NCBI GenBank assembly: GCA_018645065.1 | Contig: JABGPF010000002.1 | Coordinates: 20,208-56,213, forward strand | DNA length: 36,006 nucleotides | DNA from: Phycisphaerales bacterium | GTDB taxonomy: Bacteria; Planctomycetota; Phycisphaerae; SM23-33 | Reading direction: 5' to 3' | Shown: piece by piece, positions 1 through 36,006 of the stretch | How the letters are laid out: every line of letters begins with the position of its first letter | How positions within the stretch are numbered: position 1 is the stretch's first letter | Translations under genes and position numbers: made by a program | Notes under the pieces: model-generated | What the model saw: only the letters and a program-made list of their open reading frames with translations | Databases searched by the model: none | Told to the model about the DNA's origin: nothing

Positions 1-29
1 ACGCCGTTGCCACGCCGTTACCAATAAAG

Positions 30-58
30 TTGCGAAAAATTGGTGATTTGCCGATACT
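30..58 (+). promoter_or_regulatory. Putative sigma70-type promoter of the L,D-transpeptidase gene
   Basis: A TTGCGA -35-like hexamer (30-35), a 17-nt spacer and GATACT (53-58) lie upstream of the ATG at 113. Spacing is ideal but the hexamers are imperfect, so this is a prediction from motif and position only. Confidence 0.4.
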
Positions 59-112
59 AGTAGTACTGAGGTGTTACTGTACGAATATTGGAATGGCTTG
101 GGACGATCTATA

Positions 113-907
113 ATGAGAAAGAATACGTTGCATTACATAATTGGCGGTGGTGTGGTTCTGCTTGTGGTAGCGGGAGTTATCATCGCCAATCGGCCTGGTC
201 CGGCGTCGGAGCCTGCGCCAGTGGCCCCAGTTGAGCAGGGCGGTCAGGTCACGCTGGCGCCGCCTGTGCCCTTAAGCGAGCCCCTAGCCAATCCGACAGA
301 GAATTATCAAATGAATCCACCGGAAGCCGGTTTTAACGATCCACAGAAACCTCAGGCTCCGGTCTCAGCCAAGGCGCCTGTGCGAAATGTATGGCTTAAG
401 CCTGCTCGGGTCAGTTCGAAAAACACCCCGCTGGGTCCGCTTACCGCACCGAGCATTCTCGTCGAGAAAAGTGCGCTCCGCCTGACCGTGTTTGATGGCG
501 ACGCAGGCGTGAAGTCGTATCGCATCGCAGCCGGGGCTGTAAGAGGCGATAAGAACGTCGAAGGCGACAGGAAGACACCCGAGGGCGACTTTTACATTTG
601 CATCCGTAAAACAGCCGGGCAGACCCCTTACACCCGTTCGATGGGTCTGAGCTACCCGAACGCCGAAGACGCCGCCAGAGGCCTTCGCAACGGGCTCATA
701 ACCGCCTCACAGTACAACAGCATCGTCAGTGCGATAAAGAACAAGAGAAAACCGCCATGGCAGACAAAGCTGGGCGGGGCGATTATGATCCACGGGAAGC
801 GAGAGAGCAGGACCGGTACGCTGGGCTGCGTAGCTCTCGACGACGCAGATGTCCTGGAACTCTACAAAAGACTACCCCTGAACACCCCGGTGAGAATCAT
901 CCCGTAA
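113..907 (+). CDS. L,D-transpeptidase (YkuD domain), membrane-anchored
   Basis: The product (264 aa) probably forms 3-3 cross-links in peptidoglycan or attaches envelope components to it. A basic MRKN start and one hydrophobic segment (about residues 8-26) form an uncleaved signal anchor. A proline- and alanine-rich linker (about 27-110) leads to the YkuD catalytic domain. The catalytic signature is visible near the C-terminus: an HGK motif with His about 227, followed by GTLGC with the nucleophilic Cys about 239. The frame is open back to a GTG at 71, but ATG 113 is preferred because it puts the basic residues directly before the membrane segment. A Rho-independent terminator follows at 935-963, so the gene is probably monocistronic. 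The partner or substrate is not shown by the sequence. The family call is firm. Confidence 0.9.
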   Translation: MRKNTLHYIIGGGVVLLVVAGVIIANRPGPASEPAPVAPVEQGGQVTLAPPVPLSEPLANPTENYQMNPPEAGFNDPQKPQAPVSAKAPVRNVWLKPARVSSKNTPLGPLTAPSILVEKSALRLTVFDGDAGVKSYRIAAGAVRGDKNVEGDRKTPEGDFYICIRKTAGQTPYTRSMGLSYPNAEDAARGLRNGLITASQYNSIVSAIKNKRKPPWQTKLGGAIMIHGKRESRTGTLGCVALDDADVLELYKRLPLNTPVRIIP

Positions 908-934
908 CAAGTTGCAAACAATGAGATAACGAAT

Positions 935-963
935 GCCCGTAGATTGAAATCTGCGGGCTTTTT
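935..963 (+). terminator. Rho-independent terminator after the L,D-transpeptidase gene
   Basis: An 11-bp stem (935-945 with 948-958, one G-U pair) with a GA loop is followed by a T-rich run. It lies about 30 nt after the stop codon. Confidence 0.85.
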
Positions 964-1028
964 GTTTGGTTAGGAGGCATGTGGATTTGAGTCAGCTCAC
1001 CGGATGATCAACACGATATCAGCGCATG

Positions 1029-1064
1029 AAAACGCGCGGCCGCTGATGCGGTCGCGCGTTTTTT
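1029..1064 (-). terminator. GC-rich hairpin terminator downstream of rpmB
   Basis: A 15-bp stem (1029-1043 with 1048-1062, one G-U pair) with a TGAT loop lies about 18 nt beyond the rpmB stop. A and T runs on both flanks make it potentially bidirectional, insulating rpmB from the convergent L,D-transpeptidase gene. Confidence 0.85.
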
Positions 1065-1080
1065 GTAGTCTTGTCAGGCC

Positions 1081-1347
1081 TTATTCAGCCGCTTCGACCG
1101 GAGCCACCCAGGTGCGTTTGGGGGGCTTGACGACCATTCCGTTGCGGATGGCTTTGGCCGATACGTTGATCTTGACGACCTTACCGTCGACGACCGCACG
1201 AACTCGCTGCATGTTGGCTTTGAATTTGCGTTTGGTCTTTCCGGTGATCTTAAGACCAACACCGCCATGGCGAATAGCCTTGCCGCGGTGGGTGTAGGTT
1301 CGTCCGGACGTTGTCTTTTTTCCAGTAAACGGGCATACGCGAGGCAT
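1081..1347 (-). CDS. rpmB: 50S ribosomal protein L28
   Basis: This 88-aa basic protein is the large-subunit ribosomal protein L28. The family hallmarks are visible: an MPRVCPFTGKK start, a TRRK-like basic core (TGKTKRKFKANMQ) and the VVDGKVVKINVSAKAIR segment. The length is normal for bacterial L28. Only one Cys of the zinc-binding CxxC pairs seen in some L28 proteins is present, so this looks like a zinc-free form. A Shine-Dalgarno GGAG lies about 6 nt before the ATG. A promoter (1391-1419) and a terminator (1029-1064) flank the gene, so it is probably transcribed alone although it lies behind the EF-G-like gene on the same strand. It is not accompanied by rpmG (L33). Confidence 0.96.
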   Translation of the reverse strand: MPRVCPFTGKKTTSGRTYTHRGKAIRHGGVGLKITGKTKRKFKANMQRVRAVVDGKVVKINVSAKAIRNGMVVKPPKRTWVAPVEAAE

Positions 1348-1390
1348 GTCGTGCTCCAGTCATCTATAAGTATCTAAAATCGAGCCACGT

Positions 1391-1419
1391 ACTATAGCGA
1401 CTAATCGGCGTTATAGCAA
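1391..1419 (-). promoter_or_regulatory. sigma70-type promoter of rpmB
   Basis: On the minus strand TTGCTA (1419-1414), a 17-nt spacer and TATAGT (1396-1391) match the consensus closely, about 45 nt upstream of the rpmB ATG. Confidence 0.7.
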
Positions 1420-1460
1420 GTCTGTAGGCGAGATTTTTTTGGTTAATTCGAGCGAGGAGT

Positions 1461-3503
1461 CTAGTGCTCTTCTTCTTTTTCTTTTGCCAGTGCTGCAACC
1501 AACTGCTGTTGGACGTTGCCTGGGACCGGTTCGTAGTGGCTAAGTTCCATTGTATAAGAGCCTTGTCCACCGGTAACTGAGCGGAGTTGGCTGTTATATT
1601 GCATTACTTCCGACAGCGGGGCCTGGGCTTTTACGACGACCTGGTTGCCCGGAAGCATGTCCTGCCCGATGATTCGTCCGCGGCGCCCTGACAGGTCCGA
1701 GGCGATATCGCCCATGAAATCAGCGGGAACTGCGATTTCCATATCGACTACGGGCTCGAGGATTGCGGGCTTGGCGTTTTTGACCGCGTTGATGAACGCC
1801 CACTTACCAGCGGCTCGGAATGCAACTTCCTTTGAGTCCACCGGATGGTGCTTACCGTCATAGACGCTCACTCGGATATCCTGCATCGGATAACCGGCGA
1901 CAGCTCCGTTTGTGAGTACGTCTTTGACGCCTTTTTCAATGGCGGGCAGATACTGACGCGGGATCGATTCACCGAACAGAGCGTTGACGAACTCAAAGCC
2001 CTCTCCGCGTTCCATCGGCTCGACGCGAAGGTAAACTTCGCCGAACTGGCCTGAACCGCCGGTCTGCTTTTTGTGGCGGTGGTGTCCTTCGGCCTTTCCG
2101 GTGATCGTCTCCTTGTACGGGATCTTCGGGGGTTTCGTCTCGACTTCCACGTCGAATCGTCCCTTCATTTTGGTCAGTAGTATTCGCAGGTGCAGATCGC
2201 CGATTCCTGAGATAACCGTTTCGTGGGTCTGGGTATCGTGAGCATATACGAATGTCGGGTCTTCCTGGCTGAGTTTTGACAGTGCTTCGGAGATTTTCTG
2301 CTCGTCTCCGCGTTTCTTGGGCGTTACCGCCAGGGAGAACATCGGCGTGGGGCACGCCGGGATCGACCCGTACATATCCAGGTGATCACCGTGCAGTACG
2401 CCGCCGGGTGTGATATCTTCAATCTTCGCCAGAGCGATAATATCGCCCGCGACGGCGGACTTGGTGTCCTTGCTTTCCTTACCGAGCACCTTGTAGAGGT
2501 GTCCGACTTTTGCGTGCTTTTTGGCGTCGGCGAGGTAGAAGTGGGTGTCGGGGGTAACAGTACCCTGCAGTATGCGAACCCACGCCAGCTTACCTACGAA
2601 CGGGTCAGTGGTGATCTTGAAAGCCTGTGCGATCAGGGGTTTTTCCGGATCGGTGGATACTTCGAGCTCTTCGGCGTCTTCGCCTTCACCCTTCATGATC
2701 GGACGGGTGGGACAATTTACCGGTGATGGGAAGTATTTCGCGATCGCATCCATCGCCTCTGTAATACCGACGTCTGATTTTGCGGCGGTGAAGAGGATCG
2801 GAATAACGGTGCCCGCGATCATGGCTTTCGACATGGCGTTGGACAGTTGCGCCGCGGTGAGTTCTTCGTCACCGAGGTATGCTTCCATGAGTTCTTCGTC
2901 GGCTTCGACGATATTGTCGATCAGTTCGGTGCGTGCATCGGCTACGTCGCCTAGATCGCTGGAGCCTTCTTTGTTTGCGAAGCATCCGATGATCGCGGTG
3001 TTTTCGCCAGTCGGCAGGTTCATCGGTTTGCACGCCGAACCGAACGTCTCGTTGATATGGGTAAGGATAGATTCGAGATCAGCATTTTCATCATCGATCT
3101 TGTTGATGATGATGGCGACGGGCATATTGTTTGCTTGTGCGAGCTTGAACATGCGTCGCGTGTTCACTTCGATGCCCGCGTGGGCTGAAATGACGATCAC
3201 CGCGATGTCCGCGCCGCCCGAGGCGCTTATGGCCCCTCCGATGAAGTCCGGATAGCCCGGTGTGTCGATGATGTTGATCGTGGTCCCGGCGTGGTCTAAA
3301 AACGCCATCGACGGGTCGATCGTGTGTTTGCGGTCTTTCTCGATATCGCTGTAGTCCAGATGGCTCGTGCCATCATCTACTGAACCGAGTCGACTGGTGA
3401 CTTTGGCCGCGAAGAGCATGGCTTCACCAAGAGTGGTTTTGCCCGAGCTTCCGTGGCCCAGAAGTACGATGTTCCGAATGTTCTCTGCTTTTGACGCCGG
3501 CAT
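1461..3503 (-). CDS. Elongation factor G-like GTPase (EF-G paralogue)
   Basis: This 680-aa translational GTPase has the EF-G layout: G domain, domain II, domains III-V and an acidic tail. The P-loop is GHGSSGKT (16-23) instead of the GHxDxGKT of canonical EF-G. Switch II reads DTPGYPDF (80-87), with Tyr84 where canonical EF-G has the catalytic His. The NKID guanine-binding motif is at 134-137. These features place it in the EF-G-like group (as in mycobacterial FusA2), whose cellular role is poorly defined, rather than as the main translocase. The ATG at 3503 is preferred over the longer open frame because a strong GGGAGG ribosome site precedes it and the P-loop then sits at the normal distance. 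It lies 178 nt downstream of uvrA on the same strand. The main fusA is expected elsewhere in the genome. Confidence 0.92.
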   Translation of the reverse strand: MPASKAENIRNIVLLGHGSSGKTTLGEAMLFAAKVTSRLGSVDDGTSHLDYSDIEKDRKHTIDPSMAFLDHAGTTINIIDTPGYPDFIGGAISASGGADIAVIVISAHAGIEVNTRRMFKLAQANNMPVAIIINKIDDENADLESILTHINETFGSACKPMNLPTGENTAIIGCFANKEGSSDLGDVADARTELIDNIVEADEELMEAYLGDEELTAAQLSNAMSKAMIAGTVIPILFTAAKSDVGITEAMDAIAKYFPSPVNCPTRPIMKGEGEDAEELEVSTDPEKPLIAQAFKITTDPFVGKLAWVRILQGTVTPDTHFYLADAKKHAKVGHLYKVLGKESKDTKSAVAGDIIALAKIEDITPGGVLHGDHLDMYGSIPACPTPMFSLAVTPKKRGDEQKISEALSKLSQEDPTFVYAHDTQTHETVISGIGDLHLRILLTKMKGRFDVEVETKPPKIPYKETITGKAEGHHRHKKQTGGSGQFGEVYLRVEPMERGEGFEFVNALFGESIPRQYLPAIEKGVKDVLTNGAVAGYPMQDIRVSVYDGKHHPVDSKEVAFRAAGKWAFINAVKNAKPAILEPVVDMEIAVPADFMGDIASDLSGRRGRIIGQDMLPGNQVVVKAQAPLSEVMQYNSQLRSVTGGQGSYTMELSHYEPVPGNVQQQLVAALAKEKEEEH

Positions 3504-3558
3504 AAATAGCCTCCCGAAAGGGTTTTTAAGATAATATACGTTCAAAATTAGGATCGAA

Positions 3559-3597
3559 CGGGCCAGCGTCGCATCATGCATATCACCATCTGGCCCG
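3559..3597 (-). other. Hairpin between uvrA and the EF-G-like gene
   Basis: A perfect 8-bp stem (CGGGCCAG 3559-3566 with CTGGCCCG 3590-3597) with a 23-nt loop lies in the 178-nt spacer. It has no T-run in the minus direction, so it may be a leader structure of the EF-G-like gene or a weak processing or termination site. Confidence 0.4.
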
Positions 3598-3681
3598 CAT
3601 GCAAAAACGGAAAGAGTAACTATACCCGGTGAGAGTGCCAGAGCAAGCAAAACTTCGGGGAATCGACCAGATTTGTCACCG

Positions 3682-6630
3682 TTACTTTTTCTTGGTCTTT
3701 GGCAGATGGGCGGCCAGGAATTGTCCGGTGTAAGATTTCTTGCAGGCTGCGACCTGTTCAGGGGTGCCCTGGGCGACGATTTTACCGCCCTTGTCACCGC
3801 CCTCAGGCCCGAGATCAATGATCCAGTCGGCGCATTTTATTACGTCCAGATTGTGCTCGATTACGATGATCGTATTACCCATGTCAGCAAGGCGATTCAG
3901 CACGTTTAGCAGGTTGTGGATGTCGGCAAAGTGCAGGCCTGTAGTCGGTTCGTCCAGAACGTAAAGCGTGTGTCCAGTTGAAGTTTTCCCCAACTCGCTG
4001 GCCAGTTTTACACGCTGGGCCTCACCGCCGGACAGCGTGGTGGAACTCTGGCCGAGCTCAACGTAACTAAGCCCGACATCGTTCAACGCCTTGAGCAGCT
4101 GCTTGATTTTTGGGAACGCGTCGAAGAATCCGACTGCCTCTTCGATCCGCATCGCCAGCACATCGGCGATATTCTTGCCCTTGTAGCGAACCTCCAGCGT
4201 CTCGCGATTGTAGCGGGCGCCTTTGCACTCCTGGCAGGTGACGTAAACGTCGGGCAAAAAATGCATCTCAATTCGCTTTGTTCCCTGTCCCTGGCAGGCC
4301 TCACAGCGACCGCCCTTAACATTGAAGCTGAATCGGCCGGGCTTGTAACCGCGGATTTTGGCTTCCCTGGTCTTGGTGAAAAGCTGCCTGATCGCGTCGA
4401 AAACGCCGGTGTAAGTCGCCGGATTGCTTCTGGGAGTTCTCCCGATGGGCGACTGGTCGATCTGGATTACCTTGTCGATCTTGCTGGTTCCGACGATCTT
4501 GTCAAACTCCCCCGGGCGTTCTTTGCTACCCTGGATACTTCGCTTCAGAGCGGGCAGCATAGTAAGGTTCACCAGCGTACTCTTGCCCGATCCGCTAACG
4601 CCTGTGATGCAGATAAACCCGCCAAGCGGGAAGATTACGCTGATGTCCTTCAGGTTGTTCTCGCGGCAACCGCGGATTTCGATGCTGCGTTTTTTCGCCA
4701 GGCGGCGACGTCGGCGGGGGGCTTCGATCTGCATCTTGCCCGACAGATATTTACCGGTGATCGACGCGTCAATCTCGCAGATTTCCTCAAGCGTGCCTTG
4801 TGCGACCACTAGCCCACCGTGGCGACCAGCGGCAGGACCGATGTCGATAACCTGGTCGGCGCAACGAATTGTCTCCTCGTCATGCTCGACAACTATCACC
4901 GTATTTCCGATGTCGCGCAGATGCTCCAGCGTCCCGATCAACCGCTGATTATCCTTCTGGTGCAGCCCGATAGTAGGTTCGTCCAGCACGTAGCAGACGC
5001 CCACCAGACCGCTGCCGACTTGTGTGGCAAGGCGAATTCGCTGCGCCTCGCCGCCCGAAAGCGTCGCCGATTTTCGGTTCAGCGAGATATAATCCAGCCC
5101 GACCCCGACCAGGAAATCCAGACGATGGCGTATCTCGCGAACAACCATTTCGGCGATCTGGGCCTTCTCTTGGTCCAGCGTGAGCGAGTCGAAGAAGTCT
5201 TGCGCCTGTGCGATGCTCATCGACGTTATATCGTCAATGTTCTTCCCGTCAATCGTGACCGCCAGCGATGCAGCCCGCAGGCGTGCTCCGTTGCATGTGG
5301 TGCACGCATGTTCCGAGAGGTACGAGTGGAGTTTGGCTTTTACGAATTCGCTGTCGGTGTTCTGCCAGCGGCGCGTCAGGTTGGGTATTACGCCCTCGAA
5401 CTTGCCCTTCTTGTCGCCGTTTAGCATTATGTCGCGATCTTCGCGGGATAGAGTCTCCCACGGTGCGGTCGCCGATACCCCGTAATTCCTGCAGAACCGC
5501 CGCACCATGCGGTTATATAGGATATTCATCCGCTTCCCGCCGTGGCGCCAGGCGTCGATTGCCCCGCCGCTTAGCGAGAGAGTCTTGTCCGGGACGATCA
5601 GATCAGCGTCGAATTCCAGGATCGTGCCCAGGCCGTCGCAGGCCTCACACGCTCCGTAGGGACTGTTGAAGCTGAACATACGAGGCGCCAGTTCGGGCAG
5701 GTTGGCCTCGGGGTGCTTGGGGCAGGCGTACATGGCGCTGAACAGGCGATCTGTCCAGTTTGCGTACGGGTTGTCCGGGTCGCTCGGCGTGTCGCTGTCC
5801 TGTGGCTCGTGAGAGATCGTTATCAGCCCGTTTGCGAGGTTAAGCGCTGTTTCCAGGCTGTCGGACAGGCGAACGCGAATGGTTTCCTTGAGTATCAGGC
5901 GATCGATCACCACGTCGATCGAGTGCTTCTTGTTCTTGCTGCCCTTGATCTCGGTCATCTCGCGGAGGTCGACGATCTCACCGTCGATCCGCACGCGAAC
6001 GAACCCTTCGCGTTTAACGTGCTGCAGGAGTTCTGCGTGATGGCCTTTCTGCCCGCGAACCACCGGGGCAAGCACCATGAACTTCATGCCTTCGGGCATG
6101 TCCATGATCGCGTCTACCATTTGGCTTACGGTTTGACTGGTGATAGCCCGGCCGCATATCCAGCAGTGCGGGCTGCCCACGCGTGCATACAGCAGGCGGA
6201 GGTAGTCTGAAATTTCGGTGGTCGTCGCGACGGTCGACCGCGGGTTGCTGCTCCCGCCTCGTTGCTCGATCGCAACGGTGGGGGGCAGGCCTTCGATGTG
6301 TTCGACGTCCGGCTTGGCCAGTTGCTCCAGGAACTGACGAGCGTACGCAGACAAGCTCTCAACGTACTTCCGCTGCCCTTCGGCGTAGATCGTATCGAAC
6401 GCCAGGGAGCTCTTGCCCGACCCGCTCAGCCCGGTTATCACGACCATCTTGTCGCGCGGGATACGCACGTCGATGTTGCGCAGATTATGCTGCTTGGCGC
6501 CGAGGATCACGATCTCTCGCGGTTTCACCGCCTCTGCCGCCGCAGCGATAGTGGCTTTCTTCCTGGCGGTCTTAGCCTTCTTCGCGGTTTTCTTGACCGT
6601 CTTCCGGGTTGTCTTCTTTGCTCTAGCCAT
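3682..6630 (-). CDS. uvrA: Excinuclease ABC subunit A (UvrA) with Lys/Ala-rich N-terminal tail
   Basis: This 982-aa damage-recognition ATPase of nucleotide excision repair loads UvrB onto lesions. It has two ABC modules: Walker [10 protein letters not shown] at about 67-75 and GVSGSGKST in the second half, and two LSGGEAQR signatures each followed by a VLDEPT Walker B. The C-terminal zinc finger is intact (CEACQGQG ... CQECKG). In the N-terminal zinc module the second Cys is replaced (CPKH ... CEAC), as in a number of UvrA proteins. Residues 1-35 are a Lys/Ala/Thr-rich tail absent from E. coli UvrA and reminiscent of histone H1-like tails. The ATG at 6630 is chosen over 6648 because the latter overlaps the predicted -10 box. 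The gene is followed by the EF-G-like gene and preceded by a long non-coding region. The identification is certain; the tail's role is unknown. Confidence 0.97.
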
Positions 6631-6646
6631 GGGTGACGAATCGAGC

Positions 6647-6675
6647 ATGATACCACGCAGAGCGATATGGGTCAA
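6647..6675 (-). promoter_or_regulatory. sigma70-type promoter of uvrA
   Basis: On the minus strand TTGACC (6675-6670), a 17-nt spacer and TATCAT (6652-6647) precede the ATG at 6630 by 16 nt. This implies a leader of only about 10 nt with no clear ribosome site, and it settles the start choice for uvrA. Confidence 0.75.
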
Positions 6676-6822
6676 TACGCCGCTGAGCCCTTTCGCCAGA
6701 CGCAGGCATCTAAAACCAGCCGATGGTCTCGCGGCGGTGTGAGGGCGCCCATCCCCCAAGCCGCACTCGCCCGCCATGTTCACAACTGCTTCACACATAT
6801 AACGTGTGTATCTGCGGCGCGG

Positions 6823-7035
6823 AAAAGTAGTACTTCTTTTCTATGTTATAGGGTATGCAGTGGTGGGCTTGGTGTAACATGTTGCTATGTCATTGGTTAG
6901 GTTGGGCTTAGAACGCATGTTCCGGTGCGAATCGTCGCCAGCGGACTTGCAAATGATCCGAATTGGAGCTTCATACCGCGCGGTGGTGTGAAGATGTGTA
7001 AACCATCGCCGGGCCGCTGAAATTGGGACGGTCAT
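6823..7035 (+). repeat. Dispersed ~200-nt element, copy A; candidate structured RNA
   Basis: This stretch aligns with 33782-33990 in the same orientation. The first 103 nt (6823-6925 with 33782-33884) align without gaps and are about two thirds identical by hand. Conserved blocks include the opening AAAAGTRGTACTTCTTTTC, TTGTAACAT/GTGTAACAT, GGTTAGG, TGTTCCGG, TCGCC and, further on, GTGTAAAC. Many differences are transitions. A 9-bp hairpin (about 6970-6978 with 6984-6992) and a CAGCGG (6939-6944) to CCGCTG (7014-7019) pairing are visible. Stop codons interrupt the frames and changes fall at all codon positions, so it does not look protein-coding. The rest of the gap to 7300 shows only an 8-bp inverted repeat (7036-7043 with 7093-7100). 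Confidence 0.55.
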
Positions 7036-7308
7036 TGCAGGCCACAAATCCACGCCGCCCAACCGCATTAATCGCACGAACGCCGCCGGAGCGGCCTGCA
7101 GGTCGCCCGTATTATGTAAACGAATGCTCCATCTGGCGTATGGCCGCTCCGTTCGGTTTTCGCCATTCGCCCTTGCCGCCCCCAATTGCCACGCCATGCA
7201 ACTTCTTGATAAAAAGATGGTTCAGTCATATATACCGGTTATAATATCGCATATTCCTGATGTGCCGGACCGTAGCACAGGCTGCTGAGTTTTGCGCATC
7301 TGATATCG

Positions 7309-7389
7309 CGAGCCAAACGCTGCAAGTATGGATTCTGTCAGGCGTTGAAGCCAAAATCGCCTGACTGACGCCTGCACGTTATTATGCAA
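7309..7389 (+). other. Possible left-boundary recombination site of the cassette array (divergent attC or attI)
   Basis: A central perfect 8-bp hairpin (GTCAGGCG ... CGCCTGAC) is flanked by roughly complementary outer boxes: AACGCTGCAAG on the left and CTGCACGTT on the right. This resembles the fold of an attC site, and it lies just before the first cassette gene. The right core (GTTATTA) does not match GTTRRRY well. Low confidence. Confidence 0.3.
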
Positions 7390-7430
7390 AGCGCGCGAGA
7401 TACATTGTTGGCACAATAGGGAGAACAACG

Positions 7431-7802
7431 ATGCACTTGGCTAGGAACGTGGCATCAAGAAAGAATCGGCTCATTTTGGCAGTATTGACGGGCGTGCTTC
7501 CGAATCTGACTGCGTACCTTCTCGCATTGCAATACGAGTATGTTTCAACCACAAACGTGTCAGTCTATTTCGTTACTTTCTGTATGGGATTGCCTGGCGT
7601 ACTAGGCGCTACTCTTACAAATTCCCAGGTTCTTGTTTGGGTTTGCGTTCTGCTGAATCCTGTAATTGACGCCTTGTTTGTATACTGGATAGCTTCAACA
7701 AATGGGCTTTGGCAGTTGATCCTATATTACTTTGGCTATTTGTTACTAACTCGGTATGTTGCGTTTATAGTTCTTGGAACCTTCATTGCGATGCATACAT
7801 AA
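7431..7802 (+). CDS. Cassette 1: small integral membrane protein, unknown function
   Basis: This 123-aa protein starts with a basic stretch (residues 1-13) followed by three or four hydrophobic segments (about 14-34, 40-60, 65-85 and 90-118), so it is an inner-membrane protein. No catalytic motif is recognisable. A strong AGGGAG ribosome site lies 7 nt before the ATG. The stop codon is only a few bases before attC1, the compact arrangement typical of integron gene cassettes. Its function cannot be read from the sequence. Confidence 0.7.
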   Translation: MHLARNVASRKNRLILAVLTGVLPNLTAYLLALQYEYVSTTNVSVYFVTFCMGLPGVLGATLTNSQVLVWVCVLLNPVIDALFVYWIASTNGLWQLILYYFGYLLLTRYVAFIVLGTFIAMHT

Positions 7803-7805
7803 AGG

Positions 7806-7864
7806 GCTAACAAGACGCTGTGGCGGACGCGAAAAGGCCGCGCCGCTGAGCTTAAACGTTGGGC
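7806..7864 (+). other. attC site 1 of the cassette array
   Basis: A 59-nt imperfect palindrome begins GCTAACAAGACGCT and ends GAGCTTAAACGTTGGGC; the GTTGGGC core fits the GTTRRRY consensus. Inner boxes GGCGGAC and GCCGCTGAG pair around a GC-rich loop. It lies directly after the cassette 1 stop codon. Confidence 0.85.
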
Positions 7865-7878
7865 TTGGAAACAAAACA

Positions 7879-8511
7879 TTGAAGAGCGAAATATTCAAGG
7901 TGATTATCCTATCTCTATCCGTATCTATGCTTGCAGGGGGCTGTTCGGAGAGCGACAGCTTACCCAGCCAGGATAACCCACCTTCGGGACAGGATACACC
8001 CGCAGAGCTTGCGCGAAAATGGGGCAAAGCCCAACGCACTAACGATCTCAAGGCTTTTCTGGAATCCTGCACTCCCAAACATGGCGACTGGCCGAAGGCG
8101 CAGGCGGCAGCGTTGTCTATTATGACGTCGGCGTATCATTTCAAGAAAGCGCTTTTGAAACGCCACGGAGCAGATGCCTGGGAGCGTTATCAGGCGTATG
8201 GCCAGGACAGGAGCTTTATGCACATAGATGAGATTCCAGATGATGAGTCATGGACTCAGAACCTCCAGACCGTTGAAATCGACGGGAAGATGTACTTCTA
8301 TCGTTGGGACAACGATAGACACAGGATAGTATGCCGCGATGGCGTGTGGTATTTCGACTTCACTTACCATCATATTAACAAGCCATCGAGGATTGCTAGT
8401 AAGTACTTCCGACTGAGTCGGATGCTGGAACAGGTCGCAAGAAAAGTTGAAGAGAACAATGCTTCAATAGAATCTGCTGCGGAAATGATTAACAAGAAGT
8501 GGGCCGATTAA
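7879..8511 (+). CDS. Cassette 2: putative lipoprotein, unknown function
   Basis: This 210-aa protein is predicted to be a lipoprotein: a short basic N-terminus (KSEIFK), a hydrophobic core and an LAGGC lipobox near residue 20. The start is taken as TTG 7879, because the frame is open into attC1 and the preceding cassette but only this codon gives a normal signal peptide inside the cassette. The mature part is hydrophilic, with aromatic-rich stretches (MYFYRW, VWYFDFTYHH) that suggest a small soluble beta-rich domain. No family is recognised. The stop codon lies 3 nt before attC2. The exact start is uncertain. Confidence 0.65.
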   Translation: MKSEIFKVIILSLSVSMLAGGCSESDSLPSQDNPPSGQDTPAELARKWGKAQRTNDLKAFLESCTPKHGDWPKAQAAALSIMTSAYHFKKALLKRHGADAWERYQAYGQDRSFMHIDEIPDDESWTQNLQTVEIDGKMYFYRWDNDRHRIVCRDGVWYFDFTYHHINKPSRIASKYFRLSRMLEQVARKVEENNASIESAAEMINKKWAD

Positions 8512-8514
8512 ATA

Positions 8515-8577
8515 ACATAACCAGACGCTCCAGCGGCCCCCGACATGCGTCGGGACCGCAGAGCTTAAACGTTAGCT
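8515..8577 (+). other. attC site 2
   Basis: It begins ACATAACCAGACGCTCCAGCGG and ends CCGCAGAGCTTAAACGTTAGC, with the same box order as attC1. The central part contains the hairpin CCCGACATGCGTCGGG. It lies directly after the cassette 2 stop. Confidence 0.85.
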
Positions 8578-8791
8578 TCATCAGGTAATATCATGTTTCA
8601 AATCGGGTGACGCAATACATGATTATTGAGTTGCGGTTGTGATTTGTTGTTGCTAAGGTGTTTTTGAGCCAAGACTAGCGAGCGATTCGCTAATACCATA
8701 AAAAGCGGAGAGTTGTGTGTTGCCCACCGAACTCGGATCGAATTTATCGAAAAGATTGTCCGACTAATGGAGATTCAAGGGAGCCTTTTAA

Positions 8792-10048
8792 ATGACTAGG
8801 CCCATACAAGAAAAATCTCAGAAACAGCCCGATGCTCTGTTTGGACGGATTGTTTCGATTCTTGAGCAGGCGCGGGGCAATGTGGTCCGGGCGGTTAATT
8901 CCAACATGGTGCTGGCTTATTGGATGATCGGGCGGGAAATTGTAGAGGGGCTACAGGGCGGCGCGGAGCGGGCGAAATATGGCCGAACGGTGCTTGAGGA
9001 TTTGTCACGGCGGCTTACAGAACAATACGGAAAAGGGTTTTCTGTTCCGAATCTCCAGAATTTCAGGAAATTCTATCAGGCCTATTCCGGGCGAATTTCA
9101 ATTTCCTACCCGCTGGGTACTAAATTCGAAAACCCTTCAATTTCCTACTCGGCGGGTACTAAATTGGAGGGTAAAAAACTCGACCCATCTGATGGAGAAT
9201 TAGAAAGCGGGGAGAACTATCACCCAGAGGGTGATGAATCTACATCTCTTCAAAAAAGGTCCTCGGCGGGGGGCGAGTCTGTGCAAGGCTTTTCGCCACA
9301 GCTTTCGTGGTCGCATTACCGCGTATTAATGAGGGTGGAAAACACGAACGCTCGCGATTTCTATGAGCGCCAGGCCGTTGAGGGCGCTTGGAGCAAGCGC
9401 ACGCTGGAGAGACAGGTTCATACCCAATATTACGAACGTTCCCTGCACGCCCAGCAGCCTGAAAAAATGATCACCGAAGGACGGCAGTTGCAGAAAACGC
9501 CTCAGGCCACCGGTGATATGCTCAAAAACCCATATGTGCTGGAGTTTCTCGGGTATCCTAACGTTGCCGAGCTGCATGAATCCGATGTGGAGCAGGCGAT
9601 TATCACCCACTTGCAGCGTTTTCTGCTGGAACTGGGCAATGGATTTGCTTTCGTCGCCCGCCAAAAACATATCCGCATTGACGAAGAGGATCGATTCATC
9701 GATCTGGTTTTTTACCACTGTAGGCTGAAGTTCTATCTGCTTATCGATCTGAAAATAGGGAAAACCACCCATGGAGACGTGGGGCAGATGGACGGTTATG
9801 TTCGTATGTTCGATGGGCTGTTCACCGCGCCCGACGACAGTCCCACCATCGGTCTGATCCTTTGCACCGAAAAATGTGAAACCGTCGCCAGCTACTCCGT
9901 GCTCAACGACCGCAAACAGATTTTTGCCTCAAAATACATGCTTTACCTGCCGACCGAAGAGCAGCTCCGCCTGGAGATCGAGAAAGAGCGGCGGTTGATC
10001 GAGTCCGCTGGGGAGGCGCGGGATACTGACGCGAGCGGTTCGATTTAA
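8792..10048 (+). CDS. Cassette 3: YhcG-family PDDEXK nuclease (DUF1016)
   Basis: This 418-aa protein has the two-part YhcG layout. The N-terminal DUF1016_N helical domain (about 10-110) holds NVVRAVNSNMVLAYWMIGREIVE and YGKGFSVPNLQNFRKFYQAY. The C-terminal PD-(D/E)xK nuclease domain (about 230-400) shows the catalytic Asp in FIDLVFYH (about 303) and the DLK of LLIDLKIGK (about 316). The family includes presumed DNA nucleases often found near mobile and defence genes. The linker (about 105-180) contains an imperfect duplication (ISISYPLGTKFE / SISYSAGTKLE). A GGGAG ribosome site precedes the ATG. A 214-nt leader separates it from attC2, unusually long for a cassette, so it may carry its own promoter. 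A broken paralogue lies at 14431-14660. Confidence 0.88.
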   Translation: MTRPIQEKSQKQPDALFGRIVSILEQARGNVVRAVNSNMVLAYWMIGREIVEGLQGGAERAKYGRTVLEDLSRRLTEQYGKGFSVPNLQNFRKFYQAYSGRISISYPLGTKFENPSISYSAGTKLEGKKLDPSDGELESGENYHPEGDESTSLQKRSSAGGESVQGFSPQLSWSHYRVLMRVENTNARDFYERQAVEGAWSKRTLERQVHTQYYERSLHAQQPEKMITEGRQLQKTPQATGDMLKNPYVLEFLGYPNVAELHESDVEQAIITHLQRFLLELGNGFAFVARQKHIRIDEEDRFIDLVFYHCRLKFYLLIDLKIGKTTHGDVGQMDGYVRMFDGLFTAPDDSPTIGLILCTEKCETVASYSVLNDRKQIFASKYMLYLPTEEQLRLEIEKERRLIESAGEARDTDASGSI

Positions 10049-10050
10049 TA

Positions 10051-10138
10051 GCATAACAAGACGCTCCAGCGGTTCCCGACGTACCCCGACGTGCGTCGGG
10101 ACTTTCAGCATCGGGACCGCTGAGCTTGGACGTTATCG
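10051..10138 (+). other. attC site 3
   Basis: It begins GCATAACAAGACGCTCCAGCGG and ends GACCGCTGAGCTTGGACGTTATCG. At about 88 nt it is longer than its neighbours because the centre carries a nested repeat of the CCCGAC/GTCGGG hairpin. It lies right after the yhcG-like stop codon. Confidence 0.85.
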
Positions 10139-10242
10139 TAAGTAAAATGACAGGAAATGAACAACATGGATCGATACTCTAAAAACATTGCTCTTTGGAT
10201 ATTTGCACAAGGGCTCTAATAAATAGTTATGCAGATGACAAA

Positions 10243-11121
10243 ATGATTAAGGAACCAAGACAATTGCGAATCCTGATCCTTGCAGCCGGTTGGGCGGTTG
10301 TCTTGACGTTTGCTTTCCTGTGCGGTTGCGAATCCAAGGAAGCAAGGAAAGCAAGAGAAGCAAGGGAGGAGAAGGAGGCTGAGGCCTACTACGAAGAAGC
10401 CGAAGCCCATTATGAAGCGGTACGATGGGAGGAAGCCATTACTGCCTACAAGAAGGCTGTTGCCCTCAAGCCCGATTACGCTGAGGCGCACTTTGGGATG
10501 GGCTTTGTCTATTTCCGGATGGGACGAGGCCTCATGCTGGACGATCACATAGAAGCGATGGCCCGTTACAAGAGAGGTATTGCTGCCTTTGAAAGCGCTG
10601 TAGCTCTCAAGCCCGATTACGCTGAGGCATACTGCTATATGGGCGATTGCTATCGCTTTTATCTGGATTGCAAACGAGATCCACCATACGACGAGGGCCC
10701 AGATTACTACAACGCCCACCGTGAGGGTGGGGCTGCCTATAAAAAGGCTATCGCCCTCAAGCCCGATTACATTAGAGCGTACTATGGCATGGCCCACTTT
10801 TGCGGGAGCCTTGAGAGGATCACCATTTACAAGAAGATCGTCGCGATCAAGCCAGACGAAGCAACGGCGTATTTATTCATGGGTTTTGCCTATACCGAAC
10901 TTGGGCGACACGCTGATGCCATCACTGTCTACAAGAAGGCCATCGAGCAAGATGATGCTACGGCATATTTTTATATGGGCAAAGCATACGAAAATATTGA
11001 ACAATACCCAGAGGCTATCGTTGCTTACAAGAAGTACATCGCTCTTGGCCCGACAGCATACTTTTCAGGCGTGGCAAGCGAGCGTATCGAGGAGCTATCT
11101 ACAACGCAACCAGCAGATTAG
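10243..11121 (+). CDS. Cassette 4: TPR-repeat lipoprotein
   Basis: This 292-aa protein has a signal peptide with a lipobox (FLCGC, Cys about 29), then a short Lys/Glu-rich coiled stretch (KEARKAREAREEKEAEA). About six tetratricopeptide repeats follow, several with near-identical LKPDYAEA cores, so it is probably a scaffold for protein contacts on the periplasmic side. ATG 10243 is chosen over the upstream TTG 10195 because it starts directly before the basic and hydrophobic parts of the signal. The repeat units are also very similar at DNA level (CTCAAGCCCGATTAC occurs three times), which suggests recent unit duplication. The partner is unknown. Confidence 0.78.
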   Translation: MIKEPRQLRILILAAGWAVVLTFAFLCGCESKEARKAREAREEKEAEAYYEEAEAHYEAVRWEEAITAYKKAVALKPDYAEAHFGMGFVYFRMGRGLMLDDHIEAMARYKRGIAAFESAVALKPDYAEAYCYMGDCYRFYLDCKRDPPYDEGPDYYNAHREGGAAYKKAIALKPDYIRAYYGMAHFCGSLERITIYKKIVAIKPDEATAYLFMGFAYTELGRHADAITVYKKAIEQDDATAYFYMGKAYENIEQYPEAIVAYKKYIALGPTAYFSGVASERIEELSTTQPAD

Positions 11122-11124
11122 AGA

Positions 11125-11187
11125 GCATAACAAGGCGTGGCAGCGGACGGCGACGTGCATCGGGACCGCTGAGCTTAGACGTTACCG
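11125..11187 (+). other. attC site 4
   Basis: It begins GCATAACAAGGCGTGGCAGCGG and ends GACCGCTGAGCTTAGACGTTACCG. It has the same box arrangement as attC1-3, about 63 nt, and lies 3 nt after the TPR gene stop. Confidence 0.85.
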
Positions 11188-11203
11188 CTAAGAATATTGC
11201 ATC

Positions 11204-11231
11204 TTGACTTGACCGATAAAAAGACTATATT
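11204..11231 (+). promoter_or_regulatory. Promoter and possible operator of the toxin-antitoxin cassette
   Basis: TTGACT (11204-11209), a 16-nt spacer and TATATT (11226-11231) lie 18 nt before the antitoxin ATG. TGACC and GGTCA half-sites flank the -10 box and could form an operator for autoregulation, as is usual in such modules. The cassette therefore appears to carry its own promoter. Confidence 0.65.
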
Positions 11232-11249
11232 CAGGTCAGGGAGAATGTT

Positions 11250-11528
11250 ATGAAATTGAGCGAATCAATTAAGCCAATAAGCTATCTCAAAGCGCACGCA
11301 TCTGAACTTGTGCGTAATATCTCAGATGAGCACGGAACGCTCATTATCACGCAAAACGGGGAGGCCAAAGTCGTAGTGCAGGATATTGAATCTTACGAAA
11401 ACATGAAAGAGAGCCTGGCTTTGCTTAAGATGCTGGCCCAGAGTTCAAAAAGCAAAACCGAAGGCCGATTCAAACCTGCCAAGAAGGCCTTTAAGGAACT
11501 CAGGTCTCAGATTAAGGAATTGAAGTGA
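11250..11528 (+). CDS. Cassette 5a: Phd/YefM-family antitoxin
   Basis: This 92-aa protein has the Phd/YefM N-terminal DNA-binding fold: KPISYLKAHASELVRNI, then the strand-rich LIITQNGEAKVVVQDIESYE. The basic, helical C-terminal part (55-92) probably wraps and neutralises the toxin. It overlaps the toxin gene by 4 nt (GTGA), the normal antitoxin-first order of type II modules. A GGGAG ribosome site lies 7 nt before the ATG and a strong promoter lies upstream. It should bind its own promoter together with the toxin. Family identification is good, the subfamily less so. Confidence 0.88.
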   Translation: MKLSESIKPISYLKAHASELVRNISDEHGTLIITQNGEAKVVVQDIESYENMKESLALLKMLAQSSKSKTEGRFKPAKKAFKELRSQIKELK

Positions 11529-11848
11529 TCTACAGTGTGGCGATAATTGACGACGCCCAGGCCGATATACTTGCGATCTACAAGTACATCTTGGGAAATG
11601 ACTCGGTCGGCGCCGCCGATCATGTATTCGGAAAAATAGAAGAACTCTGCTACAGCTTAAATCAGCTACCTGAAAGAGGGCATGTTCCGCCCGAACTGGC
11701 GCGAATAAATGTGACCGCTTACCTGGAAGTTCATTTCAAGCCCTATCGCATAATATACGAAATTGAAGGCAAGAAGGTGTTCATTCATTGCATCCTGGAC
11801 GGACGCAGAGAACTTCAGGACCTTTTGGAAAGAAGACTGTTGCGATAA
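11525..11848 (+). CDS. Cassette 5b: RelE/ParE-superfamily toxin
   Basis: This 107-aa protein has the RelE/ParE alpha-beta layout: two N-terminal helices (DDAQADILAIYKYI, AADHVFGKIEELCYSLNQLPERGH), then beta strands (YLEVHFKPYRIIYEIEGKKVFIHCILDGRRELQDLLERRLL). The PYRIIYEIEGKKVFIHCILDGR block is the hallmark. Targets in this superfamily are ribosome-bound mRNA (RelE) or DNA gyrase (ParE), and the sequence alone does not decide between them. It starts with GTG overlapping the antitoxin stop, implying translational coupling. Its stop codon abuts attC5, so the pair travels as one cassette. Confidence 0.87.
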   Translation: MIYSVAIIDDAQADILAIYKYILGNDSVGAADHVFGKIEELCYSLNQLPERGHVPPELARINVTAYLEVHFKPYRIIYEIEGKKVFIHCILDGRRELQDLLERRLLR

Positions 11849-11901
11849 CAAATCGCTCCAGCGGACGCGAAACGACCTCACGATGAGCTTAGACATTAGC
11901 T
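11843..11901 (+). other. attC site 5 (altered right core)
   Basis: It begins CGATAACAAATCGCTCCAGCGG and ends GATGAGCTTAGACATTAGC. The right core reads ATTAGCT rather than GTTRRRY, and the inner right box (CGATGAGC for CCGCTGAGC) is also degraded, so this site may be inactive. It overlaps the end of the toxin gene. Confidence 0.75.
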
Positions 11902-11909
11902 AAATAGGC

Positions 11910-12383
11910 ATGGATAAAGAAACACGTAAGAGATTGAAGAATGAAGGTAAGGCTGAAGTCGAAAGGCGATCGCAAGAACTGCGCAAACAACTGAGGGAAA
12001 GCAATCCTGTTGGCATCGGAAATCCTCAGTGGGCGGGAAACTATAAAGAAGTTACTCTAAAAGAGAGAATCTACAAAAAGAACAGGACTGAAATATATCC
12101 AGCGTCTGATGTAGGTGTCGAATTTCTTTTGCAATCGGTGGAATTAGATTGGTCTCGTGGGTATCTTCCAATTCCAGGATACTATTTGCAATGTAAGTCG
12201 TGTGGTGATTTAGTGCCTATGGATCCAGAGATTGATCTTTCTTGTAGATGTAAATCAGTAATAATTGAACCGAGTAAAAAGAATGTGTTGTTTGATACAG
12301 ATATGGTCCAGGTAACAAAGTTAATGGGCAAAGCAAGCCAAGGCCAAGCCAGGTCAAAGAAATGGTGGAAGTTTTGGGAGTGA
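11910..12383 (+). CDS. Cassette 6: hypothetical protein with a C-terminal zinc ribbon-like motif
   Basis: This 157-aa protein has a charged helical N-terminus (residues 1-35) and a central domain (40-100) with no family I recognise. A Cys-rich segment, CKSCGDLVPMDPEIDLSCRC (about 98-117), resembles a zinc ribbon (CxxC ... CxC). The tail is basic and aromatic (KKWWKFWE). It is cytoplasmic, as no signal peptide is seen. The gene begins 8 nt after attC5 with no clear ribosome site, and its base composition is more A+T-rich than the flanking chromosome, consistent with an acquired cassette. Function unknown. Confidence 0.6.
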   Translation: MDKETRKRLKNEGKAEVERRSQELRKQLRESNPVGIGNPQWAGNYKEVTLKERIYKKNRTEIYPASDVGVEFLLQSVELDWSRGYLPIPGYYLQCKSCGDLVPMDPEIDLSCRCKSVIIEPSKKNVLFDTDMVQVTKLMGKASQGQARSKKWWKFWE

Positions 12384-12429
12384 CGTTATTTTCAATGCTA
12401 AGGATTGTCTCCCCCGACCCCCGTTAGGT
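12384..12429 (+). other. Degenerate cassette junction
   Basis: Where an attC is expected only the right-hand core GTTAGGT (12423-12429) and a possible left CTAAGG are visible, without the usual CCAGCGG/CCGCTG inner boxes. It may be a truncated or highly divergent attC, or a deletion scar that fused two cassettes. Confidence 0.3.
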
Positions 12430-12436
12430 GTTAGAG

Positions 12437-12802
12437 ATGATGAAAGAGATGTTCATATCACTTGTTGTAGTGACCCCGTGCATGACAGTGGGCTGTTCTC
12501 GATCGCAATCTACTGACTCTGAGGTGGAAGAAGTCGTGCAGTCAGTATGCCTCTCCTGTCTCGGTGTACCAGAAGAGTGGCTTGACCGAGAAATCACGTT
12601 TCAGGAGGCTGAAGCAGAATCTGCCAAGCCAACGTCGCAAGGCCTTGGGGAGAACTGGAATCATTTCAAGACTCACGTGCAACCTGATGATAAACTGTAT
12701 GTGTATGACAACAGGCTATTTCACAAGGAAATGGGAAGGCGCGGCTATGCCATTGTGCGCGATGGAGAAGTCGTGTACGCCTTTCAAACGAGGATGAATT
12801 GA
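12437..12802 (+). CDS. Cassette 7: small putative lipoprotein
   Basis: This 121-aa protein has a hydrophobic N-terminus ending in a lipobox-like VGC (about residue 20), then an acidic region and a C-terminal part KLYVYDNRLFHKEMGRRGYAIVRDGEVVYAFQTRMN. That pattern suggests a small beta-rich periplasmic or surface domain. No family is recognised. Starts at 12428 (GTG), 12437 or 12440 (ATG) are all possible; 12437 is chosen because it gives a normal signal peptide length. The stop codon lies 6 nt before attC7. Confidence 0.55.
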   Translation: MMKEMFISLVVVTPCMTVGCSRSQSTDSEVEEVVQSVCLSCLGVPEEWLDREITFQEAEAESAKPTSQGLGENWNHFKTHVQPDDKLYVYDNRLFHKEMGRRGYAIVRDGEVVYAFQTRMN

Positions 12803-12808
12803 AACACC

Positions 12809-12863
12809 GAACAACAAAAATGCAGCGGACGGCTGGCGTCTCCGCTGATTTAGAACGTTATGC
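12809..12863 (+). other. attC site 7
   Basis: It begins GAACAACAAAAATGCAGCGG and ends CTCCGCTGATTTAGAACGTTATGC, with the inner pair GCAGCGGACG / CTCCGCTG. It is about 55 nt long and lies between the cassette 7 and cassette 8 genes. (Site 6 is the degenerate junction at 12384-12429.). Confidence 0.8.
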
Positions 12864-12874
12864 AGGAGACAAAG

Positions 12875-13882
12875 ATGAATAAGATCACCATCGTAGTCTT
12901 TGGGATGGCGATAGCAATTGCTCTTTCCTCATGCTCAACGGTGACTCCCAAAAACCCACAGGCGCAGGCAAATGCGGTAGATGGCGAAGTTCCTGTGCCT
13001 AAGACATTGTGGTTGAAGACTGGTATGCGTTACGGGAAGGCAAACGCACAATTGATGGAATGCGGTGCGATGAACTGGACTACGGCTTGTAGTTACGTAA
13101 TTGGCTATGGTTTTTATGCAGGGGAAGAGGATAGATCAATCTACGCTCGTGATAGACAGTGCTATGACTTACCCAATGGAATGCTCCTTGGCATCCACGG
13201 TTCTTCTCGGCGAAAGATGATTCCGGGCACAGAAGAGTTCAATAATGCTGATTCCAGGCAATTCATTTTGGATTATATCAGCATATGCAATTCGCGTATG
13301 CTCCGTGGGCATAAGATGGAAATGGCTTATTCCTTTCAACAAGTTCGACAGTGGGGCGGAAACCGGACACGCCTTGACTGTTCGCACCAACAAAAGACTT
13401 TCGTCTACAAAGGAATGTCAGCAGAAGACGCTGCGGTGCTGTTAAGCGGAAGGCAGGCAACCCAACTTCCATTGGACAGAGGGGAGCTGGAGAAGGTGAT
13501 TGGCTTGCTCAATATAGAACGAAAGACGGGTGGGTTTTCCGTTCCGGACACAATAGCCTCCAGCCCGGAGTGGCGCAGATACTCTCTAGATAATCGTATA
13601 GAGTTATTCGTTCGTTTTGGCCGGACCTCGATGGATGACGACCGAGCAGTCACTGCGATATTCTGCACATTTCCCGTTACAATATTGGTAAGTCCTTATG
13701 CTAAGGATCTGTATGATATATGCATCTTCCGAGGCAGTACGGAATTTGCTGTGCTGGAATACCAGTTAATCAACATTGCCAAGCCAGTGCTGAACAGATG
13801 GCAAGGTCACGAACTTGGCTATATAAGTAAACCCAAAGTGGAATCGGAAGATGAGGCCGACCTTGGGAATTCAAATACTTGA
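12875..13882 (+). CDS. Cassette 8: putative lipoprotein, unknown function
   Basis: This 335-aa protein begins with a lipoprotein signal (MNKITIVVFGMAIAIALSSC, Cys about 20). The mature region has no recognised family. It contains SRQFILDYISICNSRMLRGH and an FPVTILVSPYAKDLYDICIFRG stretch compatible with a mixed alpha-beta fold. ATG 12875 is preferred over 12860 because AGGAG lies just upstream of it and 12860 lies inside the attC core. The frame is intact throughout, so the cassette looks functional. Confidence 0.65.
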   Translation: MNKITIVVFGMAIAIALSSCSTVTPKNPQAQANAVDGEVPVPKTLWLKTGMRYGKANAQLMECGAMNWTTACSYVIGYGFYAGEEDRSIYARDRQCYDLPNGMLLGIHGSSRRKMIPGTEEFNNADSRQFILDYISICNSRMLRGHKMEMAYSFQQVRQWGGNRTRLDCSHQQKTFVYKGMSAEDAAVLLSGRQATQLPLDRGELEKVIGLLNIERKTGGFSVPDTIASSPEWRRYSLDNRIELFVRFGRTSMDDDRAVTAIFCTFPVTILVSPYAKDLYDICIFRGSTEFAVLEYQLINIAKPVLNRWQGHELGYISKPKVESEDEADLGNSNT

Positions 13883-13883
13883 T

Positions 13884-13933
13884 TCATAACCAGCGTATGC
13901 GATCTCGATGTGCCCCGATGTTCAACGTTGGTG
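13884..13933 (+). other. attC-like site 8, right end of the recognisable array
   Basis: TCATAAC (13884-13890) and GTTGGTG (13927-13933) form the outer boxes of a 50-nt imperfect palindrome directly after the cassette 8 stop. The inner CCAGCGG/CCGCTG boxes are mostly lost, so this is a divergent site. Confidence 0.55.
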
Positions 13934-14174
13934 CGGACCACCGCAAGTTTGACGGTGTTACCTTTGCACCTTGGTAGTGAACGGATACTCGTCAGGAGCC
14001 TTAGGCGATCCCAACAATGGAGTTTCGTGACGCCCCTATCTCCCATCGACTTTTAGGACGTGCAAACTCAGAGCCCGCCGAACGGGCGATTGAAACCCCA
14101 GCAACATTCATTTCAGATCGCTATCATATAATTTATCGCCCAGACCCTAGCACAATAACGCCACGCCCCTTACC
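13934..14174 (+). other. Non-coding stretch after the cassette array
   Basis: No convincing gene is seen. The region holds a GC hairpin (GCCCG 14073-14077 with CGGGC 14083-14087) and, near its right end, a CGCCCAGACC motif that resembles the start of the adjacent inverted-repeat arm. It is probably decayed cassette DNA. Confidence 0.35.
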
Positions 14175-14436
14175 GACCGCCCAAACCGTGACAAAGGTAT
14201 CGCCCCTGGGTTAGCGGCAGGACGGCACGTCCGCCTAGTTCCGACGAAGTCGGAATTGTTATCGTTATGCTTATGAGTCATTATCGCTATTTCCAGAACA
14301 CACGACCTCAAAACCCCGCGAACAACAAACAACAAACGGCGAACGGCGAAAACCATCGCGACTTCGTCACGACTAGGCGGACGTGCCGTCCTGCCGCTAA
14401 CCCAGGGGCGGTGCCCTTGTTTAGGTCTGGGCGGTC
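14175..14436. repeat. 262-bp inverted-repeat element with nested palindromes
   Basis: The arms (about 14175-14252 and 14359-14436) are inverted copies. A 39-bp core (14201-14239 with 14372-14410) is perfect. Each arm contains its own palindrome (GGACGGCACGTCC). The ~106-bp interior is A+T-rich and has no open reading frame. Arms of this length folding on one strand resemble a MITE-like or hairpin mobile element. No target-site duplication is obvious, and the right arm merges with the broken yhcG copy. Confidence 0.75.
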
Positions 14437-14660
14437 AATTCCAACATGGTGCTGGCTTACTGGATGATCGGACGGCGTATGGGAAACAGCTCATGGAAGA
14501 CCTTTCTTCGCGATTGACGGAGCGGTATGGGAAAGGGTTTTCAGTTACAAACCTCCGGCACTTTCGCTTGTTCTATCAAGCCTATTCAGACCGTATAGCA
14601 ATTCATCACCCAGCGGGTGGCGAATTGGAGCGTCTGGTGGGCATTGGGGTAAGCTCTTAA
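14431..14660 (+). pseudogene. Truncated YhcG/DUF1016 N-terminal remnant
   Basis: Read in two frames this encodes VNSNMVLAYWMIGR, then after an internal deletion YGKQLMEDLSSRLTERYGKGF and SVTNLRHFRLFYQAYSDR, ending at TAA 14658-14660. It matches residues about 35-110 of the intact cassette 3 nuclease but lacks the REIVEGLQGGAERAK segment, is frameshifted there, and has no nuclease domain. The 5' part is cut by the right arm of the inverted repeat. It is clearly non-functional. It is a relative, not a recent copy, of the gene at 8792, since third codon positions differ widely. Confidence 0.85.
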
Positions 14661-14776
14661 AATAGTAAATAGCGAATTCTGATTGGGTTCGGATGTTGGG
14701 TGTGGATGTGCGGTTTTTAACGGCGCACTGGTTCACTGGAGTGACCAGTCCAGGCACATCCGCGACCGAATGCAAA

Positions 14777-14846
14777 TCAAAACCGTAAGCGGTTCTGATT
14801 CGCTACTGTGCGCGAGACGCACACTAAAACCGCTTGCGGTTTCGCG
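14777..14846. repeat. Cluster of three hairpins downstream of the sulfatase gene
   Basis: Three palindromes follow each other: AATCA-AACCG ... CGGTT-TGATT, GTGCGCGAGACGCAC, and AAACCGCTTGCGGTTT. The first and third share the AAACCG...CGGTTT core, so they are inverted copies. They lie about 30 nt beyond the sulfatase stop, where a terminator of the minus-strand operon would be expected, but no good T-run is present. Confidence 0.5.
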
Positions 14847-14877
14847 CCGTTCGCGTTTTAACCAATCTACTGCTTCG

Positions 14878-16377
14878 CTATCGCGAGACGGGTAGTTTGG
14901 ATTGGAGCATTTTTATGCGCATGTGCATTTCGCTCCACTGGGTGGGATCGTCCTTTATTTTGTCCCATTTTTCGACGGTCATCCAGCCGCGGCCAAACGG
15001 TCGGCGGGCGTGATTGCCATTACGGGTATGAGGAAGCATATGCTTAGGCGGTCTTACCGAACGGGCTGGTTTTGGCATCTCCTTGAGCCAGGCCTCGTAC
15101 ATTTTGGTCATTTTCGCGAGAATATCGGGATGCTTTGCAGCCAGGTCGGTCCGCTCGGCGGGGTCCTTCTGTATATCGTAAAGTCGCCAGGCTTTTTCTT
15201 CGCCATGTTTTACGATCCGCCACTGTTTCCAGCGGGCGATATAGCATTTATGCGTATGCCAGAACAATGCATCGTCGGGATTCGGTTTTGCTTTTCCCAG
15301 CAGGAGCGGCATGAGGTCCTTGCCCTCGCAAGCTTTGGGAAGTTTTGTTTTGGCGATCGCGGCTGCTGTTGCGTAGAAGTCGATTGTGCTGGCCATACCG
15401 GCGTAATCCTTGCCGGCCGGCAGTGTGCCCGGAAACGTCAGGATCATAGGCATGCGGGAGTTGCCTTCCCACTGCATGTTAGCCCCGCGTTTTCCACCGC
15501 GGTAGGGGTCCGGGCGACAGTTCACGGCGGGATCTCCACCGTTGTCGCTGCTGAATATTATGAGCGTCTCTTTTTCAATGCCCAATTGGCGAAGTTTTTT
15601 CAGGATCAATCCGATCTGGTCGTCCAACGCCAGCAGTGAAGCGCCCAGCTTGTCTCGCCTCGTATACTTGCCGCTGGTGTTATCTGGGCGCAAACGTTTC
15701 AGGTATTTTTTGGGTACTTCGTAGTTGGGGATATGTATCGCCAGAGGCGTGAAGTACATGAAGAACGGTTTGTCTTTTTTCTTGCCATGACGGTCAAGGA
15801 ACTCCAGAACATACTGGCCTTCGACCTCGGTCAGATACGAACCGTCAACGCCAATAAAGGACGAGCCTCCGCCGATATACTCCTGGCCTTCTACTCGCGG
15901 GGGATGCATGCCCATTTCCATGAACCCGCGGTCCAGCGCGCCCTGGTCCCATCTGCCGATGTCCCATTTTTCGGTGCCCACGAAACCGGTTACATATCCC
16001 GCATCGCGAAGGGTTTCAGCCATCGTGGGTTTATCGTCGGGAATAGGAACCCCGCGTGAGAGGTCGTACTTCCCGAACCGCTGGGTGTACATGCCCATCA
16101 TCAGCCCGGTGCGACTCGGGCTGCAGGGTGTGTTGATTGTGTAGGCGTTTGTCAGCTTCACGCCGGTCTTCGCCAGGGAATCAATATGCGGCGTCGCGAA
16201 ATCCGGGCATCCGTATGCGCCCACGTCGCCTCTTGCCAGGTCGTCCACGTAGATGATTATGATGTTCGCCCTGCGCGGGGAAGTTGGAGCTTTTACGGAT
16301 TTGGCGGCGGCGGACGAAAGTAATACGCCCATCGCGCCAGCGGGCACGCTTTTCAGGAAATTACGTCGAGTCAGCAT
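14878..16377 (-). CDS. Sulfatase (formylglycine-type), Tat-exported
   Basis: This 499-aa alkaline-phosphatase-superfamily sulfatase hydrolyses sulfate esters. A twin-arginine signal (TRRNFLK, residues 3-9) with an Ala-rich hydrophobic stretch predicts folded export. The active-site motif CSPSR begins at Cys85, the residue converted to formylglycine by a maturase. Metal ligands are visible as DD (45-46) and SSDNGG. The HTHKCY segment near residue 370 probably supplies further active-site residues. An AGGAG ribosome site precedes the ATG. It is the last gene of a minus-strand operon, 21 nt after the metalloprotease gene. The likely substrate is a sulfated polysaccharide fragment, but the sequence does not say which one. 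Confidence 0.94.
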   Translation of the reverse strand: MLTRRNFLKSVPAGAMGVLLSSAAAKSVKAPTSPRRANIIIIYVDDLARGDVGAYGCPDFATPHIDSLAKTGVKLTNAYTINTPCSPSRTGLMMGMYTQRFGKYDLSRGVPIPDDKPTMAETLRDAGYVTGFVGTEKWDIGRWDQGALDRGFMEMGMHPPRVEGQEYIGGGSSFIGVDGSYLTEVEGQYVLEFLDRHGKKKDKPFFMYFTPLAIHIPNYEVPKKYLKRLRPDNTSGKYTRRDKLGASLLALDDQIGLILKKLRQLGIEKETLIIFSSDNGGDPAVNCRPDPYRGGKRGANMQWEGNSRMPMILTFPGTLPAGKDYAGMASTIDFYATAAAIAKTKLPKACEGKDLMPLLLGKAKPNPDDALFWHTHKCYIARWKQWRIVKHGEEKAWRLYDIQKDPAERTDLAAKHPDILAKMTKMYEAWLKEMPKPARSVRPPKHMLPHTRNGNHARRPFGRGWMTVEKWDKIKDDPTQWSEMHMRIKMLQSKLPVSR

Positions 16378-16398
16378 TTTTTAAAAGACTCCTCTGGG

Positions 16399-17316
16399 CT
16401 ACTTCTTCTTGCGTGTTGTTTTTTTCTTGGCTTCGTATTCTTTCCACGCTTTGATCACGCGTGGCGGCCAGGCGAAGCGGGGGGCTTTTGATCGGTCATA
16501 GCCCTTGAGGTGCCCGGGGGCTTTGCGGTCTGACGGGCGGACGTATTTCCACGGCTTGTCGCCGAACACTTCGGCTACGAGTTTGGCAAGGTCCGGGTCG
16601 TATTCCTTGAGTTCCTTGCGGGTGTCTACGTGGTTGTGATCGTGGTCCGGTTTGCGGTTGGTGTCGAACCACGATTGCACGGCTTCTGCCCAATATTCGG
16701 CGCGATTGTTCGATGCGTACTTATCTTTCCACAGGCCCTTTTTCATCGCCTTTTCGTAGGTTTTCTGGAGCCTGTCGTCAAAGGTTTTGTCGACGAAGAC
16801 CAAGCCCATATGGTGCATGGCGTGGGCGAATTCGTGTATCAGGATATTCTCGGTAATGTACGGGTCGCCCTTGTATCGCAGCAGATTTTCCTCACCGCAA
16901 CTGGTGGCTGGTCGGTGGGGTTGCCCGCCAAGACCTCTTGCCCGTTTGTCCCAGAAACCCTTGGGCTTCATTCTGCTGTGTTCGGGCATGTCGGTGGTGA
17001 ACTCGTTTACGCCCATGATAATCATGCGAGCCTTGCGGGCGGCCATTGCCTTGCTGATGTCGGGACGGCCTTCGAGCATCTTGTTGATAAGATACTCAGC
17101 CTCCAGCAACGCATAATCGGACACCTTCTCCGAACTGACCACCGCCACGCCGCTTGCGTTAATATACTTCTTGTAGAACGGGTCGAGTTTAAGCGATCGG
17201 ACCACATTTTTCGGCGGGGCGGTGACTTTGGACGCTGATGCATCGGACGGTTTCCCGACCGTCCAGCCGGTAAGCAATCCCACCGCTAGCAGGATGCACA
17301 GAACGCGTATTTTCAT
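16399..17316 (-). CDS. Exported zinc metalloprotease-like protein (gluzincin-type HEFAH)
   Basis: This 305-aa protein has a signal peptide (MKIRVLCILLAVGLLTGW) and a zinc-binding HEFAHAMHH motif (about 163-171). A downstream NRAEYWAEAVQSWF (about 206-219) can supply the third ligand Glu, as in gluzincins and anthrax-lethal-factor-like domains. An alpha-beta segment (45-110) precedes the catalytic part and a Lys-rich tail ends the protein. Similar proteins are common beside sulfatases in planctomycetes, where they may be inactive binders or peptidases. It lies 19 nt downstream of the oxidoreductase gene and is probably co-transcribed. Catalysis is inferred from motifs only. Confidence 0.78.
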   Translation of the reverse strand: MKIRVLCILLAVGLLTGWTVGKPSDASASKVTAPPKNVVRSLKLDPFYKKYINASGVAVVSSEKVSDYALLEAEYLINKMLEGRPDISKAMAARKARMIIMGVNEFTTDMPEHSRMKPKGFWDKRARGLGGQPHRPATSCGEENLLRYKGDPYITENILIHEFAHAMHHMGLVFVDKTFDDRLQKTYEKAMKKGLWKDKYASNNRAEYWAEAVQSWFDTNRKPDHDHNHVDTRKELKEYDPDLAKLVAEVFGDKPWKYVRPSDRKAPGHLKGYDRSKAPRFAWPPRVIKAWKEYEAKKKTTRKKK

Positions 17317-17335
17317 GTTTTTTGTTTCCGAGTCT

Positions 17336-18631
17336 TTACAGGCTCCACGATCCTCGCATGGGTCTTGCGATCATGCGGTTGGCTTCTTCGCTGTTGGTGA
17401 AGCGTTCTGTTGCGGGGTCCCATTTCAGCTTTTGCCCGGTTCGCATCGCGATATCGCCCAGCAGGCATGCGGTGCAGGAGCGGTGTCCGTTTTCGATCGG
17501 AGCGACGGTGGGCTTGCGGGTTCTTATCCCGTCGATCCAGTTTTGTTTGTGGTTCGAGTTGCGGTAAAGCTGAATCTCGTCCGGCCCGATTACTTCCTTC
17601 AGCAGCGACTTCGGATACGCGTCGCTGAACCCGCGTCGCACGAAAATCCACCCCTTGTCGCCGATGAACTTAACGCCTTGCGGATGTATGCTCGTGTCGC
17701 CGCAGCTAAGCGGTATACCGCCCGGGTAGACGTAATTAATGTGGAATTTACCGTGAACGTCCCAGAGTCCGTCGGTGGGGAACACGCCTTTGCCTTCGAT
17801 CTGGATCGGTCCGGAGTCTTCCATACCCATGCCCCAGTGGGATATGTCCATGTGGTGGGCGCCCCAACCGGTGATCATCCCGGCGCCGTAATCGGATATC
17901 CGCAACCAACCGGGCCGTCCGGTATTGGCTTGGGGGTGTACGCGTTTTTCAGTGTAGGCTTTCCAGGGCGCCGGTCCGAGCCACATATCGTAGTTCAGGT
18001 TTTCCGGTACGGGCATTACCGGCTGGGTTGTCGTGCCGGGGTCTGTGCCCAGTCCGACTTCCACCTTGAGCAGCTTGCCCAGGCGTCCGTTGCGGACCAG
18101 TTCGCAGGCGTGGCGGAAGTTGCCTTCCGATCGCTGCTGGCTTCCGACGTGCCCGATGCGGCCGTAGCGTTTGACCGCGTCGGCCAGTACTCTGCCTTCT
18201 TCGATCGTAAGGCTTAGCGGCTTCTGTACGAATATGTCCTTACCGTTCCGCACCGCGTCGAGTGCAGGGATAATGTGCCAGTGATCCGGCGTGGCGACCT
18301 GCACCGCGTCGATATCGTCACGTAGGGAAACTTCCCTGAAATCACCGCACGGTTTGCAGCCTTTTGATTTCTGGTAGCGGTCAGCCATCGCCGCTGCGTT
18401 TTGGGCTCGCTTGGAGTCGACATCGCAAGTGGTGAGCACCTGCACGCCTTCGATGCGCATGATTCCGCCCAGATCGCCTCTGCCCATTCTGCCCACGCCA
18501 ACGCAACCTATCGTTACGCGGTTACTGGGCGCATTGGCTCCGAAAACCGACGAAGGGAGCACAGCAGGCAACGCAACTGCCGCCGCGGTGGTTTTAAGAA
18601 AATTACGTCGTGATGTATTGTTGGATATCAT
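17336..18631 (-). CDS. Gfo/Idh/MocA-family oxidoreductase, Tat-exported
   Basis: This 431-aa NAD(P)-dependent sugar oxidoreductase-like protein begins with a twin-arginine signal (SRRNFLK, 7-13) and an Ala-rich core ending about residue 32. The Rossmann motif GCVGVGRMG is at about 42-50. The family's EKP motif appears as VQKPLS, followed by the C-terminal alpha-beta domain (WLGPAPWKAYTEKRVHP, GWGAHHMDISHWGMG with likely catalytic His). The ATG at 18631 is chosen over the longer frame because AGGTGA precedes it and the Tat signal starts normally. It is the gene immediately downstream of the Septu island and was probably once adjacent to the creatininase gene. The substrate is unknown. Confidence 0.9.
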   Translation of the reverse strand: MISNNTSRRNFLKTTAAAVALPAVLPSSVFGANAPSNRVTIGCVGVGRMGRGDLGGIMRIEGVQVLTTCDVDSKRAQNAAAMADRYQKSKGCKPCGDFREVSLRDDIDAVQVATPDHWHIIPALDAVRNGKDIFVQKPLSLTIEEGRVLADAVKRYGRIGHVGSQQRSEGNFRHACELVRNGRLGKLLKVEVGLGTDPGTTTQPVMPVPENLNYDMWLGPAPWKAYTEKRVHPQANTGRPGWLRISDYGAGMITGWGAHHMDISHWGMGMEDSGPIQIEGKGVFPTDGLWDVHGKFHINYVYPGGIPLSCGDTSIHPQGVKFIGDKGWIFVRRGFSDAYPKSLLKEVIGPDEIQLYRNSNHKQNWIDGIRTRKPTVAPIENGHRSCTACLLGDIAMRTGQKLKWDPATERFTNSEEANRMIARPMRGSWSL

Positions 18632-18716
18632 GAATGTCACCTTTTCTCGTGTTCGATCCGAATCGGACGGATGTCCATGCAATAGGATACCCGCTCCGGG
18701 GGGGATGGTGCAATGG

Positions 18717-18772
18717 TTACTTGTGCGGGAAGGTGTCGTCGATTGGGGTTGTCGCCAGTTCGCTCAGGAACT
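18717..18772 (-). pseudogene. Creatininase-family 3'-end remnant (left flank of Septu island)
   Basis: Read on the minus strand this encodes FLSELATTPIDDTFPHK and a stop, matching 14 of 17 residues of the C-terminus of the intact gene at 21592 (FLAELADTPIDKTFPHK). Homology stops exactly at the ptuB stop codon. It marks the original 3' end of the creatininase gene, separated from its body by the island. Confidence 0.85.
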
Positions 18773-19390
18773 CTATATGGTGATTCCCATGTTCATGGCG
18801 ACGTATTGGCACACAGTGTAGAATCCGTGAGGCCACTCGCGGCAGTTTTTTAGCATTTTCTTGAGATAGGGTTTGGGGTTTGAGTCGTGCGCAAGCATTG
18901 CCTCCATGGCCTTAATCATCGATTTTCGACGATCTCGTAAGCGGGTGCAATTCAGACCGAGCTTATCAATTGTATTTTGTGCGTGGGAGTCCGATTCCTT
19001 GGCGGGAATGATCTGGCCGTTTTGAGTGTAAGTAAACCGTTTTTGGCAATTTGCCTGTAGAGGTGTTACCATTTTATCGGAATACCAGCCTTGTTTCTCC
19101 GCGTTGCAACTGTCTTGGTGGACGCAACTGGCCAGTAGGTTGGCGTACTTAAACTCTGATGTAGGGAATTGTGATCGAGGTTTCAGATGTTCTATATTGG
19201 ATGACTGGTCTGCTTCAATAGCCACTTCGCAATAACAACAGAGCCCTTCCTGTTCACTGAGGAGTTGTTCCTTAAGGTTGAGGTATTCGGCGTTGTCTTG
19301 AGCGAAGTCTCCCCAATTCTTACCGCGATTCTGCTTCTTCCAACTGGCAAACGATTCAGGCTCACGGTTCTGCTTTTGGATATGCTTCAC
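18773..19390 (-). CDS. ptuB: PtuB-like HNH endonuclease of a Septu antiphage system
   Basis: This 205-aa protein is the nuclease partner of Septu (TIGR02646-like HNH family). The HNH core is visible: CCYC (51-54), IEHLKPRS (67-74, His68), YANLLASC (82-89, Asn84) and a later CNAEK. The start is GTG 19390, 1 nt after the ptuA stop, with AAGGAG about 10 nt upstream inside ptuA, so translation is coupled. In known Septu systems PtuA and PtuB form a complex that degrades DNA when phage infection is sensed. No reverse transcriptase is present nearby, which argues against a retron context. The gene ends exactly at the island's left junction. Confidence 0.9.
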   Translation of the reverse strand: MKHIQKQNREPESFASWKKQNRGKNWGDFAQDNAEYLNLKEQLLSEQEGLCCYCEVAIEADQSSNIEHLKPRSQFPTSEFKYANLLASCVHQDSCNAEKQGWYSDKMVTPLQANCQKRFTYTQNGQIIPAKESDSHAQNTIDKLGLNCTRLRDRRKSMIKAMEAMLAHDSNPKPYLKKMLKNCREWPHGFYTVCQYVAMNMGITI

Positions 19391-19391
19391 T

Positions 19392-21230
19392 TCAGCTCAT
19401 CTCCTTGCGCTGAATAAGCATTTCCGCCTGAATTAGTTCCGGATCTGTGGGCATGTTCTTACGCAGGGAGGATACTATCTTCTTGGCCTTGGTGAGTTGT
19501 TTTCGTTCGATGTAGATGAAGAGTTTGTCCAACTCCGTTTGGACTTCCTCTGGTCTGGCTTTGTCATTCATGACCAGTTCAAGGACACGGTCCATAGTCA
19601 TGCCGTAGGTTTCGGTCGTTTTCTTACAGGTGATACCTTCGCGTGTTTGTTGGAGCAAAAACACCGATTCAGGCTTGACCTGACTGACAATCTGAGGCGA
19701 ATGAGTGGAGACGATGAACTGGCATTTTGGGAACACCTTCTGCAATCTGGGAATGACCAGACGCTGCCAGTTTGGGTGCAGATGCAAGTCGATCTCGTCA
19801 ATTAGAATGACGCCGGGACCGTGGAGTGGGTTGCGTCTTTTGGGATTAGCCATAGCCAGACGTCTCGCGATGTCTCCCACCAGAGCAATAAGATTCTGTT
19901 CTCCATCTGAGAGTTGATCGAGTTGGAGTATGTCGCCTTCCTTTTCAACCAGCAAGCGGGGCCTTGGCCTGCCCGCTACATGAAGATTTCTACAATTTGG
20001 CACGAAGGACTCAATGGCCTTGCGAACAAACTTGACTTCACGTTCAGGGCTGCCTGATGGTAGCTTTTGGCGTTTGGCCTCTTGCTTCACTATCGCTTGG
20101 AAGGATTCTGCGAAGTTCTCAAAACGGGCGCCCGTGCTCTTCACACGCGGGGATCGTAGTAAGCGAAATTCCTCCGTAAACAATTTTCGGATTGCTCCTT
20201 TTCCTGATTTAGTTAGCCACCACAAATTCCGCAGAGTCGAGAATACGAGCATTTCCGACAGAGTTGCCTCAAATATCCGGAACTTCTCTTGACAGGAAAC
20301 CTGTTTCAATACAGTGAAGGCCTTGTGAAGAATACCTACCGGAAAATCTTCTCTTACGACACCTCTGGGATACGAGTACACATCAGAAAATTTGAGTAAT
20401 AGAAATTCAAAGTCGTGATGAATCCGCCACCATTCCTCCTGGCTATCATCGTTCGTCCCGAAATCGTGAATCATCTTAATCAACTGGTGAAAGAAGAAAG
20501 ACGGTTCTTCCAAGATGGATATACTATCCAGCAAGTTATTGATTCTTGGCCTCTGGATATCCGCGATCTTTACGTCTACTCTGTCGAGAGCACGCTCAAG
20601 AGCATCGGTTACTCTTTTGGCTTGGGAACGAATCCATTTGTGATTTTGACTAGCCCATTGATCTTTGGAACCGCGGCGTTCGTTTGCTATGTCGTCTTGT
20701 TCAAGAAACCAGTTGAAAAGGGATTGATAGTTCTCCTTTTTATCCAAGGCGTCCTTGTAAACATCAAGCGTAAAAGTAGGTTCTCTTTTCGCGAACGAAC
20801 GACGAGAAGGCACTGCGCGGTCGATAGGGTAGTATGCAATTATGGGAAGCGAAGAGCCTTCTTCGTATTGCTCATGAATTCGCGAGGCCAGCATTCCGGC
20901 GTCGTCACAGTCGGATCTTCTATCGCCTGGTTCTCTCTCCAATGATCTCACGAGAGACCACTGGTAGGATCTGCGCGCGTGCTTGACCTGAATGTCGATA
21001 GCTCCATTCGGTTGGTCCAAACGGACATCTGTGTCTTTGACGGTTCGCCCTGAGGCTCCAGCCTTGGAAATGCGGTTGACCAGCCATGACAGATTAATCG
21101 CCAAGGCATCCAGAATGGAAGTCTTGCCCGCGCCGTTGACTCCGACGAGAACATTGATTTGATTGCAAAACTCAAGGTCCAGAGTTGCGATGCCGCGAAA
21201 GTTATGAAGTTGTAGGTTCTTGATTTTCAT
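19392..21230 (-). CDS. ptuA: PtuA-like ATPase of a Septu antiphage system
   Basis: This 612-aa protein is an OLD/RecF-like ABC ATPase. N-terminal MKIKNLQLHNFRG leads to Walker A GVNGAGKTS (30-38). An inserted helical region follows (about 90-420). Then come the signature LSDGEQN and the Walker B with HLHPNWQ (VILIDEIDLHLHPNWQ), and an STHSPQIV motif. This architecture with an adjacent HNH gene is the Septu arrangement. It drives phage sensing and nuclease regulation in characterised systems. No clear promoter is seen upstream. Base composition is somewhat richer in A+T than in the flanking operon genes, consistent with acquisition. The pairing with ptuB makes the call secure; the subtype is uncertain. 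Confidence 0.9.
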   Translation of the reverse strand: MKIKNLQLHNFRGIATLDLEFCNQINVLVGVNGAGKTSILDALAINLSWLVNRISKAGASGRTVKDTDVRLDQPNGAIDIQVKHARRSYQWSLVRSLEREPGDRRSDCDDAGMLASRIHEQYEEGSSLPIIAYYPIDRAVPSRRSFAKREPTFTLDVYKDALDKKENYQSLFNWFLEQDDIANERRGSKDQWASQNHKWIRSQAKRVTDALERALDRVDVKIADIQRPRINNLLDSISILEEPSFFFHQLIKMIHDFGTNDDSQEEWWRIHHDFEFLLLKFSDVYSYPRGVVREDFPVGILHKAFTVLKQVSCQEKFRIFEATLSEMLVFSTLRNLWWLTKSGKGAIRKLFTEEFRLLRSPRVKSTGARFENFAESFQAIVKQEAKRQKLPSGSPEREVKFVRKAIESFVPNCRNLHVAGRPRPRLLVEKEGDILQLDQLSDGEQNLIALVGDIARRLAMANPKRRNPLHGPGVILIDEIDLHLHPNWQRLVIPRLQKVFPKCQFIVSTHSPQIVSQVKPESVFLLQQTREGITCKKTTETYGMTMDRVLELVMNDKARPEEVQTELDKLFIYIERKQLTKAKKIVSSLRKNMPTDPELIQAEMLIQRKEMS

Positions 21231-21591
21231 AATAGTTCACTTCATCACAAATAGTATTCTAGCAGAATTTTTTGCCTCTTGGGAGGTCTTCCCGGCTTCG
21301 CTGGGGAATCATGGAGATTCACTGTCTCGTATATCGGTTGATAGAAGACATTTACCTTATCTTCTTCAGCCTATGTTGGGTAGATTACCATACTTTTTAC
21401 TGCCACGCCAGTTAAGGGATTCTGTTATGTGTTGCCGGAGGCAGAGGTGCATTGGCATGATGTCTGTGAGTATCTCTATGCAAACCCGCGTGGTGTTCAA
21501 TAACCGAGCATTTTGGTTTGGTAGTTTTTTTGTTCTGGAATAGGGCTCTCTCGCACAAGAAATTGTCTTGCGGGAAGTACGGATACAAGAG
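21231..21591. other. Non-coding interval inside the Septu island
   Basis: This 361-nt stretch upstream of ptuA contains no convincing gene, transposase or integrase. Its right end abuts the creatininase stop codon. It presumably holds the ptuA promoter, and perhaps the recombination site or a decayed fragment. A TAGAATACTAT stretch at about 21255 (minus strand) is a possible -10 region. Confidence 0.4.
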
Positions 21592-22362
21592 TTACTTATG
21601 CGGGAAAGTCTTGTCGATTGGCGTATCGGCCAGTTCGGCCAGGAATCTTGCGACCCGCCCGCAAACCAGTTGCAGATACGCCTGGCCCCGCTCGGCCGTT
21701 GCGCCGGTCGGGTCGCCGGAGGCGCAGTGGTCGTTCAGGCGATCGAAGCGGCGGGAGGTTTTTACCCATCCTTCATTTAGGGCTTCAAAGAGGAACTCGG
21801 GCGTCCTGCCGTCTCCGGCCTGGTCCGGTTCGACCAGTTCCAGATACAACGCCAGCGCCACCGATGTTTCCAACTGTCCGGCGTGATCGTCCGGGCGGTC
21901 GAAGATTTCATCGTATTTGTCCCGCCCGACGGTCCACCAGTCGCACTGGAACACGTGGACGTCCAGGTCGCATTGAATCTGGCGGATCAGCGGAGTGAAA
22001 TCATTACCGCCGTGCCCGTTGAGCAGCACGATCTTGCGGATTCCATGGGCCATCAGAGATACGATTATCTCTCGGACCATCGCGTCGAGCGTGGCTTGCG
22101 ACACGTGAATCGCCATGGGGAACGCCATCAGGTTGCAGTCAACCCCGTACGGAAGCGCGGGCAGGCATAGCACTGATTCGCACTGCTCGAACGCCATGCG
22201 GCAGGACTCGCGTGCTACGTGTGTTGCGTGGCGGAAGTCCTGGCCTTGGGGGAGGTGGCGGTTATGCGGTTCTATCGCCGCCACGGGCAGGACCGCGACT
22301 TCGTATTTGCGTTGCGAAATGCGATGCAGATTAGTGGCGGTCAAATCCCATTCATCGATCAT
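21592..22362 (-). CDS. Creatininase-family amidohydrolase
   Basis: This 256-aa protein belongs to the creatininase family of metal-dependent amidohydrolases. The metal-binding residues are visible: Glu31, His33 and His36 in AAIEPHNRHLP, Asp42, and the NGHGGN motif near 117-122, with Glu in the QLETS segment (about 168). A GGAGAAG ribosome site overlaps the end of the upstream gene. Substrates of the family range from creatinine to pyrimidine and formamide compounds, so the substrate here is unknown. Its last ~17 codons lie at the border of the Septu island and are duplicated in diverged form at 18717-18772. The frame is intact and normal in length. Confidence 0.9.
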   Translation of the reverse strand: MIDEWDLTATNLHRISQRKYEVAVLPVAAIEPHNRHLPQGQDFRHATHVARESCRMAFEQCESVLCLPALPYGVDCNLMAFPMAIHVSQATLDAMVREIIVSLMAHGIRKIVLLNGHGGNDFTPLIRQIQCDLDVHVFQCDWWTVGRDKYDEIFDRPDDHAGQLETSVALALYLELVEPDQAGDGRTPEFLFEALNEGWVKTSRRFDRLNDHCASGDPTGATAERGQAYLQLVCGRVARFLAELADTPIDKTFPHK

Positions 22363-22364
22363 GG

Positions 22365-23126
22365 TTACTTCTCCGGTGCGGCAGGGCGAGTGGTGATGTT
22401 TTTTGTGAACCAGTGCAGGAGGCTGCGTAGTTTGCGGGCTTCGGCGCGGGCGAAACTTTTAGCGACAGCTTTCAGGGTTGGGTCGTTTTTTTTTGTGTTT
22501 ATCAGTTTGCCCAGGCGTTTTAAGCCCGCACGCCATGGCCCTTTGTATGGGGCCATTATTACGCGCGGGGCGGTGATTGAGTCGCCGGGTGCGAGTTTGC
22601 GCCCGATGCCTTCCATCACGAGTGTTACGTCGAGGCGGCCGGACTTTGTGCGGGCGATGTCGAACTGCCAGAACGACTCCGGCGAGACTGCGAATATGAC
22701 GCCGCTTTGGTTCGCGGCGTCTGCGATGACGAATGCGGGCAGATGCTTTCGTTGGCCAGACAGCGTTACCGGCTTGCCTGGTGTCGGGGCGGTGTCCAGT
22801 ATTTTCGGTTGCTCGTCGAACGCATGTACGCGCGGGAGTTTTTTGGTTTTCTTGGGGATTTTTTGAATGTCGAACACCCATCTGCCCAGGACCGCTCCGT
22901 CCATGCCCACCGCAGTTTGCCCGGTGTTGCTCAGTGTGATATCGGTTGTGTGCACGCCGGATTTGTCGACCGTGGTGCGGTGCACTACTTTCTGCGATTC
23001 GTCGGGCAGGGGGGCGGTGTCGTCTTCGCTCAGATGGTCGATCAGCCCCGCCCCTGAGGCCAGGGGTGCTGTAAATACAAATGCGAAAAATACGAAAATC
23101 GCCAGGATTATTGGTCGTATGGTTAT
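22365..23126 (-). CDS. Secreted hypothetical protein with no canonical start codon
   Basis: This ~253-aa protein lies between the PQQ gene and the creatininase gene, 4 nt and 2 nt away respectively. The frame encodes a clear signal peptide (TIRPIILAIFVFFAFVFTAPLASGA) but contains no ATG, GTG or TTG before it. The in-frame stop is a few codons upstream and only ATC (23129) or ATA (23126) lie at a usable distance from GGAG (23137-23134). The GTG at 22985 would omit the signal peptide. The mature part is beta-rich (TTDITLSNTGQTAVGMDGAVLGRW) and no family is recognised. An ATA/ATC start, or an assembly error, is possible. Tight spacing on both sides implies co-translation. Confidence 0.7.
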   Translation of the reverse strand: MTIRPIILAIFVFFAFVFTAPLASGAGLIDHLSEDDTAPLPDESQKVVHRTTVDKSGVHTTDITLSNTGQTAVGMDGAVLGRWVFDIQKIPKKTKKLPRVHAFDEQPKILDTAPTPGKPVTLSGQRKHLPAFVIADAANQSGVIFAVSPESFWQFDIARTKSGRLDVTLVMEGIGRKLAPGDSITAPRVIMAPYKGPWRAGLKRLGKLINTKKNDPTLKAVAKSFARAEARKLRSLLHWFTKNITTRPAAPEK

Positions 23127-23130
23127 GATA

Positions 23131-26100
23131 CTACTCCGCGATCATTTCAATACCGGAGATTACCGGCGGGTATTTACTCGTATTATCCTTGGTCAGGTCA
23201 GCCGGTTTGAACTCCAGCGTCAGCGATTTCTCGACGCTTATTCCGCGGAATTCTTTGACGACCACCCGATTCTTACCGCCAGCCTGAGATGCGATGTCGA
23301 ATTTCTCCAAACACTTTTTGCCCTGTAGCGACACATCGAAAATTCGCTTGCCCGCTTTGGCGTTATCGGGTTCTGCAAAGTGCAGCCGCACTGTGTATCG
23401 CTGCGGGGGAGACCCTTTGGACAGCAGGGGGATCGAGAGCTTCGTCACGCCTTTTGCGCCCGAGGCGTAGACCCAGGGCGTTTTGGCGTTGTTGATTTTC
23501 AGGAAGTCGGAGTTGCGGGCGAAATATTTGCCCGCCTTGAGCAACTTTGCGTCGATCTTCAGGTCCATCACCAGGCGTCCCCTGTACGGACGCGGGTAGG
23601 CCAGCCATATCGTCCCGTCGGCGTCTTTACGATCGCCCGGGGCGCCGAAGTTAACCGCCAGACGCTTTACCGGAGTCATACCGCCCGGTGCGCTGAACAT
23701 TCCCCACTTTGAACCGGCAGGTCGCGGGGCGAACACCGTTGTGCACTGGATCGGGTTGGGGCAAACGCATCCGGAACTGGCTTCGGGCATCAACACCAGC
23801 CCGTTGGCCGGGATGGTGTTAATCCAGCATCCAGGCCGCTGACCGCCGAAATGGACCGTGCCCGAATCGCTCTGCAAATCGTAGTAACTCGCGTCGCCCG
23901 ATCGGAAGAACAGCATGTTGGGCGAGGCTGCGATATTTCCGCAATGATGCCCCGGGCGAGCGAACTGCCATCGTTCAGTCGCTTCGGTTATCGGGTGATT
24001 TCGTGTTTTGACCTCGCCGGTTCGCAGGTCGTGCGACCAGGGTTCGGCGATAATCTGATCACCGACTATTATCGGACGGCTTCGATAACCCTTGTTGCCC
24101 GACCAGAGCGTTTTTCCGCTGTCGCCTTCTATCGCGACCAGGCTTCGTCTTGAAAATTTGCCCGCAAAGAATTCCCGCCAGAAGTGCCCGTTCCAGGGCT
24201 GGACGGTCATCAGGAGCACGTTCTTTGAGTACATTAGCGTTAAATCACCGTGTCCGTAGGTTATTTGCGGGATGCAGTCTGAGACGTAGAGGGGCTTGGA
24301 CCACTCGACTTTTCCAGTCTCGGCGTTCAGGCAGACCACCAGGCGCACGTCGGGCGGGATCGGTTTGCCGCGTGAGTCGCGACGTGCTTTTTCCGTGACG
24401 CCTTTGAGGCCTTCCTGCTTTTGGGCTTCGGTTACTGTTCGATCGATATAGTAGACCCGACCGTCGCCGATGGTGATTGTGACGGGCATCATTTTCGATG
24501 TGTTGTGCGTCCATTTGTACTTTCCGGTCTCGGCGTCGATCGCGAATATTCGCTTGTCGCCTCCGCTGCCGTAAAGCGTTTTACCTACGCACGCTATATA
24601 TCGCCATTGCGCCGATGGGGCGGTCTTGTACGTGCGTAATGTTCGACCGGTGGCTGCGTCGAGGCGGAGGCATCTGTCTTCAATCGCCACAAACAAACTG
24701 CCCATCCCGCCAGCTAGGTTCGATGTCTTGGTCTTCAGGCCTAACCGCAACGCGCCGGGAATCTCGCGTTTCCACAGCTCCACGCCGTTGTACGAATCGT
24801 AGGCCATTATCACGTTCTCGCCCTGGACGAACATTCGCCCATCAAACGCCAACGGCGCCGCAGCCGATGCGTGGCGGCTTGGCATGCGTCCCGGTCCGGG
24901 CTCGCCATACCAGAGCAGGTCGAGCTGCCCTTTGACGAGTTGGTCGTCACCGCATCCGCTGTTGCCCGCCTCACCGTATTCGTGCGTCCAGCCGCCCGCG
25001 CCGTTCAGGGCACCTCGCGCTACTGTTACGCCCGAATCGGTTGGCGCTGTTTTGGTGGCTTTCTCGCCAAGCTCCGCCAGTTCCTTTCGGATGGCGCTGA
25101 GCCAGGCGGCGCGTTTGGCCTTATCTTTTATCGCTATATCCGCCAACCCGCCGCACGGTTTCAGCATTCGCAGAACTTCGCTGGCGGGGGTCGATCCGTC
25201 GACTGAGACGATAATATTCGCGAAATAGTCACTGAAGCCCAGTGCGTCCAGTCGCGAGGTTATTACCGTTACGCGGGCGCCGTAAAGACCGGCCGCTGAG
25301 AGCTTTTTGCGAGCTTGGTCCGCCGCCTTCGCGTCGGGATTCACCACGTAGATCATCATCTCGCTGCGTTTTGCCAGTTCCTTGGCTATTCGCCCGTCTC
25401 CGCCCAGGACAAGCGCGTAACCCTTCGTCGCGCCGGATGATTTTATGATCGTCGCAGTTCGAGTTTCGCTCGGCGCAAAAGCGTTCGGGTCGGCGGCTTG
25501 GATGACCTTCAGACCCTTGCCCGCCTTCTTTGTAACGTAGCAGTATATTTTTCCCGTGTCGGTGCTCACCAGCACACGCCCGTTTGCCGCAGCCAAGCCT
25601 TTTGCCTCACCATCGACCTTGGCTGACCAGACGGTTTTGCCCGAGTTGATATCGAACGCGGAGACCGAATCCTGCCCGCCTGTGAACAGCAAAGTTTTCG
25701 TCAGCGCCATTGCTCCCGAGTGCGGGCACTTGGCTCGCCATTTGACTGACTGGTCCCAAACCTTCTGCTCCTTATCTCGCAGCGTGATATACTTTTTCAT
25801 CTGGGCCTGCTGGGCCTTGGTCGGCACGCCCGGTTTTTTGATCCATTTTTCGTAGGCGATGCGACTTTTGAGGCCCTTGATCTTCTGTAGTACGGATGCG
25901 AGCTTCTGCGAGCCGCGTCTCTTTGTCCAGCCATCGCGGTCCAACGCTATCACCTCGCTGCCGTTGAGCATGTAGGCTACGTCCTTGTCGACCACCAGGC
26001 GCAACGCCTCCTCGGACATTTCCAATTTGCCCGAATCCTCCTTGATCCCGAGCATGCGTTCGGTCCCGTTGAACAGCATATCGCCAGCCAGCATGCTGTA

Positions 26101-26949
26101 TGTCCCGCCGAACAAGCCGACGCGCCGCCAGACGAATTTCGTGTGCTTGATGAACGTTCCGTCCTTGCGGCTGAACGTTGCAGGCACCGCCCGTCCCGAC
26201 GCTACCCAGAGACGCTGTTTCGATGCGGTCATGTACCCCTGCGGTGAAACGCTGCCTAGTCCGCCCTTACCGAATCCGTCGTTTGTCCAGAGTATTTTCC
26301 CGGTGTCGGCGCGGACTGCATAGAGGCTTACTCCCTGTGAGGGGAACACGCCGGCTCCGAAATACGCCACGCCGTCGTCGACGATTACGCCCGTACGCAC
26401 AGGCCATCGCGAGATCATTTTACCGTTGCCCAGAACGAGCTTGTTGTTTGGCGCAGCCTGGAATGACCAGCGCGGCTTGCCGTTGCTGGCGTTAAGGCAG
26501 TAGACCTTACCGTCGTCCGAACCGACGTAAACGCTCCCGCCAGCCAGCGTCGGAGCCAGACGCACAGGCCCGTCAGTGCAGAACTCCCAGCGAATCTGCC
26601 CGCTGTTTGCATCGAGGCAATAGACTTTGTTGTCTGATGACGAGGCGAAGTACACCCCGTCGCCTACGACCGCGGTGTGGAACACGTCGTCGAACTGCAT
26701 GCGGGGAAGTTCGAAATTCCCTTCGACTTCCTTCGGTTGCGGATCGCCCCAGGCGTGTGACGGTCCGTGCAGGGGCGTGAACACCCACTCGTCCGACAGT
26801 GGGGTGGTGATGTGCTCAGTCGATATGCCGGTTCGCGCGATATCGCGGCGATAAGTGGGCCAATCGTCAGCCAGAGCTCCGCTGGTCGAAATGGTTATCA
26901 GTGCAACGGATAAAAACAAACGCATGCGTAGAGGTGAATTGAGATTCAT
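23131..26949 (-). CDS. PQQ-like beta-propeller protein with inserted Rossmann domain and C-terminal malectin domain
   Basis: This 1272-aa exported protein has a signal peptide (MNLNSPLRMRLFLSVALITISTSGALA). An N-terminal eight-bladed-type propeller with repeated YCLDANSGQIRWEF-like tryptophan-docking motifs covers about residues 30-490. A Rossmann-type domain (about 495-625, ALVLGGDGRIAKELAKRS ... LKPCGG) resembles a SAM-methyltransferase fold. A second propeller follows (about 650-1060), then a malectin-like C-terminus (about 1090-1272, YTVRLHFAEPDNAKAGKRIFDVSLQGK ... ISGIEM). PQQ-like propellers may bind PQQ or simply act as binding scaffolds; catalytic residues are not evident. It is the first gene of the minus-strand operon and likely sits in the periplasm, binding polysaccharides. 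Confidence 0.88.
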   Translation of the reverse strand: MNLNSPLRMRLFLSVALITISTSGALADDWPTYRRDIARTGISTEHITTPLSDEWVFTPLHGPSHAWGDPQPKEVEGNFELPRMQFDDVFHTAVVGDGVYFASSSDNKVYCLDANSGQIRWEFCTDGPVRLAPTLAGGSVYVGSDDGKVYCLNASNGKPRWSFQAAPNNKLVLGNGKMISRWPVRTGVIVDDGVAYFGAGVFPSQGVSLYAVRADTGKILWTNDGFGKGGLGSVSPQGYMTASKQRLWVASGRAVPATFSRKDGTFIKHTKFVWRRVGLFGGTYSMLAGDMLFNGTERMLGIKEDSGKLEMSEEALRLVVDKDVAYMLNGSEVIALDRDGWTKRRGSQKLASVLQKIKGLKSRIAYEKWIKKPGVPTKAQQAQMKKYITLRDKEQKVWDQSVKWRAKCPHSGAMALTKTLLFTGGQDSVSAFDINSGKTVWSAKVDGEAKGLAAANGRVLVSTDTGKIYCYVTKKAGKGLKVIQAADPNAFAPSETRTATIIKSSGATKGYALVLGGDGRIAKELAKRSEMMIYVVNPDAKAADQARKKLSAAGLYGARVTVITSRLDALGFSDYFANIIVSVDGSTPASEVLRMLKPCGGLADIAIKDKAKRAAWLSAIRKELAELGEKATKTAPTDSGVTVARGALNGAGGWTHEYGEAGNSGCGDDQLVKGQLDLLWYGEPGPGRMPSRHASAAAPLAFDGRMFVQGENVIMAYDSYNGVELWKREIPGALRLGLKTKTSNLAGGMGSLFVAIEDRCLRLDAATGRTLRTYKTAPSAQWRYIACVGKTLYGSGGDKRIFAIDAETGKYKWTHNTSKMMPVTITIGDGRVYYIDRTVTEAQKQEGLKGVTEKARRDSRGKPIPPDVRLVVCLNAETGKVEWSKPLYVSDCIPQITYGHGDLTLMYSKNVLLMTVQPWNGHFWREFFAGKFSRRSLVAIEGDSGKTLWSGNKGYRSRPIIVGDQIIAEPWSHDLRTGEVKTRNHPITEATERWQFARPGHHCGNIAASPNMLFFRSGDASYYDLQSDSGTVHFGGQRPGCWINTIPANGLVLMPEASSGCVCPNPIQCTTVFAPRPAGSKWGMFSAPGGMTPVKRLAVNFGAPGDRKDADGTIWLAYPRPYRGRLVMDLKIDAKLLKAGKYFARNSDFLKINNAKTPWVYASGAKGVTKLSIPLLSKGSPPQRYTVRLHFAEPDNAKAGKRIFDVSLQGKKCLEKFDIASQAGGKNRVVVKEFRGISVEKSLTLEFKPADLTKDNTSKYPPVISGIEMIAE

Positions 26950-27081
26950 ATCCTGACCGGCTCCTTATACTGCGAAATACAGTAGCCCCATTTTAGCTTT
27001 TAACCATCCTGTAACAACCCCCAATTGCTTCTGGGCGTGCAGCAACACCGGAAAATCCAGGCGCCCAGAGGTGTTTTGGCG

Positions 27082-27549
27082 TTAACCGAGATTTGACTGG
27101 CTGGTGAGGGCGTGACGATCGACAACTCCGATGATTTCTGTCGCGGTGAACGGTTTTCGTACGAATTCCAATGCCCCGCCTGTAAGACACTTAGTGACAA
27201 CGTCTTCATTGCATTGGCCGGAGATCATGATGGCTTTTATTGCGGGGTTCACCGACTTCATCTCCAGGAACAGATCGCTCCCGTTCATTTTCGGCATGAC
27301 AACGTCGATGATCACAAGAGCGATGCTCATATAGTGCTTTTTGTAGTAGTCCAGCGATGTGTGCGGGTTGGTGCAGGTGAGCACCGAGTGTCCTGCCGAT
27401 TCGAGTATTTTGCCCAGGCAGAGACAAATTTCCTTCTCGTCATCGACCAGGAGGATCGAATTGGGCGCTAGTTCACCCTGAACACCGGACCTGTCGCCAG
27501 CGCCGATATAATTCTGCTGATCGTTATTGTCAAATCCATGCGTTGTCAT
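27082..27549 (-). CDS. Single-domain response regulator
   Basis: This 155-aa protein is a receiver (CheY-like) domain behind a short unstructured N-terminal tail (1-30). The acidic pocket is present (VDDEKE, Asp36, Asp37), with the phosphoacceptor Asp82 in IIDVVMPKMNG, the Ser in MISG and the Lys in RKPF. No output domain follows, so it probably acts through protein contact with a kinase or another component. A matching histidine kinase is not in the window. The start ATG 27549 is preceded by GGGCAGG. Confidence 0.92.
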   Translation of the reverse strand: MTTHGFDNNDQQNYIGAGDRSGVQGELAPNSILLVDDEKEICLCLGKILESAGHSVLTCTNPHTSLDYYKKHYMSIALVIIDVVMPKMNGSDLFLEMKSVNPAIKAIMISGQCNEDVVTKCLTGGALEFVRKPFTATEIIGVVDRHALTSQSNLG

Positions 27550-27644
27550 TGCCTGCTGCCCTGTTATGGTATTCTAGCTTCGGAGACATTGCATTTCTTG
27601 CATCCTTGATAATTCCGCTCGATTATTTAGCGATATACGTAAAA

Positions 27645-27676
27645 CGAGGGGCCGATCGCGATGGATCGGCCCCTCG
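27645..27676 (-). terminator. Rho-independent terminator of the cupin-like lipoprotein gene
   Basis: A perfect 13-bp stem (27645-27657 with 27664-27676), 6-nt loop and a TTTT run on the minus strand lie about 30 nt after the stop codon at 27706. Confidence 0.9.
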
Positions 27677-27705
27677 AAACGTTGCGGTATTTGTGTTGCG
27701 GGGGT

Positions 27706-28467
27706 TTATTCTTTGGCTTTTGACGAACCGAAGATCATGCCCGGTTTGCTGAACTGGACATGGTTGTGGTATGTTGCGTATTCGCTGACGATAGCTCCGT
27801 TGGGTCCTGCCACCATGAAGTGCCATGACTCCGGATCGTTAAGCGTGTAGATTCCGCCTGCGCCCATTTCCACGAAGTATTTGGACTTGAACCAGTCTTG
27901 TCCGAATCCACAGGGCTGTTCGCATTTGGGCAGTTCTGCGATGGGCCTTTCTTTTGCTTCGCCCTGATGCTGTCCGAAGAACTTCACCGACCCGTGACGG
28001 ATGTGCCATGTTTCCATTTTCGGTCCGAATCCGTCGGGTCCACCGATGTGATTGTGTTCGGGGAGCATTTGTCCGGGCAGCAGGTAGATTTCGTGTCCGA
28101 GGTAACCGAAGCTGTGGTCTTTGAAGTCGCCTTTGTAGGATTTCGATCCGATTTCACCGTATTTGGCTTTCTGGTTCATCCAGAACACGCCGCCCATTCC
28201 GAGGTTCTCGAAATCGCGTTGCACGAAGTCAGCGGCCCAGAATGTGTCGGTCTTCAGGATTTCCGGGATCGGATAGTTGTATGCATTCATCATAGCGAAG
28301 TAGGCGTCTTTTGCCGCCGCTCCGTCGAATGATCCGTCGGCATTGTAGAATGCGTCGTTTCCGGGGTTAACCACTTGCGGTGCGCATCCGCCCAGTGCGA
28401 GCATTGCGACGCTCAGGCAGAGGATAACGCTTGAGGCGGTAAACAGACGTCGGTTGGTTTTGGTCAT
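27706..28467 (-). CDS. Cupin-like lipoprotein, possibly sugar-isomerase-like
   Basis: This 253-aa lipoprotein has a signal peptide and lipobox (LALGGC, Cys about 28). The mature part resembles the lyxose-isomerase-like cupin group: LLPGQMLPEHNHIGG, METWHIRHGSVKFFG, then SWHFMVAGPNGAIVSEYATYHN. The likely metal ligands are the two His of PEHNH, the Glu of METW and a later His. Enzymatic activity is an inference; a lipid-anchored sugar-binding role is equally possible. The gene has its own promoter (28514-28542) and terminator, and GGAG lies about 8 nt before the ATG. It is probably monocistronic. Confidence 0.75.
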   Translation of the reverse strand: MTKTNRRLFTASSVILCLSVAMLALGGCAPQVVNPGNDAFYNADGSFDGAAAKDAYFAMMNAYNYPIPEILKTDTFWAADFVQRDFENLGMGGVFWMNQKAKYGEIGSKSYKGDFKDHSFGYLGHEIYLLPGQMLPEHNHIGGPDGFGPKMETWHIRHGSVKFFGQHQGEAKERPIAELPKCEQPCGFGQDWFKSKYFVEMGAGGIYTLNDPESWHFMVAGPNGAIVSEYATYHNHVQFSKPGMIFGSSKAKE

Positions 28468-28513
28468 CTTTTGTTCTCCTGTTCCATGTTAGTTTGGACG
28501 TTTTCTGCAATCC

Positions 28514-28542
28514 ACAATATAGATTTCCGTTGCGAACTCCAA
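28514..28542 (-). promoter_or_regulatory. Putative promoter of the cupin-like lipoprotein gene
   Basis: On the minus strand TTGGAG (28542-28537), a 17-nt spacer and TATTGT (28519-28514) lie about 47 nt before the ATG. Motif-based prediction. Confidence 0.45.
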
Positions 28543-28567
28543 GAATATTTAACGGAAATGTGAGATG

Positions 28568-30574
28568 CTAGTTTCTGTCGGCGGCACGCTTGGCCTGCTC
28601 AGCTGCCGCTTTTTGGGCCTCTGCTTCGGCCTGTGCTGCGGCGGCCTTGGCGGCGGCTTCGGCTTGTTTGGCAGCCAGCGCCTTGCGCATTGCCCGTTCC
28701 AGCTCAGTTTTGGCTCGCGCCGCTTTGGCGGTTCGGGTTGTTTTTCGAATATTGACAGGAGGCGCCAGCTTGGGCGGTTTCACCGGGGTGGGAGTCGCTT
28801 TAGCTGGTTTCGTAGTTGGTGTCTTTTTCGGAGTTGTCGCAGCGCCTTTGAGTTTGGGCTGCGAGAGAGCTACGATGTGCCCGACGTAAATGTTGAGCTT
28901 CGGTCCGGGTGTCACCTGGAATCCGATCCTCTTGCCGCTCAGCGTTCCGTCTACTGTCGTCCCGTTGTGCAGCTTTATTCGCAGTACGCCCAGCGAGGCG
29001 CCATCTGGAACGGTGATCGTGGCGATATCGTCGCTCTGGACGCTTACCTGCTCGTTGTCGGAGGTTTCGATCTTGATCGCCTTGTCGGAGATTCTACCGA
29101 GAAGAGTGTCTTCGTTGCGGAGCTGAAGTTCGCCCGACTTGGCGTTTGAACTTGGCGAGGTCGGTATCGTGAATCGCTGGGTGAGGTAGCGTTTTACGCT
29201 GAGTTGCCCGCCAAGATCAAGGTTCAGGTTCAAATCCTCCTGCACCAGAAGGCCCGAGAGCACCGAACCGTTGCTGAAGATCGCACGGTGCAGACCGCCG
29301 TCGGGCGTGTCGAACGTGATCGAGTTCAAATTATCAGGATTAAGCGTTATCCGCCCGTATTGCGTGTGGAACGCCCAGTCAACGTCGCCCTGTTTGAAGA
29401 ACAGTTGCTGGCCGTTTCGCATCACGATCATCGGGTGCTGAAAAGCGATCTCTTCAGGCCGCTTGGGCGAAACCTTATAAGCGACGGTGTCGACCTTGTC
29501 TATCGGAAGCGACATCATGTTCCCGTTGGCGAGCTTGAGCTTCACAGTCTCGCTGGCGAGTTTTCCAACCAGCACCTGCCCGTCGACCAGGCCAAGTTTT
29601 ATTCGCTGACCGGCTCCGTTGGGAGCCTGCAGGCCTACGACTTTGTCGGCGGTGAGGGTGAGTTTGCCCTGGAGCGTATCGATGACGTATTGCTTGTCCT
29701 GGATATCTCCGAGCAGTTCGTTCCCGCCTCGCTGGACGACCATGTCGTGCTTATCGTGCCTGGGAAGTTCCAATGAACCGAGCGTTAACATTGCTCCGCC
29801 CATGTTCAGGATTATTCTCCGAAGTGCGGGCGGGACTTTTTTCAGTTCGCTTTCAACTTTGAACTCTTTAAGGAACGCCTGGGCCGCCGACATTGGCCTT
29901 CGCTGTGCTTCGATGAAACACAGCGCGACGGTTTTCTTGGCGGGGATTTTTAGCGTGTGATTGTAGTACAGGTTGTCGTCACCGTTTCTGAACTGGAAGG
30001 TCGGGCGGATTTTCGCGTTCTTTGTGGCGAATATATGCACCACCGCCGGGCGAGACGAACTGGACGCATTGGTTATAATCCCCCAGTCTTTAGGCGTTAG
30101 ATTCGCCTGTCCGCTTGTGGTGAACGTGGTTTGCGTTGACGAGCCCATGTTCGAATAGTATCGCAGCGGAAGCGATTGGGCGCTTGCGGCGGTGTTCTCG
30201 AAAATGTCGATCCAGCGGCAGTACCCGAGTTTTTTGTCGACGTAGATGCGTCTGTAGATGTTCACCGAACCGCGGCGCCATGGGCCTATTTCCACTTCGT
30301 CGCCTGCTTTGGAGAGTCGTCCCTGCTGGCTTACCGACATGGTAGAACCGCTGACTTGCAGTTGCATTCCACCGTCGTATGCGTCGTTGGACCCGTCGTT
30401 TACCTGCCCGTAGTTCAGGTAGATATCCCATCGGAAACCCTTGCTGTCAGTGGTGACCCAACTCGACGAGACAGAACGACCAGCCGGGATGTGCAGCGCC
30501 TTGTCGGCGGCATGGGCGAAATTAATTTGTAACGCTACGGTCAGCATCACCGTTATCGATGCGTATTTATTCAT
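28568..30574 (-). CDS. Exported repeat protein, paralogue 2, with Lys/Ala-rich tail
   Basis: This 668-aa protein has a signal peptide (residues 1-22). A beta-rich N-terminal domain follows (about 25-220) with a GDEVEIGPWRRGSVNIYRRIYVDK motif shared with the next gene. Next comes a string of four or more short beta repeats of the form NGxxLxGxLxxExLxLxLxxG (about 270-570), reminiscent of SH3/LSm-like barrels. The tail (about 580-668) is rich in Pro/Lys/Thr and then becomes an Ala/Lys/Glu coiled coil. It is about the same length as, and clearly homologous to, the neighbouring 30627-32636 gene, 52 nt upstream, so this is a tandem duplication. No enzyme motif is seen; an envelope or surface structural role is likely but unproven. 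Confidence 0.72.
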   Translation of the reverse strand: MNKYASITVMLTVALQINFAHAADKALHIPAGRSVSSSWVTTDSKGFRWDIYLNYGQVNDGSNDAYDGGMQLQVSGSTMSVSQQGRLSKAGDEVEIGPWRRGSVNIYRRIYVDKKLGYCRWIDIFENTAASAQSLPLRYYSNMGSSTQTTFTTSGQANLTPKDWGIITNASSSSRPAVVHIFATKNAKIRPTFQFRNGDDNLYYNHTLKIPAKKTVALCFIEAQRRPMSAAQAFLKEFKVESELKKVPPALRRIILNMGGAMLTLGSLELPRHDKHDMVVQRGGNELLGDIQDKQYVIDTLQGKLTLTADKVVGLQAPNGAGQRIKLGLVDGQVLVGKLASETVKLKLANGNMMSLPIDKVDTVAYKVSPKRPEEIAFQHPMIVMRNGQQLFFKQGDVDWAFHTQYGRITLNPDNLNSITFDTPDGGLHRAIFSNGSVLSGLLVQEDLNLNLDLGGQLSVKRYLTQRFTIPTSPSSNAKSGELQLRNEDTLLGRISDKAIKIETSDNEQVSVQSDDIATITVPDGASLGVLRIKLHNGTTVDGTLSGKRIGFQVTPGPKLNIYVGHIVALSQPKLKGAATTPKKTPTTKPAKATPTPVKPPKLAPPVNIRKTTRTAKAARAKTELERAMRKALAAKQAEAAAKAAAAQAEAEAQKAAAEQAKRAADRN

Positions 30575-30626
30575 AGTGGTCGTGTCTCGGGGGCTAGTGG
30601 TTTTGTAATGCTCGGCGGGTGAGGGT

Positions 30627-32636
30627 CTAACCCTTGCATCCGAACCTCAGCATGTTGTTCATGGGCATGTTTGGTTGGACTGGCGCGACGCTGCTGCCAA
30701 GCTGTTCCATTACGTCTTCGACTCGCTGGCGAACTTCCGGGTCACCGGTTTTCAGGTGATCTTTCAAGATCGGAAGGATGTTCTTGCCCATTTTGACAAG
30801 TGCCTTCGAGGCGTTTTGGCGATCTTCGTAGCTTTCGGCTCCGAGTTGCGCGACGAGCTTTTCCACTTCGCTGCGTGCGGCTTGGGGCGGTAGCGGTAGC
30901 GGACAACTTATTGAGACGAACTGCCCGGCGTAGATGTTCAGGACGGTTTTAGGCGATATCGAAAAACCGAGTTGCGATTTTCCCAGGCGTCCTTTCAGGA
31001 CAGAGCCCGTCCACATTCCTACTTCCGTTCTACCGAGATCTTCGGGGCGGAACTGCATTGTCTTAACGCGCGACGGATCGACGTCGATCTGTCCGTAATC
31101 GGTGGTCAGCTTGAACTTGCCTGCGGTCAGTCCGCCGAAAAGTTCGTCTCCGTTTGTCAGTATTACTCGCGTCAGGGTGCTGTCGGGCTGTTCTTCTTCG
31201 GCGAATCGTATTTGCGCGACCATGTCACGAGAGACGCTCACGGTTTTACCGAGTTGCAGTTTGAGGTTCAGCGTCTCAGGCTCCAGGAACCCGCCAAGCC
31301 GCGAACCGTTCAGGAACACCGCGCGATGCACAGCGTTTCCGGGGTTGTCCATCGTCAGTTCGTACAGATGTTCGGCCTGGAGGGCGACAAGCCCGTGCCT
31401 GGTAAGGAGCTTTATCTCCAGTGCTTTGGGGTCGAACCTGAGCCTGTCGCCGGTTCGCAGCACGATATACGCGCCGCCGAACTTCTCGTCGCTGGGCTTC
31501 TCGCTGGTCATGCGGTACGACCACTGTGCGATCTTTTCGAACGGGATCCGCAGAATTCCCCCGCCGTCGAGGTCGAACTGCAGCACCGGGTCGCGGATTT
31601 CACCGCTGACTACCTGCCCGTCAAGCAGGACGAACCGCACGGTGCGCCCGCGACCGCCAGCCATTCCGATGATGCGGTCAGCCGGTAAGTCCAACTCGCC
31701 AAGCAGCGTTTTAACCTTAAACGCACTGTTCTTCACCGTGCCGAACAGAGGGTCTCCGCTCTTGAGCAGTATCGCGTCAGCCGCTTCGCTACGCTCGAGA
31801 TCAACCCCGCCTATCCCGCCGCCGGCGTTCATGTTGACTATCAGCGAACGAACCGAACCGGGCAAATCACGCAGGCGCTTGTAGCTGGGGAACTTCTTCA
31901 TCAGCTTGTCCTGTGCGGCGGTGTCGCGGTTTTGGCTTTCGAAGTGGCAGAGTATGACGGTTTTCTTCGGCGGGACGGTCAGCGAATATCGCACGTATAT
32001 CTGGTTGCTCTGGATCTGCACAGTAGGGCGGATCTTCGATCGCTTCGAGGTGATCACGTGCATGGTGGGGGGGCTGTTGCCTCCCTGGGTGCGTACGCGG
32101 AAACCGATGTCCTTATCACCGAACACCGCGCCACCGCTGCTTGTGGTTGTCTGCTGGATCGAATAGTTCGTGCAGGTGTACATCGCGATCTGCACGGTTA
32201 CCGGAGCGCTGCCGGGGTTCTCGAATATTTCAAGCCAGCGGGCCAGCGGTTGATCTTTGTAGACTTTTATACGCCTGCTTATCGTCAGTCCGTTGCGCGA
32301 CATTGGTCCCATTTCGATCTCGTCGCCGGCTTTGTTGGTCCATCCGGCGTTGCCCGGGGCCTGGAAGTTGCTACCGTTGATCTGGCAGTACATTCCACCG
32401 CTGTATGCGTAGTTCGTGCCCGAGTATACGTTGCCGTAGTACTGGAAATCCCAGCGGTATCCGCCCCCGTCAGTCAGAATGTAGTACCCGTTGTTGAAGC
32501 TGATAGCCTTGGCTCGCTTGATGTGCAGACCAGGGACCGCACCACTCACCGACCCGCCGAACAAGGCGATAATCAGCAACACTCCCCAGCAAAACATCGA
32601 CAACTTGCCACTGTAATTACGCTTAACGTTAGTCAT
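30627..32636 (-). CDS. Exported repeat protein, paralogue 1, with HEAT-like C-terminal segment
   Basis: This 669-aa protein has an N-terminal signal sequence (about 8-32). The N-terminal domain (GYRWDFQYYGNVYSGTNYAYSGGM, then GDEIEMGPMSRNGLTISRRIKVYKDQPLARW) parallels that of the downstream paralogue. Beta repeats follow (about 280-580, SGDPLFGTVKNSAFKVKTLLGELDLPADRIIGM and similar). Unlike its sister it ends in a helical segment (about 590-655) resembling one HEAT/PBS repeat (LVAQLGAESYEDRQNASKALVKMGKNILPILK). The tail exchange indicates domain shuffling after duplication. An AAGGTAA ribosome site precedes the ATG. Function unknown; export and repeats suggest a binding role in the envelope. 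Confidence 0.72.
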   Translation of the reverse strand: MTNVKRNYSGKLSMFCWGVLLIIALFGGSVSGAVPGLHIKRAKAISFNNGYYILTDGGGYRWDFQYYGNVYSGTNYAYSGGMYCQINGSNFQAPGNAGWTNKAGDEIEMGPMSRNGLTISRRIKVYKDQPLARWLEIFENPGSAPVTVQIAMYTCTNYSIQQTTTSSGGAVFGDKDIGFRVRTQGGNSPPTMHVITSKRSKIRPTVQIQSNQIYVRYSLTVPPKKTVILCHFESQNRDTAAQDKLMKKFPSYKRLRDLPGSVRSLIVNMNAGGGIGGVDLERSEAADAILLKSGDPLFGTVKNSAFKVKTLLGELDLPADRIIGMAGGRGRTVRFVLLDGQVVSGEIRDPVLQFDLDGGGILRIPFEKIAQWSYRMTSEKPSDEKFGGAYIVLRTGDRLRFDPKALEIKLLTRHGLVALQAEHLYELTMDNPGNAVHRAVFLNGSRLGGFLEPETLNLKLQLGKTVSVSRDMVAQIRFAEEEQPDSTLTRVILTNGDELFGGLTAGKFKLTTDYGQIDVDPSRVKTMQFRPEDLGRTEVGMWTGSVLKGRLGKSQLGFSISPKTVLNIYAGQFVSISCPLPLPPQAARSEVEKLVAQLGAESYEDRQNASKALVKMGKNILPILKDHLKTGDPEVRQRVEDVMEQLGSSVAPVQPNMPMNNMLRFGCKG

Positions 32637-32864
32637 CTTTCGTTACCTTTCCAGGCATGGATCACATTTTCCCGCCAGTTCGCAGGCCGCAAAGCCGACA
32701 AGCTTCGCACCAGGCGCACAAACCAACCGTTCGATCACTACAACTTAAGACGCTCCAACATGCCGATAAGTTCCAAATTGTCCCAGAATTTCCGCAAGAA
32801 TCACAGGACTGTTGGACAGTGGCGACCGATGAGCCTATTATGATACGATGCGAAGGCGAATACC

Positions 32865-33704
32865 ATGAAAATCCGATTGGTGGCGATAGATCTTGACGGG
32901 ACGCTGCTGAACTCGGCTAAGGAGATCACCGAGACTACCGCGAGGATCATCCGAACAGCTCGGGAAGTAGCCGGTGTGCGCGTGGTGCTGGCGACGGCAA
33001 GACCACCGCGGACCGTCCTTCCGTTCTATTCGCTGCTGGGACTTAATACCCCGATGATCAACTACAACGGAGCCCTGGTGCACGAACCGGACACCGGACG
33101 GATTATCCTGCACAGGCCAATGGAAGCAAAGCTCGCACGAGCGATTGTAACTATCGCCCGCGAGATGTACCCCCCGGTGCTCGTGTCGGCGGAGGTTCTG
33201 GATAACTGGTACACCGATCAGGCTGGGGATGACTGGCAGAGCGAAACGGCGAGATTAAACGAACTTGCGTACACCGTTGCGCCCATAAACCAGTGGCTTA
33301 ACCAACCGATCACCAGGCTCCACCTGCTGGGCCCGAAAGACTGGTTAACCAAAATCCGGCTGGCGGTCAAAGCCAAGCTCCCCGGACAGGTGGCGATGGT
33401 CTGGAGCGAAACCATGATGTTGCAGGTCATGAACCCCTCCGCCGGTAAGCGAGCGGCGCTCAGAACCGTCGCTACGGAAATGGAACTGCTCGCCGAGGAA
33501 GTAATGGCCATCGGTGACAACGCCAACGACGCCGGGATGCTCCAGTGGGCGGGGATAGGCGTAGCGATGGCCAACGCCTCGCCATATGCACGGAAATACG
33601 CGGACTACGTGACAGACGCCAACGATGCCGACGGGGCGGCTAAGGCGATCGAAAAACTGATCGTGGGACCAGCAATAGAGGACCCGGGCGATCTGCAACT
33701 CTAA
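32865..33704 (+). CDS. Cof-type HAD-superfamily phosphatase
   Basis: This 279-aa hydrolase shows HAD motif I DLDGTLL (Asp9 nucleophile, Asp11), motif II ATARP, motif III Lys in GKRAAL, and motif IV GDNANDAGM. The large type IIB cap lies between (about 85-190). Family members dephosphorylate sugar phosphates, flavin precursors or similar small molecules in the cytoplasm. The length is typical. The gene is divergent from the exported repeat proteins and has no obvious operon partner. The substrate is not determinable from sequence. Confidence 0.93.
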   Translation: MKIRLVAIDLDGTLLNSAKEITETTARIIRTAREVAGVRVVLATARPPRTVLPFYSLLGLNTPMINYNGALVHEPDTGRIILHRPMEAKLARAIVTIAREMYPPVLVSAEVLDNWYTDQAGDDWQSETARLNELAYTVAPINQWLNQPITRLHLLGPKDWLTKIRLAVKAKLPGQVAMVWSETMMLQVMNPSAGKRAALRTVATEMELLAEEVMAIGDNANDAGMLQWAGIGVAMANASPYARKYADYVTDANDADGAAKAIEKLIVGPAIEDPGDLQL

Positions 33705-33781
33705 CACTGGCCTGCTGGCTGGTGCACGTCGCCCACGTTTACAATAGGTTTACAGCTATGACGTTGTCAACCATGACTCGT

Positions 33782-33990
33782 AAAAGTGGTACTTCTTTTC
33801 CATGTCATGGGTCGCACGAAGAAGCGGTTGTTGTAACATCCTATGGCGTAGTGGGTTAGGGTGGGTTTGTTGCGGGTGTTCCGGTCTGGGGCATCGCCTC
33901 CGGGCTCGTAAAGCGTCGGATCGGAGGTTAACAGATCCAGGAGGTGTAAACGTGCGGGAATTCGCCGGCTGGGGCGGATTGCGACCCCTG
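33782..33990 (+). repeat. Dispersed ~200-nt element, copy B; candidate structured RNA
   Basis: This is the second copy of the element at 6823. It starts at AAAAGTGGTACTTCTTTTCC and shares the blocks TTGTAACAT, GGTTAGGGTGGG, GTGTTCCGG, TCGCC, GTGTAAAC and CGCCGG. Its central hairpin differs in sequence from copy A (GGATC ... GATCC; alternatively CCTCCG ... CGGAGG). An outer pairing CGCC/CCGG (33895-33903) with CCGG/GGCG (33965-33976) sits near the place where copy A pairs CAGCGG with CCGCTG. It lies in a convergent intergenic gap. No protein frame is conserved. Confidence 0.55.
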
Positions 33991-34004
33991 CGATAATGCG
34001 TCAC

Positions 34005-34160
34005 AACGGCACCGCGGCGACACGCCGCGGCTCCGCCCAGGCGATACTGGGCGCAATAGTTGCTTTGTTAATCGAGCCATTTTAAATTTCAATTTCAACA
34101 ATAAACGTTATCGTTACTGCGCGTCTGGGCAGAGCCGCGGCGTGTCGCCGCGGTGCCGTT
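34005..34160. repeat. 156-bp inverted-repeat element with nested palindromes
   Basis: The arms 34005-34040 and 34125-34160 are inverted copies with one mismatch in 36. Each arm contains a CCGCGGCG ... CGCCGCGG palindrome. The A+T-rich middle contains GTTATCGTTA, a motif also found in the interior of the element at 14175-14436. Related GCGTCAC sequence flanks both sides. It resembles a miniature hairpin element. Confidence 0.75.
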
Positions 34161-34232
34161 ATTGCGCGTCACGAGCAGAAGATACCCACTAACCGTCACG
34201 AACCCCAAGAAGTGTGAGGAGCCGCCGCATTT

Positions 34233-34282
34233 CAAATTACGGCTTAACGGCGTACGGCTTTGCGTACCCGCACCGTAATTTG
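34233..34282 (-). terminator. Long hairpin after rsmH, possible terminator
   Basis: A perfect 10-bp outer stem (CAAATTACGG 34233-34242 with CCGTAATTTG 34273-34282) encloses smaller palindromes. It lies directly beyond the rsmH stop, but the minus-strand T-run is poor. It may act as a terminator or a 3'-end stabiliser. Confidence 0.5.
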
Positions 34283-34290
34283 GGTAACGG

Positions 34291-35367
34291 TCAGGCCCCT
34301 GCGCGTCGGGCCCAGCGGAGTTTGGCTGAGTTGCTGCGGGGGTTTAGGTGGGCTTCCTGGCTGGTGGCGCGGATTACTCGGTCGCTTTGGGCTTCGTAGA
34401 CGCCTTGGCGAAGACCGTCGCGGAAGGCTTGCTTTACCAGGCGGTCTTCCCCGCTGTGGAAGCTGATGATCCCGATCCTGCCGCCGGGGCGCAGGCAATG
34501 CGGCGCCAAACGCAACAGTTGCCTTATCGCAGATAGTTCGTCATTCACCAGTATTCGCAGGGCCTGGAATGTCCGCATCGCCGGGTGCCCGTCGCTGCTG
34601 GATGACTGTTTCTTCCAGATGGCCTCTGATGTGCCTTTGGCGGTGAAGATCAGTTCCTTGAGTTGGCCTATGGTGGTCAGGGGCGTTGCGTTCCGCTGAG
34701 CGACGATCTGCTGGGCGATCTCTTCATGGTCCGGTTCGTCGGCCAGTTCCCACAGTGCTGCCGACAGTTCGTCCGGGCTTAGCGAGGCCAGCAAATCTGC
34801 CGCGGTTCGCTGGCGTCGTGAGTCCATTCGCATGTCAAGCGGGGCGTTGTCATGCCTGTAGCTCATCCCGCGCGCCGGATCGTCGATCTGCATGCTGGAG
34901 ACGCCCAGGTCGGCGAAAATGATATCGTACCCGTCCAGGCCCTCCTGGCCCATCACCTTGGCGATACCGGCGAAATTTGCGTGGTGAACGCTGATCGGCA
35001 AGCCCGCAGCCGTCAATCGGTCCTTCGTTCGGGCCAGTTCCTTCGCGTCGATATCGAATCCGATGACCCTTCCGCCTGGTTGCACCGCCTGGGCCAGTGC
35101 TGTCGCATGACCGCCATATCCCAGCGTGCAGTCGGCGACAATATCGCCCGGGCGGGGCGCCAGGGCCTCGACCACCTCGCTCATCAGCACCGGAACGTGC
35201 GCTCCAGCCGGAGTGCGCCTACGCTCGCGAATGTGCTGGATCATATCGGCGTCGCCGGAGAGTTCCTTGTAACGCTGCTCGAAGCGGCGCGGGTGGCTTC
35301 CGGAATAACGCTTTCGCCGACGAGGTTTCTCGTCGCCGGTGGTTTGGTTGTCGCTCTGGTCTGTCAT
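34291..35367 (-). CDS. rsmH: 16S rRNA (cytosine-1402-N4)-methyltransferase RsmH (MraW) with basic N-terminal extension
   Basis: This 358-aa SAM-dependent methyltransferase modifies N4 of C1402 in the decoding centre of 16S rRNA. The core starts at HVPVLMSEVVEAL (about 57). Motif I is VADCTLGYGGHA (about 77-88). Other family markers are IIFADLGVSSMQIDDPARGMSYRHDNAPLDMRMD, AMRTFQALRILVNDEL and IISFHSGEDRLVK. Residues 1-55 are a charged extension (PRRRKRYSGSHPRRF) absent from E. coli RsmH. The start ATG 35367 is chosen because the longer frame would cross the promoter -10 box; ATG 35379 overlaps that box. The normal neighbours (mraZ, ftsL, ftsI) are absent, so the dcw-cluster context is lost here. 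Confidence 0.95.
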   Translation of the reverse strand: MTDQSDNQTTGDEKPRRRKRYSGSHPRRFEQRYKELSGDADMIQHIRERRRTPAGAHVPVLMSEVVEALAPRPGDIVADCTLGYGGHATALAQAVQPGGRVIGFDIDAKELARTKDRLTAAGLPISVHHANFAGIAKVMGQEGLDGYDIIFADLGVSSMQIDDPARGMSYRHDNAPLDMRMDSRRQRTAADLLASLSPDELSAALWELADEPDHEEIAQQIVAQRNATPLTTIGQLKELIFTAKGTSEAIWKKQSSSSDGHPAMRTFQALRILVNDELSAIRQLLRLAPHCLRPGGRIGIISFHSGEDRLVKQAFRDGLRQGVYEAQSDRVIRATSQEAHLNPRSNSAKLRWARRAGA

Positions 35368-35377
35368 TATCGGCTGC

Positions 35378-35386
35378 ATTATAACA
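35378..35386 (-). promoter_or_regulatory. Extended -10 promoter of rsmH
   Basis: On the minus strand TGTTATAAT (TGn plus consensus TATAAT, 35386-35378) ends 10 nt before the ATG at 35367. No good -35 is seen. The implied leader of 4-5 nt would make the mRNA nearly leaderless. Confidence 0.6.
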
Positions 35387-35532
35387 GCCCAGGGGCGATG
35401 GCGGATAAATTTTAAAAAACAGCGATGATTCTGTGAATAGTCCTGTTTGTCGGAATAGTCCTGCGGGTGGCGTATTTCTCCCGTTCCGACGTCGTAATAT
35501 GCTATAAATACCGTAATATATCGCTTTTCCTC

Positions 35533-35561
35533 TTGCCAAAGTCGGCTTCCTGTGATACTAT
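35533..35561 (+). promoter_or_regulatory. Promoter of the C-terminal-window exported gene
   Basis: TTGCCA (35533-35538), a 17-nt spacer and TACTAT (35556-35561) with TGA before the -10 (extended -10 type). It gives a predicted start near 35568 and a leader of about 155 nt. Confidence 0.65.
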
Positions 35562-35569
35562 TATGTAGG

Positions 35570-35704
35570 TCCGTCGAGGGACGGATTGTAGGTAGAGCCA
35601 GAGGTGGCGAGATTATTTGCATGTTGAGGGTCTCGCCTGGAACGGTTGCGGTTCGTGAGATTTCACACCGCACCCGTAATACAATTGGTTGAAGCCCAGC
35701 CAAT
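35570..35704 (+). promoter_or_regulatory. Strongly folded 5' leader, possible regulatory RNA
   Basis: Four hairpins lie in a row between the promoter and the ribosome site: TCCGTC-GAGG-GACGGA (35570-35585); GGCGAGA ... TCTCGCC (35606-35637); a composite ~13-bp stem ACGG, TGCGG, GTGA with its complements (35642-35677); and ATTGG ... CCAAT (35684-35704), which ends just before AGAGGA. No known riboswitch consensus is recognised. Confidence 0.5.
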
Positions 35705-35722
35705 AATAGAGGATATATCATC

Positions 35723-36006
35723 ATGAGGATATTACGCGATAGCACACGTAAGTGTGTTGCAGTTCTTACTGTGGCGGCCTTGCTCGCCATATTTGGGCTT
35801 AACGCCCAGGCGGGAATCATTCTGCCTGGAGGTCTGGTGGGCAACGACCTGACCGATCCTGAAGACGACGGGTCACTGGCCGGTACGGTGACATATTCGG
35901 CCCAGAAGAACGATACAGAAGGAGCGCTGAAGGCGTTTGATAACAGTGCGAGCACCAAGTGGTACACCACCAGCAGCACCCCCATGCCGCATTTTATCAC
36001 GTTCCA
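35723..36006 (+). CDS. Exported protein with F5/8 type C-like domain (partial, runs off the window)
   Basis: The first 94 residues are present. A signal peptide (MRILRDSTRKCVAVLTVAAL, ending near LNAQA) is followed by a region containing AFDNSASTKWYTTSS. That resembles the start of a discoidin (F5/8 type C) carbohydrate-binding domain, where A-D-x-T-x-W is the usual pattern. AGAGGA lies 9 nt before the ATG. Exported proteins of this type in planctomycetes often end in PEP-CTERM anchors, but the C-terminus is outside the window. The frame stays open to the end. Confidence 0.75.
   Translation, partial: MRILRDSTRKCVAVLTVAALLAIFGLNAQAGIILPGGLVGNDLTDPEDDGSLAGTVTYSAQKNDTEGALKAFDNSASTKWYTTSSTPMPHFITF

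Follow-up and report, generated by a model that had tools for sequence, protein, structure and literature searches.

Mobile-element insertion at the 3′ ends of protein-coding genes is well described in general, and the integrative and conjugative elements (ICEs) of streptococci, for example, integrate at the ends of rpsI, guaA, rplL, and others, with direct repeats of 12–54 bp (PMC4701971). Defense genes, for their part, lie at fixed positions between conserved genes in the hotspots of the Escherichia coli pan-genome; the islands found there typically carry an integrase or recombinase gene, and the route of mobilization is sometimes not known (PMC10121019). Gene ends can also be exchanged without an integrase. 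In the C-terminal displacement of Rhs and type VI effectors, homology-anchored DNA replaces the 3′ part of the gene and the old 3′ end is shifted downstream behind the new cargo, for which homology-facilitated illegitimate recombination has been proposed (Kirchberger 2017, PMC5361080). This type of recombination is experimentally documented in transformable bacteria, and in the documented cases it usually deletes resident DNA of similar length (PMC3240628). How small defense systems lacking a recombinase enter the chromosome is mostly unknown in the field.

The locus described here is a Septu system standing between two copies of the end of a creatininase gene. It lies in a window (the whole stretch of 36,006 nt that was analyzed) on one contig of a metagenome-assembled genome of a marine planctomycete (Phycisphaerae) that is 92% complete. 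The duplication of the gene end and the insertion of the Septu genes are confirmed, as a real and tidy event. As in the streptococcal ICEs, the gene end is duplicated at both borders and the target gene is intact, but the ICEs carry an integrase, whereas here there is no recombinase and the repeats cover about 54–70 nt at 78–80% identity. The fixed position between conserved genes is shared with the E. coli hotspots, as is a mobilization route that is not apparent, but the insert spans only 2.8 kb and has no gene of the integrase type. With the Rhs and type VI effectors the locus would share a homology-anchored exchange of the gene's 3′ part and an old gene end left behind new cargo; there, however, the displaced gene is a toxin under selection and the cargo an immunity gene, whereas here they are a metabolic enzyme and an unrelated defense system. 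The kind of event is already known, its setting (Septu at the end of a metabolic gene) is new, and no new system is revealed. The locus is best read as a clear, well-bounded, recombinase-free gain of a defense system at the 3′ end of a protein gene, accompanied by an empty site and one parallel case.

All the features of the locus are on the minus strand. The gene for the creatininase-family amidohydrolase (21592–22362; Pfam PF02633, 3.1e-52) is an intact reading frame of 256 aa, 87% identical to its orthologue in the congeneric genome G002 and of the same length. Its last 17 codons and stop (the attached end, minus strand 21645–21592) read FLAELADTPIDKTFPHK, and an orphan end of 17 codons and stop at 18770–18717 reads FLSELATTPIDDTFPHK. 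These two ends are identical at 43/54 nt and 14/17 residues, which bears out the earlier note's claim that the last ~17 codons of the creatininase are doubled around the ptuA/ptuB insert. A repeat search delimits a 60-nt direct repeat (18711–18770 and 21586–21645, 78% identical, copies 2875 nt apart). Because the next best match to the 54-nt gene end within the window reaches only 29/54, a chance resemblance of two gene ends is ruled out. The attached copy remains homologous to the empty site of G002 for 16–19 nt beyond the stop and no further; this extension includes a 16-nt 3′ untranslated stretch (21576–21591) that matches G002 at 15/16. The true right border of the insert therefore lies near 21572–21575, and this is the one correction to the coordinates of the earlier note, which are otherwise good. 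On the other side, 85 nt after the orphan end, lies the gene for a Gfo/Idh/MocA oxidoreductase with a Tat signal (17336–18631; Pfam family match; 82% aa identity in G002).

The insert (18771–21575, 2.8 kb) is absent from G002. Its GC content is 47.4%, compared with 56–58% in the flanks, and the third-position GC of its genes is 0.53–0.54 versus 0.66–0.73 in the neighboring genes. It contains two genes only, both intact: ptuA, coding for a Septu ATPase of 612 aa (19392–21230; PADLOC PtuA, 8.7e-139; PtuA structure 8ee4 in PDB, 4.3e-35), and ptuB, coding for an HNH nuclease of 205 aa (18773–19390; PADLOC PtuB, 2.2e-50; PtuB structure 8ee7 in PDB, 1.8e-12), which starts 2 nt after ptuA. A PtuA-family ATPase next to a PtuB-family HNH nuclease is by sequence a Septu type I; genes, order, and families all match that system, so that the Septu genes themselves are ordinary and only their location is notable. 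Going by the protein families, the cargo presumably works like any Septu type I system, in which the PtuA ATPase would restrain the PtuB nuclease or aim it against phage. The ptuB stop is 2 nt from the orphan end, and, aligned with two other planctomycete PtuB proteins, the protein has a nearly native C-terminus. The ptuA leader (21231–21554) matches no RNA family in Rfam, contains no recognizable gene remnant, and has no further copy in the genome. At the start of the insert lies an imperfect partial third copy of the gene-end region (21555–21576, 16/22 to 21585–21606), for which Markov shuffles give P of about 3e-4 in a post hoc test.

Other assignments of the insert were rejected. The window contains no tRNA, which dismisses a tRNA insertion site, and the segment 17000–23200 has no Rfam match. 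The PtuAB effectors of Retron I-A (Ec78/Ec83) are related ATPase and HNH proteins, but the proteins found here fall below the NCBIfam cut-offs for retron Ec78 PtuA and PtuB, and the insert has neither a reverse transcriptase reading frame nor a match to an msr-msd RNA or other noncoding RNA. A pattern search found no close relatives of this PtuA in the genome or in viral contigs. Flanking repeats are not a general property of planctomycete Septu, as none was found at two other loci, one beside clpX/aspS (G362) and one before cysN (G098).

The close relatives are marine metagenome-assembled genomes: contig JADHXQ010000118.1 matches G001 and JASLNT010000024.1 matches G002, from the Black Sea at 750 m and the Arabian Sea, respectively, according to the isolate names. 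G002 provides the empty site that the earlier note proposed to look for. There, 83 nt separate the creatininase (87% aa) from the oxidoreductase orthologue (82% aa), behind which comes the next gene (79%); the locus has a single creatininase end, and no PtuB was found in the genome. A relative lacking ptuAB and yet having two creatininase ends would have spoken against an insertion; G002 has one end. Outside the insert, the genes of the window are collinear with those of G002. With one empty site, a gain in the lineage of the window is simpler than a loss in that of G002, and it fits the foreign composition of the insert. The earlier note also held that the insertion split the oxidoreductase from its operon partner. 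The partnership is indeed seen in G002, but only there: G001 has a different gene after the creatininase and lacks a close oxidoreductase orthologue, so the pairing is not universal in the genus.

Which of the two ends is native can be addressed by comparison with G002, on 54–70 nt and a single empty-site genome. The orphan end is 85 nt from the oxidoreductase, versus 83 nt at the empty site, and its homology to G002 runs on through the spacer up to the oxidoreductase. Over 70 nt (end plus 16 nt of untranslated region) the attached copy differs from G002 at 8/70 positions and the orphan at 19/70; over the 54 nt of the gene end alone, the attached copy matches G002 at 47/54. Among the discriminating sites, 14 favor the attached copy and three the orphan (p = 0.013). 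The 157 nt just before the duplicated segment differ from G002 at 41 positions, more than the attached copy at 8/70 (p = 0.014), whereas the whole gene body, with 128/717 differences, is not significantly different from the attached end (p = 0.24). Estimated on few sites, the dS to G002 amounts to 0.78 for the orphan, which matches the 0.87 of the gene body, and to 0.30 for the attached end. The attached end, more similar to G002 than the body of its own gene, likely arrived together with ptuAB from a donor more closely related to G002; the orphan, which keeps the ancestral spacing to the oxidoreductase, is likely the old resident end, displaced. The earlier note's proposal that the incoming DNA brought its own gene end and restored the frame is thus probable, with modest statistical support for the polarity. 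A target-site duplication, identical at first and later drifted, was considered as well; in the window, where 6/11 differences fall at third positions, it is still tenable.

A second case, at another locus, L088 (JAJFUE010000123.1), supplies the different cargo between two creatininase ends that the earlier note suggested looking for. Behind a complete creatininase lies a 330-nt insert (43.6% GC) coding for a zinc-ribbon membrane protein of 95 aa, and behind this an orphan creatininase end of 47 codons (60.5% GC). In both cases the cargo points the same way as the creatininase, and the cargo stop is 0–5 nt from the orphan end. The two ends in L088 differ at 30/135 nt, 19 of them third positions (p = 0.0007), with dN 0.10 and dS 1.48. 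Hence both ends were working gene ends until recently, instead of one being a freely drifting scar, and a drifted identical target-site duplication is rejected for L088. The duplicated length is not the same, being 17 codons in the window (where the orphan starts at codon 240) and about 47 codons in L088. From these two cases, there is no fixed att core.

L088 is the sole further orphan end of this kind in a survey that searched 57 creatininase loci (with flanks of up to 8 kb) and 35 further regions, some genomes being present under two names, with a C-terminal creatininase profile. The seemingly short creatininase frames of G261 and G016 were rejected as orphan ends, as they are contig-edge effects or real tandem genes. 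In about 90 related loci, a motif search that could miss distant families recognized no recombinase up to 8 kb from the creatininase end; one integrase-like match, 3.3 kb away in L105, looks like XerD. Among viral contigs of IMG/VR no creatininase end was confirmed, and a phage-borne origin of the gene end was rejected.

The reading that we prefer, with a probability of about 0.5, is that incoming DNA displaced the gene end, with homology to the creatininase holding it on one side and an illegitimate joint closing the other. This DNA, a fragment derived from a related bacterium, would have carried a creatininase 3′ end and the first bases of the untranslated region, followed by ptuAB. It would have crossed over with the resident creatininase in or just above the last 17 codons, where the homology is observed, and its far end would have entered the resident gene 17 codons upstream of the stop, through a joint lacking extensive homology. 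The creatininase would then stay in frame with a new ending, the native one becoming an untranslated scar before the oxidoreductase, and the element would not need a recombinase of its own. The homology of the incoming fragment would be one-sided: at the locus, the attached end and its untranslated region are homologous, whereas the far joint, 2 nt after the ptuB stop, shows no extended homology. The orphan behind the cargo has native spacing and a species-level divergence from G002, on few sites and one empty-site genome. This displacement is preferred because no recombinase is found in the insert or recognized at related loci and because the duplicated lengths differ between the two cases. 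Several observations fit it poorly. The junctions in the window and L088 lie closer to the cargo stop, at 0–5 nt, than would be expected if joining were random, and these, together with the partial third copy at the insert border, are left unexplained. The crossover seems to coincide with a boundary of the duplicated stretch, which is also what a site-specific recombinase would produce. Unlike in the documented cases, no resident deletion is seen on the oxidoreductase side.

The main rival, possible but clearly less probable than displacement, is a site-specific island: a tyrosine (or serine) recombinase would recognize the creatininase 3′ end and the element's own gene end would restore the frame, the present 2.8-kb form being either a decayed remnant without its former integrase or a passenger mobilized in trans. 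It explains the geometry equally well, since an intact target gene whose end is directly repeated on either side of the insert is what integration at a gene 3′ end produces (PMC4701971). The identical runs of 8–9 nt left in the repeat and the 20 identical nt at the upstream border of L088 also agree with it, the partial third copy at the start of the insert is a hint of more than one event, and the genome has six Phage_integrase matches, all on contigs other than that of the window. However, neither an integrase nor a recognizable remnant of one is present within the insert, none was recognized around the related creatininase ends, no such end was found in viral contigs, and the duplicated segments of the two cases differ in length (17 and 47 codons). 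The earlier note's likening of the insert to mobile islands at tRNA 3′ ends is not supported, on the same grounds.

It is unlikely that the locus derives from two tandem creatininases, with Septu replacing most of the downstream copy and sparing its last 17 codons. Both ends do look like creatininases of the same lineage, and the family does include a genuine tandem pair (in G016, where contigs C16 and C109 share 141 nt of overlap), but this pair belongs to a distant branch, at about 55–58% aa identity. G002 has a single copy with flanks matching on both sides, and the untranslated region after the attached copy matches its creatininase–oxidoreductase spacer at 15/16. Three steps would have to be assumed: a duplication, the loss of a copy in G002, and a deletion whose end falls 2 nt after the ptuB stop. 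Less probable still is that, in Planctomycetota and related groups, small cassettes free of any recombinase repeatedly dock at the creatininase 3′ end, moved by an enzyme supplied in trans; each cassette, Septu in the window and the zinc-ribbon membrane protein in L088, would then be a gene or operon with its stop directly abutting a creatininase end that serves as a recombination tag. Finally, a chimeric assembly of two strains is very improbable, for although the source is an incomplete metagenome-assembled genome, judged here from the assembly, the junctions share no identical stretch long enough to mislead a k-mer assembler, gene order on either side of the insert follows that of G002, and the pattern is seen again in the unrelated assembly of L088.

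With one site empty, one occupied, and another independently occupied, all at the same gene, the picture is concrete and testable: the target enzyme would be kept working by a borrowed ending and the scar behind the cargo would show the direction of the event. If this is general, orphan gene ends could reveal recombinase-free insertions in fragmentary genomes. A scan for orphan gene ends covered 2.08 Mb with about 1,550 called genes, of which about 1 Mb came from three congeneric genomes; as intergenic orphans it returned the window and one weak candidate of 20 residues (L130), and nothing else. The scan passed over L088, probably by its filter on overlapping reading frames, and L088 came from a separate, earlier scan. 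One orphan end (L088) in about 90 creatininase loci, versus about one candidate in roughly 1,550 scanned genes, is no more than suggestive of creatininase being favored as a target, L088 being the one unascertained case and the window having been chosen for the feature itself.

Within the insert that carries ptuA and ptuB, an imperfect 22-nt third copy of the creatininase end/UTR lies 30 nt inside (window 21555-21576), with 16 of 22 positions identical (P ~3e-4, calculated post hoc). Upstream of the creatininase gene, the ORF at window 22365-22985 (minus strand) encodes 206 aa and is what remains of a gene for a ~1140-aa protein with a hydrazine-synthase-alpha-like middle domain. Its counterpart is intact in G002, the congeneric genome with the empty site, and apparently longer as well in G001, the other congeneric genome. 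The remnant lacks two internal pieces (~0.5 and ~2.3 kb), the second of which stops immediately ahead of the creatininase start.

In L088 (8811-9250), the independent parallel case, the order is creatininase, a 95-aa zinc-ribbon membrane ORF, and the orphan creatininase end, directly followed by a VapC-like PIN-domain toxin (9257-9682, minus strand). In comparison locus L130 (7600-7965), a Bacteroidota gene end, FLRKIGYKL*, is repeated 235 nt downstream, the second copy lying immediately ahead of a creatininase gene; this match is weak (20 aa, E = 0.001).

Two further Phycisphaerae Septu systems, L152 7308-9187 (genome G098) and L151 7504-9956 (genome G362), have an operon-like placement, one directly ahead of cysN in a sulfate-assimilation operon and the other between clpX and aspS (neighbours named by reading the proteins). 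Neither locus has flanking repeats.

Elsewhere in the window, the plus strand carries a YhcG/DUF1016 PDDEXK nuclease gene (8792-10048) and, at 11250-11848, an antitoxin of the Phd/YefM type with a probable ParE/RelE-like toxin ORF after it. Gfo/Idh/MocA oxidoreductase paralogues number ~70 or more per genome in the window's own genome, G001, and G002, which is a striking expansion.

Follow-up and report, generated by a model that had tools for sequence, protein, structure and literature searches.

Bacterial MITEs are short, non-coding elements with many intergenic copies, terminal inverted repeats and no gene of their own. The repeat family described here shares all of these properties, but it lacks a target duplication at its core ends, has one sharp and one variable end, and no cognate insertion sequence was found for it. 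In Helitrons a hairpin near the 3' end acts as terminator and its bypass leads to transduction of flanking sequence, as set out in PMC4778049. With Helitrons and IS91 the element has in common a fixed end, a variable other end, a hairpin-like right module and the lack of a target duplication. It differs from them in that no HUH transposase is linked to it, and Y2_Tnp is absent from two of the three genomes compared. REPINs and REPs are dispersed extragenic palindromic mobile DNA, and REPs are also targets of insertion sequences, according to PMC3116915 and PMC1525189. The element is likewise dispersed, extragenic and palindromic, but it is longer (ca. 230 bp) and has phased direct repeats and a 25-bp dyad. 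A regulon of operator sites that evolves with its regulator consists of many sites with a common motif in one state per species. The same holds for the element, which however has a compound 230-bp architecture, terminal inverted repeats and no fixed relation to gene starts. Among the papers listed for repeats and mobile elements of Planctomycetes and repeats of Phycisphaerae, and for the motif and its analogues, no description of the element was found, which is not proof that it is unpublished.

Copies A and B in the window

The window, the 36,006-nt stretch of DNA that was analysed, comes from a 5.85-Mb draft genome made up of 529 contigs, here called the source genome. It was compared with two sister genomes of the same genus, G001 and G002; each of the three is about 90% complete. 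A covariance model, R1, was built from 27 copies in the source genome including the two in the window, A and B, so that these 27 match by construction. Copy B, one unit (core) of the element, runs from 33734 to 33961 on the plus strand (191.5 bits over the full model), and copy A, which adjoins uvrA, from 6775 to 7003 on the same strand (196.4 bits). The sequence-only reading had placed the element at 33782–33990. The copy is real, but that interval starts 48 and ends 29 bases too late. When the region 33701–34320 was compared with the window by blastn, the second copy appeared at 6774–6926 (68% over 159 columns, E 1e-5). With up to two mismatches, the motif TTYACAAWWGSTTYACA occurs exactly twice in the window, inside A and B (chance 0.05). 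The same is true of the dyad TAAC-N17-STTA, for which both strands match, giving four matches against a chance mean of 0.88.

The left end of copy B, TTTACAATAGGTTTACA, is an exact pattern match on the plus strand at 33738–33754, contains two TTTACA repeats 11 bp apart and forms the sharp left boundary of the family. It is followed at 33771–33810 by an imperfect palindrome, CCATGACTCGTAAAAG..CTTTTCCATGTCATGG, with GTAC in the loop, which was detected as a blastn self-match to the opposite strand and is conserved in copies, and at 33834–33858 by a pattern match to the dyad TAAC-N17-GTTA. The right module, GGTTAACAG..GGTGTAAACGTG, lies on the plus strand at 33927–33954 and was delimited from its sequence, its predicted terminal pairing and the end-to-end covariation in the family. 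Its final 10 bases are an inverted repeat of the left-end CACGTTTACA, so that copy B carries the terminal inverted repeats CACGTTTACA..TGTAAACGTG characteristic of MITEs. In copy A the left end TTCACAACTGCTTCACA matches the pattern with one mismatch (6779–6795, plus strand) and the same dyad was found by pattern match at 6875–6899. Outside the left end of copy A, a plus-strand sequence with approximate boundaries at 6703–6774 aligns with copies that lie inside a larger, CAGGGC-ended MITE, as seen by long-form alignment and a search for terminal inverted repeats.

Copy B starts about 30 bases past the stop codon of a HAD gene (Hydrolase_3, 32865–33704, plus strand) and is followed by rsmH (Methyltransf_5, ORF 34291–36000, minus strand), which agrees with the earlier description of the gap as convergent. 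The first 24 bases of copy A (6775–6798) lie within the longest uvrA ORF, whose start is at 6798; the true start of uvrA is therefore probably further inside the gene. A coding function of the minus-strand ORFs in the two copies was set aside, as their translations appeared unrelated by eye. To the right of copy B, at 33998–34167, the window contains a long inverted repeat with 46-nt arms that are 89% complementary and separated by 78 nt. Very similar arms also occur right of copies L127 and L137.

A dispersed repeat family of one genus

A genome-wide copy count, which the sequence-only reading had asked for, gave 58 distinct places with at least 50 bits (R1) in the source genome and thus a dispersed family. 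Subfamily 1 comprises 28 places above 165 bits, 27 of which are the model's own sequences, whereas the 30 places of subfamily 2 score 50–106 bits and follow the same plan. The length of subfamily 1 is nearly constant, mostly 227–230 nt, and roughly one additional 11-bp repeat lengthens some copies. Exact matches to the left-end motif KTYACAAWWGSTTYACA numbered 68 in the source genome, 40 in G001 and 59 in G002, against at most one for the reversed control; the 57 other relatives had none, and a plain DNA search of 60 relatives returned next to no matches to the element. Among the genomes searched the element is specific to this genus of marine Planctomycetota.

The neighbourhood was surveyed for 60 copies, with genes called by a simple codon-score predictor; two members of the model alignment, C301 and C529, were left out and four weak copies (27–43 bits) were included. 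All 60 are intergenic, any overlap with a predicted gene being 60 bases at most. They lie in 18 divergent, 14 + 6 co-directional and 12 convergent gaps, with 10 at contig edges where the right neighbour is missing. No Pfam family occurs more than three times among the 103 flanking proteins. The copies thus do not all lie upstream of genes with a shared function, the outcome that the sequence-only reading had named as its refutation, and its view that the shared sequence is not an upstream regulatory region of uvrA was borne out. We rejected such a region on account of the mixed gene orientations, the lack of a recurrent neighbour family and the convergent gaps that hold 12 of the 50 copies for which a gene was predicted on each side.

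On its left the element has a pair of TTYACA repeats at a distance of 11 bp, followed towards the right by a third, inverted repeat, the palindrome, the dyad TAAC-N17-STTA and a TTYACAC..GTGTGAA module. The palindrome is centred on GTAC (GGAAAAGTRGTACTTCTTTTCC or GATAAGTRGTACYACTTATCC) and is absent from some sister-genome copies; the exact form of the dyad is also missing in some copies. When spacings of 8–29 were scanned, the distance between TAAC and STTA was 17 in 30 of 41 pairs in the source genome, 8 of 12 in G001 and 19 of 20 in G002, while in these same pairs a spacing of 16 was never found and one of 18 once. The two ends covary: 51 of 56 copies combine TTCACA with TGTGAA or TTTACA with TGTAAA (Fisher 5e-10, a test in which related copies were counted though they are not independent), and the association is significant in both subfamilies. 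The rigid spacing and the 11-bp phasing point to protein binding to DNA and suggest that the element works as protein-recognised DNA.

Two other types of repeat were noticed. Fold-back MITEs that have CAGGGCTTACGCATCTAAA-like ends and a different palindromic interior are present in L064 at 1102–1519 (C300) and in L065 at 1501–1882 (C334), one of them with a perfect 10-bp target duplication. A long palindrome in L121 (960–1048) gave weak Rfam scores below gathering, on both strands, to plant and animal microRNA families, probably due to its shape alone.

Fixed left ends and changing right flanks

In-register matches between copies of the same genome end on the left between −12 and +30 of the left motif in 1030 of 1218 pairs in the source genome and in 90 of 98 and 71 of 80 pairs in the other two, whereas the right ends of the same matches are spread. 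The match reaches beyond this left boundary in 188 of the 1218 source-genome pairs, partly because some copies sit inside the CAGGGC-ended MITE. In four units in G002 that carry a gene for a helix-turn-helix (HTH) protein, close similarity begins at the left motif and the sequence preceding it is unrelated; on the right two of them diverge near the end of the HTH gene and two remain alike for several hundred bases further. No convincing excess of direct repeats that would represent a target-site duplication was found at the core ends of 60 copies. Target-site duplication is not expected for rolling-circle elements, so its absence fits that type. A fixed end, a variable other end and no target duplication, the combination characteristic of IS91 and Helitrons, are thus found together.

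For comparison between species duplicate loci were merged, leaving 80 copies in the source genome, 40 in G001 and 45 in G002, the latter being a part of at least 59. Pairs in which left flank matched left flank numbered 19 (6, 8 and 5 in the three pairwise genome comparisons), among them L127/L295, where the distances differ. Right flanks matched right flanks at two positions, both of which also match on the left, and in five further cases from the HTH gene family; the right flanks of L309, L147, L221 and L293 are too short to judge. Three left–right cross matches were found. Synteny to the right of the element resumes at 288 versus 6253, 711 versus 6471, 4124 versus 349 and 5466 versus 6129 bases, and directly right of the element in L341/L342; at four other loci it does not resume within the stretch fetched. 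At three of the five loci with rematched right flanks one species has 3.8–5.8 kb of extra DNA directly right of the element, including accessory genes such as an IrrE/DUF4411 pair, and no second left motif is present in this inserted DNA. The contig ends less than 1 kb away on the right in 21, 7 and 3 copies and on the left in 2, 0 and 0 (31 versus 2 of 165 copies in total). Judged by flank matches, synteny gaps and contig ends, the left side of the element is stable and the right side changes between species. Reciprocal exchange between copies was rejected as the cause of the one-sided flanks, since it should give right-only matches and none were found apart from the repeated HTH gene family.

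Among the 80 + 40 + 45 copies, 15 positions are shared between species, one of them doubtful. The distance from the motif to the left gene is nearly equal at shared positions (13/14, 18/19 and 21/21 bases), while the spacer there is hardly alignable. The first base of the outer repeat is T in 80 of 80 copies in the source genome, G in 34 of 40 in G001 and T in 41 of 45 in G002, and the species state is seen at most shared positions as well. Dead copies would not keep such a species-wide state; it is either held by selection for protein binding or renewed in place.

To the right of copy A the window contains, at 7800–11900, what we take to be a gene-cassette array, with about five sites that we recognise as attC-like, near 7806–7862, 8512–8577, 10050–10138, 11127–11186 and 11846–11899. 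The genes among them encode a YhcG/DUF1016 nuclease, a TPR protein and a Phd/ParE pair, besides one unnamed ORF; in the ORFs scanned, no integrase was recognised. At 14175–14475 lies an inverted repeat whose arms measure 90 nt, together with a 52-nt fragment that duplicates part of the YhcG nuclease gene. Integron cassettes were rejected as the general right-hand content, since attC-like cores occur right of only 3 of 82 source-genome copies and of none in the sister genomes.

ISAs1 transposase was not found in the source genome, and IS91-type Y2_Tnp (PF04986) is absent from the source genome and G001, both ca. 90% complete. G002 has a single Y2_Tnp copy, with the motif not nearby. Neither transposase could be linked to the element, and both were set aside as its mover. 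The larger units with the HTH gene have the same left end as the element, but no transposase that would mark them as an autonomous parent was seen in them. The HTH protein has 180–290 residues and a weak likeness to phage terminase small subunits (PHROG E 2.6e-5), with four matches in G002, three in the source genome and two in G001. Its gene lies right of a left motif in four of four cases in G002 and two of three in the source genome; the two in G001 start at contig ends. A structure predicted for 179 residues has confident N-terminal helices and a mean pLDDT of 67, and its best PDB match is phBC6A51 (E 0.02, with none at 0.001 or better). The HTH protein may be regarded as a candidate recognition protein, as a lead only.

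Readings of the element

The best reading of copy B, about which we are evenly divided, is that it is a unit of a non-coding mobile DNA element that is genus-specific and non-autonomous and whose left end is fixed. One protein would recognise the TTYACA repeats, with their 11-bp phase and opposite orientation at the ends, together with the central TAAC-N17-GTTA dyad. Copies would spread from the fixed left end with a varying right end, in a one-ended, rolling-circle-like or similar manner, and sequence taken up or inserted on the right would travel with the element. The sequence-only reading had proposed an independent RNA or mobile unit; the mobile unit is supported by the four sister-genome units that begin exactly at the left-end motif. 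Against mobility stand the search for ISAs1 and IS91-type transposases, which found none for the element and only the one Y2_Tnp away from the motif, a left boundary that is not universal, and inherited positions whose species-wide motif state is not given by plain decay of dead copies. Furthermore, an exact empty site was not found. The closest named relatives by HAD protein are Phycisphaerae MAGs (Planctomycetota, 78–79% identity), and because the two examined carry a different gene after HAD, without the element, the empty site of copy B cannot be reconstructed from them.

The rigid spacings, the 11-bp phasing, the outer repeat in one state per species and the motif conserved at orthologous positions next to a hardly alignable spacer would also be expected of a domesticated binding site, with copies kept in place for a chromosomal protein (a nucleoid organiser, insulator or regulator) and changing together with its preference; no single gene function is found nearby. 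This alternative deserves serious attention but is unlikely, as most copies are off the shared positions and the four similar units with unrelated left flanks demonstrate spread. The extra accessory DNA right of the element at three of five loci and the cassette-like array right of copy A could instead mean that the element is an insertion hotspot or attachment site where accessory DNA repeatedly integrates just to its right. We consider this improbable in view of the missing second left motif, the scarcity of attC-like cores and the four loci at which synteny did not resume within the fetched stretch.

If the element were an ordinary MITE of the cut-and-paste kind, with inverted repeats at its ends and duplicated target sites, this would explain why some copies lie inside a 424–570 bp element with CAGGGCYTRCGCATCTAAA ends (28 end matches versus 4 in the reversed control) and why a perfect 10-bp duplication flanks one related CAGGGC-ended element that does not contain the core. 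These ends are missing from most copies, however, the duplication is weak for some core carriers, and there is no convincing duplication at the core ends themselves. Of five paired CAGGGC elements, three contain the core and two a different interior; the core is therefore a passenger in them. For copy B the MITE explanation is weak, no CAGGGC end being reported on its contig, and overall we hold it to be quite improbable. A family of structured non-coding RNAs, the other half of the earlier proposal, is the explanation to which we attach hardly any weight. The consensus fold of subfamily 1 is better on the plus than on the minus strand (−73.7 versus −55.5), with 225 G-U against 61 A-C cells and a mean z of −3.4, and single changes outside helix 4 (72 G-U versus 34 A-C) also lean towards RNA and against the favoured mobile reading. 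On the other hand, the mean z of the minus strand is nearly equal (−3.2), subfamily 2 (14 copies folded) favours the minus strand (−60.9 versus −47.5), double-change pairs in subfamily 1 number 10 against 11.3 in shuffles, so that compensatory change is not above chance, and Rfam gave no match on the element.

A further possibility, rather unlikely, is that the 40–80 protein-bound elements per genome act as one-sided boundaries at which the left gene stays, the DNA on the right is exchanged, and the outer repeats shift together following one protein. If the mobile reading is true, one end of this bacterial mobile repeat would be fixed and the other open, and the repeat may collect genes on one side, which would matter for a phylum about whose genome plasticity little is known. 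Because the outer repeat shows one state per species even where positions are inherited, sequence data suffice to test whether a repeat family and its recognition protein coevolve.
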